From the NCBI GenBank assembly GCA_017630455.1, contig JAGBVG010000008.1, forward strand, positions 1-63,889: a stretch of DNA of 63,889 nt. Direction: 5' to 3'. Positions 1 through 63,889 of the stretch are shown here, one piece after another; the stretch's first letter is position 1; the number at the start of each line of letters is the position of its first letter. Under the pieces are notes generated by a model. The model did no database searches and was not told the DNA's origin. It saw nothing but the letters and a program-made list of their open reading frames with translations. The DNA comes from Alistipes sp. GTDB lineage: Bacteria > Bacteroidota > Bacteroidia > Bacteroidales > Rikenellaceae. The position numbers and the translations under genes were made by a program.

Positions 1-1
1 C

Positions 2-2017
2 ACTGGCGGTACATTCACTACTGTAGCAAAGGAGGGTACTAACGCAGCGCTCATCAACGATGATTTGGAATGGACTGAGGCTGAGAATGGCAATTGGACA
101 CTCACTCGCAAGCCAGACGTTGCTAAGATTGGCGAGGTAGGTTATACATCTCTTCAGAAAGCTTTCGACGCAGTTGAGGATGGTGAGACTATTGTTGTAG
201 AAAACAACATTACAATCACAGAAGGAATTAACAACAATGGTGTATCATACACCCGTGGTGCAAGCTTTACTCTTGACCTCAATGGTCAGACTGTAACTTC
301 CAATCTTGGCAATAACGCTCTTCGTTTCAAGATTGGAGATGGTAACGATGTAACAAACACTAACGTTACTATTGAAATAAAGAATGGTACTGTAATTTCA
401 GGTGATAGCAACTGGTGCGCTATCAGCGCTGCTACAGCCAGCAATTCAGAGAATAAATTGACCATCAACCTCAATAAGGTTACCGTTTACAACTCAAAGG
501 CAGGCGATTATGGTGTAAAAGCTTGGGAAGGTGCTACAATCAACGCTAAAGATGTAACAATTAATGCTACAAAGTGTGCTGGCGGTTTCTACGCAGTAGG
601 TGGTGAGATTGTTCTTGACAATTGTACTGTAAACCAGAAAGGTTTGCATACTTCACCATATATGAGTATGGCAATTGGTGTTTCAAGCAAAGGTAAATTG
701 ACAGTAAACTCAGGTAACTACTCAACAGAGCCAACTGCAGCAGCAGAGGGTAACAACCAGGGTACTTCACACGGTTCTTGGTGCGCAGGCGTTATGAGCA
801 GCGGCGGCGAACTTACTATCAACGGTGGTACATTTGCTAATGGCAACTTTGGTGATGACGCCCTTGCAACAGCTGCAAGAGAGTGTGTTATGGTTGATGC
901 TTATGGCACACTTACTATCAACGGTGGTACTTTTAACGCTCTTAAGAAGATTATTTATATAATTAACAATACAAGTGATGGAGCGATTGCAAACCCTGTT
1001 GCATATGTAAATGGTGGTGATTTTTCAGCAGACCCAACAGACAATGGTGGTTACACAGATCCTATTCTCCCAGAGGGCTACTCTGCAATACAGCTGCAGA
1101 ATGGTCGTTGGACAATTGGTAGTGTTGTTGCTAAGGTTGGCGAGACTACATATTACAACATCGACGAGGCGATTGCGGCTTGGACTAACAACACAACCCT
1201 TACATTGCTCAACGATGTAACTCTTAACGATGTAGTAACTCTTAAGTCTACTGAGCACCATATCCTTAACTTAAGCACATATACTTTAACTGCAGCAAGT
1301 GGAAAAAATGCTATTGAGATTACCTGCGAAGGTCTTGCTAACGCGACCTATGCATTGACAATTAATGCAGATGCGACAACCCCAGGTGGTATCAATGCTC
1401 CAGGTAAGGCTTGTATATATTACAAAAAGAGTGGTTCAACAAAGGACCGTCCTATAATTCTTATTAACAATGGTGTGTTCTCTGGTTCTTATTCAATAAA
1501 TTCAACATCAAATGGTAATACCAACTGCCCTCAGTTTTGGATTAATGGCGGTGTGTTTAATAACAATGTGAATTTGTACAAGAACTTGCTAAAAATTACT
1601 GGTGGTACATTCCACGGCTGGATTAATTGTGCTGGTGACGGTTCAGCGTATCGTCTTATTTCTGGTGGTAGATTTAAGAGCTGGCAGTTTATGACAGCCG
1701 ATGCTCCGAAAAAGTTTGCAGTCTCTACGAAAATGTCTACAGATAGCAGTGGAAATTGGATAGGAACTTATGATGTAGGCGTCTACGTTGATAAGGAGGG
1801 TTACCTTGTTGTTGGTGGTCCAGTTATCACAGAGGAGACTCGTGCAGAGTATGAGGCTACATACGGTGTTAAGTTCGCCAATAAAACTACATATTCTAAG
1901 TGGAGTAGTTATTTGAAGTACAGCAGCGCTGCAGAGCACGGTTTGTATTACACTAACGAAAATTGGTTAAAGACTAAGGAGACAGACGCTGTATCCGATT
2001 CAACAGTTGAAGAATAA
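2..2017 (+). CDS. Beta-helix surface protein, 5' end cut by the window
   Basis: The frame is open from base 2, so this is the C-terminal 671 residues of a longer protein; the TTG at 65 is internal. Two copies of a module beginning VAKxGE(V/T)xY followed by an amphipathic helix and a VxLLNDVTL-like strand stand near window residues 40 and 375. Each is followed by pectate-lyase-like parallel beta-helix sequence with recurrent NGGTF/NGGVF/TGGTF rungs. The whole is rich in Asn, Thr and Gly and has few charged residues, as in secreted adhesins or polysaccharide-binding proteins. No enzyme motif, membrane segment or clear sorting domain is visible at the C-terminus (ends DSTVEE). Codons are more AT-rich than in the neighbouring genes. 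Function unknown; surface location is inferred. Confidence 0.8.
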   Translation, partial: TGGTFTTVAKEGTNAALINDDLEWTEAENGNWTLTRKPDVAKIGEVGYTSLQKAFDAVEDGETIVVENNITITEGINNNGVSYTRGASFTLDLNGQTVTSNLGNNALRFKIGDGNDVTNTNVTIEIKNGTVISGDSNWCAISAATASNSENKLTINLNKVTVYNSKAGDYGVKAWEGATINAKDVTINATKCAGGFYAVGGEIVLDNCTVNQKGLHTSPYMSMAIGVSSKGKLTVNSGNYSTEPTAAAEGNNQGTSHGSWCAGVMSSGGELTINGGTFANGNFGDDALATAARECVMVDAYGTLTINGGTFNALKKIIYIINNTSDGAIANPVAYVNGGDFSADPTDNGGYTDPILPEGYSAIQLQNGRWTIGSVVAKVGETTYYNIDEAIAAWTNNTTLTLLNDVTLNDVVTLKSTEHHILNLSTYTLTAASGKNAIEITCEGLANATYALTINADATTPGGINAPGKACIYYKKSGSTKDRPIILINNGVFSGSYSINSTSNGNTNCPQFWINGGVFNNNVNLYKNLLKITGGTFHGWINCAGDGSAYRLISGGRFKSWQFMTADAPKKFAVSTKMSTDSSGNWIGTYDVGVYVDKEGYLVVGGPVITEETRAEYEATYGVKFANKTTYSKWSSYLKYSSAAEHGLYYTNENWLKTKETDAVSDSTVEE

Positions 2018-2117
2018 AGAACTACACCTTTCTGGTACTCGGCTTCGGTTGAGTAACCGACATACGAACAACGCCTATTTTTCTATTCTTGCTTATTAAA
2101 CAGTGGGGCGTTGTGGC

Positions 2118-2157
2118 TGAGGCTGGCTCGTAACGAGTCAGCCTCTCTTTTTCTTTT
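2118..2157 (+). terminator. Intrinsic terminator of the beta-helix gene
   Basis: A GAGGCTG...CAGCCTC stem with an inner GCTCG/CGAGT stem is followed directly by TCTTTTTCTTTTT. It lies 100 bp after the stop codon of the upstream gene. Confidence 0.8.
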
Positions 2158-2180
2158 TACCACGCGAGAACAATAATAAA

Positions 2181-2211
2181 CCGTCATACCGAGGAGAGCT
2201 CGGTATGACAT
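2181..2211. repeat. Short hairpin repeat, TGTCAT family
   Basis: GTCATACCGAG and CTCGGTATGAC form an 11-bp perfect inverted repeat. It belongs to the same family as the hairpins near 4348, 21593 and 21729. The rest of the 432-bp gap 2018-2449 holds a C-rich, low-complexity stretch (about 2220-2320), then the promoter of the next gene; no further gene is seen. Confidence 0.6.
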
Positions 2212-2351
2212 ATATACTACCCATCATCTCCCATCACCCCCCCTTTAACTACCCCCCCCTCTTTAACAACTCATAACCACCTATAACCACCCGCCTCTCA
2301 ACATCTGCACCTATTAACTACCGCAGAATATATCGGTCAAGAAGGCTAAAA

Positions 2352-2384
2352 TTTTGGTTTTTAAGTTTTTTGTTCGTATCTTCG
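2352..2384 (+). promoter_or_regulatory. Promoter of the POT transporter gene
   Basis: A TTTTG -33 element at 2352-2356 is separated by 20 bp from a TATCTTCG -7 box at 2377-2384, one mismatch from the Bacteroidetes TAnnTTTG consensus. The leader before the ATG at 2450 would be about 60 nt. Confidence 0.55.
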
Positions 2385-2449
2385 CCACCGTTTTGTGTAA
2401 TTATTGTAACAACTAACAATTAAATTATATTAACTAAAAACTTTTATCT

Positions 2450-4258
2450 ATGTTCAAAGGACATCCTAAAGGTCTGTATGCCTTAGCCCTTGCCAACACC
2501 GGTGAGCGTTTCGGTTACTACACAATGTTGGCGGTATTTGCGTTGTTCCTCCGCGAGAACTTCGGTTTGGAGGCAGGTACTGCAGGTGCCATCTACTCTA
2601 CATTCCTCGGTCTTGTATACTTTATGCCTCTTGTAGGTGGTATGCTCGCTGATAAGTTCGGCTTCGGTCGTATGGTTACAATCGGTATCTCGGTGATGTT
2701 TGCCGGTTATATGTTGCTCTCGTTCCCTCTTGGTGGCGACACTATCGCTATGATGGCTATGATGGCAGCGTTGTTGCTCATTAGCCTTGGTACTGGTTTG
2801 TTCAAGGGTAACCTCCAGGTTATGGTGGGTAACCTCTACGACGACCCTAAGTATGCAGACAAGCGCGACTCTGGCTTCTCATTGTTCTATATGGCTATCA
2901 ACGTAGGTTCGTTGTTCGCTCCTACAACCGCTGTAGGCATCAAGAACTACGCTATGACTGAGTGGGGCTTCTCATCTAACGATGCTTACCACTTCGCATT
3001 TGCTGTGGCTTGCGTGGCGTTGGTACTCTCTATCGTTATCTACTACGTATTCCGTTCTACATTCCGCCACGTTGAGGGTGGTAAGAAGAAGGGTGATGCT
3101 GCAGTTATCGAGGATAACCTCACACCAGAGCAGACTAAGCAGCGTATCGTGGCGTTGTGCCTCGTATTTGCCGTTGTTATCTTCTTCTGGATGGCATTCC
3201 ACCAGAACGGCTTGACACTCACATACTTCGCTGATGAGTTCACATACACAACTGCTATGGGCATCGAGACTATGGTATTCAACGTATGGAACCTCGCGTT
3301 GATCATCGTGGCTGTATACGCATCATTCTCAATCTTCCAGAGCACATCGGCTAAGGGTAAGTTGTTCTCAGGTGTTCTTGCATCTGCAGTATTGGCATTC
3401 CTCGTATACCGTGCTTATGGCATCGCTCCAGATGCTGAGGTTGCCGTTGCAGCGCCTATTTTCCAGCAGTTCAACCCATTCTACGTTGTTGCGTTGACAC
3501 CAGTGTCAATGGCTATCTTTGGTGCTTTGGCTAAGAGCGGCAAGGAGCCTTCAGCACCACGTAAGATTGCTTACGGTATGATGGTTGCGGCTATCGGTTT
3601 TGCGATTATGGCTATCGGCTCACGCGGCTTGAACACTCCTAACGACCAGGCTCGCGCTATCGCAGTTGAGAAGGCTGAGGTTTTGGCACAGGATATCTAC
3701 GCTGCACAGGGCGACGAGGAGGCTATGAAGGTTGCTGAGAAGGCTAAGAGCGACTTCGAGGGTAAGCTTACAGCTGAGACTAAGGAGGTATTCGAGCAGG
3801 TATTCGCAGCACAGTCTACAATCCTCGCAGCAAACACCGTAGTGGCTGCAGAGCCTGCTGAGGGCGAGGAGATTGTTGTAGCTGAGCCAGCAGTAGACCC
3901 TATCGTTGCCGAGGCTGAGGCTACACTCGCAGCTATCAAGGCTGATACTAAGCCATCTACACGCACTTCGGCTTACTGGTTGATCCTCACTTACCTCATC
4001 CTTACATTTGCTGAGTTGTTGCTCTCACCTATGGGTATCTCATTCGTGTCGAAGGTAGCTCCTCCAAAGCTCAAGGGTTTGATGATGGGTGGTTGGTTCG
4101 TGGCTACTGCCTTCGGTAATATGTTGGTTGCTGTTGGTGGTTTCCTATGGGCAGGTCTCCCATTGTGGTCAGTATGGACAGTATTTATCGTTCTCTGCTT
4201 GCTCTCAGCACTCTTTATGTTTGCTATGATGAAGCGCTTGGAGAGCGTTACAAAGTAA
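2450..4258 (+). CDS. POT-family proton-dependent oligopeptide transporter
   Basis: This is an inner-membrane major-facilitator-type symporter for di- and tripeptides. About 14 hydrophobic segments are visible over 602 residues. The N-terminal signature reads NTGERFGYY, so the first Glu of the family's ExxER proton-coupling motif is Asn here, as I recall in related Bacteroides proteins. Residues about 393-504 form a hydrophilic Ala/Glu/Val-rich insertion between membrane segments, absent from compact POT proteins. Codon use is strongly biased (TTG for Leu, GGT for Gly), suggesting high expression. It has its own promoter and terminator and converges on the gap gene. It may feed on peptides released by secreted peptidases such as the M13 enzyme at 22083; that link is inference. 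Confidence 0.93.
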   Translation: MFKGHPKGLYALALANTGERFGYYTMLAVFALFLRENFGLEAGTAGAIYSTFLGLVYFMPLVGGMLADKFGFGRMVTIGISVMFAGYMLLSFPLGGDTIAMMAMMAALLLISLGTGLFKGNLQVMVGNLYDDPKYADKRDSGFSLFYMAINVGSLFAPTTAVGIKNYAMTEWGFSSNDAYHFAFAVACVALVLSIVIYYVFRSTFRHVEGGKKKGDAAVIEDNLTPEQTKQRIVALCLVFAVVIFFWMAFHQNGLTLTYFADEFTYTTAMGIETMVFNVWNLALIIVAVYASFSIFQSTSAKGKLFSGVLASAVLAFLVYRAYGIAPDAEVAVAAPIFQQFNPFYVVALTPVSMAIFGALAKSGKEPSAPRKIAYGMMVAAIGFAIMAIGSRGLNTPNDQARAIAVEKAEVLAQDIYAAQGDEEAMKVAEKAKSDFEGKLTAETKEVFEQVFAAQSTILAANTVVAAEPAEGEEIVVAEPAVDPIVAEAEATLAAIKADTKPSTRTSAYWLILTYLILTFAELLLSPMGISFVSKVAPPKLKGLMMGGWFVATAFGNMLVAVGGFLWAGLPLWSVWTVFIVLCLLSALFMFAMMKRLESVTK

Positions 4259-4280
4259 TAAGATTTACTTACAATACATT

Positions 4281-4318
4281 ACGCCTGCTCAACATTGTTG
4301 GGCAGGCGTTTTTTTTGC
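4281..4318 (+). terminator. Intrinsic terminator of the POT gene
   Basis: ACGCCTGCTC and GGGCAGGCGT form a strong stem with a short loop, followed by eight T residues, 22 bp after the stop codon. Confidence 0.9.
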
Positions 4319-4347
4319 GTTGTCAACGTTATCAGTACACCATCTAT

Positions 4348-4378
4348 GTCATCCCTCGACAGGTTCGGGATGACATAG
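4348..4378. repeat. Short hairpin repeat, TGTCATCCC family
   Basis: TGTCATCCCTCGA and TTCGGGATGACA form an imperfect inverted repeat. The same outer arms recur at 21593 and 21729. Confidence 0.65.
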
Positions 4379-4389
4379 GGGAAAGAGAC

Positions 4390-4455
4390 AATTTCTTGTC
4401 AGAAGGGTGCCGAGTGCAACACTCGGCAAAAATCCCGACGATGGGACAACGCCCA
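4390..4455. repeat. Truncated copy of the 130-bp hairpin element (A1)
   Basis: It starts with AATTTCTTGTCAGAAGGG, the same end as the full copy at 4456, but lacks the opposite arm. It contains a small perfect hairpin (GCCGAGT-GCAAC-ACTCGGC) and the CAAC-CTCGGC motif seen in the copies at 10610 and 24340. Best read as the remnant of a second tandem unit. Confidence 0.6.
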
Positions 4456-4583
4456 AATTTCTTGTCAGAAGGGGTTAGGCTTGGTCTATCGCAAAAGAAG
4501 ATCCCCTCGGGATAGTACACGAAGTACAGCCCGAGGGGTCTTACTTTTGGGATGGGCCGAGAATGACCCCTTATCACAAGAAA

Positions 4584-4586
<3 letters not shown>
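4456..4586 (-). repeat. Full 130-bp hairpin element at the gap stop codon (A2)
   Basis: The 131-bp unit folds on itself from end to end. The ends AATTTCTTGTCAGAAGGGGT (left) and ACCCCTTATCACAAGAAATT (right) pair, then AAAAG/CTTTT, GATCCCCTCGGG/CCCGAGGGGTC, and GTAC-ACGAA-GTAC at the apex. On the minus strand it begins with TAA, the stop codon of gap (4584-4586). Together with the terminator, the TGTCAT hairpin and fragment A1 it fills the 325-bp gap between POT and gap; no gene is seen there. Confidence 0.85.
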
Positions 4587-5645
<1,059 letters not shown>

Positions 5646-5648
5646 CTA

Positions 5649-5679
5649 CAAAATTAAACTATTTTGGTCACTTATACAA
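5649..5679 (-). promoter_or_regulatory. Promoter of gap
   Basis: Read on the minus strand, TTG (5677-5679) is followed after 20 bp by TAATTTTG (5649-5656), a perfect match to TAnnTTTG. The predicted leader is about 45-50 nt and AT-rich. Confidence 0.7.
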
Positions 5680-5717
5680 GTGAAATTAAAAATATTTAAT
5701 AAAATAGTCGTTTTACG

Positions 5718-6476
5718 CTATCTATTTGCCACACTCTTGGCGCGTTTTGCCATCGCCGAGGCGAAGACAAAGTCGTTAAGTTCGGGATTCTCCGAGAGCA
5801 GGATATCATCCTTCGAACCCTCCCACCACTTATGTCCTTCGTGGATATATACAATCTTCTCGCCAATCTCCATCACCGAGTTCATATCGTGGGTATTTAT
5901 GATCGTGGTGATGTTAAACTCCTTAGTGATGTCGTATATAAGGTTGTCAATCACCACCGATGTCTGCGGGTCGAGGCCCGAGTTAGGCTCGTCACAGAAG
6001 AGATAGCGGGGGTTGAGCACTATGGCACGCGCGATAGCCACACGCTTAACCATACCGCCACTAAGCTCCGAAGGGTATAGGTGATCGGCACCCACCAGAC
6101 GCACGCGCTCCAAGCAGAAGTCTACCCTATCGCGCTTCTCGCCCTCGGTCATCTCGGTGAAGAGATCGAGCGGCAGACGCACATTCTCGCGCACCGTAGA
6201 TGAGTCGAGTAGCGCGCCACCCTGGAAGATCATACCTATATCTTTACGAATCGCCTTGCGCTGGCGAAAGTCGAGGTCGGTGTAGCAGACATCGTCGTAG
6301 AAGATTTTGCCCTTATCCACATCGTGGAGTCCCACGAGCGATTTCAGAAGCACAGTCTTTCCCGAGCCGCTGCGGCCGATTATAAGGTTTGTCTTTCCGG
6401 TGTCGAACTCCACGCTAATATCGTCGAGGACTGTGCGGCCATCGAATCTCTTTGATATGTGGTCGGCTCGTATCAT
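5718..6476 (-). CDS. MlaF-type ABC transporter ATPase
   Basis: This is the ATP-binding subunit of an MlaFE-type phospholipid transporter acting at the inner membrane to maintain outer-membrane lipid asymmetry. Walker A (GRSGSGKT) is near residue 35, the signature LSGGMVKR near 138 and Walker B (YLFCDEP) near 158, followed by a switch His (INTHD). Length (252) fits the family. The start ATG overlaps the end of the permease gene by 4 bp (ATGA), so the two are translationally coupled. No MlaD-like MCE gene follows; the next gene is gap with its own promoter. The substrate is inferred from the permease family. Confidence 0.9.
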   Translation of the reverse strand: MIRADHISKRFDGRTVLDDISVEFDTGKTNLIIGRSGSGKTVLLKSLVGLHDVDKGKIFYDDVCYTDLDFRQRKAIRKDIGMIFQGGALLDSSTVRENVRLPLDLFTEMTEGEKRDRVDFCLERVRLVGADHLYPSELSGGMVKRVAIARAIVLNPRYLFCDEPNSGLDPQTSVVIDNLIYDITKEFNITTIINTHDMNSVMEIGEKIVYIHEGHKWWEGSKDDILLSENPELNDFVFASAMAKRAKSVANR

Positions 6477-7216
6477 ACGCGCATAATCTGTGTTAGGATG
6501 AGGTCAAAAATCATAATTGTCACGGAGCTGGCCACAACAGCGAGCGTCGAGGCACGGCCAACCTCCAGCGAATTTCCCTTGGCATAATATCCGCAATAGG
6601 CAGATATCGAGGTAATTATAAATGCAAACACAGCACCCTTGACCAGTGCGTATGTCACAGAGAATGGCTCGAAGCAGTAGAAGAGACCCTCGATGTAGTT
6701 GCCCGGAAGTATAATACCCGTGAGATATGCTATGGCAAAGCCACCCACGATACCCACAAATATCGAGAAGAGAGTGAGCAGCGGGAAGAACAACACCGTA
6801 GCCACGATCTTCGGCAGAATGAGGTACGATGCCGAGTTGACACCCATAATCTCGAGAGCGTCAATCTGCTCGGTGATACGCATAGTACCTATCTCCGATG
6901 CGATATTCGAGCCTACCTTACCTGCCAAGATAAGTGCCACAACCGTAGATGAGAACTCCAGCACCATAACCTCGCGTGTAGAGTATCCAATCATAAACTC
7001 GGGGATAAATGGTGACTCGAGCGTAATTGCCATCTGCAATGCCACCACAGCACCTATAAACGCCGAGATAATAGCCGTGAGGGATATTGAGTTGAAGCCG
7101 AGGGCATCCATCTCAAACCATATACGGCTGCTATATATCTTTATCTTCTCGGGGCGCGAGAACACCTTGCCAAGAAGCATAAAGTAATGTCCAATATGTT
7201 CAATAAGTCTTATCAT
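6473..7216 (-). CDS. MlaE-family ABC transporter permease
   Basis: Permease partner of the adjacent ATPase. It has five or six hydrophobic segments over 247 residues and the family hallmark region GSNIASEIGTMRITEQIDAL near residues 120-139. MlaE proteins move phospholipids between the inner membrane and an MCE-domain partner. No MCE gene is present here, so the periplasmic partner must be encoded elsewhere. It overlaps the ATPase by 4 bp and follows the DUF4834-like gene by 28 bp, so the three probably form one transcript. Confidence 0.9.
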   Translation of the reverse strand: MIRLIEHIGHYFMLLGKVFSRPEKIKIYSSRIWFEMDALGFNSISLTAIISAFIGAVVALQMAITLESPFIPEFMIGYSTREVMVLEFSSTVVALILAGKVGSNIASEIGTMRITEQIDALEIMGVNSASYLILPKIVATVLFFPLLTLFSIFVGIVGGFAIAYLTGIILPGNYIEGLFYCFEPFSVTYALVKGAVFAFIITSISAYCGYYAKGNSLEVGRASTLAVVASSVTIMIFDLILTQIMRV

Positions 7217-7244
7217 CGATTGACCATCAACAGATTATCAATTA

Positions 7245-7727
7245 CTACTTAACCTCCTCGAAGTCAACGTAGTCTACCGAGTCAACATCACTCTTCTTAG
7301 TCTCCCTCTTAGCTGTCGTCTGTCCACTCTGGCGGGCATCTGCCTCCGCCTGCATACGACGCACAAACTCCTCAAGGGTCATTCCGTTTGCAGCGCCACC
7401 CATACCACCGAATGGATTACCTGCACCAGCATTGCCGTTCATACCACCAAAGGGATTGCCACCCATACCACCGAAGGGATTACCACCCGCAAAACCGCCG
7501 CCAGCCTTACGCATCTGCTCCTCCATCTGTCGCTGCATACGCTTAAAACGCAACACCGCCACAAGGATACCTACGAGGGCAAGGGCGAGAATACCGAGAA
7601 GCACCCAACCCACCCACTTGAAAACAAATGGCGCAAAGACCGCCAACGCCACCAAAACAAGGCAAAATATTGGGTGACGCTCGATGAATGCAAGCAGACC
7701 GTAGAATATTATCTTAAGATATCCCAT
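7245..7727 (-). CDS. DUF4834-like small membrane protein
   Basis: The N-terminal 65 residues contain two hydrophobic segments (about 5-30 and 33-55). A basic amphipathic stretch follows (RFKRMQRQMEEQMRK), then a low-complexity Gly/Asn/Pro/Phe/Met region with the tetrad NPFGGM repeated, and an acidic tail ending DYVDFEEVK. This architecture matches a Bacteroidetes family of unknown function that I recognise as DUF4834. It is the first gene of the MlaE/MlaF unit, so an envelope role is plausible but unproven. Confidence 0.75.
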   Translation of the reverse strand: MGYLKIIFYGLLAFIERHPIFCLVLVALAVFAPFVFKWVGWVLLGILALALVGILVAVLRFKRMQRQMEEQMRKAGGGFAGGNPFGGMGGNPFGGMNGNAGAGNPFGGMGGAANGMTLEEFVRRMQAEADARQSGQTTAKRETKKSDVDSVDYVDFEEVK

Positions 7728-7809
7728 ATCCTAATTTCCGATTATTTAGATTCAACTATATCGCACAAAATTACTATTTTTTTTACAAAAGAGCAAACCT
7801 CACCACCTG

Positions 7810-8754
7810 TTACTTCTTGTAGTTTGTAGCAAGGTACTCCTTCACTGTAAAGCGCGTAGGCTTACGCTCGGCATCTATATCGCGCACCTCGGTTGTGATC
7901 TGCAGATGTCGCCCCTCCAAGACGTAGTCGCGAATAAACTGCACGATGAGGTCGCACTGCTCGTAGAGAGGAGTACCAGCGAGTGTGTGATCGACATACT
8001 CCGCCGAGTAGAACATATAGGCACCTCCCGCCTTTTTCAACTTCTGAGCTATATACTTCGAGCCATAGAAGCCGATACCCATAACCGAAGCTTTGTTATA
8101 TGGCACATTGCTATCCGAAGTGCCGTGGAACAGAAGCATCGGCGCAGCATCAGCCGAGAGCTGCGGCTTACCCTTCACCGAGAACAACGCTCCGGCACAC
8201 GACACCACCGCCGCATAGCGGAAACCCTCGGGAAGCACCTGCGCAAGCTCCGCACCTCTGTCTCTGAGCCACTCGGCCTGCAACGCTGTGATAGCTCCAG
8301 CACTCGAGCCGCTGACCATAATCTTTGAGGTATCTATATTCCACGCCCCGGCATTGGCTATGAGGTAGTTAGTAGCCGAATACATATCCTCCACGGCGAT
8401 GTTTACGGCATTATTTAGGTAGCCTATCATATCCACCATTCCTGTACCTTCTGGCAGGTTTTTCAATCCCAAGCGATAATCTATCGACACCACCACGATA
8501 CCACATTTTGCCAAGTGGTTGAAGTATGGCTGATAGAAGTCGCGGTCGCGAGTTCCAGTCACGAAGCCTCCGCCAAAGGCAAAGATCATCGCGGGCTGCG
8601 GCTCAGCAAAGGTCTCGGTCGAGGTGTAACGGTCGAGATATAGCTCTACGCCACCATTGGTGGCATAGCAAAATGTAGCTTTATTAACACCCTCTTGTGC
8701 AGATAGTTGCATCGCACTGATGAGCAACAGAACAAACAGCGTCAGTCGTTTCAT
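7810..8754 (-). CDS. Secreted alpha/beta-hydrolase (carboxylesterase-like)
   Basis: A periplasmic or exported esterase. I chose the ATG at 8754 because it opens a clean signal peptide (MKRLTLFVLLLISAMQLSAQ); an ATG at 8781 would add nine residues and overlap the upstream gene. The oxyanion region reads FAFGGGFVTG, the nucleophile elbow is SGSSAG, and FHGTSDSNVP and DHTLAG supply the likely Asp and His. The fold resembles hormone-sensitive-lipase or acetyl-xylan-esterase-like enzymes; the substrate is unknown. It follows the phosphodiesterase by 14 bp and probably shares its transcript. Confidence 0.87.
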   Translation of the reverse strand: MKRLTLFVLLLISAMQLSAQEGVNKATFCYATNGGVELYLDRYTSTETFAEPQPAMIFAFGGGFVTGTRDRDFYQPYFNHLAKCGIVVVSIDYRLGLKNLPEGTGMVDMIGYLNNAVNIAVEDMYSATNYLIANAGAWNIDTSKIMVSGSSAGAITALQAEWLRDRGAELAQVLPEGFRYAAVVSCAGALFSVKGKPQLSADAAPMLLFHGTSDSNVPYNKASVMGIGFYGSKYIAQKLKKAGGAYMFYSAEYVDHTLAGTPLYEQCDLIVQFIRDYVLEGRHLQITTEVRDIDAERKPTRFTVKEYLATNYKK

Positions 8755-8768
8755 AATATTATATTTTT

Positions 8769-9257
8769 TTACTTTTTCCACTCTCCAATCTCGAGATTCT
8801 TGATCTCTCCCGCATCGATATCGAAGCGTATTGCGGTGCGCACGGTGTGTATGCCATACTTTCCTGCCGCACCAGGGTTGATATGCAGAAGGTCATAAAC
8901 AGGGTCGTAGATAACCTTCAGGATGTGTGAATGTCCAGCGATGAAAATCTTTGGTCGCGTGGCGTGTATATGCTGCAACGCCTTGGGTGCATAGTGGCGC
9001 GGATAGCCTCCGATATGCGTCATAAGCACCTTCACACCCTCTACCTCAAAGAGGTTGACATCGTTGTACATACGTCTGAGAACCCCTCCATCAATGTTTC
9101 CATATACAGCCCTCAGAGGTTTCAGCGCCGCTATTTGATCGGCAACCTCCACCGAGCCGAAATCTCCCGCGTGCCACACCTCGTCGCACGGACTCAGAAA
9201 CTCCTCCAGACAGCTATCAAACGTATTATGAGTGTCAGATATTACACCGATTTTCAT
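8769..9257 (-). CDS. YfcE/MJ0936-type metallophosphoesterase
   Basis: A small cytosolic phosphodiesterase of the calcineurin-like fold with a two-metal centre. The metal-ligand motifs are all present in order: SDTHN (8-12), HAGDF, GNIDG, THIGGYP and AGHSH. The 162-residue length is typical of the family, whose members hydrolyse model phosphodiesters; the physiological substrate is unknown. It is divergent from the esterase at 9338, sharing an 80-bp intergenic region with back-to-back -7 boxes. Confidence 0.92.
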   Translation of the reverse strand: MKIGVISDTHNTFDSCLEEFLSPCDEVWHAGDFGSVEVADQIAALKPLRAVYGNIDGGVLRRMYNDVNLFEVEGVKVLMTHIGGYPRHYAPKALQHIHATRPKIFIAGHSHILKVIYDPVYDLLHINPGAAGKYGIHTVRTAIRFDIDAGEIKNLEIGEWKK

Positions 9258-9279
9258 TGTTTACATCTATTTACGATGC

Positions 9280-9307
9280 CAAAGATACGAAAAAAGTGCT
9301 ATCTTTG
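9280..9307. promoter_or_regulatory. Back-to-back -7 boxes between divergent genes
   Basis: CAAAGATA at 9280-9287 is TATCTTTG on the minus strand (towards the phosphodiesterase). TATCTTTG at 9300-9307 faces the plus-strand esterase. Both match TAnnTTTG perfectly and lie 23-50 bp from the respective start codons. Their -33 regions would overlap, so the two promoters may compete. Confidence 0.6.
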
Positions 9308-9319
9308 TAATACGTGTAA

Positions 9320-10492
<1,173 letters not shown>

Positions 10493-10507
10493 CTCTACGA
10501 ACAGATT

Positions 10508-10613
10508 AATTTTTGATTAGAAGGTAGCAGATTTGATCTATCACAAAAGAAGACCCGATGGGTTATCTTTTGGGGATGTGCCGCAGATTGCGGCTTTTCA
10601 CATCAAAGAAATT
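10508..10613 (-). repeat. Hairpin element, shorter unit (B1)
   Basis: AATTTTTGATTAGAAGGTAG at the left shares its end with unit B2. The right end (CATCAAAGAAATT) pairs with it, with AAAAGAAGACCC/GGGTTATCTTTT inside. It is about 106 bp and lacks the GTAC apex; a secondary GCCGCAGATTGCGGC hairpin sits in the right arm. It is tandem with B2, sharing AATT at the junction. Confidence 0.65.
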
Positions 10614-10739
10614 TTTGATTAGAAGGTAGTAGATGCAACGCTCGGCAAAAAAAATGAGGAAGGGCTGTACTTAGTCGTACTGCCCTTTCTCATTTATTTT
10701 TGTTAGCGGCAGCAGATGCTGCCTTATAATCGAAAATTA
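10610..10739 (-). repeat. 130-bp hairpin element at the tnaA stop codon (B2)
   Basis: A 130-bp imperfect inverted repeat with apex GGGCTGTAC-TTAGTC-GTACTGCCC and A/T-rich flanks. On the minus strand it begins TAATTTTCGATTATAAGG, where TAA is the stop codon of tnaA (10737-10739). B1 and B2 together fill the 244-bp gap between the esterase and tnaA. Confidence 0.8.
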
Positions 10740-12110
10740 CAAGCGCTCGAGCTTAACAGTAAAGTGACGCATCAACTCTGTCTCCCAAACGATCTTCACA
10801 CCACGTGTGATCTCGTTACGACGGTCGTATACATTCTTCAAAGCAGCTGCGATAACGTCCATATGGTTGTTAGTGTATGAACGACGAGCGATGCAGAGAC
10901 GAAGGAGGTCGAGACCACCAAAGCGGTTCTCACGAGTTACAGGATCACGGTCAGCAAGGATGTAACCGATCTCGCAACCACGAACACCAGCCTCGAGGTA
11001 GAGCTCGATAGCGAGGGTCTGTGCTGGGAACTCCTCCTTAGGGATGTTAGAGAGAACCTTGTCAGCGTCAACGAACAAAGCGTGACCACCTACAGGGCGC
11101 TGGTAAGGAATGCCGTACTCGTCGAGCTTAGCAGCGAGGTACTGAACCTGCTTGATACGAGTCTCGATAGTCTCGAGCTCAGTATTCTCGTCGAGACCTA
11201 CAGCCAAAGCTGCCATATCACGACCGTTCATACCACCGTATGTCAAGAAGCCCTCGAATGGGATACAGAAACGCTTAGCACCCTCGTACCAATCCTCGTG
11301 GCGTGTAGCGATGAAACCACCCATATTTACAAGACCATCCTTCTTAGATGACATTGTCATACCGTCAGCGTAAGAGAACATCTCCTTGCAGATCTCCTTG
11401 ATAGTCTTATCTGCGTAGCCCTCCTCACGAGTCTTGATGAAGTATGCGTTCTCAACGAAACGTGCTGAGTCGAATACAACGCGCTTACCATACTTATCAG
11501 CGATAGCACGAACGTCGCGCAAGTTCTTCATAGATACAGGCTGACCACCAGCGGTGTTGTTAGTAACTGTAACGATGATGAAAGGAATCTTCTCAGCGTT
11601 CTCAGCCAAAGCCTTCTCCAACTTAGCGCAGTCTACCTCACCCTTGAAAGGAATCTCGAGCTGAGTATCCTTAGCAGCGTCAATAGTGCAGTCCAAAGCA
11701 GTTGCCTTACGGAACTCGATGTGACCCTTAGTAGTATCGAAGTGTGAGTTACCTGGGATGATGTCACCAGCCTTCACGAGGTGAGAGAACAATACGTTCT
11801 CAGCAGCACGACCCTGGTGAGTAGGGATAACGTACTCGAAACCTGTGATAGCGCCAATAGTCTCCTTAAGCTGGAAGAATGACTTAGAACCAGCATAAGC
11901 CTCGTCACCAGTCATCATAGCAGCCCACTGACGGTCGCTCATAGCGCCAGTACCAGAGTCTGTCAAACAGTCGATATATACCTGCTCTGACTTCAAGCCG
12001 AAGAGGTTATAGTGTGCATCCTTGAGCCACTGCTCACGCTCTGCGCGTGTGCTCTTCTTCAAAGGCTCAACCATCTTAATTCGATACGCTTCTGCGAATG
12101 GGATTTCCAT
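10737..12110 (-). CDS. tnaA: Tryptophanase
   Basis: This PLP-dependent beta-eliminating lyase splits tryptophan into indole, pyruvate and ammonia. It is 457 residues, as usual, with the PLP lysine in MSSKKDGLVNMGG near residue 255. Substrate-loop features such as GNSHFDTTKGH and TNNTAGGQPVS place it in the tryptophanase/tyrosine phenol-lyase family. I prefer tryptophanase from overall similarity to Bacteroides TnaA; tyrosine phenol-lyase is the alternative. Codon bias is strong. Its leader of roughly 90 nt contains only 3- and 5-codon ORFs and no Trp-containing tnaC-like peptide, so regulation differs from E. coli. No tnaB-type permease is adjacent. Confidence 0.93.
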   Translation of the reverse strand: MEIPFAEAYRIKMVEPLKKSTRAEREQWLKDAHYNLFGLKSEQVYIDCLTDSGTGAMSDRQWAAMMTGDEAYAGSKSFFQLKETIGAITGFEYVIPTHQGRAAENVLFSHLVKAGDIIPGNSHFDTTKGHIEFRKATALDCTIDAAKDTQLEIPFKGEVDCAKLEKALAENAEKIPFIIVTVTNNTAGGQPVSMKNLRDVRAIADKYGKRVVFDSARFVENAYFIKTREEGYADKTIKEICKEMFSYADGMTMSSKKDGLVNMGGFIATRHEDWYEGAKRFCIPFEGFLTYGGMNGRDMAALAVGLDENTELETIETRIKQVQYLAAKLDEYGIPYQRPVGGHALFVDADKVLSNIPKEEFPAQTLAIELYLEAGVRGCEIGYILADRDPVTRENRFGGLDLLRLCIARRSYTNNHMDVIAAALKNVYDRRNEITRGVKIVWETELMRHFTVKLERL

Positions 12111-12210
12111 AGTTGTTTAGTTTTTTTAGGTTATACTTTATTTTAATAATTTATTCTTTTATCACTCTGTTATAATCAATGAAATATAGTCATTTACACA
12201 TACTCCGCTA

Positions 12211-12241
12211 CAAAGGTATATAAAAATATGGTCAATTGCAA
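12211..12241 (-). promoter_or_regulatory. Promoter of tnaA
   Basis: On the minus strand TTG (12239-12241) is followed after 20 bp by TACCTTTG (12211-12218), a perfect TAnnTTTG box. The leader to the ATG at 12110 would be about 90-95 nt. Confidence 0.7.
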
Positions 12242-12291
12242 CTAATTACTTCAATTATTTTCACCTTTGTTTGCCACAAAAAACCACATCC

Positions 12292-13293
12292 TTACTTATT
12301 TGCAACAAGAAGTTCTAAGATTTGAATGGCGTTCAACGCCGCGCCCTTGCGAATCTGGTCAGCCACACACCAGAACGTTATGCCGCGCTCCGAGCTTATA
12401 TCCTTGCGGATACGACCTACATAGACAGGATCGGTACCCTCGGCAAAGAGTGGCATAGGATAACTCTTCTCCTTAGGCTCGTCCATAAGCACAACGCCCT
12501 TAGCCGCAGCAAAGGCCTCGCGCACAGCCTCCACCGAGAGCTCCTTCTCGGTCTCGACCCATATAGCCTCGGAGTGGGCGCGAAGCACTGGCACACGCAC
12601 ACACGTTGCCGAGGTGCGGATATCGGAGTGCATAATTTTGCGCGTCTCGTGATACATCTTCATCTCCTCCTTTGTGTAGTCGTTATCCTGAAACACGTCG
12701 ATATGAGGGATAAGGTTACAGGCGAGTTGATACGCAAACTTCGCAACCTCGGGCTCACCACCCTCTACTACAGCCTTCATCTGCTCCTTAAACTCCTGCA
12801 TTGCCGAAGCTCCAGCACCACTTGCCGACTGATATGTAGCCACGTGAACACGCTCGATATGCGACAGACGCTCGATAACCGACAGTGCCACAACCATCTG
12901 AATTGTGGTGCAGTTAGGGTTTGCGATGATGCGGCATGGAGCGTTGAAGGCATCCTCGCCATTTACCTCCGGAACTACCAATGGTACATCCTCCTCCATA
13001 CGGAATGCGCTCGAGTTATCAATCATAAACGTGCCGTGCTTGGTGATTGTCTCCGCAAACTCCAACGATGTAGAGCCGCCCGCCGAGCATAGTGCCACAT
13101 CGATATCCTTGAAATCGTCGTTATGCTGCAACTCCCTCACCACGATATCCTCGCCACGGAAGCGATATGTAGTACCTGCGCTACGCTTCGAGCCAAAGAG
13201 ACGCATCTCGTTGATAGGCATAGGGTGGTTCTCCAATATCGAGAGAAACTCCTGTCCCACAGCGCCACTTACGCCAACAATTGCTATCTTCAT
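12292..13293 (-). CDS. asd: Aspartate-semialdehyde dehydrogenase
   Basis: It reduces aspartyl-phosphate to aspartate semialdehyde with NADPH, the second step towards lysine, diaminopimelate, threonine and methionine. An N-terminal Rossmann motif ([11 protein letters not shown]) and the catalytic Cys in NPNCTT near residue 129 are present. At 333 residues it is a typical bacterial type. The first pathway enzyme, aspartate kinase, is also in this window (41371) but not linked. Spacing to tnaA (180 bp, with a promoter) suggests separate transcription. Confidence 0.96.
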
Positions 13294-13394
13294 AATCTAT
13301 CTTTTTTTATTTTTGTTAACTTTGATTTTATAATAGGTAATTTATCTATTTTTTTCACTCCGTTATTACTAATTACTAACTAACTCATTACTAA

Positions 13395-15842
13395 TTAGAA
13401 GAAGTCCTCCTCGCCGCCAAAGAAGATATCCTCGCCACGATCCGAAGCCGCCTCGCCATCGGTGATATCGACCTCGCAGCTATAGTCTGGCACCTCATCC
13501 GAACGTTCGAAGCGATCGGTACGCTCCACGCCGAGTGTACCATCGGCAAAGACCTTCGTAAGGAACTTACCCGCCACAGGCAACGCCATACGCGAGCCAT
13601 CTGCATTACGTGTGAAGTGGATGGCATTCTCCTCGCCACCTACCCATACGCTCATAACGAGGTTCGGCACAGCACACATAAACCACGCATCGACGTTGTC
13701 GTTGGTAGTACCTGTCTTTGCTGCGATCTCCACATCGTCGAACTTAAACTCGTAGAGCATACGGCGCGCCGTACCCATAGTCACCACGCGCTGCATCATC
13801 GTGATCATAGTATATGCCACACGCTTCGACAACACATCCTCGGTCTTAGGTGTGAACGTCGCCAAGACATTACCCTGGCTATCCTCGATACGTGTCACAA
13901 AGATAGGCTCGACGTGAACACCCTTATTGGCAAATGTAGAGTATGCCGAAGCCATCTCAAATGGGTTACTATCGTACGAGCCGATACACAACGCCGCCAC
14001 AGGATCTATGAAACTGCGGATGCCGAGGTCGTGGATGAAATCGGCTACCGCCTCGGGACGTTTAGCCTGCTTCATAATCCACGCCGAGTAGTTGTTGCGG
14101 CTATTTGCCAAGCCCCAGTAGAGCGGATGAACACCCGTATACTCCACCTCGCCAGCCTCCTTTGGCGACCATATACCCGCTGGAGTCTCGATGGATACCG
14201 GAACATTAGGCACAGGCGTACAAGGCGAGAGTCCGAGGTGGTCGATGGCAAAGGTATAGATAAACGGCTTCGACGTAGAACCCACCTGGCGCTTACCCTG
14301 CGTTGCCGCATCGTACTTGAAGAAGCGGTAGTCGGGACCTCCGACATAGGCTCTCACATAGCCCGTTGCAGGATCTACAGCTACAAACGCACCACGCATA
14401 GTCTTCTTGTAGTGGATAAGCGAGTCGCGCGGCGTGATAACCGTGTCGCGCACACCCTTATATGTAAAGACCGACATCGCCACAGGGGTGTTGAACGCCG
14501 CCTTTATCTCCTTATCCGATGCACCCTCATTTTTCATATTTCGCCAACGCTCCGTCTGACGCATCGCCGCAGCTATCTTCTCGTCCGACTCCTCCTTGGT
14601 GAGATCAGGGAAGAGCGAGCCTCCGCGGCTCTTGATCTGAGCATCCATACGTGGCTGCACGAGCTCTGCCATCTGCTCGTGGAATGCCGCCTCGGCATAT
14701 TGCTGCATACGTGCATCCACGGTGGTATATATCTTGAGACCATCACGATAGATGTCATAAGGTTCGCCATTGGCCTTCAGATTCTTGTAGCACCAGCCAT
14801 AAATAGGATTTTCGTGATACTGCTTCAGAGCCTGCTCATAATCCCACTCCACATAGTAGTTCCTACGCTGCGGCTCTTTGGCCATCATCGTGCGGCGCAC
14901 CATCTCGCGGAAGTATGTCGCAGAGCCCTCGTTATGGGCATCGGCAGCACGACGGTAACGGGTGAGATCTATAGGTAGCTGCTTCAGCGAGTCTGCCACA
15001 TCGTCACTAATAGCTCCCGCAGCAGCCATACGGTCGAGCACGGTGTTACGACGCTCGCGCGCACGCTCGTTAGGCTCGCCACGCTTCAGCGGAGCATAAG
15101 TTCCAGGTGCCTTCACCTGACCAGCAATCACCGCCGCCTCCTCGATAGCAAGGTCACAAGGCTCCTTGCCGAAGAAGTTATTAGCAGCCGACTTAATACC
15201 GAAATTGGAGTTGGAGAACTCCACGGTGTTGAGATACATAGCCGCGATCTCCTCCTTGGTGTAGTTATACTCGAGCTGTGTGGCGATGACATACTCCTGA
15301 GCCTTGGCGGCGAGAGTTCCAGCATTACCCTCGAGACCCTCCTTGTTGCGGCGTGTTTTGTAGAGGTTCTTGGCCAACTGCTGCGTGATGGTACTACCGC
15401 CACCCTGTCCCGACTGTCCGAGGATCACGGTCTTGATACCCGCACGCGCCGTAGCCTGAAAGTCGATACCCGAGTGGTCAAAAAATCGGACATCCTCCGT
15501 AGCCAAGAGCGCAGCCACGATAGGCGGAAGCTTATGACCATCTATCTCAAGCCACTTGCTCCTATCCTCGGGATAGAGATCCTCGTAGGAGAGGTAGGTA
15601 CGGTTCTCGATGAAATAGGTACCCAGCACGATACCATCTTGGGAGTAGATCTGCGTCGCGAGGTTTGTCTTTGGATTCTCCAGCTCCTCGAATGTAGGCA
15701 TAGGGCCGAGAATCTCGAAGCGAGCCATAATAAAGAGGCTCGACAGCGCCACAACGCCGATGAAAACGATGCTCCACATCGCGGTTATGATCCACGACTT
15801 CCAACCGCGTTTACTCTTTGTGTTGTTTCTCTTTTGTACCAT
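13395..15842 (-). CDS. Class A penicillin-binding protein 1A
   Basis: A bifunctional peptidoglycan synthase anchored in the inner membrane. After a basic N-terminus there is one membrane segment (about 17-40). The GT51 glycosyltransferase domain follows with EDVRFFDHSG and GGSTITQQLAKN (about 115-170). The transpeptidase domain has SxxK in GSTSKPF near 524, SRN, and KTGT near 709. A short acidic and aromatic tail (GGEEDFF) ends the 815-residue protein. It matches the Ponceau-type class A PBP (PBP1A) found throughout Bacteroidales. It is 48 bp downstream of the large metallopeptidase-like gene and may share its transcript. Confidence 0.95.
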   Translation of the reverse strand: MVQKRNNTKSKRGWKSWIITAMWSIVFIGVVALSSLFIMARFEILGPMPTFEELENPKTNLATQIYSQDGIVLGTYFIENRTYLSYEDLYPEDRSKWLEIDGHKLPPIVAALLATEDVRFFDHSGIDFQATARAGIKTVILGQSGQGGGSTITQQLAKNLYKTRRNKEGLEGNAGTLAAKAQEYVIATQLEYNYTKEEIAAMYLNTVEFSNSNFGIKSAANNFFGKEPCDLAIEEAAVIAGQVKAPGTYAPLKRGEPNERARERRNTVLDRMAAAGAISDDVADSLKQLPIDLTRYRRAADAHNEGSATYFREMVRRTMMAKEPQRRNYYVEWDYEQALKQYHENPIYGWCYKNLKANGEPYDIYRDGLKIYTTVDARMQQYAEAAFHEQMAELVQPRMDAQIKSRGGSLFPDLTKEESDEKIAAAMRQTERWRNMKNEGASDKEIKAAFNTPVAMSVFTYKGVRDTVITPRDSLIHYKKTMRGAFVAVDPATGYVRAYVGGPDYRFFKYDAATQGKRQVGSTSKPFIYTFAIDHLGLSPCTPVPNVPVSIETPAGIWSPKEAGEVEYTGVHPLYWGLANSRNNYSAWIMKQAKRPEAVADFIHDLGIRSFIDPVAALCIGSYDSNPFEMASAYSTFANKGVHVEPIFVTRIEDSQGNVLATFTPKTEDVLSKRVAYTMITMMQRVVTMGTARRMLYEFKFDDVEIAAKTGTTNDNVDAWFMCAVPNLVMSVWVGGEENAIHFTRNADGSRMALPVAGKFLTKVFADGTLGVERTDRFERSDEVPDYSCEVDITDGEAASDRGEDIFFGGEEDFF

Positions 15843-15890
15843 ATATCAGGTTAGTTTCTTATTTACATTTATATAATATTCTCCGCCACA

Positions 15891-18884
15891 TCAGAACGGC
15901 AATCCCAATCCGAAGGAGAAGAAGAGCCTGCCACGCTCAAAGGGTGCAAATGCCATCTTCTGATATAACGAGAATGTTGCCGATATTGTTGCGGCATCGG
16001 GCATCGAGAGTATGTTGAAGTCGATACCGATGTCGATACCTGCCGAACCGATGTGACGCCTATTTTTGAGGAACTCTCCCTCGGGCGTGACGCCGTTGGT
16101 TATATAATATGAGGCGTAGTCGAAGCCTGCGTTGAGCCTTATGCGCTTGAAGTATATCACACCGGGCCATCCACCATCGGGATACCACACTGGCAGATGG
16201 TAGTTCAGCGACGTGGCGAGATAGTTGTCGTTCACAATCTCGTAGGCCGAGAATCCTCGAGGCAGCAAGCGTGTGGATTTAAACGACAATCCCGACAGCA
16301 CCAAATCGGACTGAAAACCACCCAGCGACGTCTGGTACGATGCAGCGAGTGACAACGAGTGATGCTTCGCGAATCCTGGCGTGTAGAGCTTACCATACAT
16401 CACCATCAGGTGACCCATACTGTCGGTTGTGGGGTTTAGCGTGTAGCTTCCCGAGAGCGCGACACCCCACGGTGGCAGGAAGTCGCGGTGAGACTGACGC
16501 ACCATATCCTGAAATCCTACACCAAACGAGAGCTGATGTACACCCTCCGAGTAGCCGACATATCGGATGTTCGTGAACTTGAAATCCTGGAAGTCAATAT
16601 CCTTGACATTCGCCACCATACCATTTGAGAAGTTCCACGACGAGGTCAGCGTAAGTTGTCGGGTGTGGTAACCGCGCTGCATAAGTATCGGCAGCGTAGC
16701 ACCCGCACTCAGCGAGTAATACTTGCCGAGAGCCACATCTGGCGAGTACTCCAACACCTGCTTATCAGTATCGAATGCCGCAATCTTATATATCTGCTGG
16801 CTACCACCATAGACGCCCTTAACCCAAAGGTTTACGCCAAGACCCTTATAGCGCAGCATACCCTTATAGACCGAACCCTCACTGGGATTCCAGCCCCACG
16901 TCAGGAAGCCCTCGAGTGTGGAGAGTATATTCTGCGACATCACCGTAGCACCGAGGTTGAAGGCTATCGACGACTCCTCAACAAGGGCATAGGGATCGTA
17001 AGATGCTGGGGCCCAGCTGTGGACGTTAAAGGCGTGACCTATGCGCGAGAATCTCTTGGCTGGAGTCTTCGCGCGCACCTCCTCGGCAGCATTGGCAGTG
17101 TAGCGCACCGTGTCGAGATTCACGACACCCCAAGGCTTACTCTCAGGCAGCATAATCTTGGGAGGATGAGGTAGGTAGAGCTGCTCCACAGCATCGCTCA
17201 TACTCTGCACAGAGGGCATATATCCCCTGCTGTCGTAGGTTACCGCCACCACCGTGGTGTCGTTATAGGGCATAGGCTGGAACGAACCATAGCGCGAGGT
17301 GGAGATGCGATACTCCTTGCCCGAGGCGAGGTCGAGGCAGTGTAACTCGTCGCGCCCCGAGGCTATAGAGCCGAAATAGAGACGGCCGCCCTTAGCCCTC
17401 AGATCGCTGAGAGTGGTATATGCCGAACGGGTTACGACCTCCACACCTCCGCGCACCAGACGTGCTATGTGCATACCGTCATCATCCGTGACAATGACAT
17501 ATAACGCATTTGAGACATCATCCCACGCCATACCGTGTATCTCACTGCCGTATGGCATCTCGGTGCGACGCTCCACATCCATCGCTCCATTTACAACAAT
17601 CGTATAGCGACCATCCGCCGTATACTCCACCCACGCAATGCCGTAGCCCTCGGTAGGCGTAGGATACAGCACATTACGATGCTTGCGCATAGCCTGCGGA
17701 CGCTCGGAGTCGAGATCCATATAACAGAGCGTGGAGTGTACCTTCTCGGCAAAGAGCGCGCTTTGGCGATACTCCGTCCACCAGACACGCCCTCTGTCGC
17801 TCAGCGCAGGGCGTGACGAGAGGTAACCTATCTTGGCAACCTGCTGCTGCGCACCACTCTCGATATCGACCGACACAAACGCCGCAGTGCGATCGAAATC
17901 CTCTTTTAGGAAAAGTACCTCACCATCATCCTTAACCAAAGGATAGGAGTAGGTGGTATATGACTTCGGCTCCTCAACAGGTATCTGCTTTGTGGTCTCT
18001 GTCACCTGCGCCAAAGGCTCCCAATGGTGATAAAGGGTGTGGAAGGTGTCGTAGAAGAGCTTTGACTCCGAAGTGGCGTAGAGACGCTTCAACACCCAGT
18101 TGTTCGAGACTATCATATATGGGCGGCGCGAGGTAAGCTCCGCGACATCATCGCCCATAATACGCCCAAAGCGGTTGTAGCCGTGGCGCGACATCAGGTA
18201 TCCTAAATTGTAGTGATTCGGGATATAATCTTTATACGAGCCGCAGAACCACTTATCGTAGCATCGGAAGGCCTTGGCGACATTGCCGTATGCGCGATAC
18301 GGCATCGTGAACGACGGCTGCATACCGCGACCGAACGTCGACATCTCAGTCTCGGTCATCACGGCATCGCCCTCCATCATCCACAGCGGCATAAAGAGCA
18401 GGCCTATGGTCGAGCTCTGCTGTCCAAGGATATAGCTCAGAGCCTTCACAACGCCGCGATTGAGGTTGTTGTACTGCACCGCGTGGCGATATTCGTGTGC
18501 TATAAGCTGCTTGGTCCAGGGCATAGCATAGCCATTAACCTCGGGCGTGGAGAGAAACTCCACACGTCGCGGCATCCACATCACAAGACCATTGGACCTA
18601 AAGTTCGAGGGATGGACAACAAAAGGGATGGACATCTGCGGATAGCGATAGCCATAGTCGATATCATCCTTCACAGCATCGAGATAATACATCATACGCG
18701 ATGCAATCTGACGAGCTGTATCGGGGTATACCACACGATAATCATCGGTTCGCATCTGTCGCCACCTAAACGACGGCGGATCTGCACCCCAGCTATAATA
18801 CTGCGCAGCGAGAGGCTCTGTGATAAACATACCACAGATTATCAACACGACAGATATTATAAACTCTCTCAAACGCATACACAT
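15891..18884 (-). CDS. Outer-membrane protein with HExxH peptidase motif, beta-propeller and beta-barrel
   Basis: A signal peptide (start MCMRLREF; an in-frame ATG two codons later, at 18878, is equally possible) precedes a domain with HEYRH at about 130-134. WMMEGDA follows about 37 residues later, giving the HExxH...E arrangement of MA-clan gluzincin zinc peptidases. A WD40/TolB-like propeller region (about 310-600, repeated DGEVLFL/GRVWWTEY/YTIVVNG blades) follows. The last 350 residues look like a transmembrane beta-barrel (alternating aromatic strands, C-terminal Phe). Related 900-1000-residue proteins of unknown function occur in Bacteroidales. A surface or periplasmic protease anchored by its own barrel is the inference; activity is unproven. 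Confidence 0.75.
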   Translation of the reverse strand: MCMRLREFIISVVLIICGMFITEPLAAQYYSWGADPPSFRWRQMRTDDYRVVYPDTARQIASRMMYYLDAVKDDIDYGYRYPQMSIPFVVHPSNFRSNGLVMWMPRRVEFLSTPEVNGYAMPWTKQLIAHEYRHAVQYNNLNRGVVKALSYILGQQSSTIGLLFMPLWMMEGDAVMTETEMSTFGRGMQPSFTMPYRAYGNVAKAFRCYDKWFCGSYKDYIPNHYNLGYLMSRHGYNRFGRIMGDDVAELTSRRPYMIVSNNWVLKRLYATSESKLFYDTFHTLYHHWEPLAQVTETTKQIPVEEPKSYTTYSYPLVKDDGEVLFLKEDFDRTAAFVSVDIESGAQQQVAKIGYLSSRPALSDRGRVWWTEYRQSALFAEKVHSTLCYMDLDSERPQAMRKHRNVLYPTPTEGYGIAWVEYTADGRYTIVVNGAMDVERRTEMPYGSEIHGMAWDDVSNALYVIVTDDDGMHIARLVRGGVEVVTRSAYTTLSDLRAKGGRLYFGSIASGRDELHCLDLASGKEYRISTSRYGSFQPMPYNDTTVVAVTYDSRGYMPSVQSMSDAVEQLYLPHPPKIMLPESKPWGVVNLDTVRYTANAAEEVRAKTPAKRFSRIGHAFNVHSWAPASYDPYALVEESSIAFNLGATVMSQNILSTLEGFLTWGWNPSEGSVYKGMLRYKGLGVNLWVKGVYGGSQQIYKIAAFDTDKQVLEYSPDVALGKYYSLSAGATLPILMQRGYHTRQLTLTSSWNFSNGMVANVKDIDFQDFKFTNIRYVGYSEGVHQLSFGVGFQDMVRQSHRDFLPPWGVALSGSYTLNPTTDSMGHLMVMYGKLYTPGFAKHHSLSLAASYQTSLGGFQSDLVLSGLSFKSTRLLPRGFSAYEIVNDNYLATSLNYHLPVWYPDGGWPGVIYFKRIRLNAGFDYASYYITNGVTPEGEFLKNRRHIGSAGIDIGIDFNILSMPDAATISATFSLYQKMAFAPFERGRLFFSFGLGLPF

Positions 18885-18958
18885 CTATATAATTCGGACA
18901 AAGTTACTAAAAAATTGTCAAACGAACAAAAGCAAATCTCATCACACGCCAATCAGCC

Positions 18959-19002
18959 GTCTCGATAAGCCCTATGCCGATTATACATATCGGCTGCGAG
19001 AC
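18959..19002. other. Two-part stem-loop in a divergent intergenic region
   Basis: Outer arms GTCTCG/CGAGAC and inner arms GCCGAT/ATCGGC enclose a 7-nt loop, with a bulge on the left side. There is no T-run, so it is not a simple terminator. It lies in the 286-bp region between the divergent genes at 18884 and 19171. Role unknown. Confidence 0.4.
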
Positions 19003-19112
19003 CCCCACAGAGCGGAATTCCGTTAGTTGGATGTTTTATACCACTCATCATTAAAAAACGCCAATTCATACATATTTAGCCATTTTTTCGCCATAGTTTG
19101 ACCAATTATCAC

Positions 19113-19120
19113 TACCTTTG
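19113..19120 (+). promoter_or_regulatory. Candidate -7 box for the small peptide gene and lipoprotein
   Basis: TACCTTTG matches TAnnTTTG and lies 50 bp before the ATG at 19171. A TTTG at 19097-19100 is too close to be a standard -33 element, so only the -7 box is claimed. Confidence 0.45.
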
Positions 19121-19170
19121 TTATTAGTGCAAAATGTGCCGACCAAAATAAACTATAAAATAATTTACAG

Positions 19171-19338
19171 ATGAAAGCTAAAAACTTTATGATGTGTGAG
19201 GCTGCGTCTCACCCCAACTATGATGCTCCGCGTATGGAGGTCATAGAGATCAGCGTCGAGCGAGGCTTCGAAGTATCGGGCGACAACTTCGGCTTAGGCG
19301 ACGGAACAAGCTATGACGAGGAGGATGTAATCTGGTAA
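19171..19338 (+). CDS. 55-residue acidic peptide gene of unknown function
   Basis: A complete ORF, ATG to TAA, too short for most ORF cut-offs. The protein starts MKAKNFMMCEAA, has a central HPNYDAPRMEVIEISVERGF segment and ends in an acidic Gly-rich tail with a terminal Trp (SYDEEDVIW). There is no signal peptide or membrane segment. From memory, similar small proteins with an APxxExIEIxVExGFxxSG core precede lipoprotein genes in Alistipes, Parabacteroides and Bacteroides. The lipoprotein start codon is 30 bp downstream, so they are almost surely co-transcribed. It has a single Cys at position 9. Possible roles include a secreted peptide, a precursor, or a regulator of the downstream gene; none is supported beyond context. 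Confidence 0.65.
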   Translation: MKAKNFMMCEAASHPNYDAPRMEVIEISVERGFEVSGDNFGLGDGTSYDEEDVIW

Positions 19339-19368
19339 CCGATGTTTAACCACAAAAGAGCAACAACA

Positions 19369-21480
19369 ATGAAGAGATTTTGGAATTTGATGCTTGCTGC
19401 GTTGGTTATCTTTGGCGCAGCAGCTTGCAACGACGTAGATGTAGAGGTTGTCACCCCCGAGGCAGGACTCTCATTCGAGGCGACAATCGACCTTGGCGAG
19501 ACTCGTACCGACGTAGTCTTCAACGAGGAGACAGAAAAATGGGACACCGTATGGAGTGGTAACGAGACATTGACCGTTATATCATGTTGGGACGCATACG
19601 ACTTCAAGAACAGCGCAGAGAATAAGAATCACTTTGTCTGCACCGACGACGGCGTTAAGGATTTTATTGGCAAGAGCGTAACTATCAAGTTGACTCACGA
19701 CGCTGATTACAACACCCTACATAGCAAGATGGGTAAGGCGGGTGGCCATATCGAGGCTACCGTTGAGTCGTTCGACCCTGCTGAGGGCATAAGCCTCCAG
19801 GTTAAGAGTGCTTTCTTGCGCTACTCATCTGAGTATGAGGTAACCCTCGATGCTTCAGCACAGATTTTCGACTACGATGGTCAGCCACGCACTACAATCA
19901 CCCTCCCTGCGGGCGAGGATGTATGGGTAGCTATTCACACTGCCAGCAACGTAACTTTGAGCTACCATATCGGCGGCACATTGTGCAAGGAGAAGACATT
20001 GAACCCCGAGGAAAAGAAGATCTATAACCTCGGCGAGCTCGGCTTACCTTATGTAGTATCTGCTAAATGGGGCATTGCAGGTGCCTTCAACGGCTGGACT
20101 GCTGGCACTCCAGAGCCTATGTATGAGGTAGGCGATATGCTCGTAGCATACAACCTCACAAAGCTCAACGAGGGCTTCAAGTTCGTTCAGGACAAGGACT
20201 GGGATGGTGCTAAGGGTAGCAAGGAGACTGGCGCTGTAGTAAGCGGCGAGTGGTTGTACTCTGGCGACAACGACATCAAGGCTGCTGACGCTGCGGCATA
20301 CGACGTATACTTCGCTCCTGCACGCTCTATGTACTGCATCGTAGCAGCAGGTAGCGCAGTTCCTGAGATTCCTGAGGTTCAACCTATCACTTGGTCATTG
20401 GCTGGCTCGTTCAACAACTGGGGCGACACGCTTATGACAGCTACCGAGACTGCTAACCTCTTTGTGGCTAAGGGCGTAGATCTTAAGTCTGGCGACGAGA
20501 TCAAGGTTAAGGACTCAAAGACTTGGGATACAAGCTATGGTGGTGGTATCACCAACCTCGAGGCTAACAAGTGGATGAAGGCTTACTTCAATGGCGCAAA
20601 CATCGTTGTTGCTAAGAGCGACTCTTACGACGTATACTTTGAGTATGCCGAGGGCGCAGAGTATAGCAAGCTCTATCTTGTTGATGCTGAGGGCAACTAC
20701 ACTGCAGCTACTGAGCAGACTGCAAACGGCACTCTTGTTCCAGATGGTGGCGAGGAGCCAGAGGAGGTAACTCCAGGCGAGAAGTCAGAGTGGGCTCTTG
20801 TTGGTGCGTTTAGCGGCTGGGCTGATAAGACTATGCTTACAACAACCGTTGCAGATGTCGTAGTTTTGGAGAATGTAGCTCTTAAGGCTGCAGAGGGCTT
20901 CCTTGTACGCAAGCCATCAACTGAGTGGGCTGATAAGTATGGTGCTGGTGAAGTAAACTACATCAAGGCTAACCACTATATCACAACTGCGAAGGAGGGT
21001 GCAGATATGTGTCTTGAGGCTGACGGCACATACGATATCTACTTCAACATCTCTACCAAGGCTCTCTATGTAATGGAGAGTGGTGAGGATTACGCTGAGG
21101 CTACTGAGCAGACTATAAACGGCGAGGAGCCTAAGCAGGAGGAGCCTGAGGTTACTGAGAAGGTTGTTTACCTCAAGCCTAACGCTAACTGGAAAGAGAG
21201 CGGTGCTCGTTTTGCTGCTTACTTCTGGAATGATGGTGGTAACGTATGGGTAAGTATGACCGCAGTTGGCGATGGCACATACGAGGCACATCTCCCTGAG
21301 GGTTACGACTACGGCTGCAACATCATCTTCTGCCGTATGAACCCATCAACTACTGCAAACAACTGGAATAACAAGTGGAACCAGACCGCAGACCTCAAGA
21401 CCCCAACCGACGGTAAGAACCTCTATACCGTTCAGGCTAACACTTGGGACAAGGGTGGTGGTACCTGGAGCGTAAAGTAA
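19369..21480 (+). CDS. Surface lipoprotein with fimbrillin-like and SusE/F-like carbohydrate-binding modules
   Basis: I chose the ATG at 19369 because it gives a lipoprotein signal (MKRFWNLMLAALVIFGAAAC, Cys lipobox); an ATG at 19342 would add nine residues. Residues about 35-220 resemble the fimbrillin/Mfa-like fold (GETRTDV, VWSGNETLTV). Three repeats of about 110 residues follow, each starting W(G/S/A)xxGxFxxW and ending in YDVYF/YDIYF, like the starch-binding modules of SusE/SusF. A C-terminal module (VVYLKPNANWK...WSVK) resembles starch-binding CBMs. No catalytic motif is visible. It probably presents glycan-binding domains on the cell surface. No SusC/SusD pair is adjacent, so it is not part of a standard polysaccharide locus here. 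Confidence 0.82.
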   Translation: MKRFWNLMLAALVIFGAAACNDVDVEVVTPEAGLSFEATIDLGETRTDVVFNEETEKWDTVWSGNETLTVISCWDAYDFKNSAENKNHFVCTDDGVKDFIGKSVTIKLTHDADYNTLHSKMGKAGGHIEATVESFDPAEGISLQVKSAFLRYSSEYEVTLDASAQIFDYDGQPRTTITLPAGEDVWVAIHTASNVTLSYHIGGTLCKEKTLNPEEKKIYNLGELGLPYVVSAKWGIAGAFNGWTAGTPEPMYEVGDMLVAYNLTKLNEGFKFVQDKDWDGAKGSKETGAVVSGEWLYSGDNDIKAADAAAYDVYFAPARSMYCIVAAGSAVPEIPEVQPITWSLAGSFNNWGDTLMTATETANLFVAKGVDLKSGDEIKVKDSKTWDTSYGGGITNLEANKWMKAYFNGANIVVAKSDSYDVYFEYAEGAEYSKLYLVDAEGNYTAATEQTANGTLVPDGGEEPEEVTPGEKSEWALVGAFSGWADKTMLTTTVADVVVLENVALKAAEGFLVRKPSTEWADKYGAGEVNYIKANHYITTAKEGADMCLEADGTYDIYFNISTKALYVMESGEDYAEATEQTINGEEPKQEEPEVTEKVVYLKPNANWKESGARFAAYFWNDGGNVWVSMTAVGDGTYEAHLPEGYDYGCNIIFCRMNPSTTANNWNNKWNQTADLKTPTDGKNLYTVQANTWDKGGGTWSVK

Positions 21481-21506
21481 TCCCCCTATAATCCAAACAT
21501 ATCTGC

Positions 21507-21541
21507 TGCTCGGTGCTTCGGCATCGAGCAGTTTTCTTTTG
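21507..21541 (+). terminator. Intrinsic terminator of the lipoprotein gene
   Basis: CTGCTCGGTGC-TTCG-GCATCGAGCAG is a strong stem with a stable TTCG tetraloop, followed by TTTTCTTTT, 27 bp after the stop codon. Confidence 0.88.
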
Positions 21542-21591
21542 CGATTAGTCGGTTTCGTAACGTTCACAAGATTGTCATCCGAACGGATATT

Positions 21592-21623
21592 TATGTCATT
21601 CCTCGGCAGGCTCGGGATGACAT
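21592..21623. repeat. Short hairpin repeat, TGTCATTCC family
   Basis: TATGTCATTCCTCGG and CTCGGGATGACATA are imperfect inverted arms around CAGG. Near-identical to the copy at 4348. Confidence 0.65.
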
Positions 21624-21670
21624 AAATGCGAGCATTTATGCATCATTTTCACTTCCACATTCCCCCTAAA

Positions 21671-21691
21671 TCCCCCTTTGCCAAAGGGGGA
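21671..21691. repeat. CCCCCTTTG/CAAAGGGGG palindrome
   Basis: TCCCCCTTTG and CAAAGGGGGA are a perfect 10-bp inverted repeat with a one-base centre. Such palindromes are frequent dispersed sequences in Bacteroidetes. No gene is apparent around it. Confidence 0.5.
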
Positions 21692-21727
21692 CTTGGTGCG
21701 TAGTCAGTGTTATCTGTATACTATATA

Positions 21728-21833
21728 TGTCATCCCGAGCCTGTCGAGGGATCTCCTCACTATGTGTTCGTTGTCTGCGGGTTGCACAGCGAGGAGATCC
21801 TTCGACTTCGCTATGCTTCGCTCAGGATGACAT
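21728..21833. repeat. Extended TGTCATCCCGAG...AGGATGACA repeat
   Basis: The outer arms ATGTCATCC/AGGATGACAT enclose GAGGGATCTCCTC and GAGGAGATCCTTC, which also pair, with a loop of about 40 bp. CGACTTCGCTATGCTTCGCTC near the right end is typical of dispersed TGTCATCCTGAGCG-type repeats. It is the longest copy of the family in the window. Confidence 0.65.
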
Positions 21834-21862
21834 TTATCATATTTTTGCTTCGTCAGCGTGTT

Positions 21863-21950
21863 AATTTTTGATTTTAGAGGCGCATATTTGTTCTATCGTA
21901 AATGAAGATCCCCTCGGGATAGTACACGAAGTACAGTCCATAGTAAAGTA
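21863..21950 (-). repeat. Partial hairpin element (C1)
   Basis: It begins AATTTTTGATTTTAGAGG and carries the same GAAGATCCCCTCGGGATAGTACACGAAGTACAG block as copy A2 (given here across its known parts: arm GATCCCCTCGGG, apex GTAC-ACGAA-GTAC). The right arm is lost after the apex. It is tandem with unit C2. The 602-bp gap 21481-22082 is fully accounted for by the terminator, three short repeats, C1 and C2. Confidence 0.6.
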
Positions 21951-21955
21951 ATTGT

Positions 21956-22085
21956 ATTTTTTCGTCAGAGCGGTGCAGCAGTGGCGATGAAATGAAAAAG
22001 TCTCGGATGGGTTGTACTTAGGTGTACTACCCATTCGAGACTTTGATTGATGCACCGCTGATGCGCCGCTATCACGGAAAAATTA
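21956..22085 (-). repeat. 130-bp hairpin element at the pepO stop codon (C2)
   Basis: It folds end to end: GCGGTGCAGCAGTGGCGATGA pairs imperfectly with TGATGCACCGCTGATGCGCCGC, AAAGTCTCGGATGGG with CCCATTCGAGACTTT, and GTAC-TTAGGT-GTAC forms the apex. On the minus strand it begins TAATTTTTCCGTGATAGCGG, with TAA being the stop codon of the M13 peptidase (22083-22085). The arm sequence is quite different from the other copies while pairing is kept. Confidence 0.8.
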
Positions 22086-24101
22086 CCAGATTGTAACGCG
22101 CTCCTCAACAGGCATATACATCGCATCATCCTCTGTTACGCCGAAAGCATCGTAGAATGACTGAATGTTACGCAAAGTGGCGTTCACACGGTTGCGACCC
22201 AATGAGTGTACGTCAACCTTTGTGAGGCGCTCCTTCTCCTGGTCGGTGATGTTCTGAGCCCAGAGAGTAGCGTAGCCAATGTAGAAACGCTGCTCGCCTG
22301 TGAAGCCGTCGATATCTGCTGGACGACCCTCAGCCCAAGCGTAATCAGTGAGACCTGTGAATGCAAGGCGGAGACCACCCTGGTCTGCGATGTTCTCACC
22401 CAAAGAGTACTTACCATCGGCGAACAAGCCTGGGAGAATCTCGATAGCGTTGAACTGCTCAACAAGAACGTTGGTCTTAGCCTCGAATGCTGCGCGATCC
22501 TCAGCGGTCCACCAGTCGTTCATATTACCAACCTTGTCGAACTGCGAACCCTGGTCGTCGAAGCCGTGAGTCATCTCGTGTGCAATAACCACACCGATAG
22601 CACCGTAGTTTACAGCGTCGTCGGCATTAGGGTTGTAGAATGGAGGCTGGAGAATAGCTGCAGGGAAGCAGATCTCGTTGGTAGTAGGCATATAGTATGC
22701 GTTTACCATCTGTGGTGGCATAAGCCACTTCTCGCGGTCTACAGGCTTGCCAACCTCAGCCATAGCGTCGGCAGTGTACCAGCGGTTAGCCTCAACAACG
22801 TTTGCCCAGTAGCTCTTAGCAGGATCTACAACGAGTGTAGAGTAATCCTTCCACTTGTTAGGGTAGCCAATCTTAACGGTGAAAGCTGCAAGCTTCTCCT
22901 GAGCCTTAGCCTTAGTCTCGTCACCCATCCAGTCGAGAGCCTCGATGTGCTTAGAAAATGCCTTCTGGATATTTGATACCATAGTCTCCACACGTACCTT
23001 CTCCTCCTCTGGGAAGTACTTAGCAACGTACATCTGGCCTACAGCCTCCGAGAGAACAGAGTTAGGCACACCCATAGCGCGCTTCCAGCGTGGGCGAATC
23101 TCCTGAGTACCCGACATAGTCTTGCCGAAGAACTCGAAAGATGCTACGGCAAACTCCTCGCTGAGGTATGATGCAGCAGCGTCGATGTAGTGTGCTGCAA
23201 CATAGGCGCGAAGTGCCTCAACAGGCATTGTAGCAAGGACATCCATAATATTTGCGAAAGATGATGGCTGGCTAACAACGAGCTTCTCGAGGTTCTCGAG
23301 GCCAAATGCTGCGAAGTAAGCATCCCAGTTTACGGTGTTGTACTTCGCACGTACCTCATCCATAGTGCAAGGGTTGTAACCCTTAACGATGTCGCGGCAC
23401 TCCACATTGGTCCACGACTTCTCGGCGATGCGATCCTCAACAACTACTACATCCTCTACCATCTTTGCGATGTCGCCCTCAACACCTGCGAGGGTAAAGA
23501 TCTTCTCGAGGTATGTGCGGTAAGCAGCCTTGATCTCGGCGTTCTTCTCGTCAACGTAGTAGTCGCGATTACCCATACCGAGACCACCCTGCTCGAGGTA
23601 AAAGATATTCATATTGCTATCTGCGAGGTCGGCAGCAGGATATCCTGCGAAGAATACGCCGATGCCATCGGTGTGAAGCGATGGGATAGAGGCGATAAGA
23701 GCCTCACGCTCCTGGGTAGCAAGGATAGCGTTTACAGCCTCGCGAATAGGCTCAGCACCCTCGCGGTTGAGACGCTCCTCATCGAGACCCATCTTGTAGA
23801 GGTCCGAAATCTTCTGCTCAACAGTACCGAACTCGGCAGTGGTCTTAGACATCTGATCGAAGAGCTCGTTGATACGAATCTCGTTGTTCTCACGAAGCAC
23901 GTCGAACGATCCATAGCGTGAGTACTCAGGCTTTAGAGGGTTGTTCTTCTGCCAACCACCTGTAGCCCACTGGTAGAAGTCATCGTTGCGAGCGATGCTC
24001 TCATCGAAGTTGTTGCTGTCGATAGCTGGAACCTGCTTATCGGCAGTCGCGCAAGCTGTCATCATAAGTGCAGTTGCAATAAATGTTGTTAATCGTTTCA
24101 T
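22083..24101 (-). CDS. pepO: M13-family metallopeptidase lipoprotein (PepO-like)
   Basis: A neprilysin-type zinc endopeptidase. The N-terminus MKRLTTFIATALMMTACATA is a lipoprotein signal with Cys at 17. The M13 N-terminal domain follows, with the catalytic HExxH in IAHEMTHGFDD at about 508-512 and the third ligand in GENIADQGG. The family's CxxW ending appears as the closing TIW without Cys, a common variation outside eukaryotes. At 672 residues it is full length. It probably degrades oligopeptides at the periplasmic face or cell surface. Codon bias suggests good expression, and its stop codon adjoins hairpin element C2. Confidence 0.94.
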   Translation of the reverse strand: MKRLTTFIATALMMTACATADKQVPAIDSNNFDESIARNDDFYQWATGGWQKNNPLKPEYSRYGSFDVLRENNEIRINELFDQMSKTTAEFGTVEQKISDLYKMGLDEERLNREGAEPIREAVNAILATQEREALIASIPSLHTDGIGVFFAGYPAADLADSNMNIFYLEQGGLGMGNRDYYVDEKNAEIKAAYRTYLEKIFTLAGVEGDIAKMVEDVVVVEDRIAEKSWTNVECRDIVKGYNPCTMDEVRAKYNTVNWDAYFAAFGLENLEKLVVSQPSSFANIMDVLATMPVEALRAYVAAHYIDAAASYLSEEFAVASFEFFGKTMSGTQEIRPRWKRAMGVPNSVLSEAVGQMYVAKYFPEEEKVRVETMVSNIQKAFSKHIEALDWMGDETKAKAQEKLAAFTVKIGYPNKWKDYSTLVVDPAKSYWANVVEANRWYTADAMAEVGKPVDREKWLMPPQMVNAYYMPTTNEICFPAAILQPPFYNPNADDAVNYGAIGVVIAHEMTHGFDDQGSQFDKVGNMNDWWTAEDRAAFEAKTNVLVEQFNAIEILPGLFADGKYSLGENIADQGGLRLAFTGLTDYAWAEGRPADIDGFTGEQRFYIGYATLWAQNITDQEKERLTKVDVHSLGRNRVNATLRNIQSFYDAFGVTEDDAMYMPVEERVTIW

Positions 24102-24209
24102 TTATCTGAAATTTGAATTTGTAATCTTTTATTGGGAGTTATAGGGAGTTTAGAGAGTTTAAGGTAACTCTTAGAAACTCATCCAACGACCACATCCCTC
24201 AGCGCGTAT

Positions 24210-24338
24210 AATTTGTTGTTAGAAGGGGTTAGATTTGGTGCCAAATCGAAATTGGCGCGGATGGGGGTGTACTGAGCGTACATCCCCATTCGAGACAATG
24301 AGTTTGGCGCCGAAGATGACTCCTTATCACAATAAATT
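24210..24338 (-). repeat. 130-bp hairpin element, outer tandem unit (D1)
   Basis: Left end AATTTGTTGTTAGAAGGGGT pairs with ACTCCTTATCACAATAAATT at the right. TTTGGTGCCAAAT/GGCGCC arms and ATGGGGGTGTAC-TGAGC-GTACATCCCCAT apex follow. It sits between the start of the M13 gene and unit D2, in the same orientation as D2. Confidence 0.8.
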
Positions 24339-24339
24339 C

Positions 24340-24469
24340 AATTTGTTGTTAGAAGGGGTTAGATACAACGCTCGGCGAATTTCGAAGCGATGGGCTGTAC
24401 TTTGACGTACCGCCCATTGCTGAGATAATTCGTTAGCGGAAGTAGATGACCCCTTATAACGACAAATTA
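24340..24469 (-). repeat. 130-bp hairpin element at the pgk stop codon (D2)
   Basis: Read on the minus strand it begins TAATTTGTCGTTATAAGGGG, TAA being the stop codon of pgk (24467-24469). The arms carry CCGCTAACGAATTATCTCAG and CGCTTCGAAATTCGCCGAGC, and the apex is GGTAC-GTCAAA-GTAC. It is nearly identical, in gene orientation, to the copy after nadK at 33684. D1 and D2 fill most of the 365-bp gap 24102-24466; nothing else is seen there. Confidence 0.85.
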
Positions 24470-25729
24470 CTTGCGGATGGCAGCTACACCAGGGAGTTCT
24501 TTGCCTTCCATATACTCGAGCAAAGCACCGCCACCTGTAGAGACATAAGATACTTTATCTACAAGGCCGAACTTGTTGATGCAAGCTACAGAGTCACCAC
24601 CACCGATGAGTGAGTAAGCACCATTCTTCTCGGTTGCCTCGGCGATAGCCTCAGCAACAGCACGTGAGCCTGTAGAGAACTTGTTGATCTCGAATACACC
24701 TACAGGGCCATTCCAGAGGATGGTCTTGCAGCCAAGGATATGCTCACGGAACTTAGCCTTACCGCCAGTAGCGATGTCGACACCCTCCCACTCGTCAGGG
24801 ATGTTGAACACTGGAGCCTCCTGAGTATTTGCAGTCTCAGCGAAGTCGTCGCAGATGAGAGCATCTGGAGAGCGGAGAATCTGGATGCCACGAGCCTCAG
24901 CCTTCTTGAGGATCTCGAGAGCCACAGGGAACATATCAGGCTCGCAGATAGACTTACCCACGTGGCCACCCTCAGCCGCTGCGAAGGTGTAGGTCATACC
25001 GCCACCGATGATGATAGAGTCTACCTTGTCCATAAGCTTTTCAATAATGGTGATCTTTGTAGAGACCTTTGAGCCACCGATAATAGCGCAGAACGGACGC
25101 TGTGGGTTCTCCATAACGCCGTCGATGGCCTGCAACTCATTCTCCATCACGTAGCCAAACATCTTATCCTGTGGGAAGTAGTCAGCGATAAGAGCTGTAG
25201 ATGCGTGAGCGCGGTGTGCAGTACCGAAGGCGTCGTTGATGTAGCAGTCGGCATACGAAGCAAGACGCTTCACAAACTCCTTCTGCGATGCCTTTACTGC
25301 CTTCTTAGCCTCAGCCTTCTCCTCATCCGAAGCATCCTCAGCAAGGCCGCGTGGCTTACCCTCTTCCTCGGCATAGAAGCGCAAGTTCTCCAACATCATC
25401 ACCTCGCCTGGCTTGAGGTTTGCAGCCATCTCTGCCGCCTTCTCGCCCATACAGTCACCTGCGAAGAGCACCTTCTCACCGAGACGAGCCTCGATAGCAG
25501 GGATGATCTGCTCCAAAGAGTACTTTGCATCTGGATTCTTCTTAGGACGTCCGAGGTGTGACATAAGGATCACAGCGCCGCCACCAGCGAGAACCTTCTT
25601 GATTGTAGGTATCGCAGCACGGATGCGTGTGTCGTCGGTCACCTGACCCTCAGCATTGAGAGGCACGTTGAAATCTACGCGAATGATTGCTCGCTTACCC
25701 TCGAAATTGTAGTTGTCAATAGCAAACAT
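24467..25729 (-). CDS. pgk: Phosphoglycerate kinase
   Basis: This glycolytic enzyme transfers phosphate from 1,3-bisphosphoglycerate to [12 protein letters not shown] (18-26) and MSHLGRP are substrate-binding motifs, and GPVGVFE and the closing GGGDS/STGGGA belong to the nucleotide domain. Length 420 is normal with a Bacteroidetes-type insertion around 125-145 ([12 protein letters not shown]). Codon bias is strong. It is separately transcribed from the divergent msrC and ends on hairpin element D2. Like gap, it is a glycolytic gene carrying such an element. Confidence 0.98.
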
Positions 25730-25797
25730 AAATAGTTATATTTTGGTTATACATTGTTGTCAAGATAGTCCCCATAGAATATGGGGCTATAATGCTA

Positions 25798-25805
25798 CAA
25801 ATATA
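25798..25805 (-). promoter_or_regulatory. Candidate -7 box of pgk
   Basis: CAAATATA reads TATATTTG on the minus strand, a perfect TAnnTTTG match, about 70 bp before the pgk ATG. No clear -33 TTG is seen. A CCCCATA-GAA-TATGGGG hairpin lies in the leader at about 25770-25786. Confidence 0.5.
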
Positions 25806-25892
25806 ATGCTTTTTTTGAAAATTACATCGCATCAGCCGCAAATAATAATATTTCCTGCCCGACACATTGCTTTTCCGCCAAACTTTTGTACA

Positions 25893-25925
25893 TTTGCTAA
25901 GCTTTCACACGACAACATAGTTTTG
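25893..25925 (+). promoter_or_regulatory. Promoter of the free-methionine sulfoxide reductase gene
   Basis: TTTG (25893-25896) and TAGTTTTG (25918-25925) are spaced by 21 bp. The leader before ATG 25946 would be only about 12-15 nt. Confidence 0.6.
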
Positions 25926-25945
25926 TAAAACACTATCGAGATATT

Positions 25946-26413
25946 ATGGCCGAAGAGTTGCGTATTGCCGAGGGTGGCAAAGAGAAGAGATACGACCTCT
26001 TGTATCGACAAGCTAAGGAGGTAACAACGAGCGAAGAGGACACAATAGCCAATATGGCAAACCTCGCAGCGATGATCCACCAGACATTTGGATTCTGGTG
26101 GACAGGATTCTATCGCGTTGTGGGCGAGGAACTTATATTAGGTCCGTTCCAAGGTCCTATGGCCTGCACACGTATAGCCTATGGACGAGGTGTTTGCGGC
26201 ACGGCGTGGCAGCGCGGCGAGACGATAATTGTCCCCGACGTGGAGCAGTTTCCAGGACATATAGCCTGCAGCTCGCTATCGCGCAGCGAGATTGTTGTGC
26301 CCATATATCGTGGCGATGAGATAGTCGCAGTGCTCGACATTGATAGCGAGCATCTGGCCACGTTCGACGATACCGACTGCCACTGGCTCGAGCGCATTGT
26401 GACGCTTCTGTAG
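25946..26413 (+). CDS. msrC: GAF-domain free methionine-(R)-sulfoxide reductase
   Basis: A cytosolic antioxidant enzyme that reduces free Met-R-sulfoxide. The single GAF domain (155 residues, usual length) has the family pattern FWWTGFYRV, GPFQGPMACTRIAYGRGVCG and ACSSLSRSEIVVP. The Cys residues in PMAC, GVCG and IACS correspond to the catalytic trio of YebR/fRMsr. It is monocistronic. A GTGGAGAA/TTCTCCAC hairpin follows about 20 bp after the stop codon. Confidence 0.93.
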   Translation: MAEELRIAEGGKEKRYDLLYRQAKEVTTSEEDTIANMANLAAMIHQTFGFWWTGFYRVVGEELILGPFQGPMACTRIAYGRGVCGTAWQRGETIIVPDVEQFPGHIACSSLSRSEIVVPIYRGDEIVAVLDIDSEHLATFDDTDCHWLERIVTLL

Positions 26414-26428
26414 AGCGGATTTACACCC

Positions 26429-26449
26429 CGTGGAGAAATATTCTCCACA
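26429..26449 (+). terminator. Possible weak terminator after msrC
   Basis: GTGGAGAA-TAT-TTCTCCAC is a near-perfect short hairpin, but it is followed by AAAAG, not a T-run, so it may act in the other direction or not at all. Confidence 0.35.
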
Positions 26450-26488
26450 AAAGTGCCGCGATATAGCTCTACGATTCAGATTTTTTTA

Positions 26489-26496
26489 TATCTTTG
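26489..26496 (+). promoter_or_regulatory. Candidate -7 box of the deaminase/PIG-L fusion gene
   Basis: TATCTTTG fits TAnnTTTG and lies 60 bp before the ATG at 26557. No good -33 TTG is visible. Confidence 0.5.
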
Positions 26497-26556
26497 AACG
26501 ATGTTTGTAACTACACATCATAGGATAATGAGAAAATAAACAAAAGATATAAGATT

Positions 26557-28509
26557 ATGACAAATAGTAAATATCAGCTTCCAAAGGATGGTGGCCTTGT
26601 AAAGGACTTCGCACCAAAGGATATCATCCACCGCTACGAACGTATGGCAACACGTGTATTCGAGAGCGAGTACCACGGTGTGCAGTATGTTGCCGATGCT
26701 ATATGCCGTATGATACACACCCACGCCGAGAATGCCTCGGCACGTGATATCTACGAGGAGCTTCCGCCATTTGTATTGGGTCTCACCACAGGACAGACAC
26801 CACTGGGTCTCTACCGCGAGTTGGTGAAGCGTCACAAGGCGGGCGAGGTGTCATTCAAAAATGTGGCGGTGTACTCGTTAGATGAGTTCTACCCTATTAG
26901 CAACACCGACCAGCAGAGTCGTAACTTCCGTATCCACGACGAGTTTCTAAAGCATATCGACATCCTCCCAGAGAATGTGCATATCCCTGATGGCTCTATC
27001 TCGGAGCGTGAGATCTCGGAGTATTGCGCAGCATACGACAAGTCGATACGCAAGATCGACCTTATGATCATCGGCTTCGGCGAGCAGGGGCAGATAGGCT
27101 TCAACGAGCAGGGTTCGTATGCCAAGTCACACACACGCCTCGTGGAGCTTTCGCACAACTCACGTAAGACGCAGTCGGCACAATTCTTCGGTCTGGAAAA
27201 CACCCCAAAGATGGCTATCACAATGGGTATCGGCACCATTATGCGCGCGGATAAGATTGTGCTTATGGCGTGGGGCGAGGATAAGGCTACGGCCGTGAAG
27301 CAGATTGTCGAGGAGGAGATTTCAGATAAGGTGCCAGCGAGTCATCTGCAGGAGCATCCCAATATCGAGCTTGTTATCGACGAGACCGCTGCCGAGAAGC
27401 TCACACGCGAGCAGACACCTTGGCTGGTAGGACCTTGCGAGTGGACACCGAAATTTGTGCGCAAGGCTGTGGTATGGCTCTGCGGCATAGTGAATAAGCC
27501 TATCCTGAAGCTGACATACAAGGATTATATCGAAAATTCGTTGGGCGAGCTACTGGAGAAGTGCGGCACGTATGACAAGATCAACATCCGCGTCTTCAAC
27601 GACCTGCAGCACACCATCACAGGCTGGCCAGGCGGCAAGCCTAATGCCGACGACTCTACACGTCCGGCACCATCCTTGCCATACCCTAAGCGTGCACTGA
27701 TCTTCTCGCCACACCCCGATGACGATGTCATCTCGATGGGTGGTACGTTTATCCGCCTTGTGGAGCAGGGTCACGACGTTCACGTGGCATACCAGACCTC
27801 GGGCAACGTTGCTGTGCACGACGACGTGGTGCTTCAGAATATCGACACAGCGCGCGAGTTAGGTCTTGGCGACACCTTCAACGAGGTTAAGACGCTTATC
27901 GAGAATAAGCGTCGCGGAGAGCCCGAGCCACGCGGTTTGCTCAACATCAAGGGTGCGATACGTCGCGCGGAGGCTCGTGCCGCAGTGCGCTCGTTCGGTC
28001 TCAATCCCGATACCAACGCCCACTTCCTCAACCTTCCGTTCTACGAGACCGGAGGTATCAAGAAGGGTGATTTGACAGATGCCGATATCGACATCATTGT
28101 CAAGCTGTTGCGCGAGGTGCGTCCTCACCAGATATATGCCGCTGGCGACCTCGCCGATCCTCACGGCACACACCGCACCTGTATGGAGGCTATCCTTCAG
28201 GCGTTGGAGGTTACACAGGATGACGACTGGCGCGAGGAGTGCCATTTGTGGCTCTATCGCGGTGCGTGGATGGAGTGGAACTTGGGCCTTGTGGATATGG
28301 CAGTGCCACTCTCGCCAGATGAGATGCTCAAGAAGCGCCACGCCATCTACCGCCACCTCTCGCAGAAGGATATCGTGCCATTCCCAGGCAGCGACACCCG
28401 CGAGTTCTGGCAGCGTGCCGAGGAGCGCACACAGAATACTGCGAAGCTCTACGACAAGCTCGGTATGGCGGAGTATCAGGCAATAGAGGTGTTCGTTAAA
28501 ATGTTCTAA
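26557..28509 (+). CDS. Glucosamine-6-phosphate deaminase homologue fused to a PIG-L deacetylase domain
   Basis: Residues about 40-300 are a NagB-like domain and 365-640 a PIG-L/LmbE-type zinc deacetylase domain (SPHPDDDVISMGG near 385, DPHGTHR near 533). This two-domain form is common in Bacteroidetes. In the NagB domain the SLDEFYP loop is present, but the stretch that reads [10 protein letters not shown] in active enzymes is GEQGQIGFNE here (about 175-182). The catalytic Asp and His are thus both Gln, so deaminase activity is doubtful. The PIG-L motifs look intact, suggesting N-acetylglucosamine-type deacetylation. A second, canonical NagB follows 109 bp downstream. Confidence 0.88.
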   Translation: MTNSKYQLPKDGGLVKDFAPKDIIHRYERMATRVFESEYHGVQYVADAICRMIHTHAENASARDIYEELPPFVLGLTTGQTPLGLYRELVKRHKAGEVSFKNVAVYSLDEFYPISNTDQQSRNFRIHDEFLKHIDILPENVHIPDGSISEREISEYCAAYDKSIRKIDLMIIGFGEQGQIGFNEQGSYAKSHTRLVELSHNSRKTQSAQFFGLENTPKMAITMGIGTIMRADKIVLMAWGEDKATAVKQIVEEEISDKVPASHLQEHPNIELVIDETAAEKLTREQTPWLVGPCEWTPKFVRKAVVWLCGIVNKPILKLTYKDYIENSLGELLEKCGTYDKINIRVFNDLQHTITGWPGGKPNADDSTRPAPSLPYPKRALIFSPHPDDDVISMGGTFIRLVEQGHDVHVAYQTSGNVAVHDDVVLQNIDTARELGLGDTFNEVKTLIENKRRGEPEPRGLLNIKGAIRRAEARAAVRSFGLNPDTNAHFLNLPFYETGGIKKGDLTDADIDIIVKLLREVRPHQIYAAGDLADPHGTHRTCMEAILQALEVTQDDDWREECHLWLYRGAWMEWNLGLVDMAVPLSPDEMLKKRHAIYRHLSQKDIVPFPGSDTREFWQRAEERTQNTAKLYDKLGMAEYQAIEVFVKMF

Positions 28510-28520
28510 AAATGAGTAAT

Positions 28521-28593
28521 GAGTAATTAGTAATAATGTCGTCTCTTGAGACGATTTTAGAAATGGCGACAGCCATCGTATTACTAATTACTC
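28521..28593. other. Structured spacer between the two nagB homologues
   Basis: GAGTAATTAGTAAT (28521-28534) and ATTACTAATTACTC (28580-28593) are a perfect 14-bp inverted repeat. Enclosed are CGTCTC-TT-GAGACG and ATGGC-GACA-GCCAT hairpins, making a three-way junction shape. It may attenuate or process the dicistronic mRNA. The same ATTACTAATTACT words occur near 13365-13395. Confidence 0.5.
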
Positions 28594-28618
28594 ACTACTA
28601 ATTACTAATTATAATTTT

Positions 28619-29401
28619 ATGAGAGTAATTATTAAGGATACCACCCCTGAGGTGGCACAGTGGGCAGCACGTTATATCGTGGATGCCATCAATGCCAAGG
28701 CTACTAAGACCCCCGCGCCTTTTGTATTGGGACTCCCTACAGGTTCAACACCCCTTGAGACCTACAAGGAGCTTATCCGTCTACACAAAGCAGGTGAGGT
28801 GTCGTTTAAGAATGTAGTAACGTTCAATATGGACGAGTATATCGGTCTCGACGAGAAACACCCCGAGAGCTACCACTCGTTTATGTGGACCAATTTCTTC
28901 TCGCATATAGATATCCCTGCCGAGAATGTACATATCCTCAACGGCAATGCCGAGGATTTGGAGGCAGAGTGTGCGGCATACGAGGCTGCCATCGTTGCAG
29001 CCGGCGGCATAGACCTCTTTATGGGTGGTGTAGGCGAGGATGGACATATCGCTTTCAACGAGCCATTCTCATCGCTCCAGTCACGCACACGCATCAAGAC
29101 CCTGACTCCCGACACCATTGCTGTGAACTCACGATTCTTCGGCGGTGACATCTCTCAGGTGCCTACACAGGCCCTTACCGTAGGTGTTGCCACAATCCTC
29201 GATGCTCGCACGGTGTTGATTTTGGCTACGGGTGCCAAGAAGGCTCGCGCGTTGCGTCACGCCATCGAGGGTGGCTATAACCACCAGTGGACCCTCTCAG
29301 CGTTGCAGACGCACCCACGTGGCATCATCGTATGCGACGACAAGGCTGCCGAGGAGTTGCGCGTATCTACATATCGCTATTTCAAGAACTTGGAGGGTTA
29401 A
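28619..29401 (+). CDS. nagB: Glucosamine-6-phosphate deaminase
   Basis: It converts glucosamine-6-phosphate to fructose-6-phosphate and ammonia, the entry of amino sugars into glycolysis. At 260 residues it has the normal single-domain size. The catalytic motifs are intact: NMDEY (Asp), [13 protein letters not shown] near 139 (Asp, His, Glu) and SRTRIKTLT. It contrasts with the upstream fusion, whose equivalent positions are Gln. Together they suggest a unit for N-acetylglucosamine use, with the upstream gene supplying the deacetylase; this is inference. Confidence 0.96.
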
Positions 29402-29428
29402 TATTGCGCTTTTTCGGGCTTAAAAAAT

Positions 29429-29462
29429 GGGCGAGAGAAATTTTCTCTCGCTCATTCTTTTA
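29429..29462 (+). terminator. Terminator of the nag unit overlapping the convergent gene's end
   Basis: GGGCGAGAGAAA and TTTCTCTCGCTC form a long stem followed by ATTCTTTTATTT. It overlaps the stop codon (29452-29454) of the convergent phosphoesterase and may serve both directions. Confidence 0.75.
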
Positions 29463-30594
29463 TTTCACTCTTTATGTCGATAACCCATATCTCGCTTTGA
29501 GTACCGATGCGGAAGGGTGGTCCCCATAGTGATAGACCACTCGACACTATTACGTGGCAACTATCGCCCCATTTACGATAGCCGTGGCTATGCCCATACA
29601 TAGCATCCGTAAGCCAGCTAAGTGGCCATATCTGTCCGCGGTGTGTATGGCCCGAGAGGTGGAGGTCGGAGTGTGAGGCAATCTTCATCATCTCGTTAAA
29701 CGATGCGTCGGCATCTCGCATAACACTCTTTGGTTGGTGGTCAAGAACAACGACAAAATCTTGCTCCTCGCACTGCGCAACAAGCTCCTCGAGAGGTGTT
29801 CTGTTTCGGTTCATCCTATCATCGCGACCGATGATTGATATACCAGAAGGTAGCCGCGCCACATCATCACGCAGTAGATGGATGTTGCTCGTTGAGAGAT
29901 ACTCCTCTACGGCATCTATACCGCTGATATACTCGTGATTACCCGCACACATATATATGCCATCACGAGCCATCACACGACTAAACTCCTCACACATATC
30001 TTCTTCAGCAACGGGTTTTATACTATTGTCGATAAGATCGCCTGCGATGACCACAACATCTGGCTGTTGTCTATTTATCAGCTCGATGTAACGTGCCAGG
30101 TCACGGCGTGTGGTGCCATATCCGAGGTGGATATCGCTCGCCATAACTATGCGGTAGTTATCCCTATCAAGGCACCTATCTGTCGTAATCTCCAGATGCT
30201 CGACACGAGGGTTACGGTAGTTGATATATCCGAAAACAAGCAGTAGCAGTGTCGCTCCAAGCGCGTAGAGCGTACCATATTGAAATGTGGGGCAGAGGAG
30301 CTTTATAACATCCGCAACGATGAGCAGCATCACGGCATATAGCAGAAAGACAAGCCACGCTGAGCCTATGCCGAAGAGTGTTTGTGTGAGAGGTGTCGGG
30401 AGATTGGCATTGCGCAGAGCAAACGACACGAAGAGCGATGTCGCTACCACCGTAAAGAGTAAAATAAAGCCTATGCGCAGCCATAGTGGTTGTTGTGCCA
30501 CAAGCTGCCATAGGCGTATGAAAAGGTATGTATTACCTCCTATGTATAGAGCTAAAAGTGTGATGCCTGCCCAAATCATATCGCTAATAATCAA
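29452..30594 (-). CDS. Membrane-anchored metallophosphoesterase (YkuE-like)
   Basis: Four hydrophobic segments in the first 125 residues anchor a calcineurin-like phosphoesterase domain. Metal ligands are in ASDIHLG, AGDLID, AGNHEY and LSGHTHRGQ, all intact. Related enzymes such as YkuE/LpxH-like proteins act on phospholipid or sugar phosphates; the substrate here is unknown. It is 33 bp downstream of the CCA-adding enzyme gene and probably the last gene of the pdxJ-cca unit. Confidence 0.88.
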   Translation of the reverse strand: MIISDMIWAGITLLALYIGGNTYLFIRLWQLVAQQPLWLRIGFILLFTVVATSLFVSFALRNANLPTPLTQTLFGIGSAWLVFLLYAVMLLIVADVIKLLCPTFQYGTLYALGATLLLLVFGYINYRNPRVEHLEITTDRCLDRDNYRIVMASDIHLGYGTTRRDLARYIELINRQQPDVVVIAGDLIDNSIKPVAEEDMCEEFSRVMARDGIYMCAGNHEYISGIDAVEEYLSTSNIHLLRDDVARLPSGISIIGRDDRMNRNRTPLEELVAQCEEQDFVVVLDHQPKSVMRDADASFNEMMKIASHSDLHLSGHTHRGQIWPLSWLTDAMYGHSHGYRKWGDSCHVIVSSGLSLWGPPFRIGTQSEIWVIDIKSEIKE

Positions 30595-30627
30595 TATATT
30601 ATGTTGTAACGAGGCAAAAGCACACTT

Positions 30628-32028
30628 CTACTTACGGGGCATAAGACCGCGTTTAGCAGCCTCCTCCTCCATAAGCGCGTAGGCAGCGTCGTAGTCGTTC
30701 GGAATAACGCCGTCGAGGATGGCATTCTTGATAACCTCCTTTATCTCGCCAATGACGTTTGATGGCGGGATATCGTAGGTCTTCATAATGATATCGCCAG
30801 TGATAGGTGGCTGGAAGTTACGCACCCTGTCACGCTCCTCCAGGTCGCGCATCTTGCTACGCACAAGCTCGAAATTCTTGAGGAATAGGCGCACCTTATT
30901 ATCATTTCCCGAGGTGATATCTGCCTCGCAGAGAGTCATCAACTTATCAATGTCATCACCCGCCTCGAAGAGCAAGCGGCGCACCGCAGAGTCGGTAACC
31001 ATATCCTCCGATAGGACAATGGGGCGCATATGCAGGAAGACCATCTTCTGCACAAAGCGCATAGGCTCGTTCAGAGGCAGACGCATACGGCGGAAAATCT
31101 GAGGTACCATCTTCGATCCCACAGCCTCGTGCTGGTGAAATGTCCAGCCCTGACGCGCATCGTAGCTCTTGGTTATCGGCTTGCCGATGTCGTGCAGCAG
31201 TGCCGCCCAGCGAAGCCAAAGGTCGTCGCTGTGACGGGCAAGATTGTCGAGGACCTTCATCGTATGCTCGAAGTTATCCTTATGCCCGTGCTTGCCGCGA
31301 CGCTCCACGCCAGCCATATTATCCAACTCCGGGAGTATGTGTTTCAGAAGGCCTGTAGAACGCATCAGCGACAGACCTATAGAGGGCACTGGAGACTCCA
31401 TTATCTTATTGAGCTCCACGATGATACGCTCCTTAGTAATGATCTTTATGCGATCTGCCTGACGACATATACCCTCGTAGGTCTCGTCGTCGATATCGAA
31501 GCCGAGCTGCGAGGCAAATCTCACGGCGCGCATCATACGCAACGGGTCGTCGGAGAAGGTTCTATCGGGTTCGCAAGGGGTGCGGATTATGCAATCCTCC
31601 AAATCCTCCATACCACCAAAAGGATCGACCAACTCGCCAAACCTCACGCCATTGAGCGACCACGCCATAGCGTTGATAGTGAAGTCTCTGCGACGCTGAT
31701 CATCCTCCAAAGTTCCCGGCTCCACCTGTGGATTTCGCGACTCGGGAGTGTAGCTCTCGCGGCGCGCACCCACAAACTCCACCTCCGTGTCGTGCCAACG
31801 CAACATCGCCGTGCCGTATGTCTTGAAAATCGTGACCTTGGCGTTTAGCTCCTTAGCTAACTCCTCGGCGACGGCAACACCGCTTCCCACTACCACGACA
31901 TCAATATCCGATGACGGGCGGTGAAGATAGTAGTCGCGGACGTAGCCTCCCACGGCATACGCCTCGACACCCATACGGTCGACGACACGTGTTATATGTT
32001 TAAATATAGGATGCTTTAGCGGATTCAT
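30628..32028 (-). CDS. cca: CCA tRNA nucleotidyltransferase with HD domain
   Basis: It adds or repairs the 3' CCA of tRNAs; the tRNA-Ser in this window lacks an encoded CCA and would need it. Residues 1-160 form the class II nucleotidyltransferase head (YAVGGYVRDYYL, then DIDVVV with the metal Asp pair). The RNA-binding region RRRDFTINAMAW follows, and an HD hydrolase motif (ALLHDIGKP) lies near 275. The 466-residue length suits the HD-containing bacterial type. It begins on the base after the pdxJ stop codon, indicating translational coupling. Confidence 0.95.
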   Translation of the reverse strand: MNPLKHPIFKHITRVVDRMGVEAYAVGGYVRDYYLHRPSSDIDVVVVGSGVAVAEELAKELNAKVTIFKTYGTAMLRWHDTEVEFVGARRESYTPESRNPQVEPGTLEDDQRRRDFTINAMAWSLNGVRFGELVDPFGGMEDLEDCIIRTPCEPDRTFSDDPLRMMRAVRFASQLGFDIDDETYEGICRQADRIKIITKERIIVELNKIMESPVPSIGLSLMRSTGLLKHILPELDNMAGVERRGKHGHKDNFEHTMKVLDNLARHSDDLWLRWAALLHDIGKPITKSYDARQGWTFHQHEAVGSKMVPQIFRRMRLPLNEPMRFVQKMVFLHMRPIVLSEDMVTDSAVRRLLFEAGDDIDKLMTLCEADITSGNDNKVRLFLKNFELVRSKMRDLEERDRVRNFQPPITGDIIMKTYDIPPSNVIGEIKEVIKNAILDGVIPNDYDAAYALMEEEAAKRGLMPRK

Positions 32029-32763
32029 CTACTTCTCGTCATTGTGTGCGCGGCGTATGCAACGCTGATATATCTCCACGGTATTCTCCAAGCCCCAGTA
32101 GAGCGCATCGCTGATGAGAGCGTGACCGATAGAGACCTCATCAACCCACGGAATACGCTCGATGAAGTATTGCAAATTCTCGGTATTGAGGTCGTGACCA
32201 GCATTTAGACCGAGACCTACGCGACGTGCCTCCTCAGCCGCTGCTACGTATGGCTCGATCGCCTTCTCGCGATTCTCGGCATAACCTGCAGCATAAGCCT
32301 CGGTATATAGCTCCACGCGGTCAGCACCACACTCCTTAGCTGCCGTAACCATCTCTACTACAGGATCTACGAAGATCGACACACGGATGCCCGCCTTGTG
32401 GAATCTGTCGGCCATAGCCTTCAGGAAATCGCGATGCTTGATGGTGTCCCAACCTGCCGATGAGGTGATGGCATCCTCGGCATCAGGGACAAGAGTCACC
32501 TGCGCTGGGCGTACCTCCTCGACAAGCTCACAGAAGCTCTCGATAGGATTACCCTCGACATTCAACTCGGTGCGAATATTAGCCTTGAGCTCGCGAACAT
32601 CCGAGTAGCGAATATGGCGTGCATCGGGGCGCGGATGTACGGTGATACCATCTGAACCAAAATCCTCAATATCCAAAGCCGCCTTGAGAAGATTAGGGAT
32701 ATTTCCGCCGCGCGAATTGCGCACAACGGCAATCTTATTGATATTTACACTTAACTTTGTCAT
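32029..32763 (-). CDS. pdxJ: Pyridoxine 5'-phosphate synthase
   Basis: It condenses 1-deoxyxylulose-5-phosphate and aminoacetone phosphate to pyridoxine phosphate in the DXP-dependent vitamin B6 pathway. Typical motifs are KLSVNINKIA (start), GITVHPRPDARHI, and ELYTEAYA and GHDLN for the phosphate site. The length of 244 is standard. It is divergent from nadK with a 53-bp shared promoter region and directly followed by cca. Confidence 0.96.
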   Translation of the reverse strand: MTKLSVNINKIAVVRNSRGGNIPNLLKAALDIEDFGSDGITVHPRPDARHIRYSDVRELKANIRTELNVEGNPIESFCELVEEVRPAQVTLVPDAEDAITSSAGWDTIKHRDFLKAMADRFHKAGIRVSIFVDPVVEMVTAAKECGADRVELYTEAYAAGYAENREKAIEPYVAAAEEARRVGLGLNAGHDLNTENLQYFIERIPWVDEVSIGHALISDALYWGLENTVEIYQRCIRRAHNDEK

Positions 32764-32771
32764 AATTTCAT

Positions 32772-32793
32772 TATCTTTGCAAAAGCAAAGTTA
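32772..32793. promoter_or_regulatory. Mirror-image -7 boxes between pdxJ and nadK
   Basis: TATCTTTG (32772-32779, plus strand) and CAAAGTTA (32786-32793; TAACTTTG on minus) stand 6 bp apart around AAAAG-like sequence, forming a partial palindrome CTTTGC-AAAA-GCAAAG. Each fits the -7 consensus for one of the divergent genes. Confidence 0.55.
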
Positions 32794-32816
32794 CGAATAT
32801 TTTTCTTTTCTACGCT

Positions 32817-33686
32817 ATGAACATTATACTTTTTTCGCGCAAGCAGGTAAACCACAACCCCGAGCAACTGAGAACTCTCTTTGCGACAATGCAGCGTCTT
32901 GGTCTCAACTACACTATAAATGAGGACTTTGCGGCTGTTGCAGAGAATCTTCTCGACATTACGATACCTCGCGACAGAAGATACGACAGGTGCGCCCAAG
33001 CCACCGACTCGGATGTTATGATTCCATATGGCGGCGATGGAACACTCCTCGAGGCGGTACAGCTTCTACCAAATAGCGAAATACCTGTGGTGGGCATCAA
33101 CTGCGGCCGCCTGGGCTACCTCACCGCAGACAACGGAGAGGGAATCGAGGAGCTGCTGGAGCGCATAGCAAAGGGAAATATATCATACCAGCAACGCGAT
33201 ATGCTCTGCGTCACGGGAGACTTTGACTATGGCGAGAAATGTATAGCCCTCAACGAGGTGGCTGTACATCGCCACGGCGCAACGATGATATCCATTGAGA
33301 CCTTCGTTGACGACAACCGCATAGCCACATACCACGGCGACGGACTCGTAATCTCCACACCCACAGGCTCTACGGCATACTCCCTCTCGGCTGGAGGACC
33401 CGTGGTCGACCCGATGTGTAACTGCTTTATCCTCTCGCCTATTGCGCCCCACAACCTGACGATGCGCCCTGTTGTCGTACCCAACAACATCGCCATAACC
33501 CTGCGTCTGCACTCGCGTGGCGGCGAGGCATTTCTCTCAGCCGACAACCACACCTACAGCCTCAAAGATGGTGCTACAATACACCTCAAACGCGCCGAGG
33601 AGCAACTAATTTTGGCAACTCCGCATAATAATACGTTCTACGACACGTTAAGAGAGAAGATGATGTGGGGCGTGGACAATCGCTAA
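32817..33686 (+). CDS. nadK: NAD kinase
   Basis: It phosphorylates NAD to NADP. The family signature GGDGTLLEA is near residue 73, with NEVAVHR and TGSTAYSLSAGGP completing the NAD site. At 289 residues it is typical. Its TAA stop codon is the first triplet of a 129-bp hairpin element (33684-33812). Confidence 0.97.
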   Translation: MNIILFSRKQVNHNPEQLRTLFATMQRLGLNYTINEDFAAVAENLLDITIPRDRRYDRCAQATDSDVMIPYGGDGTLLEAVQLLPNSEIPVVGINCGRLGYLTADNGEGIEELLERIAKGNISYQQRDMLCVTGDFDYGEKCIALNEVAVHRHGATMISIETFVDDNRIATYHGDGLVISTPTGSTAYSLSAGGPVVDPMCNCFILSPIAPHNLTMRPVVVPNNIAITLRLHSRGGEAFLSADNHTYSLKDGATIHLKRAEEQLILATPHNNTFYDTLREKMMWGVDNR

Positions 33687-33812
33687 TTTCTTGTGATAAG
33701 AGGCCATCTACAACCGCTAACGAATTATCTCAGCAATAGGCAGTACACCAAGTACAGTCCATCGCTTCGAAATTCGCCGAGCGTTGTATCTAACCTCTTC
33801 TAACAAGAAATT
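33684..33812 (+). repeat. 130-bp hairpin element at the nadK stop codon (E)
   Basis: It begins TAATTTCTTGTGATAAGAGG, TAA being the nadK stop codon, and ends CCTCTTCTAACAAGAAATT. The arms include CCGCTAACGAATTATCTCAG and CGCTTCGAAATTCGCCGAGC, shared with copy D2 9 kb away; the apex is GTAC-ACCAA-GTAC. It is a single unit, on the plus strand, in the same orientation to its gene as the other four. The rest of the gap before uppS (33813-33972) holds only a promoter. Confidence 0.85.
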
Positions 33813-33911
33813 TGGTCATTGCGGCGGAGTTGGGTCAATTGTATATACATCTGATATTCAACTATTTACAATAAGGCTACACGCGTGCGTGAAAAATTTG
33901 TCGTCCCACAA

Positions 33912-33943
33912 TTGTGATTTGTGAATTTTAATGCTTACATTTG
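33912..33943 (+). promoter_or_regulatory. Promoter of the uppS-bamA-ompH unit
   Basis: TTG (33912-33914) and TACATTTG (33936-33943) are spaced by 21 bp, about 30 bp before the uppS start. Confidence 0.6.
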
Positions 33944-33972
33944 CAAGTTATTATACCCCATAACAAACGAAT

Positions 33973-34695
33973 ATGAACAGAGTAAAAGCCATACCTACAC
34001 ACGTCGCCATAATAATGGACGGCAATGGCCGCTGGGCTAAGCAGCGCGGCAAGGAGCGCTCCGAGGGACACTTCGCAGGTGTTGCATCGGTACGTGCTGC
34101 GGTGCGAGCTGCGGTGCGCAACGGAGTGAAATGGCTTACGCTCTACGCCTTCTCTACGGAGAACTGGGGACGCCCCATCCAAGAGGTGGAGGCAATTATG
34201 GAGCTCTTCTGCCGCACCGTGGTGGGTGAGGGAGATGAGTTGGCACGTCAGGGAGTCAGGGTGAAGATTATGGGCGAGCACACCCACTTCTCACCATCGG
34301 TAATCGAGATGATAGAGCGCATCGAGAATACCACGGTCGGGGGCGATAAACTCACCCTCGTCTTGGCATTCAACTACTCGTCACGTCGTGAGATTATGCT
34401 CGCGGCGCAGCAGCTTGCCAAGCGCGTGGCCGAGGGAGAGATGAGCGCGGAGGAGATCACCGAGGAGAGTATCTCTTCGGCACTTATGACCTCCGAGATT
34501 CCCGATCCCGACTTCATAATCCGCACCAGCGGCGAGTGTCGCCTCAGCAACTTCCTGCTGTGGCAGGCATCGTATGCCGAGTTCTACTTCCCCGAGGTTC
34601 TATGGCCCGATTTCGATGAGACAGAGTTTGACAAGGCGTTGGAGGTATATGCCGAGCGTGACAGACGCTACGGATTAGTGACCGAAGAAAGTTAA
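33973..34695 (+). CDS. uppS: Isoprenyl (undecaprenyl) diphosphate synthase
   Basis: This cis-prenyltransferase makes the undecaprenyl carrier of peptidoglycan and O-antigen synthesis. MDGNGRWA near residue 15 contains the catalytic Asp, GHFAG and SRREI follow, and RTSGECRLSNFLLWQ and AEFYFPE form the conserved C-terminal block. At 240 residues the length is typical. It is 5 bp upstream of bamA, the usual Bacteroidales order. Confidence 0.96.
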   Translation: MNRVKAIPTHVAIIMDGNGRWAKQRGKERSEGHFAGVASVRAAVRAAVRNGVKWLTLYAFSTENWGRPIQEVEAIMELFCRTVVGEGDELARQGVRVKIMGEHTHFSPSVIEMIERIENTTVGGDKLTLVLAFNYSSRREIMLAAQQLAKRVAEGEMSAEEITEESISSALMTSEIPDPDFIIRTSGECRLSNFLLWQASYAEFYFPEVLWPDFDETEFDKALEVYAERDRRYGLVTEES

Positions 34696-34700
34696 TAAGA

Positions 34701-37259
34701 ATGAGATACACAAAGATACTTTTTGCAGCTTTAGCGATGCTGCTATTCTCCGCTCTCACCGCTGAGGCTCAGGAGGCAGCGCAGCGCTACAACATAGGCG
34801 ATGCGGCCAATAACGAGATTGTCGACACGGTGGATTTCGACCTTACGCAGCCTGTGCTCACCGAGGGCGACGGACGTCTCTACTACATCCGCAAGATCAA
34901 CCTCCACGGAGTAAAATACCTGAACCACAGCATCCTTAAGGCCTCTGCAGGTCTCCAGGAGGGTGATTCGATATATCTCCCAAGCAAATTCATATCGAAT
35001 GCTATGCAGCGTCTTTGGGCGCCACGTTACTTCTCGAACATCCAGATAGGTGCTACCATCGAGGGTGACTCTCTCGATTTGGAGGTATTCCTCAAGGAGC
35101 GTGCGCGAATCCTGAAATGGGATATCCAGGGCGTCACAAAGTCTAAGGCTAAGGACCTTATGGAGGAGGTGCTCAAGCTGCGACGCAACACCGAACTCTC
35201 GGACTATGTCATCGACAAGAACGTGAAGCTCATCAAGGAGCATTACTCCGAGAAGGGCTTTCGCACTTGTGAGGTCGATGTGAGCATCACAAACGACAGC
35301 ATCTACGAGCAGTGCGTGAACGTCACCTTTGACATCGACCGCGGCCCTAAGGTGCGTGTCGGCGTCATCAACTTCGAGGGTAACGAGGATTTCGACGACA
35401 AGCGTCTGCGCCGCACATTCAAGAAGACCCACCAAAAGAGCCTCTACTTCTGGCAAAACCGCAAACTCCTGAAGGAGGATTACGAGGCCGACAAGGAGTT
35501 CCTTCTCGACTTCTACAACTCGCGCGGCTACCGCAATGCCACCATCCTCAGCGACTCGATTTACTATATCGACGATGAGACCCTCGGTATCGACATCAAG
35601 GTTTCGGAGGGTAATAAGTACTACATCCGCAACATCAACTGGGTGGGTAACTCGGTATACTCTACCGAGCAGCTCTCGACGATGTTTGGCGTGCACCCTG
35701 GCGATATTTACGACAAGAAGTCGATGCACAAGCGTCTGGGTATCGGCAAGGAGATGAACCCCGAGGAGATCTCCATCTCGTCGATCTACAACAATAGCGG
35801 CTATCTTATGTCGCAGATCGAGCCTGCGGAGATTGTCGTGGGTCCCGATTCGCTCGACCTCGAGATCCGCATCTTCGAGGGAAAACCTTTCACAATCAAC
35901 GAGGTGAACATCACAGGTAACGTGCGCGTCGACGATGAGGTCATCCGCCGCGAGCTCTATGTGCGCCCTGGAGAGCTCTACAACCGCGCGCTGCTGATGC
36001 AGACTATGCGTACGCTGATGGGTATGGGACACTTCGACGAGCAGGCTATCTTGCCTAATGTTATGCCCGTATCGGATGAGTTGGTGGATATCAGCTGGCC
36101 GCTCCAGGAGAAGGCTTCCGATCAGTTTAACATCGCGGGTGGTTGGGGCTCTGGAACCTTCGTGGGTAGCATCGGCGTGACGCTCAACAACCTCTCGGTG
36201 CGCAACTTCTTCAAGAAGGGTGCGTGGAGACCTTACCCTTCGGGACAGAATCAGAAGCTCTCGATCTCGGGACAAACAAACGGTACATACTACAAGGCCC
36301 TCTCGCTAAGCTTCACAGATCCTTGGCTCGGTGGTCGCCGTCCTAATTCGTTCACACTCTCGGGTTACATCTCAGAGCAGAACAACGCCTACTACGTATG
36401 GCAGAATGCTACGATGTACTACCGCTCTGTCGGTGTGTTTGCCGGTTTGGGAAAGCGTCTGCAGTGGCCTGACCCATACTTCACACTCTACGGCGAGTTG
36501 GGATACCAGCGTTATGGCCTCAAGGGCTGGAGTTCGTTTATTCTTAGCGACGGTAATGCCAACACCCTGTCGTTGAAACTGGTGCTGCAGCGCTCGTCTG
36601 TGGATGCTCCGTTCTTCTCACGCTCAGGTTCCGAATTCTCGGTATCTGTGCAGGCCACACCTCCATTCTCGTTGTGGGATGGCAAGAACTATGCTGATCC
36701 CAACCTCTCGGATCAGGATCGCTATCGCTGGATCGAGTTCCACAAGTGGCTGCTCAAAGGTCGTTGGTTCTTCCCACTCACAGCCAACCAAAACTTAGTG
36801 CTTATGCTTGGTGCGGAGATGGGTTACCTCGGTAACTACAATAAGAATAAGGTGTCGCCATTCGAACGTTTCGAGATTGGTGGCGACGGTATGACGGGTT
36901 ATAACATCTATGGTGTCGACATCATCGCGTTGCGCGGTTATGAGGATGGCGCCCTCGACCCTTCGGACTACTACTCTATGGCATACAACAAATATACTAT
37001 GGAGCTTCGCTACCCTGTGATCCTGAAGCCTAACTCGTCAATCTACGTTCTCGGATTCTTGGAAGGCGGTAGCGGTTTCAACTCGTGGAAGGAGTTTTCG
37101 CCATTCAAGATCAAGCGTTCGGCAGGTGTGGGTGTACGTCTCTTCTTGCCTGTTGTGGGTATGCTCGGCATCGACTGGGGTTATGGTTTCGACCCTGCTT
37201 ATGGCTCTACGAAGCGTAGTGGCTCGCAGTTCCACTTTGTCCTGGGTCAGCAGTTCTAA
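34701..37259 (+). CDS. bamA: Outer-membrane assembly factor BamA
   Basis: The central component of the beta-barrel assembly machine. A signal peptide (about 1-23, ending in AEA) is followed by five POTRA-like repeats (about 55-480; e.g. GVKYLNHS, INFEGNEDFDDKRLR, INWVGNSVYSTEQL, VNITGNVRVDDEVI). An Omp85 16-strand barrel with the LRGY motif (IIALRGYEDG) and the C-terminal phenylalanine (LGQQF) completes it. At 852 residues it is typical for Bacteroidetes. It is followed by two Skp-like chaperone genes. Confidence 0.97.
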   Translation: MRYTKILFAALAMLLFSALTAEAQEAAQRYNIGDAANNEIVDTVDFDLTQPVLTEGDGRLYYIRKINLHGVKYLNHSILKASAGLQEGDSIYLPSKFISNAMQRLWAPRYFSNIQIGATIEGDSLDLEVFLKERARILKWDIQGVTKSKAKDLMEEVLKLRRNTELSDYVIDKNVKLIKEHYSEKGFRTCEVDVSITNDSIYEQCVNVTFDIDRGPKVRVGVINFEGNEDFDDKRLRRTFKKTHQKSLYFWQNRKLLKEDYEADKEFLLDFYNSRGYRNATILSDSIYYIDDETLGIDIKVSEGNKYYIRNINWVGNSVYSTEQLSTMFGVHPGDIYDKKSMHKRLGIGKEMNPEEISISSIYNNSGYLMSQIEPAEIVVGPDSLDLEIRIFEGKPFTINEVNITGNVRVDDEVIRRELYVRPGELYNRALLMQTMRTLMGMGHFDEQAILPNVMPVSDELVDISWPLQEKASDQFNIAGGWGSGTFVGSIGVTLNNLSVRNFFKKGAWRPYPSGQNQKLSISGQTNGTYYKALSLSFTDPWLGGRRPNSFTLSGYISEQNNAYYVWQNATMYYRSVGVFAGLGKRLQWPDPYFTLYGELGYQRYGLKGWSSFILSDGNANTLSLKLVLQRSSVDAPFFSRSGSEFSVSVQATPPFSLWDGKNYADPNLSDQDRYRWIEFHKWLLKGRWFFPLTANQNLVLMLGAEMGYLGNYNKNKVSPFERFEIGGDGMTGYNIYGVDIIALRGYEDGALDPSDYYSMAYNKYTMELRYPVILKPNSSIYVLGFLEGGSGFNSWKEFSPFKIKRSAGVGVRLFLPVVGMLGIDWGYGFDPAYGSTKRSGSQFHFVLGQQF

Positions 37260-37312
37260 TGTGTGGCAATATATTTGAGAATCTAAATAGGTAATTTATA
37301 AAACAGATAGCT

Positions 37313-37819
37313 ATGAAACGACTACTTTTTGTTATTTTGGCAGCGATGATGACTGCAGGCGTAGCGACAGCACAAAACTATATGGTTGTTGACAGCGAGA
37401 AGGTCTTTAAGTCACTCAAGGAGTATACCAACGCTCTGGATCAGATTGAGACCCTTTCGGCAGAATATCAGCAGCAGGTGGACGCTAAGTTTGCAGAGGT
37501 GGAGCGTCTCTATAATACATATATGACACAGCGCGGTATGCTCTCTGAGAGCCAGCGACAGAGCAAGGAGCGCGAGATCCTCGACCTCGAGCAGCAGGCC
37601 ACCGAGTTCCAGGAGTCGCTGTTTGGCACCGAGGGTAAGCTTATGAAGCGTCGTATGGAGCTTATACAGCCTATCCAGAAGCGTGTTTTCGAGACTCTCG
37701 AGAGCTTCGCACAGCAGAATGGCTACGACCTCGTTATTGATATCGCGGCCAACCCTACAGTGTTGTATTACTCAGCTAAGGTTGACTATACGGATAAGAT
37801 TATCGAGGCTTTGAAATAG
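37313..37819 (+). CDS. OmpH/Skp-family periplasmic chaperone 1
   Basis: A signal peptide (MKRLLFVILAAMMTAGVATA) precedes a long coiled coil (about 40-130) rich in Gln and Glu, with the conserved start NYMVVDSEKVFKS and end YDLVIDIAANPTVLYYS. OmpH/Skp proteins hold unfolded outer-membrane proteins on the way to BamA. It is 53 bp after bamA. Confidence 0.93.
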   Translation: MKRLLFVILAAMMTAGVATAQNYMVVDSEKVFKSLKEYTNALDQIETLSAEYQQQVDAKFAEVERLYNTYMTQRGMLSESQRQSKEREILDLEQQATEFQESLFGTEGKLMKRRMELIQPIQKRVFETLESFAQQNGYDLVIDIAANPTVLYYSAKVDYTDKIIEALK

Positions 37820-37850
37820 AGAATAATTAACGTATTATAATATTATTAAG

Positions 37851-38378
37851 ATGAAGAAGATTCTAAAACTGACCCTCACCGTGGCACTTGTTATGTGTGC
37901 ATCATCGGTGTTTGCCCAGAAGTTTGGCCGCGTAGACCTCGCAGCCATCGTTACATCAATGCCTGAGTTCACTGCAGGACAGCAGAACCTCGAGACCTAT
38001 GGCCGCGACCTTCAGGATCAGCTCGAGCAGATTCAGGTGGAGTTCAATACTCTGCTCGGCGATTATGAGAAGAATGTTGCCACATATAGCGAGGCCGTTC
38101 GCCAGCTCAAGGAGCGCGAACTCACCGAGCTTCAGCAGCGTTACCAGGATTTCCAGCAGCTCGCACAGCAGGATATGCAGCGCAAGGAGACAGAGATTAT
38201 GAATCCTATCTACGAGAAGGCTAACGAGGCTGTTAAGAAGGTTGCTGCAGCAGGTGGCTACGTAGCTATCTTCAGCACAGCACAAAACCAGCCAGCCTCT
38301 GCAGGTCTTGCATACTTCGACCCTGAGGCTCTCATAGACATTACCGCTGAGGTGAAAAAGGAGCTCGGCATCGAGTAA
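37851..38378 (+). CDS. OmpH/Skp-family periplasmic chaperone 2
   Basis: A second copy of the preceding gene, 31 bp downstream. It has a signal peptide (MKKILKLTLTVALVMCASSVFA), FGRVDLAAIVTSMPE, then a coiled coil of similar length, ending with AYFDPEALIDITAEVKKELG. The two copies are diverged, so they may form heterotrimers or have separate clients. Confidence 0.93.
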   Translation: MKKILKLTLTVALVMCASSVFAQKFGRVDLAAIVTSMPEFTAGQQNLETYGRDLQDQLEQIQVEFNTLLGDYEKNVATYSEAVRQLKERELTELQQRYQDFQQLAQQDMQRKETEIMNPIYEKANEAVKKVAAAGGYVAIFSTAQNQPASAGLAYFDPEALIDITAEVKKELGIE

Positions 38379-38399
38379 CGCATAAGGAGTATTTTATAC

Positions 38400-38440
38400 A
38401 AGAAAGGGTGTCCACAATTCGTTGGACACCCTTTCTTTTC
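38400..38440 (+). terminator. Terminator of the bamA-ompH unit
   Basis: AAGAAAGGGTGTCCA and TGGACACCCTTTCTT form a near-perfect 15-bp stem with a short loop, followed by TTC; it can act in both directions between convergent ompH and pulA. Confidence 0.85.
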
Positions 38441-38459
38441 TATGAAGTTAGATACTTAC

Positions 38460-40430
38460 TTAAAATTCTGCTAATACTATACCTGTTATAGGCGCAACTA
38501 CGATCTTGCCATCCTTGGCATCGTAGCGACCTATGCCGCGAGGCTCAACAACCTCACCATCGCAAATCCACTTATACTCCGCAGCAGGAATAGCAAACTC
38601 CACTGCCTCGCGCGAGCCATTCATCAGCACCACGATGCGCTTTGCGGCATCAATACCCACGAGGTTATCGAGGATAAAACCTACTGCTGCCTCGTTGTCG
38701 GTATCTATAAATGAGAGGTGCTCACGCACTGCCTCGGCACTTCCCAATGCAAAGGCTGGATGCGCCTTACGCATAGCGATAAGACCCTTATGATACTCCA
38801 CAAGATTGGCATTCTCGCTCTTGAGCGACCAATCTATAGCGTTGTACTTATCAGGGAGGTTATAGGTATTCTTCTCGCCGAGTTTCGAGCGATACATCTC
38901 CTCGCCAGCAAAGATGAAAGGTATACCCTGCGAGGTGAATACTCCGAGATGTGCAAGACGCACCATCTGCTGCAGCTCCTCGCGCGATGCCTCGGGTGAG
39001 ATATGCTCCAGACGGTCACGTAGGTTATGGTCGTCGTGGCACGCTACGTAGCTGATATGTTGCGCTGGCGATGCTGTCCACGCCGCCTCGCGGTAATCTA
39101 CCTCGGGATGTTCTATAGCTCCCACGATGCCAAACTTAACACCCTCCTTATTACCCTCAACGCCGTGGATGAAGCCTCCCTTCGAGAGGTCCAACGTGCC
39201 GCGCAACGCATCACGGATATCATCCGAGAATGCCGCAACACCAGGCATACGGTGGGTGTAGCGTTTGAAGGCCAACTTATCCTCGTCGTAGAGCGGAGCC
39301 TGAGCTGCCCAGCCCTCGCCATAGAGCAGGATATCGGGGTCGAGAGCCTCGAGACGCTGACGAATGAGGTTCATAGTCTCGATGTCGTGGATGGCCATAA
39401 GGTCGAAGCGGAAGCCATCAATGTGGTACTCCTTAACCCAATACTCCAACGACTCTACCATATACTTACGCATCATAGGACGCTCACTGGCGGTCTCATT
39501 GCCACATCCCGAACCATCGGCAAACGTACCATCCTCGCGCATACGGTAGAAATATCCTGGAACGGTCAACTCAAAGCCACAATTCTCAGCCGTAGTTGTG
39601 TGGTTATACACCACATCCAACACCACCGACAACCCTGCGTCGTGCATAGCCTTGACCAAGGTCTTCAACTCGCGGATGCGAGTCTCGGGTGTTGCGGGAT
39701 CTGTGGAGTACGTTCCCTCTGGGGCGTTGTAGTTCTTAGGCTCGTAGCCCCAGTTATACTGATCGGTTGGCGTTGACTCGTCGATAGAGCCGAAGTCGGC
39801 CGTAGGGAGCAGGTGAACGTGTGTAACACCCAACTCCACGAGGTGGTCGATGCCCGTTGCGAGACCCTCTACAGAGCGTGTGCCGCGCTCGGCCATACCT
39901 ATATATTTACCAGGATGGCTGCTTCCTGCCGATGCGTGAGCCGTCATATCGCGATAGTGCATCTCGTAGATCACAATCTCCGAAGGCTTCACCTTGCGAG
40001 CCTTATCCTCAGCCCAACCCTCGGGGTCGGTATCGCGCATATCGATGATAGCACCGCGATTGCCATTAACGTCGAGAGCCTTGGCAAAGATTCCCGCAGT
40101 CTCCTTCAGAGCCTTGCCCTCGCGCGTAACACGAAAGGCGTAGTAGAGACCCTTGCGATCACCCTCTGCACTTCCGCGCCACAAGCCCTTCTCCGCTGCC
40201 ACGAGGTCGAACTCCTCGACCATAGCATCACCATCGTAGAGCAGCACCTCCACGCGCTCGGCACCTGGACTCCACAACTCGAAATGGGTAGCCTCGGGGC
40301 TATACGACATCTCACAAATAGGGGTCTCGGGGATATCACACTCCGCAGTTCCCCTCTCCTCGGCACAAGCAAACGCTGCCAACGCCGCGACAATGGCTGT
40401 GCCGCGCATCAAAACATTTTTCAGTTTCAT
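38460..40430 (-). CDS. pulA: Type I pullulanase lipoprotein
   Basis: A GH13 debranching enzyme hydrolysing alpha-1,6 bonds of pullulan and branched alpha-glucans. I chose the ATG at 40430, which opens a lipoprotein signal (MKLKNVLMRG...FACAEE); the frame extends 32 codons further upstream without a signal. A CBM48-like N-domain (about 25-135) precedes the YNWGYEP motif of pullulanases, VLDVVYNHT, GFRFDLM (nucleophile Asp), YGEGW (acid/base Glu) and CHDDHN. At 656 residues it is full length. Lipidation suggests the periplasmic or outer surface. Confidence 0.95.
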   Translation of the reverse strand: MKLKNVLMRGTAIVAALAAFACAEERGTAECDIPETPICEMSYSPEATHFELWSPGAERVEVLLYDGDAMVEEFDLVAAEKGLWRGSAEGDRKGLYYAFRVTREGKALKETAGIFAKALDVNGNRGAIIDMRDTDPEGWAEDKARKVKPSEIVIYEMHYRDMTAHASAGSSHPGKYIGMAERGTRSVEGLATGIDHLVELGVTHVHLLPTADFGSIDESTPTDQYNWGYEPKNYNAPEGTYSTDPATPETRIRELKTLVKAMHDAGLSVVLDVVYNHTTTAENCGFELTVPGYFYRMREDGTFADGSGCGNETASERPMMRKYMVESLEYWVKEYHIDGFRFDLMAIHDIETMNLIRQRLEALDPDILLYGEGWAAQAPLYDEDKLAFKRYTHRMPGVAAFSDDIRDALRGTLDLSKGGFIHGVEGNKEGVKFGIVGAIEHPEVDYREAAWTASPAQHISYVACHDDHNLRDRLEHISPEASREELQQMVRLAHLGVFTSQGIPFIFAGEEMYRSKLGEKNTYNLPDKYNAIDWSLKSENANLVEYHKGLIAMRKAHPAFALGSAEAVREHLSFIDTDNEAAVGFILDNLVGIDAAKRIVVLMNGSREAVEFAIPAAEYKWICDGEVVEPRGIGRYDAKDGKIVVAPITGIVLAEF

Positions 40431-40473
40431 AGTTATAATATTTAGGTTAAGACACTTACAAGACCGTGTAGCA

Positions 40474-40481
40474 CAAATATA
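40474..40481 (-). promoter_or_regulatory. Candidate -7 box of pulA
   Basis: CAAATATA reads TATATTTG on the minus strand, 44 bp before the chosen ATG, supporting that start over the longer frame. Confidence 0.5.
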
Positions 40482-40534
40482 GCGATTTTTTGGCAATATT
40501 AGATATACAATTACCATTTTTAACAATTTTTATG

Positions 40535-40542
40535 TATCTTTA
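40535..40542 (+). promoter_or_regulatory. Candidate -7 box for the beta-barrel gene
   Basis: TATCTTTA, one mismatch to TAnnTTTG, 45 bp before the ATG at 40587. Confidence 0.4.
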
Positions 40543-40586
40543 CGCCCATAATAGTTTATTACGAATCATTTAAACGTTGACAGATA

Positions 40587-41249
40587 ATGAAGAAGATAGT
40601 ATCGATGATAGCCCTTGCATTTATGGTTGCGCTACCCACCTTCGCGGCATCACCAGCAAGCGACTACGACGAGGAGCTTTATGGTCGCAACCGTGCAGCC
40701 TCAACTGTGCGACCTCAGTTTGAGGTAAACGCAGGATTCATAACTGGCGGAAAACTCGCAACTAAGAATTTTGGTAAGCTGCAGACCAATCTCTCACGCC
40801 CATACATTGATGTCATCGGCGGCGTGCGTCTCGGCTCGTTCCTCTTTGCGGGTGTCGGCGTGGGTGTGCAGTATGCCTATGGCGAGTGCTCGATGGTCTC
40901 TAAGGCAACGGATATCGGTGGCGGCGGTGCTCCCGAGACGTGGGGTTCGGTGAGCATACCTATCTATGCAAATGTGAAGGGTTATATCCCCAACCGAAGC
41001 ATCGTCAAGCCCTACATCTCGATGAGCCTCGGCGGTCACATTGTTGCCACCTCCAACTTCTCGAAGGAGGGTTATGGCAAGCTCAATGGCGGCCTCTTGA
41101 TGAAGTTCGGTGCGGGTATGAACATCTCGATGTTTAACTTTGGCATAGGCCTCGCGTCACAAAACTTGGAGTGGGTGAATACCTCGGGCGAGACTATGTT
41201 CAAGGCGGGCAACAACGCCTTCTACATCGAAGCTGGCGTGACGTTCTAA
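40587..41249 (+). CDS. Outer-membrane beta-barrel protein, family unknown
   Basis: A signal peptide (MKKIVSMIALAFMVALPTFA) is followed by about 200 residues with strand-like alternation and many glycines (FEVNAGFITGG, FLFAGVGVGVQYAYG, YISMSLGGHI), ending in FYIEAGVTF with a C-terminal Phe. This is the pattern of an 8-strand OmpA/OmpW-sized barrel. No family can be named. It is probably monocistronic with its own terminator. Confidence 0.8.
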   Translation: MKKIVSMIALAFMVALPTFAASPASDYDEELYGRNRAASTVRPQFEVNAGFITGGKLATKNFGKLQTNLSRPYIDVIGGVRLGSFLFAGVGVGVQYAYGECSMVSKATDIGGGGAPETWGSVSIPIYANVKGYIPNRSIVKPYISMSLGGHIVATSNFSKEGYGKLNGGLLMKFGAGMNISMFNFGIGLASQNLEWVNTSGETMFKAGNNAFYIEAGVTF

Positions 41250-41294
41250 GAAGAGCCTAAACAAAAAGCGCCGCTTGTTGCATCATTACCGACA

Positions 41295-41338
41295 AAAAAT
41301 TACGCAGACTCACGTATGATCTGCGTAATTTTTTTTGT
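41295..41338 (+). terminator. Terminator between the beta-barrel gene and lysC
   Basis: AAAAATTACGCAGA and TCTGCGTAATTTTT are a perfect stem with TTTTTTTT following; also usable from the minus strand for the convergent aspartate kinase gene. Confidence 0.88.
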
Positions 41339-41370
41339 ATTATCTCCTTTCGTCTTACCCCCCTCGCGCG

Positions 41371-42621
41371 CTACTTCGTTCTCACGAAACGCAAAGAGTG
41401 AGGCGTAGTCTGCTTGATAATAATGCGCTTATCCATAGCATATTGCTGATACAGCTCCTCGGTGTAGTAGCGGATGGTGACCATCTCCAAATCCTCCATC
41501 TTCTCCACATCGAAGCCCTCCGCCTGCAACTCCAACATCGCGTCGTCGATATGCCACGAGGCATCCACAGCAACATACATATTCACCGCCGAGTTATGCA
41601 CCAAGTTGATGCGTATGCGGTGGCTGTCGAGCGTCGTAAAGACCTTGGCAAACTTCTCCTCGAGGACAAACGACAAGTCACGCGAATGGAGATTTAGGAG
41701 CACCTGGCTCTTCTGGATCATTATAGGCTCGTAGGCGCGCTCCACATCTGCTGTGATAACCGAACCTGCGGCATACTTATTTCCAAACGGACGCACATAG
41801 AGAGGTATACGCTTGGCCTCCAATGGTTTGATAGTCTTGGGGTGGATGATCTGCGCACCGCTATATGCCATCTCGATGGTGTCGGTGTAGTTCAAGCGGT
41901 CGATCTTTCGGGCATCGGGGAAGATCTTTGGATCGGCATTGAGGATGCCATCCACATCCTTCCACACGCTCATAGACTCAGCGTCGAGGACGTGGGCAAC
42001 GATAGCTGCAGAGTAGTCCGAGCCCTCGCGGCCGAGGGTTGTAGTAGTGCCATCAGGAGCGCCACCTATGAATCCCTGACCCACAAACACCGTGCAGTCG
42101 CAGTTCTCCATCTCGCGCTTGAGACGCACCGCCGTAGCCTCGATATTCACATTAGCATCCTTATGTCGCTGCTCGGTGAGGAACGCGCGACGCATATCTA
42201 TCCACTTGTTCTTTACGCCGTGACCATTGAGGTAGTTCGAAATAATTGTCGTAGAGACAAGCTCTCCAAATGCCACGATAGTGTCGTACCACAACTCAGC
42301 ATCCGACGAGCGGTAGATCGTATTACGCACTATGTTGCGCAGCTGCTGGAAGAGGATATCCACCTGGTCGATGGTGATATCGGCACCCATAAGGTCGTCT
42401 ATAATGCCACGGTGATAGGCATAGCTGAGGTCGATACGCTCCAATGCCAAAGCCTCGTTACCCTCCTGCATAGCGGCAAAGACACCCTCGAGGGCATTTG
42501 TAGTCTTACCCATCGCCGAGACGATGATGAAGAGGTCGCTCTGACCAGTGACAATATCGAGGAGGTTGCGAACTCCCGCAGCATCCTTGACCGAGGCTCC
42601 TCCAAACTTATATACTTTCAT
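41371..42621 (-). CDS. lysC: Aspartate kinase
   Basis: It phosphorylates aspartate in the first step to lysine/diaminopimelate, threonine and methionine. KFGGASV (5-11) is the nucleotide-site signature, and GREGSDYSAA is the second family motif (GRGGSDtTA with Glu in place of Gly). Two ACT-like regulatory regions occupy about 285-416. It is monofunctional; no homoserine dehydrogenase domain follows. The 416-residue length is slightly short but complete. It is followed (in transcription) by a terminator and preceded 27 bp upstream by the Sel1 gene. Confidence 0.94.
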   Translation of the reverse strand: MKVYKFGGASVKDAAGVRNLLDIVTGQSDLFIIVSAMGKTTNALEGVFAAMQEGNEALALERIDLSYAYHRGIIDDLMGADITIDQVDILFQQLRNIVRNTIYRSSDAELWYDTIVAFGELVSTTIISNYLNGHGVKNKWIDMRRAFLTEQRHKDANVNIEATAVRLKREMENCDCTVFVGQGFIGGAPDGTTTTLGREGSDYSAAIVAHVLDAESMSVWKDVDGILNADPKIFPDARKIDRLNYTDTIEMAYSGAQIIHPKTIKPLEAKRIPLYVRPFGNKYAAGSVITADVERAYEPIMIQKSQVLLNLHSRDLSFVLEEKFAKVFTTLDSHRIRINLVHNSAVNMYVAVDASWHIDDAMLELQAEGFDVEKMEDLEMVTIRYYTEELYQQYAMDKRIIIKQTTPHSLRFVRTK

Positions 42622-42648
42622 ACTCCAATAATCAGCTATTTATCAGTA

Positions 42649-43341
42649 CTATACCAACAAGCCATCAAGGTCGTGGAGTGCATTGATAGCATCCTCATAG
42701 CCATCGCGTGCTGCACGGCTATACCACTCGCGTGCCGCCTCTATGTCTCGCTCTACACCCTTGCCCTGCTCATAACGGCTACCCACAACAAACATAGCAT
42801 CGTCGACACCCTGCTCCGCAGCCTTCAGATACCACGCAAAGGCCTCTTTGAGATTGGCTATAACACCCTCGCCCAAGTCGTAGCAGTGACCCATAGCCAC
42901 CTGCGCAGGAGCATAACCCTGCTCCGCCGCGAGACGATAATACTCCACAGCAGAGTCGTAGTTGCGCACCACACCCATACCGTTGTAGTAGCTATTACCC
43001 ACCTGATACTGAGCCTCTACGTGGCCTCGGCGTGCCGCAGCACGATACCACAAGAAGGCCTCCTGCTTACACATCAACAGGCCGCCCTTCTCGCCGTGCA
43101 TCTCTCCCATCTCGAACTGAGCATCGCAGTTACCCTGAATGGCAGCATCGAAGATATAGATCATAGCTCTCTCCACATCCTTCTCTACGCCCAAGCCCTC
43201 GCTGTAGCAGAGACCCAAGCGATACTGAGCCTTGTCATAACCCTTATCAGCAAGATCGCGAAGCGCAGAGATAGCCTCGGCATACTCTCCCGCCTCGAGT
43301 TTCTCGACACATATATTATATGAACTGACATACTTATCCAT
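42649..43341 (-). CDS. Sel1-repeat protein
   Basis: I chose the ATG at 43341 (MDKYVSSYN); the frame is open 44 codons further upstream but that part is lysine- and isoleucine-rich and looks non-coding. About six Sel1/TPR-like repeats are visible (AQYRLGLCYSEGLGV, AQYQVGNSYYNGMGV, AQVAMGHCYDLGEGV, AMFVVGSRYEQGKGV), covering nearly all 231 residues. Such alpha-solenoids mediate protein contacts. There is no signal peptide, so it is cytosolic. Partner unknown. Confidence 0.85.
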   Translation of the reverse strand: MDKYVSSYNICVEKLEAGEYAEAISALRDLADKGYDKAQYRLGLCYSEGLGVEKDVERAMIYIFDAAIQGNCDAQFEMGEMHGEKGGLLMCKQEAFLWYRAAARRGHVEAQYQVGNSYYNGMGVVRNYDSAVEYYRLAAEQGYAPAQVAMGHCYDLGEGVIANLKEAFAWYLKAAEQGVDDAMFVVGSRYEQGKGVERDIEAAREWYSRAARDGYEDAINALHDLDGLLV

Positions 43342-43512
43342 AGCAATAATAATTTTTGGTTTGCTTTTTATGGTTTTATCATCTACAAAAATAGTAAATT
43401 TAACGCAATTATTATGCAGAATGGCAATTTTTTTGTTACCCTCGGCGTTAACAATCCTAAATTCGGGGTGCAAAAAATGGTTGAAATAGCTGGTAATTGC
43501 AAATAAAAGAGC

Positions 43513-43520
43513 TATCTTTG
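43513..43520 (+). promoter_or_regulatory. Candidate -7 box of galE
   Basis: TATCTTTG, a perfect TAnnTTTG match, 23 bp before the galE ATG; no convincing -33 element. Confidence 0.5.
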
Positions 43521-43543
43521 TGAAATAAATTGTTACTCAGGTT

Positions 43544-44572
43544 ATGAATAAAAAAGGAGTACTTGTCACCGGAGGTGCGGGATATATCGGATCACACACC
43601 GTTGTGGAGCTTATAGGCGCAGGATATGAGGTGGTTATCGTTGATAACTTCTCCAATAGCGATGCTTCGTCGCTCGATGGCATAGCGAAGATTACGGGCA
43701 CAAAACCTATCTTCGTGGAGGCAGACTGCTGCGATAAGGAGGCTCTGCGCGAGGTGTTTGAGCATTACGACTTCAGCTCGGTGATCCACTTCGCGGCATA
43801 TAAGGCTGTGGGAGAATCTGTTGCCGAGCCTGCAAAATACTATCGCAACAACCTGCTCTCGTTCCTAAACGTCGTGGAGCTTATGAAGGAGTATCACCGC
43901 CCCAATATTGTATTCTCATCATCGGCTACGGTATATGGCGATGCCGAGGTACTCCCCGTAACGGAGCTTACGCCGCGCAAGCCTGCCACATCGCCATACG
44001 GCAACACCAAGCAGATGGCCGAGGATATACTTCGCGACATCGTATCTGCCAATAACGAGCTTCGAGGTATAGCACTACGCTACTTCAACCCTATCGGCGC
44101 ACACCCTTCGGCACTCATCGGCGAGTTGCCACGTGGCGTGCCCAACAACCTCGTGCCATACATTACGCAGACCGCAGCGGGAGTTCGTGAGTGTCTGAGC
44201 ATCTTTGGCGATGACTACCCTACCCCCGATGGTTCGTGCCTCAGAGACTACATCGACATCGTCGATCTTGCTCGCGCACACGTAGTGGCGATAAACCGTA
44301 TGGTAGAGGGCAAGTCGGAGGAGTGCTACGAGGTCTTTAACATCGGCACAGGATCTCCAGTATCGGTATTCGAGTTGGTGCAGGGCTTCGAGAGAGCCAA
44401 CAACCTGAAGCTCAACTACAAAGTCGCAGCACGTCGTGCGGGCGATGTCACAGCGGTATGGGCCGACACCACACGTGCAAACGAGATCCTCGGCTGGTGT
44501 GCTGAGCGTAACCTCGAGGATACGCTTCGTACTGCCTGGGCGTGGGAGTGTAACGTTAGAAAAGAGAAATAG
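43544..44572 (+). CDS. galE: UDP-glucose 4-epimerase
   Basis: This short-chain dehydrogenase-type enzyme interconverts UDP-glucose and UDP-galactose for galactose use and glycan synthesis. TGGAGYIGSH (9-18) binds NAD, and the SSSATVYG serine and SPYGNTK (Tyr/Lys) form the catalytic site. At 342 residues it is full length. It is 19 bp upstream of a beta-barrel gene and 710 bp from an MscS-type gene, all on the same strand. Confidence 0.95.
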   Translation: MNKKGVLVTGGAGYIGSHTVVELIGAGYEVVIVDNFSNSDASSLDGIAKITGTKPIFVEADCCDKEALREVFEHYDFSSVIHFAAYKAVGESVAEPAKYYRNNLLSFLNVVELMKEYHRPNIVFSSSATVYGDAEVLPVTELTPRKPATSPYGNTKQMAEDILRDIVSANNELRGIALRYFNPIGAHPSALIGELPRGVPNNLVPYITQTAAGVRECLSIFGDDYPTPDGSCLRDYIDIVDLARAHVVAINRMVEGKSEECYEVFNIGTGSPVSVFELVQGFERANNLKLNYKVAARRAGDVTAVWADTTRANEILGWCAERNLEDTLRTAWAWECNVRKEK

Positions 44573-44591
44573 ATAAGATAACGAAAAACAA

Positions 44592-45263
44592 ATGAAGAGA
44601 TTTTTATTAATAGCATTGCTCCTTATCTTGGCAATCCCTGCTGCGGAGGCTAAGCGTCGCGAGACCGAGGAGGAGATAGCAATGAAGACCCGCCACAACG
44701 AGGGCTGGGAGTGGGGTGCTGCAGGACGTTTCAACCTGATATTCTACGAGATGGACTATATGTCGATACTCGGAGAGAAACAGACCGCATATAAGAGTCA
44801 GGCGCGCTTAGGCGGCAATATTATGATCAATGGCGGCTACCATATCAACAACCACTGGAAGATAGGCTTGGAGACAGGTGTGCAGATGCAGTACAACTAC
44901 AAGGCCATAGTACCCGTATACCTCACTGCGCACTACTTCTACGGCAAGCGTAAAAACTGCCTCTTCAACTTCGTCAACCTCGGTACTAATATGCTGTTCA
45001 ATAAGGTGAATGCCGATGCCTTGTCTGACGCTGCGGCTATAGACGATAAATTCATACACTTCGGAGCTACGGGAGCTGCAGGTGTCGGATTCCGATTCCA
45101 GTCACCACAGAGCAATGATAAGATCGACATTATGCTTGGATACCAGGCTCTGATGCTCACACCAAGCCCCGTGATCAAGGGCTCGTTCGGCTACAAAACG
45201 CAGGATGTAAAGCGTCTTGAGCTTAATCAGATGGTCTTCTTCGGCATAGGTATAACCTTCTAA
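44592..45263 (+). CDS. Outer-membrane beta-barrel protein, family unknown
   Basis: A signal peptide (MKRFLLIALLLILAIPAAEA) is followed by an acidic and basic linker (KRRETEEEIAMKTRHNEG) and strand-like repeats (IMINGGYHINNHWKIGLETGV, given in part), ending in MVFFGIGITF with a C-terminal Phe. The size suggests an 8-10-strand barrel. It lies between galE and the MscS-like gene and probably shares their transcript. No family can be named. Confidence 0.78.
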   Translation: MKRFLLIALLLILAIPAAEAKRRETEEEIAMKTRHNEGWEWGAAGRFNLIFYEMDYMSILGEKQTAYKSQARLGGNIMINGGYHINNHWKIGLETGVQMQYNYKAIVPVYLTAHYFYGKRKNCLFNFVNLGTNMLFNKVNADALSDAAAIDDKFIHFGATGAAGVGFRFQSPQSNDKIDIMLGYQALMLTPSPVIKGSFGYKTQDVKRLELNQMVFFGIGITF

Positions 45264-45282
45264 TCTTTATAGACTTACATCG

Positions 45283-46512
45283 ATGACAAGTCTCTTTGAC
45301 AGCAGCATAAAGGCAAAGATATACAGTACACTTGTGGAGTGGGGTGTTAACGACTCGCTCGCAATGGTATTGGATGGCATCTTTGTTCTTCTGTATGTGA
45401 CACTCTTCATCGCCATCATCAACATCCTGCTTCGCTGGGGTGTTATGAGTATTATACACTGGTTTGTGAAGAAGACCCGCGTGTGGTGGGATGACCTACT
45501 CTTCGACAAGAAGGTTATGCGCCAGATGTGCGGAATCGTGACTCCTATAGTCATCAACCTGATGCTGCCGCTACTGATCTCGGCACTCGACATCAGCGAG
45601 GAGTGGATTATCGGATTCCTCTACAAGGGCATCGACATATACATCATCGTGACGTGTCTGATATTCATCAACACACTCCTCAAGACCATCTACACGATCT
45701 TTGTACACCGCCCAGCGTGGGAGGGTAAGCCTATAAAGGGCCTCCTCGAGACGATGCAGGTTACGCTCGCCATTATCGGATCAATTCTCATCATTGCTGT
45801 AATCATCGACAAGTCACCTGCGGGACTTCTCGCGGGTCTTGGTGCCTCGGCAGCGGTTATATCCTTCATCTTCAAAGATAGCCTTATGGGCCTTGTGGCA
45901 GGCGTGCAGCTCTCGGCAAATAATATGCTTAAGGTAGGTGATTGGATCGAGATGCCTTCGCGAGGTGTGGACGGCGTTGTGGAGGAGGTGACACTGACAA
46001 CCATCAAGATCCGCAGCTGGAACAACACTATGCAGACCATACCTCCCTATATCCTTGTCAGCGAGCCATTTGACAACTGGCAGGCGATGCGTGATTCGGG
46101 AGGTCGCCGCATCAAGCGAAATATAAACGTGGATATGACCAGCGTGCGTTTTGCAGACGACGCACTCATAGAGTCGCTGCGCAGCAACAGCTCCACAGCA
46201 GAGATTATGAGCACCATCGAGACCTCGCTGCAGGAGGGAGGCATAACAACCAACCTCGACCTCTATATGCGCTACATAGGCAAGTATCTCGACAACCATC
46301 CGCGCGTCAACCACAAGATGATCGCTATGGTACGCCAGCTACAACCCTCGGAGTGGGGACTCCCTGTGGAGCTATACTGCTTCTCGGCAAATGTCAACTG
46401 GATTCCATACGAGCATCTTCAGGCTGAGATATTCTCGCACATCGTGGCCCTTGCGCCACTCTTCGGCATAGAGATATACCAGGCTCCTGCAAATAGCAGC
46501 TTCCAAAAATAG
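45283..46512 (+). CDS. MscS-family mechanosensitive channel
   Basis: An inner-membrane tension-gated channel that releases solutes on osmotic downshock. Five hydrophobic segments fill residues 25-200. The pore helix and beta-domain signature is clear: GLGASAAVISFIFKDSLMGL, then VGDWIEMPSRGVDGVVEEV. A cytosolic vestibule domain completes the 409 residues, close to the YbdG/YnaI-like size group. It is 19 bp after the beta-barrel gene. Confidence 0.93.
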   Translation: MTSLFDSSIKAKIYSTLVEWGVNDSLAMVLDGIFVLLYVTLFIAIINILLRWGVMSIIHWFVKKTRVWWDDLLFDKKVMRQMCGIVTPIVINLMLPLLISALDISEEWIIGFLYKGIDIYIIVTCLIFINTLLKTIYTIFVHRPAWEGKPIKGLLETMQVTLAIIGSILIIAVIIDKSPAGLLAGLGASAAVISFIFKDSLMGLVAGVQLSANNMLKVGDWIEMPSRGVDGVVEEVTLTTIKIRSWNNTMQTIPPYILVSEPFDNWQAMRDSGGRRIKRNINVDMTSVRFADDALIESLRSNSSTAEIMSTIETSLQEGGITTNLDLYMRYIGKYLDNHPRVNHKMIAMVRQLQPSEWGLPVELYCFSANVNWIPYEHLQAEIFSHIVALAPLFGIEIYQAPANSSFQK

Positions 46513-46557
46513 AGAATTCAGGGCGGCTAACAAGGTTAGGGCTACGAAGATTATAAT

Positions 46558-46594
46558 TAAGGGCGTCTCCAACAAATTATTGGAGACGCCCAAA
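46558..46594. terminator. Bidirectional hairpin between mscS-like gene and recO
   Basis: GGGCGTCTCCAA and TTGGAGACGCCC form a perfect 12-bp stem around CAAATTA-like sequence between convergent genes. The T-run is weak on both sides (AAATAAC; TTAATTAT on the other strand). Confidence 0.65.
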
Positions 46595-46612
46595 TAACAT
46601 TGTTAGATAACT

Positions 46613-47341
46613 TTAAAACACCTCACGCATAATTCTGAGTGACTCTACTTTGTTTATGGCATCGAGGTGAAAGGAGTAGTATTTGAGCATAGCCTCGAGG
46701 AATGAGGCGCGCTCCACGCGGTTGAGACCTATCTCTCCGAGATAGCGAACATCGCACTCGAGCATATCGTGCAGAATGCGGGCATTCTCAGGCGTGAGGG
46801 CAGCGCTGGGGATAAGGGCGTGGGGCGTGAAGTGTCCATCACGGATATCGAGCCACGCACCATCGGTATACTCATTATCGGGCGAGAAGCCCAAAGGACG
46901 GCTGAGGTTTGCCAAGAACCATAGGTGGAAGTTGGCGATACCCTCCTCCAAAACATCGAGAGCCGCAACAGAACCCCACACAAAATCGAAAAGCTCCGAC
47001 CCCGGCTCACTCTCCCTGACAAGACGATACAACACCTCGGCCATAAAGAGTGCCATCGTAGACTTGCGGACATCGAACGGAGTGCTCTGCAACACCATAC
47101 CCGGCACTAAGTCCTTCATACGGTGCATCGACATCTTCGACGAGGTAAGGCCCTCAAACTCAACAGCAAACATAGGCTGCAGCAGCGCCATCTTCGACCC
47201 CTTAGCCGTGGGACGCACACCCTGAACCATATAGCTCTGACGGCCATAGACATCCGTAAGTATCTGCACAATGACACCCTTCTCGCCATACTTCAGTGTG
47301 CCGAGAACTATGCCACGTGCCTTATACGACTTCATCGCCAT
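46613..47341 (-). CDS. recO: DNA repair protein RecO
   Basis: It helps load RecA at gaps in RecFOR recombination repair. The start is ATG 47341 (MAMKSYKARG) or the second ATG at 47335; the frame stays open 93 codons upstream but that overlaps ispG. The N-terminal OB-fold reads GIVLGTLKYGEKGVIV and GRQSYMVQGV, and the helical part LDVLEEGIANFHLW follows. The length of 243 is normal. Spacing to the ispG stop codon is 2 bp, so the pair is coupled. Confidence 0.92.
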   Translation of the reverse strand: MAMKSYKARGIVLGTLKYGEKGVIVQILTDVYGRQSYMVQGVRPTAKGSKMALLQPMFAVEFEGLTSSKMSMHRMKDLVPGMVLQSTPFDVRKSTMALFMAEVLYRLVRESEPGSELFDFVWGSVAALDVLEEGIANFHLWFLANLSRPLGFSPDNEYTDGAWLDIRDGHFTPHALIPSAALTPENARILHDMLECDVRYLGEIGLNRVERASFLEAMLKYYSFHLDAINKVESLRIMREVF

Positions 47342-47343
47342 CG

Positions 47344-48828
47344 CTACTTGGGGTCGTACCAGCGTCCGTCGCGCTTGATAATCTCTATGAGGTGGTCTAT
47401 AGCCTCCGACTGGTGGATGTTGCGCTCCACAATCTCGCGACCGCGGTAGAGCGTGATATGCTCGGGCGATGAGCCTACATAGCCATAGTCGGCATCTGCC
47501 ATCTCGCCAGGTCCATTTACGATGCAGCCCATAACGCCGATCTTTAGATCCTTGAGGTGCGAGGTGCGTGCCTTGATTGTGGCAAGCGTAGACTCTATGT
47601 CGTATAGCGTGCGACCGCAACTCGGACAGGCTATATACTCCGTGCGCGAGAATCTGAGACGCGCCGCCTGCAGCAGCATAAGCTCTATATCCTCAATAGT
47701 CGCAGCATCCAACTGCGGAGCATCAACCCATACACCCTCGGCAAGGCCGTCGATGAGCAGCTGTCCCATATCTGCCGCGGCATATATCGCCACACGCTCT
47801 GCATCCTTATCGTCATATCTTCTGCGAAGCACCTTTGGGCGGCTATCCTTGCTACTGAGTATTGCCGCGCGCCACTCGTGCGTAGGGTTGTCGCTGAGAG
47901 CCTCCACCACGTCATACTCCGCCGTAAGCTCCGTGTGGATGATAGGACGTGCCGAGGTACGGGCGCGGAATGATGTTGGTGAGTAGCCATCGAGACTCTC
48001 CACATCGAACTCCGCGGTGCGACTCGCGAAATACTCCGCTAACAGACGACCTACTGGCACCTCATTCTCAGGAGCCTCGGTCAAGGATACACGTAGCGTA
48101 TCGCCGATGCCATCCGCCAGCAACGCACCGATGCCCACAGCACTCTTGATGCGACCCTCGATGCCATCGCCCGCCTCCGTAACGCCGAGGTGCAGAGGAT
48201 ATGTCATACCCTCTCGATCCATAGCCTCGACAAGCAGGCGGTAGGCGTGTACCATAACACGTGTGTTGCTCGACTTCATTGACACCACAACATCATCAAA
48301 CTCCGCAGCGCGGCACATTCTGAGGAACTCCATCGCCGAGGCTACCATACCCTCGGGGGTGTCGCCCCACTCGTCGAAGATACGCTTAGCCAACGAGCCG
48401 TGGTTTACACCTATGCGCAACGCAACGCCGCGACGCTTACATATATTTATAAGGCTCTCCAACTCGCCATTCGAGGTGCGGAAGTTACCAGGGTTGATAC
48501 GCACCTTGTCGACAACCTCGGCAGCCATCATAGCAATCTCGGGCGTGAAGTGGATGTCGGCAACTATCGCGGCGTGGCACCCCTTCTCTCGCAGCTGCTC
48601 CATAATTGGCGTGAGAGCCTCGCCCTCCTTGCGCCCCTGCGCCGTGAGACGCACTATCTCTGCCCCAGCATCGGCAATGCGTATGGTCTGCGCCACACTA
48701 CGCTCCACATCTGCCGTTGGGGTATTGGCCATAGACTGCACAGCAATAGGATTGCTGCCACCTATTGTTACACCGCCGAAGCTCACCTCGTGCGACACAC
48801 GACGGCTATATTTCAATGTTCTCTTCAT
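47344..48828 (-). CDS. ispG: 4-hydroxy-3-methylbut-2-enyl diphosphate synthase, extended form
   Basis: The [4Fe-4S] enzyme of the MEP isoprenoid pathway. The N-terminal TIM barrel (IAVQSMANT, DIHFTP, RINPGNF, NHGSL) covers about 1-270. The C-terminal cluster domain has CPSC near 399-402 and GCIVNGPGEM near 434, with its Glu ligand. Between them (about 271-390) is an inserted domain. Short IspG proteins are about 370 residues and Bacteroidetes or plant forms about 600-700, so 494 is intermediate and the insertion is shortened. UppS, which uses the pathway product, is also in the window. Confidence 0.95.
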   Translation of the reverse strand: MKRTLKYSRRVSHEVSFGGVTIGGSNPIAVQSMANTPTADVERSVAQTIRIADAGAEIVRLTAQGRKEGEALTPIMEQLREKGCHAAIVADIHFTPEIAMMAAEVVDKVRINPGNFRTSNGELESLINICKRRGVALRIGVNHGSLAKRIFDEWGDTPEGMVASAMEFLRMCRAAEFDDVVVSMKSSNTRVMVHAYRLLVEAMDREGMTYPLHLGVTEAGDGIEGRIKSAVGIGALLADGIGDTLRVSLTEAPENEVPVGRLLAEYFASRTAEFDVESLDGYSPTSFRARTSARPIIHTELTAEYDVVEALSDNPTHEWRAAILSSKDSRPKVLRRRYDDKDAERVAIYAAADMGQLLIDGLAEGVWVDAPQLDAATIEDIELMLLQAARLRFSRTEYIACPSCGRTLYDIESTLATIKARTSHLKDLKIGVMGCIVNGPGEMADADYGYVGSSPEHITLYRGREIVERNIHQSEAIDHLIEIIKRDGRWYDPK

Positions 48829-48838
48829 AATACTCCTG

Positions 48839-49528
48839 CTATCTAAGTGCCACTATAAACTCCGGGAACTCGCTCCACAGCGGCTCTGTGAGCAACCACC
48901 ACTCGCGAGCCTCGGCAGCCTGAGATGGACGCTCGGATGAGATATCGCGTCTGAAGGCCTCGTCATCGGGGTGCTCCGCGGCGGTGAGCTCTGCATAGTA
49001 GGCCTTGAAGCGCGACTTGAGCAACGAGAGCAACGACTTATCCAAAGCACCGTCGCGCTGGAATGATGCCCACAGGCGAGCAACAACAGCCTCGGCAGAC
49101 TTCTCGGTGAGGTCTATAGTGATATCGTCAAAAGCCTCCCACTCCTCGGTGGCAACATAGCACAACGCCAAGAGGTTAACACCCTCTAAATGATCCTCGG
49201 GGTCACAATCCAGGAGCATCTCCAACTGCGCCATAGCCATCTCCACATCACCGATACGGAAGTGGTCGACAGCCGAGCCATAGAGGATAGAGATCGCCGC
49301 ACGGCTATTGGCGTGCTCCCAGCGCAGCGGCATAGCCTCATCCTCGGGCAGAGCATCCATAAGCGTCTGGAACGCCTCGTAACGCGCCTCACAAGCCTCA
49401 GCATAGCGACCCTCGGCAACAAGAGCGTCGACAGTCTCCTTATGTCGTACAAAGTTATAACGTCCCTTACCCTCGAGTTCGAAAGTCTGATCCTCAGTAG
49501 GGTTAAATTTCAGATCCACGTTTGACAT
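48839..49528 (-). CDS. TPR-like protein of unknown function
   Basis: An all-helical, acidic 229-residue protein with TPR-type spacing (DALVAEGRYAEACEARYEAFQ, given in part; HFRIGDVEMAMAQLEMLLDCDP). No signal peptide. It lies 10 bp before ispG and its first 26 bases overlap the end of cstA, so it is part of that transcript. From memory, related proteins are annotated as hypothetical in Bacteroidales. It is probably cytosolic and scaffolding; a specific role cannot be given. Confidence 0.8.
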   Translation of the reverse strand: MSNVDLKFNPTEDQTFELEGKGRYNFVRHKETVDALVAEGRYAEACEARYEAFQTLMDALPEDEAMPLRWEHANSRAAISILYGSAVDHFRIGDVEMAMAQLEMLLDCDPEDHLEGVNLLALCYVATEEWEAFDDITIDLTEKSAEAVVARLWASFQRDGALDKSLLSLLKSRFKAYYAELTAAEHPDDEAFRRDISSERPSQAAEAREWWLLTEPLWSEFPEFIVALR

Positions 49529-50936
49529 CTCTTCTTATTTTTAGCATTAACAAACCCGATACTACAGCCGTAACGGCAGCACCATAGACGTATGCCGCAG
49601 TCGTAGCACCCATACCCACAAACTGCGTAGATACGAAGATAAACGACGAGCAGATGTAGGTCATAAATATGGCTGGCACGAGGGCAAGCACCGCAAACGA
49701 ACTACCCTTGCGCATCAGCCACGCGGTAATCATCCAGAGTGTGAAGACAGACAGTGCCTGATTGGACCACGCGAAGTAGCGCCAGATAACATCAAAATCG
49801 ACAAATGCGATGCCGATACCAATAGCGAAGAGTGGCAAGCTGATGACAAGACGCTTAAAGATAGGCTTCTGGTCGTAGCCAAGCATATCAGCAACGATAA
49901 GGCGCGCCGAGCGGAATGCCGTATCACCCGAGGTGATAGGCGCTATGACAACGCCCAAGATAGCAAGGATGCTACCCACAGCGCCGAGCGCAGTGTCACT
50001 AATCAACGACACCACAACACCAGCGTTGCTGCCATTAGCCTCCATAAAGTCATTGAGGCCCTCCACACCGCCAAAGAACGCCATAGCCATAGCAGCCCAT
50101 ATAAGAGCGATGATAGACTCCGAGATCATAGCTCCGAAGAAGACAGGGCGCGCCTGAGTCTCCGAGGTTACGCAACGTGCCATAAGTGGCGACTGCGTGG
50201 CGTGGAAGCCCGACACTGCACCGCAGGCGATGCTTATAAAGAGCGTGGGCACGATAGGCAGATTCTCGGCATTGAAGTGCATATTATCCACCGAGGTCAA
50301 CTCCGGGATGGTGTAGTCGCCAAAGAGCAGCACGCCGAAGAAAGCCAACGCCATACCTATGAGCGCAGCACCGAAGATTGGATATATTTTGCCGATAATC
50401 TTATCGACAGGCAGAATCGTAGCTATGAAGTAGTAGACGATGATAATAGCCACCCACGCGAGGTATGGAATATCAGTCTTGTCGGTGAGAATCTGCGACG
50501 GCGTGACGATAAACACCGCACCAACCAAAATCATAAGAACGGGAATCACCAGAAGGGTCAACTTGTGCATACCACCTCCGAGATACTTGCCGATAATCTC
50601 GGGGAGGCTCCTGCCACCATTGCGCAGCGAGATAACACCCGACAGATAGTCGTGCATAGCACCCACAAAGAGACCACCCAACGTAATCCACAAAAAGGCC
50701 ACAGGGCCATAACACGCACCAAGTATAGCACCGAAGATAGGGCCTGTGCCCGCAATATTTAGCAACTGAATGAGGAATATCCTCCAGCGCGGCATAGGAA
50801 TATAATCCACGCCGTCATACATACTCTTGGATGGCACATCGGCCTTAGGATCAATGCCCGCGATGCGCGACATAAGCCCACCGTATAGGAAGTACGCCGC
50901 AACCAACACCACGAGACAAGTTATAAAAGTAATCAT
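49503..50936 (-). CDS. cstA: Carbon starvation protein CstA (pyruvate/peptide transporter)
   Basis: A multispanning inner-membrane transporter; CstA family members move pyruvate or peptides. At least 12 hydrophobic segments are visible over 477 residues. Conserved family blocks include GTGPIFGAILGACYGP near 62, AMHDYLSGVISLRNGG near 94, FHATQSPLMARCV and TSGDTAFRSARL. It is shorter than the roughly 700-residue E. coli CstA, as in other Bacteroidetes members. It overlaps the following TPR-like gene by 26 bp. Confidence 0.93.
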   Translation of the reverse strand: MITFITCLVVLVAAYFLYGGLMSRIAGIDPKADVPSKSMYDGVDYIPMPRWRIFLIQLLNIAGTGPIFGAILGACYGPVAFLWITLGGLFVGAMHDYLSGVISLRNGGRSLPEIIGKYLGGGMHKLTLLVIPVLMILVGAVFIVTPSQILTDKTDIPYLAWVAIIIVYYFIATILPVDKIIGKIYPIFGAALIGMALAFFGVLLFGDYTIPELTSVDNMHFNAENLPIVPTLFISIACGAVSGFHATQSPLMARCVTSETQARPVFFGAMISESIIALIWAAMAMAFFGGVEGLNDFMEANGSNAGVVVSLISDTALGAVGSILAILGVVIAPITSGDTAFRSARLIVADMLGYDQKPIFKRLVISLPLFAIGIGIAFVDFDVIWRYFAWSNQALSVFTLWMITAWLMRKGSSFAVLALVPAIFMTYICSSFIFVSTQFVGMGATTAAYVYGAAVTAVVSGLLMLKIRRDVKRGSEI

Positions 50937-50963
50937 AGGTTACACATTATTAAAATAACATTG

Positions 50964-50996
50964 CGAAATTAAACATTTTTTCGCGAAATACCGCAA
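50964..50996 (-). promoter_or_regulatory. Candidate promoter of cstA
   Basis: On the minus strand TTG (50994-50996) precedes TAATTTCG (50964-50971) by 22 bp, one mismatch in the -7 box, with the cstA ATG about 30 bp further. Confidence 0.4.
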
Positions 50997-51125
50997 CATC
51001 CAGCAATTATTCTTTAGGAATACCGCTCCTCAAATCGCAATATTTTTATCTAAATATATGATTTTTATACTCAAATATTCGGTATTTTGAAAATTTGCAT
51101 TATCTTTATGCCAAAATTAGTTGTG

Positions 51126-51965
51126 ATGCCAAACGAGAAGAGAAACAAAAGAGTCGCCACTGCAATAGTCATTGCAGTTATAGCACTCATAACCATCATA
51201 TTAGAATCAGCCGTAGGCAGCTTTCCCTTCGCGATTTTCTCATTCCCACTCAACATATTGTGCATATTGCTGTGGCTCTTTACCCTATGTCACCTATATC
51301 GCAACCGCGCCACATCGACCATTGCGCAGATGATGCTAAGCCGCGAGGCTACGTGGCTCTCGCTCCTTATAATGGCCGTAACGGGTATTGCCTTGGGCTT
51401 GGAGCGTAAGCCGTCGAGCGATTCGTGGGCTGTGGTTACGGGGATTCTCTTCGTTCTGAGCCACCTCACGTTTGTGATCCTTAGAGGCTGTAGAGTGGCA
51501 GGCGGCATTCGCTGGCGCTTCACCTTAACCCACGTCGGACTGTGGCTTGCTCTTGTAGCAGGATTCTGGGGCGCACCCGACCGCGAGCAGCTGCGCATCT
51601 CGGTGAACGAGCAACCCTCATCCGAGGCATACACCATAAAGGGCGAGCTACGAAGGCTTCCGTATGATATCCGTATGGAGGATTTCGACATCGAACTGTC
51701 GGCCAATGGCACACCCGAAAATTACGAGGCGAGAGTGAATATTGATGGCATCAGTATCACTCTGCGCGTCAACCACCCCTACAACCGCACCATAGCCGAG
51801 AAGGTATATTTGGTGAGCCACAGCACTTCGGTTGTGGGTAAGAGATATCTCATCTTAGAGATAGTAACCGAACCTTGGCAGTGGCTATCTGCCGCGGGTA
51901 TAGTGATGCTTATTGGCGGCGCGGTGCTGCTGTTTCTGCGAGGTCCTAAAAATCGTAAATCGTAG
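51126..51965 (+). CDS. ResB-like cytochrome c biogenesis protein
   Basis: An inner-membrane protein for haem delivery in system II cytochrome c maturation. I chose the ATG at 51126 (MPNEKRNKR) because the earlier ATG at 51108 lies within a TATCTTTA -7 box. Three N-terminal and one C-terminal membrane segments flank a periplasmic beta-rich domain (about 170-260; DREQLRISV, EDFDIELSANG, SVVGKRYLILEIV). At 280 residues it is shorter than standard ResB. The next gene, 4 bp downstream, is the CcsA partner and the third is a c-type cytochrome. Confidence 0.8.
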   Translation: MPNEKRNKRVATAIVIAVIALITIILESAVGSFPFAIFSFPLNILCILLWLFTLCHLYRNRATSTIAQMMLSREATWLSLLIMAVTGIALGLERKPSSDSWAVVTGILFVLSHLTFVILRGCRVAGGIRWRFTLTHVGLWLALVAGFWGAPDREQLRISVNEQPSSEAYTIKGELRRLPYDIRMEDFDIELSANGTPENYEARVNIDGISITLRVNHPYNRTIAEKVYLVSHSTSVVGKRYLILEIVTEPWQWLSAAGIVMLIGGAVLLFLRGPKNRKS

Positions 51966-51969
51966 TGTT

Positions 51970-52758
51970 ATGAGTGGTGGATGGAACATATTTCCTGCTA
52001 TTGCAGCAGGCGTGGTAATGCTCTCGGCATCGGGGGCTATCGTGGCACTGATACGCAAGGAGCGAAGCCTCTGGGCGATACTCCTTTCGGCTCTCGGCAT
52101 CGCTGTAATGGCGACATTCATAGGTATGCTATGGTGCTCCCTCGAGCGACCTCCGCTGCGCACTATGGGCGAGACGCGATTGTGGTATTCGTTCTTCCTG
52201 CTCATCGCGGGACTCTTTACCTATATGCGCTGGCGATATCGCTGGATTATGACATTCTCGACACTTCTGGCCACGGTGTTCATACTCATCAACATCCTCA
52301 AGCCCGAAATTCACGACCAGACGCTTATGCCAGCACTGCAGAGCGGGTGGTTCGTGCCGCACGTATCGGTATATATGTTCTCCTACGCGCTTATGGGGTG
52401 CGCGACACTTTTGGCCATAGCTTCGCTGATACGCCCAGGCATAGGCGTTGACGATGCCATAGAGCGACTCCTCTACGGAGGTCTTGCATTTCTGTCGATC
52501 GGTATGCTCACCGGGGCGTTATGGGCCAAAGAGGCGTGGGGAGCATACTGGAGCTGGGATGCCAAGGAGGCGTGGGCAGCAGCAACGTGGAGCCTCTACC
52601 TCATAGCCATACATTTAGCCCCGAGCATTATGAACAGCAGGTCGCAAAAGGCATACTATGCCATTATAATAGTAGCCTTCCTCGCGCTGCAGATGTGCTG
52701 GTATGGCGTCAACTACCTACCCTCGGCAGCCGATAGCATACATACGTACAACCAATAA
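51970..52758 (+). CDS. CcsA/CcmF-type cytochrome c assembly protein
   Basis: Haem-handling partner in system II cytochrome c synthesis. The ATG at 51970 follows the upstream stop codon by 4 bp and gives an N-terminal membrane segment; an earlier in-frame start would overlap. About eight membrane segments are visible. The WWD haem-binding motif reads WGAYWSWDAKEAWAA near residues 190-204, with conserved His residues in VPHVSVYMF and AIHLAP. At 263 residues it is compact. The cytochrome c peroxidase is 20 bp downstream, so this pair may serve it. Confidence 0.92.
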   Translation: MSGGWNIFPAIAAGVVMLSASGAIVALIRKERSLWAILLSALGIAVMATFIGMLWCSLERPPLRTMGETRLWYSFFLLIAGLFTYMRWRYRWIMTFSTLLATVFILINILKPEIHDQTLMPALQSGWFVPHVSVYMFSYALMGCATLLAIASLIRPGIGVDDAIERLLYGGLAFLSIGMLTGALWAKEAWGAYWSWDAKEAWAAATWSLYLIAIHLAPSIMNSRSQKAYYAIIIVAFLALQMCWYGVNYLPSAADSIHTYNQ

Positions 52759-52778
52759 AACAACATAATAATAGACCT

Positions 52779-54221
52779 ATGAAAAAACGTAAACTAAACC
52801 TCGTCCTTAGGGCAGCGATCGCAGTGACAGCACTGCTCCTTATCATCTACCGTATGACGCTGTCGACACCACCTGCTGAGCTTAGCACCGAGGCTCGTGT
52901 TGCTGCAATCCTCGAGGAGAGCGGATGTATGAGTTGCCACACCGCTAACCCCGAGCTTCCGTTCTATGCCGACATCCCTGTTGCTGGCGACCTCGTTAAG
53001 CAGGATATCGCGGATGGCTACCGCGCCTACGACATCACACCTCTTATGGATGCTCTGCATAATGGCACTATGCCAAACCCTGTGGATGTAGCCAAGGTGG
53101 AGAAGGTTGCCACCGACAAGAGTATGCCCGCGGCGAAGTACTACCTTATGCACTGGGGTAGTCAGATGACCGATGCAAAGGCTGAGATCATCGCAGCGTG
53201 GGCTCGTGACTACCGCACCGCATACTACAACGACGGAGTTATGGGCGAGCGTGCTGGCGAGCCTATTCGCCCTATCGTCCCAGCAGAGAACATCGACCTG
53301 CGTAAGGTGGCTCTCGGCTACGACCTCTTCCACGACGTGCGCCTCTCGGTGGACAACACCATATCGTGTGCATCGTGCCACGATCTGAGCACAGGCGGCG
53401 TGGATAATCATCAATATTCCGACGGCGTAGAGGGACGTATGGGAGGTGTTAACGCCCCTACGGTCTACAACGCCGTATTCAACTTTGTGCAGTTCTGGGA
53501 TGGTCGCGCCAAGACCCTCGCTGAGCAGGCTGCAGGACCTCCTGTAAACCCTGCGGAGATGGCCTACAACTCTTTCGACGAGATCATCGCCAAGCTCTCG
53601 GAGGATAAGACTCTTGTAGCGCGCTTCGAGGAGATCTATCCCGAGGGTATCACCGAGGCTACGATTACCAACGCCATCGAGGAGTTTGAGCGCACGCTCA
53701 CCACACCAAACTCAGCATTCGACAAGTGGCTCTATGGCGACAACGAGGCTCTGACAGCCCAGGAGTTGCGCGGTTATGAGCTCTTCAAGGAGCATAGCTG
53801 CGCCACCTGCCACGTAGGCCCTAACCTCGGAGGCGAGACATACGAGCTTATGGGCCTCCGCAACCACTACTTCGAGGCTCGCGGCTTGGAGCTTACCGAG
53901 GAGGATAACGGTCGCTACAAGGAGACTAAGAATGAGCGTGACCGCCACCGCTTCAAGGTTCCGGGATTGCGCAACATCGAGCTCACCTGGCCATACTACC
54001 ACGACGGCACTCGCCTCACGATGGAGGAGGCTGTGCGCGATATGGCTCTCTATCAGTGTGATGTAGAGCTTTGCGAGGGCGACATCGAGGATATCGTAGC
54101 ATTCCTGCGCACGCTGACTGGCGAGTACAAGGGCGAGAAGCTCACCACTACTAACGAGTACGGTGTAGTTTTCAGCCACGACCACGACCACGATCACGAT
54201 CACGACCACGATCACGAATAA
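52779..54221 (+). CDS. Triheme cytochrome c peroxidase with His-Asp tail
   Basis: A periplasmic di-haem peroxidase (CcpA/MauG family) with an extra N-terminal haem domain. An uncleaved or cleaved N-terminal membrane segment (about 9-30) is followed by CMSCH at 50-54, CASCH at 197-201 and CATCH at 341-345, so three c-type haem sites. Peroxidase-family blocks GGVNAPTVYNAVFN, FWDGRAKTL and RFKVPGLRNI are intact. The last 14 residues are (His-Asp)6-His-Glu, encoded by seven CACGAY repeats, a probable metal-binding tail. It probably removes hydrogen peroxide using quinol-derived electrons, as proposed for triheme relatives. Its maturation genes are directly upstream. Confidence 0.93.
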   Translation: MKKRKLNLVLRAAIAVTALLLIIYRMTLSTPPAELSTEARVAAILEESGCMSCHTANPELPFYADIPVAGDLVKQDIADGYRAYDITPLMDALHNGTMPNPVDVAKVEKVATDKSMPAAKYYLMHWGSQMTDAKAEIIAAWARDYRTAYYNDGVMGERAGEPIRPIVPAENIDLRKVALGYDLFHDVRLSVDNTISCASCHDLSTGGVDNHQYSDGVEGRMGGVNAPTVYNAVFNFVQFWDGRAKTLAEQAAGPPVNPAEMAYNSFDEIIAKLSEDKTLVARFEEIYPEGITEATITNAIEEFERTLTTPNSAFDKWLYGDNEALTAQELRGYELFKEHSCATCHVGPNLGGETYELMGLRNHYFEARGLELTEEDNGRYKETKNERDRHRFKVPGLRNIELTWPYYHDGTRLTMEEAVRDMALYQCDVELCEGDIEDIVAFLRTLTGEYKGEKLTTTNEYGVVFSHDHDHDHDHDHDHE

Positions 54222-54235
54222 CAGCGTAGCATAAA

Positions 54236-54282
54236 CAAAAAGGCTTGTCTAACAGGTTGTTAGGCAAGCCTTTTTTTTGGGT
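54236..54282 (+). terminator. Terminator of the peroxidase unit
   Basis: AAAAAGGCTTGTCTAACA and TGTTAGGCAAGCCTTTTT form a long stem ending in TTTTTTTT, 15 bp after the stop codon. Confidence 0.9.
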
Positions 54283-54350
54283 CTTTCTATATTCCTTTTT
54301 TTGTTCCTTTCCTCTTTTATCTGAAGTCGTATCAGCTATTATACTGCTTC

Positions 54351-54896
54351 CTATTGCGCATTGTTGTTGTCTACACCCAATACTCCCTTAAGGTTCTTAG
54401 CCCAGAGGCTCTTGGCACGGAGAACCTGCTCGATAATATCACGCACAGCACCCATACCTCCGTTATACTCCGAGACATAGCGCGAAGCCTCGACAACCTC
54501 CATAGCGGCATCGGCGGGACATACAGGGATACCCACCTTACGCATACACTCCAAATCGGGGATATCGTCACCCATATAGATGACATTCTCGGGATTGATA
54601 TCATAATCGTTGAAAAACTCCTCCATAGCCACCACCTTATCCATACAGTTGAGATAGATGCGTGTGACACCTAACATCCTAAGGCGGTTCTCCAACATCT
54701 TGCCTCGGCCACCCGAGATTACACATATCTTAAGCCCCTCGCGTAGAGCATAGGCTATGGCATAGCCATCCTTGGCATAATAGCGGCGTATGAAATCCCC
54801 ATCGGGAGTGGGAGTGATACCGCCATCCGTCATTACACCATCCACATCGAAGACAAAGGCCTCGACACGTGCTACATCTTCTTTGAAGTTTCCCAT
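54351..54896 (-). CDS. KdsC-type HAD phosphatase
   Basis: A small cytosolic HAD phosphatase of the KdsC/YrbI group, which removes phosphate from 3-deoxy-D-manno-octulosonate 8-phosphate for lipopolysaccharide. HAD motifs are complete: FVFDVDGVMTDG (15-26), VISGG, and YMGDDIPDLECM. At 181 residues it fits. It is the last gene of the operon begun by xerD and overlaps the preceding fusion gene by 25 bp. Related sugar-acid phosphatases are an alternative. Confidence 0.9.
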   Translation of the reverse strand: MGNFKEDVARVEAFVFDVDGVMTDGGITPTPDGDFIRRYYAKDGYAIAYALREGLKICVISGGRGKMLENRLRMLGVTRIYLNCMDKVVAMEEFFNDYDINPENVIYMGDDIPDLECMRKVGIPVCPADAAMEVVEASRYVSEYNGGMGAVRDIIEQVLRAKSLWAKNLKGVLGVDNNNAQ

Positions 54897-56584
54897 ATAC
54901 TTTCTGTTAAATCTTTATAAATTCGTTGCTTCACGCCATCACCCTCGAGCATCGCAATATGCTCCGAGGTGACTACCCTATCGCCACGCACCGCAGGACC
55001 TGTCTGCACCTGCGCAGGGTCGTCGACAGCTACAGCCTTAGATGCCGTCTCGGCGATAAGCGGCTTGAGGATATCGAACGACAATCCCGCATCGGCGACA
55101 ACCTCCGCACCCAAGCCATAAAGGTGGTTGGGGAAGTTATTGACCATAACACCCGCAAGGTGGATTCTCTTTCTCAGTGCCGAGTCGGCATACTCCACAC
55201 GCGAGGAGATAGTACGCGCAAAACTCAGCAGCCTGTCGCGACACTCCGCACTATCGGCCTCAACAAAGAGCGGCACGTCGTCGAGACGTATGCGGCGCCC
55301 CTTTGTGAAGCTCTGTAACGCATAGAGAATACCTCGGCGACCCCCGCGCTCTGGAATAGCACTCATAGGTACGCTGCCTGCCGTATGCACCACAATGGCA
55401 TCATCGGGGAATGGAAGTGCAGAGGCCACAGCACCCACAGCACGGTCACTGACCGAGATGATATATATGTCGGCATCGGCAAGATCCTCCTCGTCATTCT
55501 CCCAGTCGCAGCCACCTATGGAGGCGACCTCCATAGCTCGCTCACGGTTGCGTGCAAAGATCTGCACAAGCTCCACACCCGCAACACTACGCAGCGTGCG
55601 CGCCAAGGCCTCGGCGACATTTCCTGAGCCTACGATAACCACTCGTTCGCGTCTATCGTTGCGAAGCACCGCGCCACCATCTCGACACTTAAGGCGACGG
55701 CGGTCTATGCGTTCGAAGTAGCTGCGATGCTGCAAAACACAACACACCTCGCAGCCCGAAAGCAGGATATTCCACGACACCTGAACCCAGAGTATAAAGA
55801 GTGGCACAAACGCCAAACCACCATAGATAACGTTATAGGAGGTCATCAACGACTGAAAATAGACATATCCCCACTGCCACAGCGACAGGGCTACACCAGC
55901 AAAGAGACCCGCGATGAGAGCATTGCGCCACTGCACGCGTGTGTAGGGCAGATATTTGTAGACAAGCGTACAGGCAATCGTGGCAAGGAGCAGCGCCAAA
56001 AGATGGCTCACAAGTTCGCTCATATCGCTCTCGAGACCTGCCATAGAGAGTATATCCAAGGTGAGGGCTATAGCACCCAGCGCAAGAACCGGCACCACAA
56101 CAGCAACAATGAGATAGGCCATATATCGGATTATGAATCCTCGGCGCTTCGAGATACCCCACACACGGTTAAACGACTCCTCGGCGGTGCGGAAGAGCGT
56201 GAAGATAGCAAAAAGGAGTGTGGCAATACCCACCACAGCAAGGAATCCTGGGGCTATGTTATCAGCTGCCGAGGTAGCTGTGCCGACAACCGTATCCAAC
56301 ACCGCATACCAATCCTTCGGTGCACTGGCGTAGATGATAGTAACAACCCTCTCGTAGACACCAAACCTACCCAAGATGAGCAGCACCAAGGCCAACAGCG
56401 GAACCATAGCAAAGAGCGTATATAGCGTGAGAGCCGCACTGTCGACAATCGTACGATGAATGTTTATGCCACGCAGCGTATAGTAGAGTAGACGATATCC
56501 CCTACGCAGAAAGCTGCGCTCCGCGATATCGACCCTCAACAGATGGTTATGCACCAGATGGTGCAGATGTTCAAAGATTTTCAT
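54872..56584 (-). CDS. YihY/BrkB-family membrane protein fused to a Rossmann/DUF2520 domain
   Basis: Residues 1-295 form a BrkB/YihY-type membrane protein with six hydrophobic segments (AALTLYTLFAMVPLLAL, GLAFVPLFILWVQVSW). From about 315 a Rossmann domain starts (VVIVGSGNVAEALAR), with ISVSDRAVG, HTAGSVP and a helical DUF2520-like C-terminus (HLAGVMVNNFPNHL). The latter resembles ketopantoate/F420-type reductases of unknown substrate, usually a separate protein of about 260 residues. The reading frame is uninterrupted across the junction (about 296-314, charged RRRLKCRDGG). The gene lies 3 bp after the methyltransferase gene and overlaps kdsC. The fusion is unusual to me and its function is unknown. 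Confidence 0.85.
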   Translation of the reverse strand: MKIFEHLHHLVHNHLLRVDIAERSFLRRGYRLLYYTLRGINIHRTIVDSAALTLYTLFAMVPLLALVLLILGRFGVYERVVTIIYASAPKDWYAVLDTVVGTATSAADNIAPGFLAVVGIATLLFAIFTLFRTAEESFNRVWGISKRRGFIIRYMAYLIVAVVVPVLALGAIALTLDILSMAGLESDMSELVSHLLALLLATIACTLVYKYLPYTRVQWRNALIAGLFAGVALSLWQWGYVYFQSLMTSYNVIYGGLAFVPLFILWVQVSWNILLSGCEVCCVLQHRSYFERIDRRRLKCRDGGAVLRNDRRERVVIVGSGNVAEALARTLRSVAGVELVQIFARNRERAMEVASIGGCDWENDEEDLADADIYIISVSDRAVGAVASALPFPDDAIVVHTAGSVPMSAIPERGGRRGILYALQSFTKGRRIRLDDVPLFVEADSAECRDRLLSFARTISSRVEYADSALRKRIHLAGVMVNNFPNHLYGLGAEVVADAGLSFDILKPLIAETASKAVAVDDPAQVQTGPAVRGDRVVTSEHIAMLEGDGVKQRIYKDLTESIWETSKKM

Positions 56585-56587
56585 ACT

Positions 56588-57754
56588 CTATGGCATCGGT
56601 TTTACGTAAATCACCCAATTATCCCCCGCGATGGTTGTTATGGCTAAGGTACGCTCCGATCCAGCTCGCGCACCCACAGCCCTACGCACCTCCTCGACCG
56701 AGAGGCGTGTATCGCGCTTGAGGATCTCCACGCCCACACCCTTCAGCTCGCGTTTAAGCTCCTTGGGGCGGTATATCGCCACGCCATCTATGGCGTATAC
56801 CCTGCCGGGGATAACACCCTCCGTAGGCAGAGCCTCGGCAAAGGCAAAGCCGTTGTTTGACCACATTGAGGCATAGCCACCAAAGGCAGCCACGGCAACA
56901 CGCGACTTCTGCACCGCGACATCCGGAACTATCATATATCGCCATCGCGACGGCTCGAAAGGCTCGCAGCACGGTGGCAGATTCAAGGCCTCGCAGCCGA
57001 AGGTCCACTCCCCGAGCCCCACGGCAGCAACACGCACCGCAGGATTCGCGGCACGGCTATATATGTTCAGCTCCTTGCACTCTCCCGACATAGAGACCAC
57101 CTCCACCTCCGAGCAAGGAAACAGACGCAGCGCCTCGTCGACATCAAAGAGCGGCGAGAGCTTGATAGCCACACGCTTGGCGATATGCTCGAGGCGCGGC
57201 ATCATAGCCAACACGTTGGGCGAGCAATCCTCCATACGCACCATCTTCTTACCCTCGTCCGAGCGGCGGTCAGGGTCTATAAACACCCAGTCGAAACTCT
57301 CCTGCGTAGCCTCAACATAATCCTCCGACGAGGCTGTGACAACCTCCACATTATTGACACCCAGCAGCGTAAGGTTATATCGCACAACCTCCGCGAGAAC
57401 CTCATCACGCTCCACGGCTACAACCCTGCGGAAATTGCGCGCCGCAGCCATAGCATCAATACCCAAGCCGCAGCTGAGATCCAGAAGCGTATCACCACAA
57501 AGGGCCTTGCGTCGCGCACTCTCCATACTCGACGACTGCTCGAAGGCACGCGGAGGGATGATACAACGCGCCTCGTAGAGATGCGGAAGCTTCTTACGTG
57601 CGCGCTGCAGATACTTCACCTGCGTAGCTACGAGGGCTGCACAAGGCACACGCTTGTCGAGCGCAACACGTTGCGGATCGCGCTCAATATTCTCCTCTAT
57701 GGCTCGGCGTAGCTCCTCGCTGCGCAACAGCTCTACATCAGATATCGTCAACAT
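56588..57754 (-). CDS. Class I SAM methyltransferase with THUMP-like domain
   Basis: The SAM-binding region reads LLDLSCGLGIDAMAAA near residue 90, followed by VVAVERDEV and DWVFIDPDRRS, typical of RNA guanine-type methyltransferases. N-terminal residues 1-80 are helical, and the C-terminal part (about 300-388) resembles the THUMP-like domain found in Bacteroidetes homologues. The target RNA is unknown. It overlaps comEC by 17 bp. Confidence 0.87.
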   Translation of the reverse strand: MLTISDVELLRSEELRRAIEENIERDPQRVALDKRVPCAALVATQVKYLQRARKKLPHLYEARCIIPPRAFEQSSSMESARRKALCGDTLLDLSCGLGIDAMAAARNFRRVVAVERDEVLAEVVRYNLTLLGVNNVEVVTASSEDYVEATQESFDWVFIDPDRRSDEGKKMVRMEDCSPNVLAMMPRLEHIAKRVAIKLSPLFDVDEALRLFPCSEVEVVSMSGECKELNIYSRAANPAVRVAAVGLGEWTFGCEALNLPPCCEPFEPSRWRYMIVPDVAVQKSRVAVAAFGGYASMWSNNGFAFAEALPTEGVIPGRVYAIDGVAIYRPKELKRELKGVGVEILKRDTRLSVEEVRRAVGARAGSERTLAITTIAGDNWVIYVKPMP

Positions 57755-59255
57755 ACTTAGGCAAAGTTATCACTTTTTTTCTATTTACAGACCACAGAAC
57801 AAGGGTTATTAATGCAAAGAGTGCATAACAGAGCACCACGCCCACGCCTGAGATCCTATACTCCACACCCGTGAAGCCGCACTCCGCAGCCCACAACACC
57901 ACCGTATTCTGCATCCTCGCGCCCCACTCGCAAAGAGCCGCAAAGGGGAGTGCAACAGGATAAGGAAGCAGAAGCGCAAAGAGCCCTCCCGCAACAACAA
58001 TATATGCAAAGAGCATAACAACAGGCGTGATGACCACACCCGCAAGAGGCAGATTACCAAAGGTATACGACACCACAGGGAGTGTCCACAGCGTTGCCAC
58101 GACACCTATAATCAACGTAGAGGCCACCGCCTTGACGCTCCACGGACCTCCGATCCTGCGAACAAGAGGCTGACCCCACAGCAGTATGCCCGCCACGGCA
58201 AGGGCCGAGAGCTGGAAGCTGATATCGTAGAGATAACTCGGGCGGTAAAGAAGCATCACAAAGAGCGTCACAGCGAGGATGTTTACGGAGTTGCTGACCG
58301 ATGAGGTAAGGCGTGCCAGCTGCAACATAGTGAGCATTATGGCTGCGCGAACCACCGAGGGCGAGAGTCCGCTCATCACAGCAAAGAGCCACAGGGCTGC
58401 TATAACGACTACATTGGCAATGCGGTGTCCGCGATGCAGGAGTCGCAAGGGCATAAGCATAGCCATTACCACAAGAAGCACTATACCTAAATGGAGTCCC
58501 GACACGGCGAGAAGATGCGACAGACCCGTCTGTGAATATGCCTCGCGAAGCTGCTTGGGCATAGCGTGGCGCGACCCCGTGACCATAGCCTCGGCGGTGG
58601 CGTGAGAGAGGCTATCGGTGGCATAACGTACCAAGCGTCTCACCGCGCGATGATTAAGAGAACTGTACTCCGTGTGGGTGACATCGAGGATATTACTCTC
58701 GATGCTCACGCCACCTATGTAACCGCGATTGCGAAGCAGCTTATCGTAGCCCTCGAAGCGCGACATACGCTCCCGAACACGACCATAAACTACTACTCTG
58801 TCGCCATTGCCGATGGTGTCGTTACGAAGCCACAGCTGCACCTTATCGTCGGCACGCGACCACTCGTCGTCCTCTCTCCACCCTATCACACGACCCTCCG
58901 CAACACGATATCCCTCGCGCTGAGCAGGGATGCCCGAAACCACGATATCCATCTCCACCACACTATTATACGGCATCGAGGCGCGGGGCGTGCGATACTC
59001 CGCAACGAGATAGCCAAAGAGCAGCAACGCCACAGCCACATATCCCCACGACATCCTGCGCGACTGCGTGAGCCACCCCAACGCCACAGCCACACACAGA
59101 GCCACAACTACCCCCAGCACGGGAAGCGTAAAGCTACTGGCCAAGAGTATTCCCGTCACAAAAGGCAGAAGCACGAGGAGCATAGGCGCAGAGACCAGTC
59201 TGCGCCACAGCACCTTGATACTTAACTGTTTATGCCAACGGACGGATTCTGACAT
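57738..59255 (-). CDS. comEC: ComEC/Rec2 channel protein without hydrolase domain
   Basis: An inner-membrane protein of the DNA-uptake channel family. Several hydrophobic segments surround an OB-like domain (about 95-185, e.g. GDRVVVYGRVRERM) and the competence core (SHLLAVSGLHLGIVLLV; SGLSPSVVRAAIMLT) in the middle. The C-terminal metallo-beta-lactamase domain of longer ComEC proteins is absent, as in many Bacteroidetes members. A free-standing metal-dependent hydrolase gene is immediately upstream. At 505 residues it looks complete. A role in natural transformation is not established here. Confidence 0.92.
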   Translation of the reverse strand: MSESVRWHKQLSIKVLWRRLVSAPMLLVLLPFVTGILLASSFTLPVLGVVVALCVAVALGWLTQSRRMSWGYVAVALLLFGYLVAEYRTPRASMPYNSVVEMDIVVSGIPAQREGYRVAEGRVIGWREDDEWSRADDKVQLWLRNDTIGNGDRVVVYGRVRERMSRFEGYDKLLRNRGYIGGVSIESNILDVTHTEYSSLNHRAVRRLVRYATDSLSHATAEAMVTGSRHAMPKQLREAYSQTGLSHLLAVSGLHLGIVLLVVMAMLMPLRLLHRGHRIANVVVIAALWLFAVMSGLSPSVVRAAIMLTMLQLARLTSSVSNSVNILAVTLFVMLLYRPSYLYDISFQLSALAVAGILLWGQPLVRRIGGPWSVKAVASTLIIGVVATLWTLPVVSYTFGNLPLAGVVITPVVMLFAYIVVAGGLFALLLPYPVALPFAALCEWGARMQNTVVLWAAECGFTGVEYRISGVGVVLCYALFALITLVLWSVNRKKVITLPKYVDDI

Positions 59256-59949
59256 CGGTTACGCTTTCGAGCATCTTCTTCAGAGCCTCAACATCGGTAG
59301 GCTCCTCCACCTGACCATAGTGATAAGGGTAGTAAATCTGAGGCTTGAGGGCCTTGACAGCCGCCACAGCCTGCTCGGGAGTCATAGTATATGGCTGGTT
59401 GACACACACAAAGGCTATGTCGATATCCTTGAGTGCCGCCTGCTCCGCGGTAGGCTCGGTATCGCCTGAGATATAGATGCGCACATCGCCGCCGAGGGTT
59501 ACCACATAACCGCAATCCTCACGCTCCTTGGGGTGGAACTGCAACTGATGCTCCGAGGTGTTATATGCCGCCACAGCCTCGACACGGATATCCGCAAAAG
59601 GCTCGGCAACCGCACCTGGCAACATCGTGTAACAGTCGCCCTGGAAACCCTCGGCAGAGGTCTTATCCAGAAGGATACGCGTCTGGGGAGTCTGCACAGC
59701 ATCTATAGCCGCCATATCGAAGTGGTCGTAGTGCGAATGTGTCACGAGAATCATATCGGCCTTAGGCAGCTTCTCGTACTCGGCATTCTCCTTCACAGGG
59801 TCTACGTATATGGTGCGACCCTCAAACTCAATAGCTATAGAGGCGTGAGCAAAGAAGGTTAGCTTCACGGTACGACCATTTATCTGAATCTCATCCGAGG
59901 GATAAACTGGGGCTGAAGAGCCTCCAAAGAGTTTTGAAAATAGTGACAT
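59230..59949 (-). CDS. Metallo-beta-lactamase-fold hydrolase (UPF0173-like)
   Basis: A cytosolic metal-dependent hydrolase with THSHYDHFD as the zinc motif (near residues 89-97), FFAHASIAIEF and ISGDTEP as further ligands and YYPYHYGQ at the C-terminus. The length of 239 fits the group. It differs from the DNA-processing hydrolase domain of ComEC, so its place beside comEC need not mean cooperation. It overlaps comEC by 26 bp. Confidence 0.88.
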   Translation of the reverse strand: MSLFSKLFGGSSAPVYPSDEIQINGRTVKLTFFAHASIAIEFEGRTIYVDPVKENAEYEKLPKADMILVTHSHYDHFDMAAIDAVQTPQTRILLDKTSAEGFQGDCYTMLPGAVAEPFADIRVEAVAAYNTSEHQLQFHPKEREDCGYVVTLGGDVRIYISGDTEPTAEQAALKDIDIAFVCVNQPYTMTPEQAVAAVKALKPQIYYPYHYGQVEEPTDVEALKKMLESVTDVRIRPLA

Positions 59950-59958
59950 AGCAATATA

Positions 59959-60927
59959 TTATTTAGTTACGTTGTTTAGAAACTCAACTATCGCGGGGAC
60001 AAGACCCTCCGTAAGCGGCAGCTGCGAGTTGGTATATACGCTCACCACCTGCTCCATACGATCGCTCGATGCCGCATCCTTAAGCACGTGGCTCATATTC
60101 GCGAAGGTGACGTGGCGAGCATCGCGCGCCGCAGATTGCAACCTCTGACCGTTATCTTCCGAGACTTGAATATCGCGACCGCCTGTGATTATAAGCATCG
60201 GCTCGTCACAGCGGGCGATAAGCTGCGCGGGGTCACTCTGCATAGAGCTGCGCAGGAATGGCTGCACCGTGGGGTGAAAGAGCGAAATAAGCTCTGCAGG
60301 AATATCCTCCGCGGGAACCTCCACACCCTCCTTTATCTTTGCTATAATACTCTGCGCCGCGACAAAAAGGCCGATATGCGAGGGGATGAGTTGTGCTGCG
60401 AGCTGCGACACAAGGATCTGATCCATAGGATATCCCGGCGCAGCAAGAAGCACCACTCCGCTCAGCGTCACGCGATCTCGCGCCGCAACCTCCAAAGCTA
60501 TAGTGCCACCCTCGGAGTGACCCGCCATAAAGACTCTCGTAAAGCCACGCTCGTAGAGCCACGCCACACACCTCTCGGCATCCTCGACATAGTCGCCAAA
60601 GAGCAGATTCGGAACCTCCTCCGCAGGGATAGCGCTGCCGCCTATGGCGCGCTTATCGTAGCGCAACACAGCATATCCCGCCTCAACGAGAGCCTCCGAG
60701 AGCCTCTTATAGGCATAGCTATTGAGGTTCAGCCCCGAGTTGCCGTTCCTATCCGTAGGGCCTGAGCCTGCGACAATAAGCACCGCGACATCCGCACCAC
60801 ACTCTGGCGTGGCAAGCGTGGCGGCTATTCCTCCCCACGGGCACTCTATAACAACCTCCTCTGATGCAGCAAAAGCTGCGGCACTACAAAGCATCAAGAC
60901 ACTGAAAATAAGAAATATACGCTTCAT
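59959..60927 (-). CDS. Secreted alpha/beta-hydrolase (serine aminopeptidase-like)
   Basis: I chose the ATG at 60927, which opens a signal peptide (MKRIFLIFSVLMLCSAAAFA); an ATG four codons earlier overlaps xerD. The nucleophile elbow is GHSEGG, preceded by VLIVAGSGPTDRNGN and YDKRAIGGS typical of this family; IITGGRDIQV supplies Asp and MSHVLK His. At 323 residues it is full length. It is an exported hydrolase of unknown substrate in the xerD operon. Confidence 0.9.
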   Translation of the reverse strand: MKRIFLIFSVLMLCSAAAFAASEEVVIECPWGGIAATLATPECGADVAVLIVAGSGPTDRNGNSGLNLNSYAYKRLSEALVEAGYAVLRYDKRAIGGSAIPAEEVPNLLFGDYVEDAERCVAWLYERGFTRVFMAGHSEGGTIALEVAARDRVTLSGVVLLAAPGYPMDQILVSQLAAQLIPSHIGLFVAAQSIIAKIKEGVEVPAEDIPAELISLFHPTVQPFLRSSMQSDPAQLIARCDEPMLIITGGRDIQVSEDNGQRLQSAARDARHVTFANMSHVLKDAASSDRMEQVVSVYTNSQLPLTEGLVPAIVEFLNNVTK

Positions 60928-60932
60928 ATATC

Positions 60933-61853
60933 CTACCATTTGTTAAACTTATCATTCACATCGCAGAACGCATCGTTGACAACACCGCGAAGATGTCGGC
61001 GGTCGAGATGGGTATATACCTCGGTGGTTGAGATGCTCTCGTGACCCAAAAGCTCCTGCACCTGACGGATATTTGCACCACCCTCAAGGAGATGCGTGGC
61101 GTAGGAGTGGCGCAGGGTGTGGGGGCTGATAACCTTGGTGATACCAGCGCGCTGGGCAGCCTGACGGATGATGGTAAAGACCATAACGCGCGTAAGAGGC
61201 GTGCCGCGGTTGTTGAGAAAGAGCGTGGTCTCGGAGGACTTGGCTGGCTTACGAAGCTCCATATATAGCTGAATCTTATCGCGCGCAACAGAGCCTATAG
61301 GTACCAGACGCTGCTTGTCGCCCTTGCCAATGATGCGAAGATAGCCCTCGCCGAAGAAGAGGTCGCCGAGACGCAACGTGACAAGCTCCGACACACGCAG
61401 TCCCGTAGAGTACAACACCTCGACAATAGCACTATCGCGACAACCCTTGACGCTGGAGAGGTCGAATGTGGCAAGCAGGGCATCTATCTCCGCCACACTA
61501 AGCACATCGGGGAGCAGACGCTCCGCCTTGGGGGCATCGACATTCTCGGTTGGAAGCTGCTCGATACGCTCCGAGAGAAGCAGATAGTTATAGAGGCTCT
61601 TGACGCCGCTGAGCCTGCGCGCCTGCGAGGCACTACTGCGATTCTCCTCGTAGAGCCACTGCATAAAACGCGATATCATCACCGTGTTCACCTCCTCGGG
61701 CACGACACCGTATTGGCGAAGTATGAAGTGCATAAACTCATCATAATCGTCCATATATGCCTCTACGGTGTTTGCCGAGAGGCGTTTCTCACTTCGTATA
61801 TAGCGTCGGTAGTCACCCCTCAGCCTCTCCCACTTTTTTGTTACATCCATCAT
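60933..61853 (-). CDS. xerD: Tyrosine recombinase XerD
   Basis: It resolves chromosome dimers at dif with XerC. The N-terminal SAM-like domain (about 1-105) precedes the catalytic domain with Arg in STGLRVSEL, Lys in GKGDKQRLVPI, HTLRHSYATHLLEGGA (His-x-x-Arg), the second His in LLGHESIS and the nucleophile Tyr in TEVYTHLD near 286. The length is normal (306; ATG at 61850 is a near-equal start). It heads the long minus-strand operon. No dif-like site was recognised in the window. Confidence 0.95.
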   Translation of the reverse strand: MMDVTKKWERLRGDYRRYIRSEKRLSANTVEAYMDDYDEFMHFILRQYGVVPEEVNTVMISRFMQWLYEENRSSASQARRLSGVKSLYNYLLLSERIEQLPTENVDAPKAERLLPDVLSVAEIDALLATFDLSSVKGCRDSAIVEVLYSTGLRVSELVTLRLGDLFFGEGYLRIIGKGDKQRLVPIGSVARDKIQLYMELRKPAKSSETTLFLNNRGTPLTRVMVFTIIRQAAQRAGITKVISPHTLRHSYATHLLEGGANIRQVQELLGHESISTTEVYTHLDRRHLRGVVNDAFCDVNDKFNKW

Positions 61854-61871
61854 AATCCAATGCCCAAAGTG

Positions 61872-61901
61872 TTGAAATCTAAATACAATTTCGTATCTTT
61901 G
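61872..61901 (+). promoter_or_regulatory. Upstream copy of a duplicated prmA promoter
   Basis: TTG at 61872-61874 and TATCTTTG at 61894-61901 are spaced by 19 bp. About 36 bp from AAGTGTTGAAATCTAAATAC onward match the second copy at 61960-61989. Confidence 0.55.
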
Positions 61902-61959
61902 ACGTCATAATGACGCATCCACTACAAGAGCGTTATCACAAATCTCAACGCCTCAAGTG

Positions 61960-61989
61960 TTGATATCTTAATACTATTTACTATCTTTG
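61960..61989 (+). promoter_or_regulatory. Downstream copy of the prmA promoter
   Basis: TTG at 61960-61962 and TATCTTTG at 61982-61989, spacing 19 bp, closest to the prmA ATG (62041). A TAAAGATA at 61993-62000 faces the other way and could serve xerD. Confidence 0.6.
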
Positions 61990-62040
61990 TGGTAAAGATA
62001 CGAAAATTATTTTACATAATATTCACATCGCAACAAAAAT

Positions 62041-62883
62041 ATGAAGCAATACACCGAGATATCAATAGGTTGTGCCGACGAGGATATGGCCGACATCCTC
62101 ACCGCATTCCTCGCCGACTATCCTTTCGAAACCTTTGAGACTGAGCCTCTTCAGGAGGGCATACGTCTGAAGGCATACATCCTCACCACTCAGTGGGCGG
62201 AGTGTCGCGACGAGGCTCTTGCCACAGTAGCAGAGTATGGCACCTTAGAGAGCGAGCAGGAGATCGAGGACGAAAACTGGAACTCAGCGTGGGAGCAGGA
62301 GAGCTTCAACCCTGTGGATGTGGATGGCAAACTGCTTATACGCGCACCACACCACACACCACCATCGGAGGGCATCATAGATATCATCGTTGCACCGCAG
62401 ATGTCCTTCGGCTCGGGACACCACCAGACAACACGTATGATGTGTCGACTCATAGAGAGGCTACGCATCAAGGGCAGTATCCTCGATGTGGGATGCGGCA
62501 CGGGAGTGCTCTCAATAGCTGCCATAAAGTGTGGAGCAGAGAGTGCCGATGCCATAGATATTGATCCGTGGTCGACAGAGAGCGCCAATAGCGCAGCGGA
62601 GCTAAACGGCATCGGCGAGCAGATGCACATAATCCTCGGAACGGTAGAGGCCATAGAGGGCAATATATATAATATGGTTGTGGCAAACATCAACCGCAAC
62701 ATCATCCTCAACGACATCGACCGCTACTGCTCGGCACTGGCCGAGGGTGGCACGCTCCTGGTTAGCGGATTCCTACGTCAGGACGTAGAGGAGATAGCCG
62801 CAGCAGCCACAACGCGTAACCTAACACACATCGAGACCCTCACCGAGGATGAGTGGGTGGCAATGGCATTTACAAAGCGATAA
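62041..62883 (+). CDS. prmA: Ribosomal protein L11 methyltransferase
   Basis: It trimethylates L11. A short N-terminal L11-binding region (about 1-95) is followed by the SAM domain with FGSGHHQTTRM, ILDVGCGTGVLSIAA near residue 150, and VVANINRNIIL, the family's NPPY-like block with the PrmA sequence. At 280 residues it is typical. It is 12 bp before the WbqC-family gene. Confidence 0.94.
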   Translation: MKQYTEISIGCADEDMADILTAFLADYPFETFETEPLQEGIRLKAYILTTQWAECRDEALATVAEYGTLESEQEIEDENWNSAWEQESFNPVDVDGKLLIRAPHHTPPSEGIIDIIVAPQMSFGSGHHQTTRMMCRLIERLRIKGSILDVGCGTGVLSIAAIKCGAESADAIDIDPWSTESANSAAELNGIGEQMHIILGTVEAIEGNIYNMVVANINRNIILNDIDRYCSALAEGGTLLVSGFLRQDVEEIAAAATTRNLTHIETLTEDEWVAMAFTKR

Positions 62884-62895
62884 CGACACACTATT

Positions 62896-63498
62896 ATGAT
62901 AATTCTTCCTTCGGCATATTTCGGCTCTACGGAGTATTGGTCAGCTATAGCGCAGGGTGGCGACGATGTGGTGATAGACCTCGGAGAGAACTACGTCAAG
63001 CGTTCGGAGCGTAACCGCACAGAGATTATGACATCGGGAGGCATAATGCAGCTCTCGGTGCAACTTGCCCACGCCAACCGCCCACGCCAACCGATGCGTT
63101 CGATGAAGATCGACTACTCGAAACGTTGGCAGCATCAGCACCGCGTGGCGATGGAGTCGGCATATCGCTCCTCGCCATACTACGACTACTACGCCGAACG
63201 CTTTGCCAAGCTCTACGACCGCGAGTGGAGATACCTCATAGATCTCAACCACGCGACATTGGAGGCTGTTTGCGCTATCCTCAAGCGCCCCGTGCCGCGC
63301 TTCTCGGAGAGCTACATAGATGCCACGGAGGCGGATATCGACCTGCGCGACAAGAGACGCGAGGTGACATTCGTTGCTGAGCCATACATTCAGGTTTTCA
63401 GCGACAGACTGCCATTCGAGCCTAATCTCTCGATTTACGACCTCATAATGTGCGAAGGTCCCGCAGCTGGCGAGATACTCCTAAAATCGAAATTATAG
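62896..63498 (+). CDS. WbqC-family protein
   Basis: A 200-residue protein of the WbqC family, often found beside O-antigen genes but also in housekeeping contexts. It starts MIILPSAYFGSTEYW, with ENYVKRSERNRTEI and FEPNLSIYDLI matching the family's conserved blocks. No membrane segment. The role is unknown; it is probably co-transcribed with prmA. Confidence 0.85.
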   Translation: MIILPSAYFGSTEYWSAIAQGGDDVVIDLGENYVKRSERNRTEIMTSGGIMQLSVQLAHANRPRQPMRSMKIDYSKRWQHQHRVAMESAYRSSPYYDYYAERFAKLYDREWRYLIDLNHATLEAVCAILKRPVPRFSESYIDATEADIDLRDKRREVTFVAEPYIQVFSDRLPFEPNLSIYDLIMCEGPAAGEILLKSKL

Positions 63499-63712
63499 AT
63501 CCAGAAGCGGCAAATTTCGGTATATAGGTCTTCGTTCTATGATATTTTTCGCCGCGTGTGAAATTAACGGAGAAACACCGAAAAGTGAGATTCCGCGAGA
63601 AAACGCCCTAAAAAGCGAAAAAATAATTATTTCTACCAATCACCATATATCGCTGATTTTAAATGTCTTGAAAAACACGCTTTAAAAAAGTTTAAAAAAA
63701 GTTGCGAAAATA

Positions 63713-63744
63713 TTTGGTGGTTTAATAAAAATGCTATACTTTTG
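63713..63744 (+). promoter_or_regulatory. Promoter of tRNA-Ser
   Basis: TTTG at 63713-63716 and TACTTTTG at 63737-63744, spacing 20 bp, seven bases before the first base of the tRNA. The 214 bp before it (63499-63712) show no gene, only AT-rich sequence with an AAAAAAGTTTAAAAAAAG tract. Confidence 0.75.
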
Positions 63745-63750
63745 TCCTTT

Positions 63751-63835
63751 GGAGAGGTGGCAGAGTGGTCGATTGCGGCGGTCTTGAAAACCGTTGAGCT
63801 GCGAGGCTCCGGGGGTTCGAATCCCTCCCTCTCCG
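63751..63835 (+). tRNA. tRNA-Ser(UGA)
   Basis: GGAGAGG pairs with CCTCTCC for the acceptor stem, followed by discriminator G. The anticodon stem GCGGT/ACCGT encloses CTTGAAA, anticodon TGA at 63785-63787, reading UCA. A long variable arm (GAGCTGCGAGGCTC) marks a class II serine tRNA, and GGTTCGAATCC is the T arm. The 3' CCA is not encoded (GCA follows). Confidence 0.95.
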
Positions 63836-63840
63836 CAGCA

Positions 63841-63882
63841 AAGGGTGTAAATCAAGTAGTTACGAGATTTACACCCTTTTTT
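63841..63882 (+). terminator. Terminator of tRNA-Ser
   Basis: AAGGGTGTAAATC and GATTTACACCCTT are a perfect 13-bp stem with a 12-base loop, followed by TTTT, 5 bp after the tRNA. Confidence 0.9.
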
Positions 63883-63889
63883 ACACCCA

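Follow-up and report, generated by a model that had tools for sequence, protein, structure and literature searches.

The window, by which we mean the whole 63,889-nucleotide stretch of Alistipes sp. DNA that was analysed, carries the genes gap, tnaA, pepO, pgk, and nadK, whose products were identified with NCBIfam and Pfam as GAPDH, tryptophanase, a PepO/M13 peptidase, phosphoglycerate kinase, and NAD kinase, upholding the names assigned in an earlier sequence-only reading. At the stop codon of each gene lies a hairpin element of 128 to 130 bp, and all five loci are as that reading described them (Table 1). The repeat unit runs from AATTT to AAATT (from AATTTTT to AAAAAAT in the pepO copy), and it opens with the AA of the host stop codon, a single pair of bases shared by element and gene. 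The element had been described as beginning with TAA; of these letters, the AA does lie in the element, while the T belongs to the gene. On the minus strand at gap, the sequence from the stop codon onward reads AATTTCTTGTGATAAGGGG...CCCCTTCTGACAAGAAATT, and the 3′ architecture at tnaA, pepO, pgk, and nadK is the same.

Beyond these five elements, tandem copies were found behind tnaA and pgk, as was a right-half remnant behind gap, none of them named in the sequence-only reading. The gap layout is repeated at C10:111628, where a right-half copy again stands behind a full element (by eye). Twenty-four copies that were modelled measure 126 to 132 bp, end in AATTT/AAATT, and show at least three interior types, for which we coined the labels A, B, and C. 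Their arms vary from copy to copy, yet match each other within one copy. The window also holds an intergenic inverted repeat, ATGTCATCCC(T/G)...GGGATGACAT, at positions 4342-4377, 21589-21624, and 21723-21770.

Table 1. Element copies and remnants in the window, and the insertion point at nadK
Feature	Position	Strand	Score or basis
Element 1, interior type A, at gap stop codon (TAA 4586-4584)	4456..4585	-	covariance model, 139 bits
Right half of a further copy, behind element 1 at gap	4390..4455	-	by eye
Element 2, at tnaA stop codon	10610..10738	-	108.4 bits
Shorter tandem second copy behind element 2 (tnaA), AATT common to both	10508..10613	-	51 bits
Element 3, at pepO stop codon	21956..22083	-	69.1 bits
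Right-half remnant of another copy, behind element 3 (pepO)	21861..21939	-	92% identity over 52 bases
Element 4, interior type B, at pgk stop codon, in the pgk-pepO spacer	24340..24468	-	101.6 bits
Copy in tandem with element 4, interior type C, on its pepO side	24210..24338	-	93.5 bits
Element 5, interior type B, at nadK stop codon	33685..33812	+	98.4 bits
nadK stop codon, the insertion point	33684..33686	+	empty sites of relatives

Most copies lie at stop codons in a single orientation

A covariance model built from the 24 copies was searched against the source genome (2.0 Mb), which contains at least 72 distinct copies. These come from 119 rows (the best 150 of 477 candidates scored), from which opposite-strand duplicates of one palindrome and weak or partial matches were removed by hand. 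Fifty-six of the 72 lie in sense orientation at a stop codon, defined as the end of an open reading frame (ORF) of at least 40 amino acids between -6 and +12 nt from the element start; one of the 56 depends on a doubtful 56-amino-acid ORF. Another 10 occupy downstream positions in tandem arrays, and 6 have other contexts. Three of these six lie 32 to 44 nt past a stop codon, inside a different hairpin repeat (by eye). One (C10:83542) stands behind a left half-element, which in turn is stop anchored, one (C54:20487) adjoins the start codon rather than the stop codon of a gene that we take to be rfbA by its sequence, and one (C53:738) fits none of these contexts. No copy of the 72 falls inside a called ORF of at least 80 amino acids.

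The pattern extends to other genomes. Scanning genome contigs with a pattern that omits the T of the stop codon returned at least 118 stretches of public metagenome-assembled genome (MAG) contigs, some of them from genomes also counted under G handles below; every one of 80 titles among them names an Alistipes sp. or Rikenellaceae MAG. From the nhmmer set, 189 full copies were kept out of 214. Among the stretches listed, 111 of the 189 lie at a same-strand stop codon, and 85 share a single exact offset and orientation, for which the chance at a random noncoding position is 0.285%; 52 follow another copy, 8 lie at the end of a stretch, and 18 are placed otherwise. Of the last group, 14 were re-examined (L185, L162, L128, and L119 being left out): 7 proved to be stop anchored at ORFs overlooked by the screen, 3 have a duplicated arm beside the stop codon, 2 lie within the other hairpin repeat, 1 directly follows the CCA of a tRNA-Gln, and 1 is at a start codon. 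The two start-codon loci, C54:20487 and L201, may represent a single event. Most copies thus lie at the stop codons of protein genes (in one case, at the 3′ end of a tRNA) and share a single orientation relative to the gene, and copies are arranged in head-to-tail arrays. A count showing no enrichment at stop codons, or mixed orientations, had been named beforehand as what would speak against anchoring; anchoring survived it, both genome-wide and across the lineage.

Several further arrangements were recorded. Four elements stand head to tail in one tandem array at L225:6292-6804, and a diverged copy at L070:1501-1631 (G004) starts right after a T run resembling the end of a terminator, CCCTCTTTTTTT. 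A second hairpin family, marked by words like AAAAGTGTATTTTGTCGTT or GCGTTACGCTCGCCCTCAAAATGCTCATTTACG, partly starts beside stop codons (L206:6095-6226, L134:3843-3971, L282, C15:3766, C53:52777, and C62:1214), and it encloses five copies of the present element (by eye).

Elements fold more stably antisense to their host genes

Six folds (four elements, part of that at pepO, and one opposite strand) gave z-scores of -7.05 to -12.0 against shuffled sequences. Each of the 24 modelled copies is more stable as its antisense strand, and the consensus energy is -40.8 kcal/mol for that strand versus -18.6 kcal/mol for the sense strand. Among 300 unique copies, 290 are antisense stable (G·U pairs, 1369 versus 243), and among 171 representatives the number is 161, or 164 under DNA parameters; the orientation of each copy was taken from the sense HMM, independently of stability. 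At columns 28-108 and 31-105, only U·G, C-G, and U-A occur, changes that preserve pairing in the antisense strand. Comparison of 30 ortholog pairs, which are mutually nonindependent, shows 64 base pairs in which both partners changed and pairing persists and 8 that are broken; where one partner of a Watson-Crick pair changed, the result was antisense G·U in 31 cases and A·C in 12. Relative to the host gene, it is therefore the antisense strand that folds better, and its pairs are kept by compensating changes, a feature absent from the sequence-only reading.

The whole element is a quasi-palindrome with terminal inverted repeats, as the outermost two bases both pair in 215 of 301 copies. AA opens 221 of the 301, and 196 of those 221 end in TT. 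When a copy starts otherwise, both bases pair in just 19 of 80 cases (AG/CT, CA/TG, and GA/TC, for example). With copies behind another copy set aside, pairing is seen in 12 of 39 non-AA copies, in a register picked for best arm match; shuffling gives 2.8 on average and never as many as 12 in 2000 trials. Gene-specific end pairing is thus real, yet confined to a minority.

Insertion sites keep to one chromosome strand

Counting the 53 sites of the source genome that lie on contigs with at least two sites, we found 50 on the majority strand of their contig and 3 on the other, versus 58:63 for nonhost genes in the same stretches. Two relatives behave alike: among the matches listed (the best 150 of 237 rows, on six and five large contigs), sites agree per contig at 47:6 in G064 and 42:6 in G065, versus 85:109 and 114:105 for sampled genes. 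Simulations that allow for the choice of a majority per contig gave P < 5e-6 in each of the three genomes. On smaller G065 contigs with at least two listed rows, 11 of 13 sites agree (by eye, without skew), and a count by eye in G017 gave 36 of 42 (P 0.0016). Sites thus keep to one chromosome strand per contig and neighbouring genes do not, which the sequence-only reading had not reported.

It is well established that the G-rich strand is the leading strand. In sampled DNA, the sign of GC skew matches the sites in 39 of 53 cases for G064 and in 42 of 48 for G065, among the matches listed; one of the six G064 contigs, C9, has near-zero skew and disagrees with the strand of its sites. The strand rule probably mirrors replication, with the sense strand being the G-rich, leading strand. 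A single-stranded antisense intermediate would predict hosts on one replication strand. Many hosts look like housekeeping genes, a status checked by tool for five and judged by eye for the rest, so part of the rule could stem from a general strand bias among well-expressed genes.

Relatives carry empty sites

Relatives with empty sites, which the sequence-only reading had proposed to look for, were found at two loci. At nadK, seven of eight relatives are without the element, the eighth, G021, carrying it as judged by alignment. The spacer behind the element in the source genome is 160 nt, versus 165 nt for the whole spacer of the empty relative G035; of 166 aligned columns, the two share 105, where a pair of empty relatives shares 97 of 171, and the former alignment is poor over its first 60 columns. 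That spacers of 160 and 165 nt can be aligned end to end argues for additive insertion. Between pgk and pepO, the element is absent from six of seven relatives. The pgk stop codon is TAG in all six empty genomes and TAA in both filled ones (the source genome and G076), only about 30 to 50 nt precede pepO at five of the six empty sites, and the postelement spacer of G076 (L276) matches that of the source genome in its last stretch. The relatives compared at nadK and pgk share about 70 to 87% alignment identity and are not strain-level pairs, so junctions are placed only to within a few bases; at this level of likeness, inspection by eye of nadK, pgk, and tandem joints revealed no target-site duplication. 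When both flanks were used to search for near-identical empty sites, eight cases emerged, mostly self-matches or composite repeats.

TAA is the stop codon of 111 of 116 element-bearing genes versus 274 of 501 element-free genes. Since TAA is already common in element-free orthologs of TAA-anchored genes (20 of 23), genes ending in TAA seem to be preferred as hosts, with pgk as a counterexample.

In close relatives, gap is followed by differing elements, and elsewhere by ordinary terminators or other long hairpins starting at the stop codon (by eye, 25 of 30 loci readable). Hairpins of the last kind, without the present element, occur at L254 (G027), L255 (G034), L256 (G020), L257 (G024), and L258 (G082); that of G027 is more stable antisense (-64.5 versus -49.9) and that of G082 more stable sense (-56.5 versus -49.1).

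At tRNA-Gln, an element lies flush behind the encoded CCA in L117:4097-4170 and in G075 (L284), and most readable relatives have a terminator-like hairpin in its place (by eye). We considered whether an added CCA might prove an RNA intermediate and rejected this, as CCA is encoded in all 14 readable genomes, element-bearing G075 included; the other 16 of 30 loci had no match to the motif used.

The family is restricted to one lineage

Among 61 genomes (the source genome and relatives), 22 match the element, all within the 37 genomes of the same genus, and none of the 24 genomes of other families does. A survey of the family found matches in 38 of 150 genomes, confined to 3 of 22 genera. Plasmid and phage collections gave no match at the sensitivity used. 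A viral or plasmid carrier was set aside: one viral contig matched a pattern, likely by chance and without the right arm (by eye), and a second pattern found none among viral contigs.

Comparison with known structured RNAs was likewise negative. With Rfam 15, a search of the whole window at E values up to 1 placed tRNA alone above its gathering score; two subgathering matches overlapping element 2 (Thr_leader, E 0.31; mir-26, E 0.11) were taken as chance, and a search of seven loci returned tRNA only. Box C/D kink-turns and integron attC sites were dropped after comparison by eye; the hosts are dispersed chromosomal genes.

A model for insertion and its alternatives

On balance, we lean toward regarding these copies as a lineage-specific, mobile, palindromic noncoding family of about 130 bp that inserts strand specifically at gene 3′ ends, probably coupled to replication, and that may serve as a 3′-end module. 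Insertion would take place at the replication fork via a folded single-stranded intermediate (DNA, cDNA, or RNA) of antisense sequence, which could meet the lagging-strand template where the 3′ end of a gene lies. Recombination may swap cores between copies, and the inserted copy would then act, or be tolerated, as the 3′ end of its host gene. We infer the fork-coupled intermediate, the recognition of RNA 3′ ends, and the 3′-end function; as to how stop codons are recognised, our preferred guess is via the 3′ ends of mRNA and tRNA.

A less probable but serious alternative is that the elements are host 3′-end modules, long hairpin terminators or mRNA protectors spread by recombination, whose placement and orientation result from selection and not from targeting. 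Canonical terminators are indeed scarce behind arrays when the neighbouring gene is convergent (3 of 33 element-bearing versus 47 of 156 element-free genes, P 0.015, spacers of at least 40 nt); with a same-strand neighbour, the difference is not significant (3 of 47 versus 17 of 133, P 0.29). Of 171 elements scored, a T-tract terminator was predicted in the sense direction for 18, in the antisense direction for 10, and in shuffled sequence for 8, which rules out canonical intrinsic terminators (GC stem plus T tract) for most copies. The earlier suggestion of a terminator thus draws some weak support from the convergent neighbours and none of significance from the same-strand neighbours, and the elements' own T tracts seldom fit it. 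With terminators scarce only at convergent neighbours and elements seldom terminator-like, a 3′-end role may exist, as these counts faintly suggest. The module explanation gains from the compensatory changes that preserve structure in orthologous copies, from the housekeeping look of many hosts, and from one ortholog pair (L161 and L171, 95% alike) in which the core of the first element differs and the arms agree. It sits poorly with the retention of pairing on the antisense strand instead of the mRNA and with the small number of copies off gene ends, where young insertions not yet subject to selection would be expected, and it leaves the chromosome-strand rule unexplained.

More doubtful is a transposition aimed at RNA 3′ ends via cDNA, with annealing to the lagging strand and sealing by ligase. 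Here the antisense element would be joined to antisense gene sequence at the end of an RNA, which would be the stop codon for an mRNA and CCA for a tRNA; the cDNA would anneal at the fork to the template of the lagging strand, and ligase would seal the flush hairpin with no endonuclease, duplication, or deletion. Such a route would jointly account for the boundary at stop codon or CCA, the orientation, and the fold of the antisense strand, and likewise for the pairing of the AA end with the stop codon, additive insertion, and the strand rule. It is made less probable by the low share of non-AA copies with gene-specific end pairing reported above.

An ordinary MITE- or RPE-like element that inserts at random and survives where harmless would also be palindromic, about 130 bp long, and multicopy, with empty sites present, and we hold it to be improbable. 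It is contradicted already by the position counts, since it would place 0.285% of copies at one offset and orientation, where 85 of 189 are seen among the stretches listed; intergenic copies distant from stop codons are few, and the chromosome-strand rule also stands against it.

A REP/BIME-type repeat moved by a RAYT transposase, a possibility raised in the sequence-only reading, is very improbable. Multicopy palindromes close to stop codons would suit it, and RAYT (Y1 HUH) enzymes recognise strand-specific single-stranded hairpins. However, Y1_Tnp (PF01797, RAYT) was found at E values up to 1e-5 in none of 21 genomes, 11 of them carriers, versus 5 of 14 control genomes, and the element measures 130 bp, against 20 to 40 bp for REPs (PMC3733652). 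An RVT_1 reverse transcriptase of the genomes' own was also rejected as the mover, being evenly present in carriers (5 of 11) and noncarriers (5 of 10) among these incomplete MAGs, some of which may have lost a reverse transcriptase or contain one that escaped recognition. Finally, an assembly or contamination artefact of a single MAG can be dismissed: the source MAG is fragmented (93 contigs, 7% contamination), but the same family is carried by relatives that are assembled in about 10 to 20 contigs and are 97 to 98% complete.

Implications and comparison with known repeats

Small bacterial repeats are usually held to scatter between genes. Copies positioned at stop codons with a tolerance of one or two bases, sharing an orientation and mostly a chromosome strand, imply a link between translation or RNA 3′ ends, replication, and insertion. 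The targeted insertion that we favour could offer a natural route to setting a cassette flush behind genes and be an origin of new gene 3′ ends. The many species, with many empty and filled sites, form a clean comparative system for asking how nonautonomous palindromic repeats move, RPEs and the like included.

In the open-licence literature, we did not find stop-anchored hairpin repeats of one orientation described, nor such insertion precision for other small bacterial repeats. Yeast mitochondrial GC clusters and fungal double-hairpin elements are mobile GC-rich hairpins with the strict target TAG; they differ in being organelle elements shorter than the present one, and we know of no stop-codon rule for them. 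REP/BIME repeats, which are moved by a Y1 transposase, are extragenic palindromes like the present element. In Escherichia coli, a stop codon is reported no more than 15 nt away from 446 of 4,072 predicted REPs, which at such positions can stall ribosomes (PMC12306157). REPs are mostly not flush with the stop codon, unlike the present element.

The Correia/NEMIS MITEs of Neisseria have a terminal TA motif and target. They are described as hairpin repeats whose RNA is involved in regulating adjacent genes, with no stop-codon rule in the account of PMC2229807. The same source presents YPAL/RU-2 and ERIC/RU-1 of enterobacteria as intergenic repeats of about 127 to 168 bp and reports, for YPAL, empty and filled sites and coexpression with upstream genes (PMC2229807). 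YPAL as presented there has target duplications of 3 to 26 bp beside its dyad symmetry, whereas none was noticed for the present element.

The palindromic elements of Rickettsia (RPE) have counterparts in Wolbachia. They are described as palindromes of about 105 to 150 bp with a long stem-loop, in several families, with mobility inferred (PMC2229807; PMC10969869). The present element resembles RPEs, as those accounts portray them, in being a palindrome of 100 to 150 bp with many copies and a stable stem-loop. It differs in that RPEs lie in frame within ORFs and in intergenic DNA and the present copies at stop codons, with a single orientation and a chromosome-strand rule.
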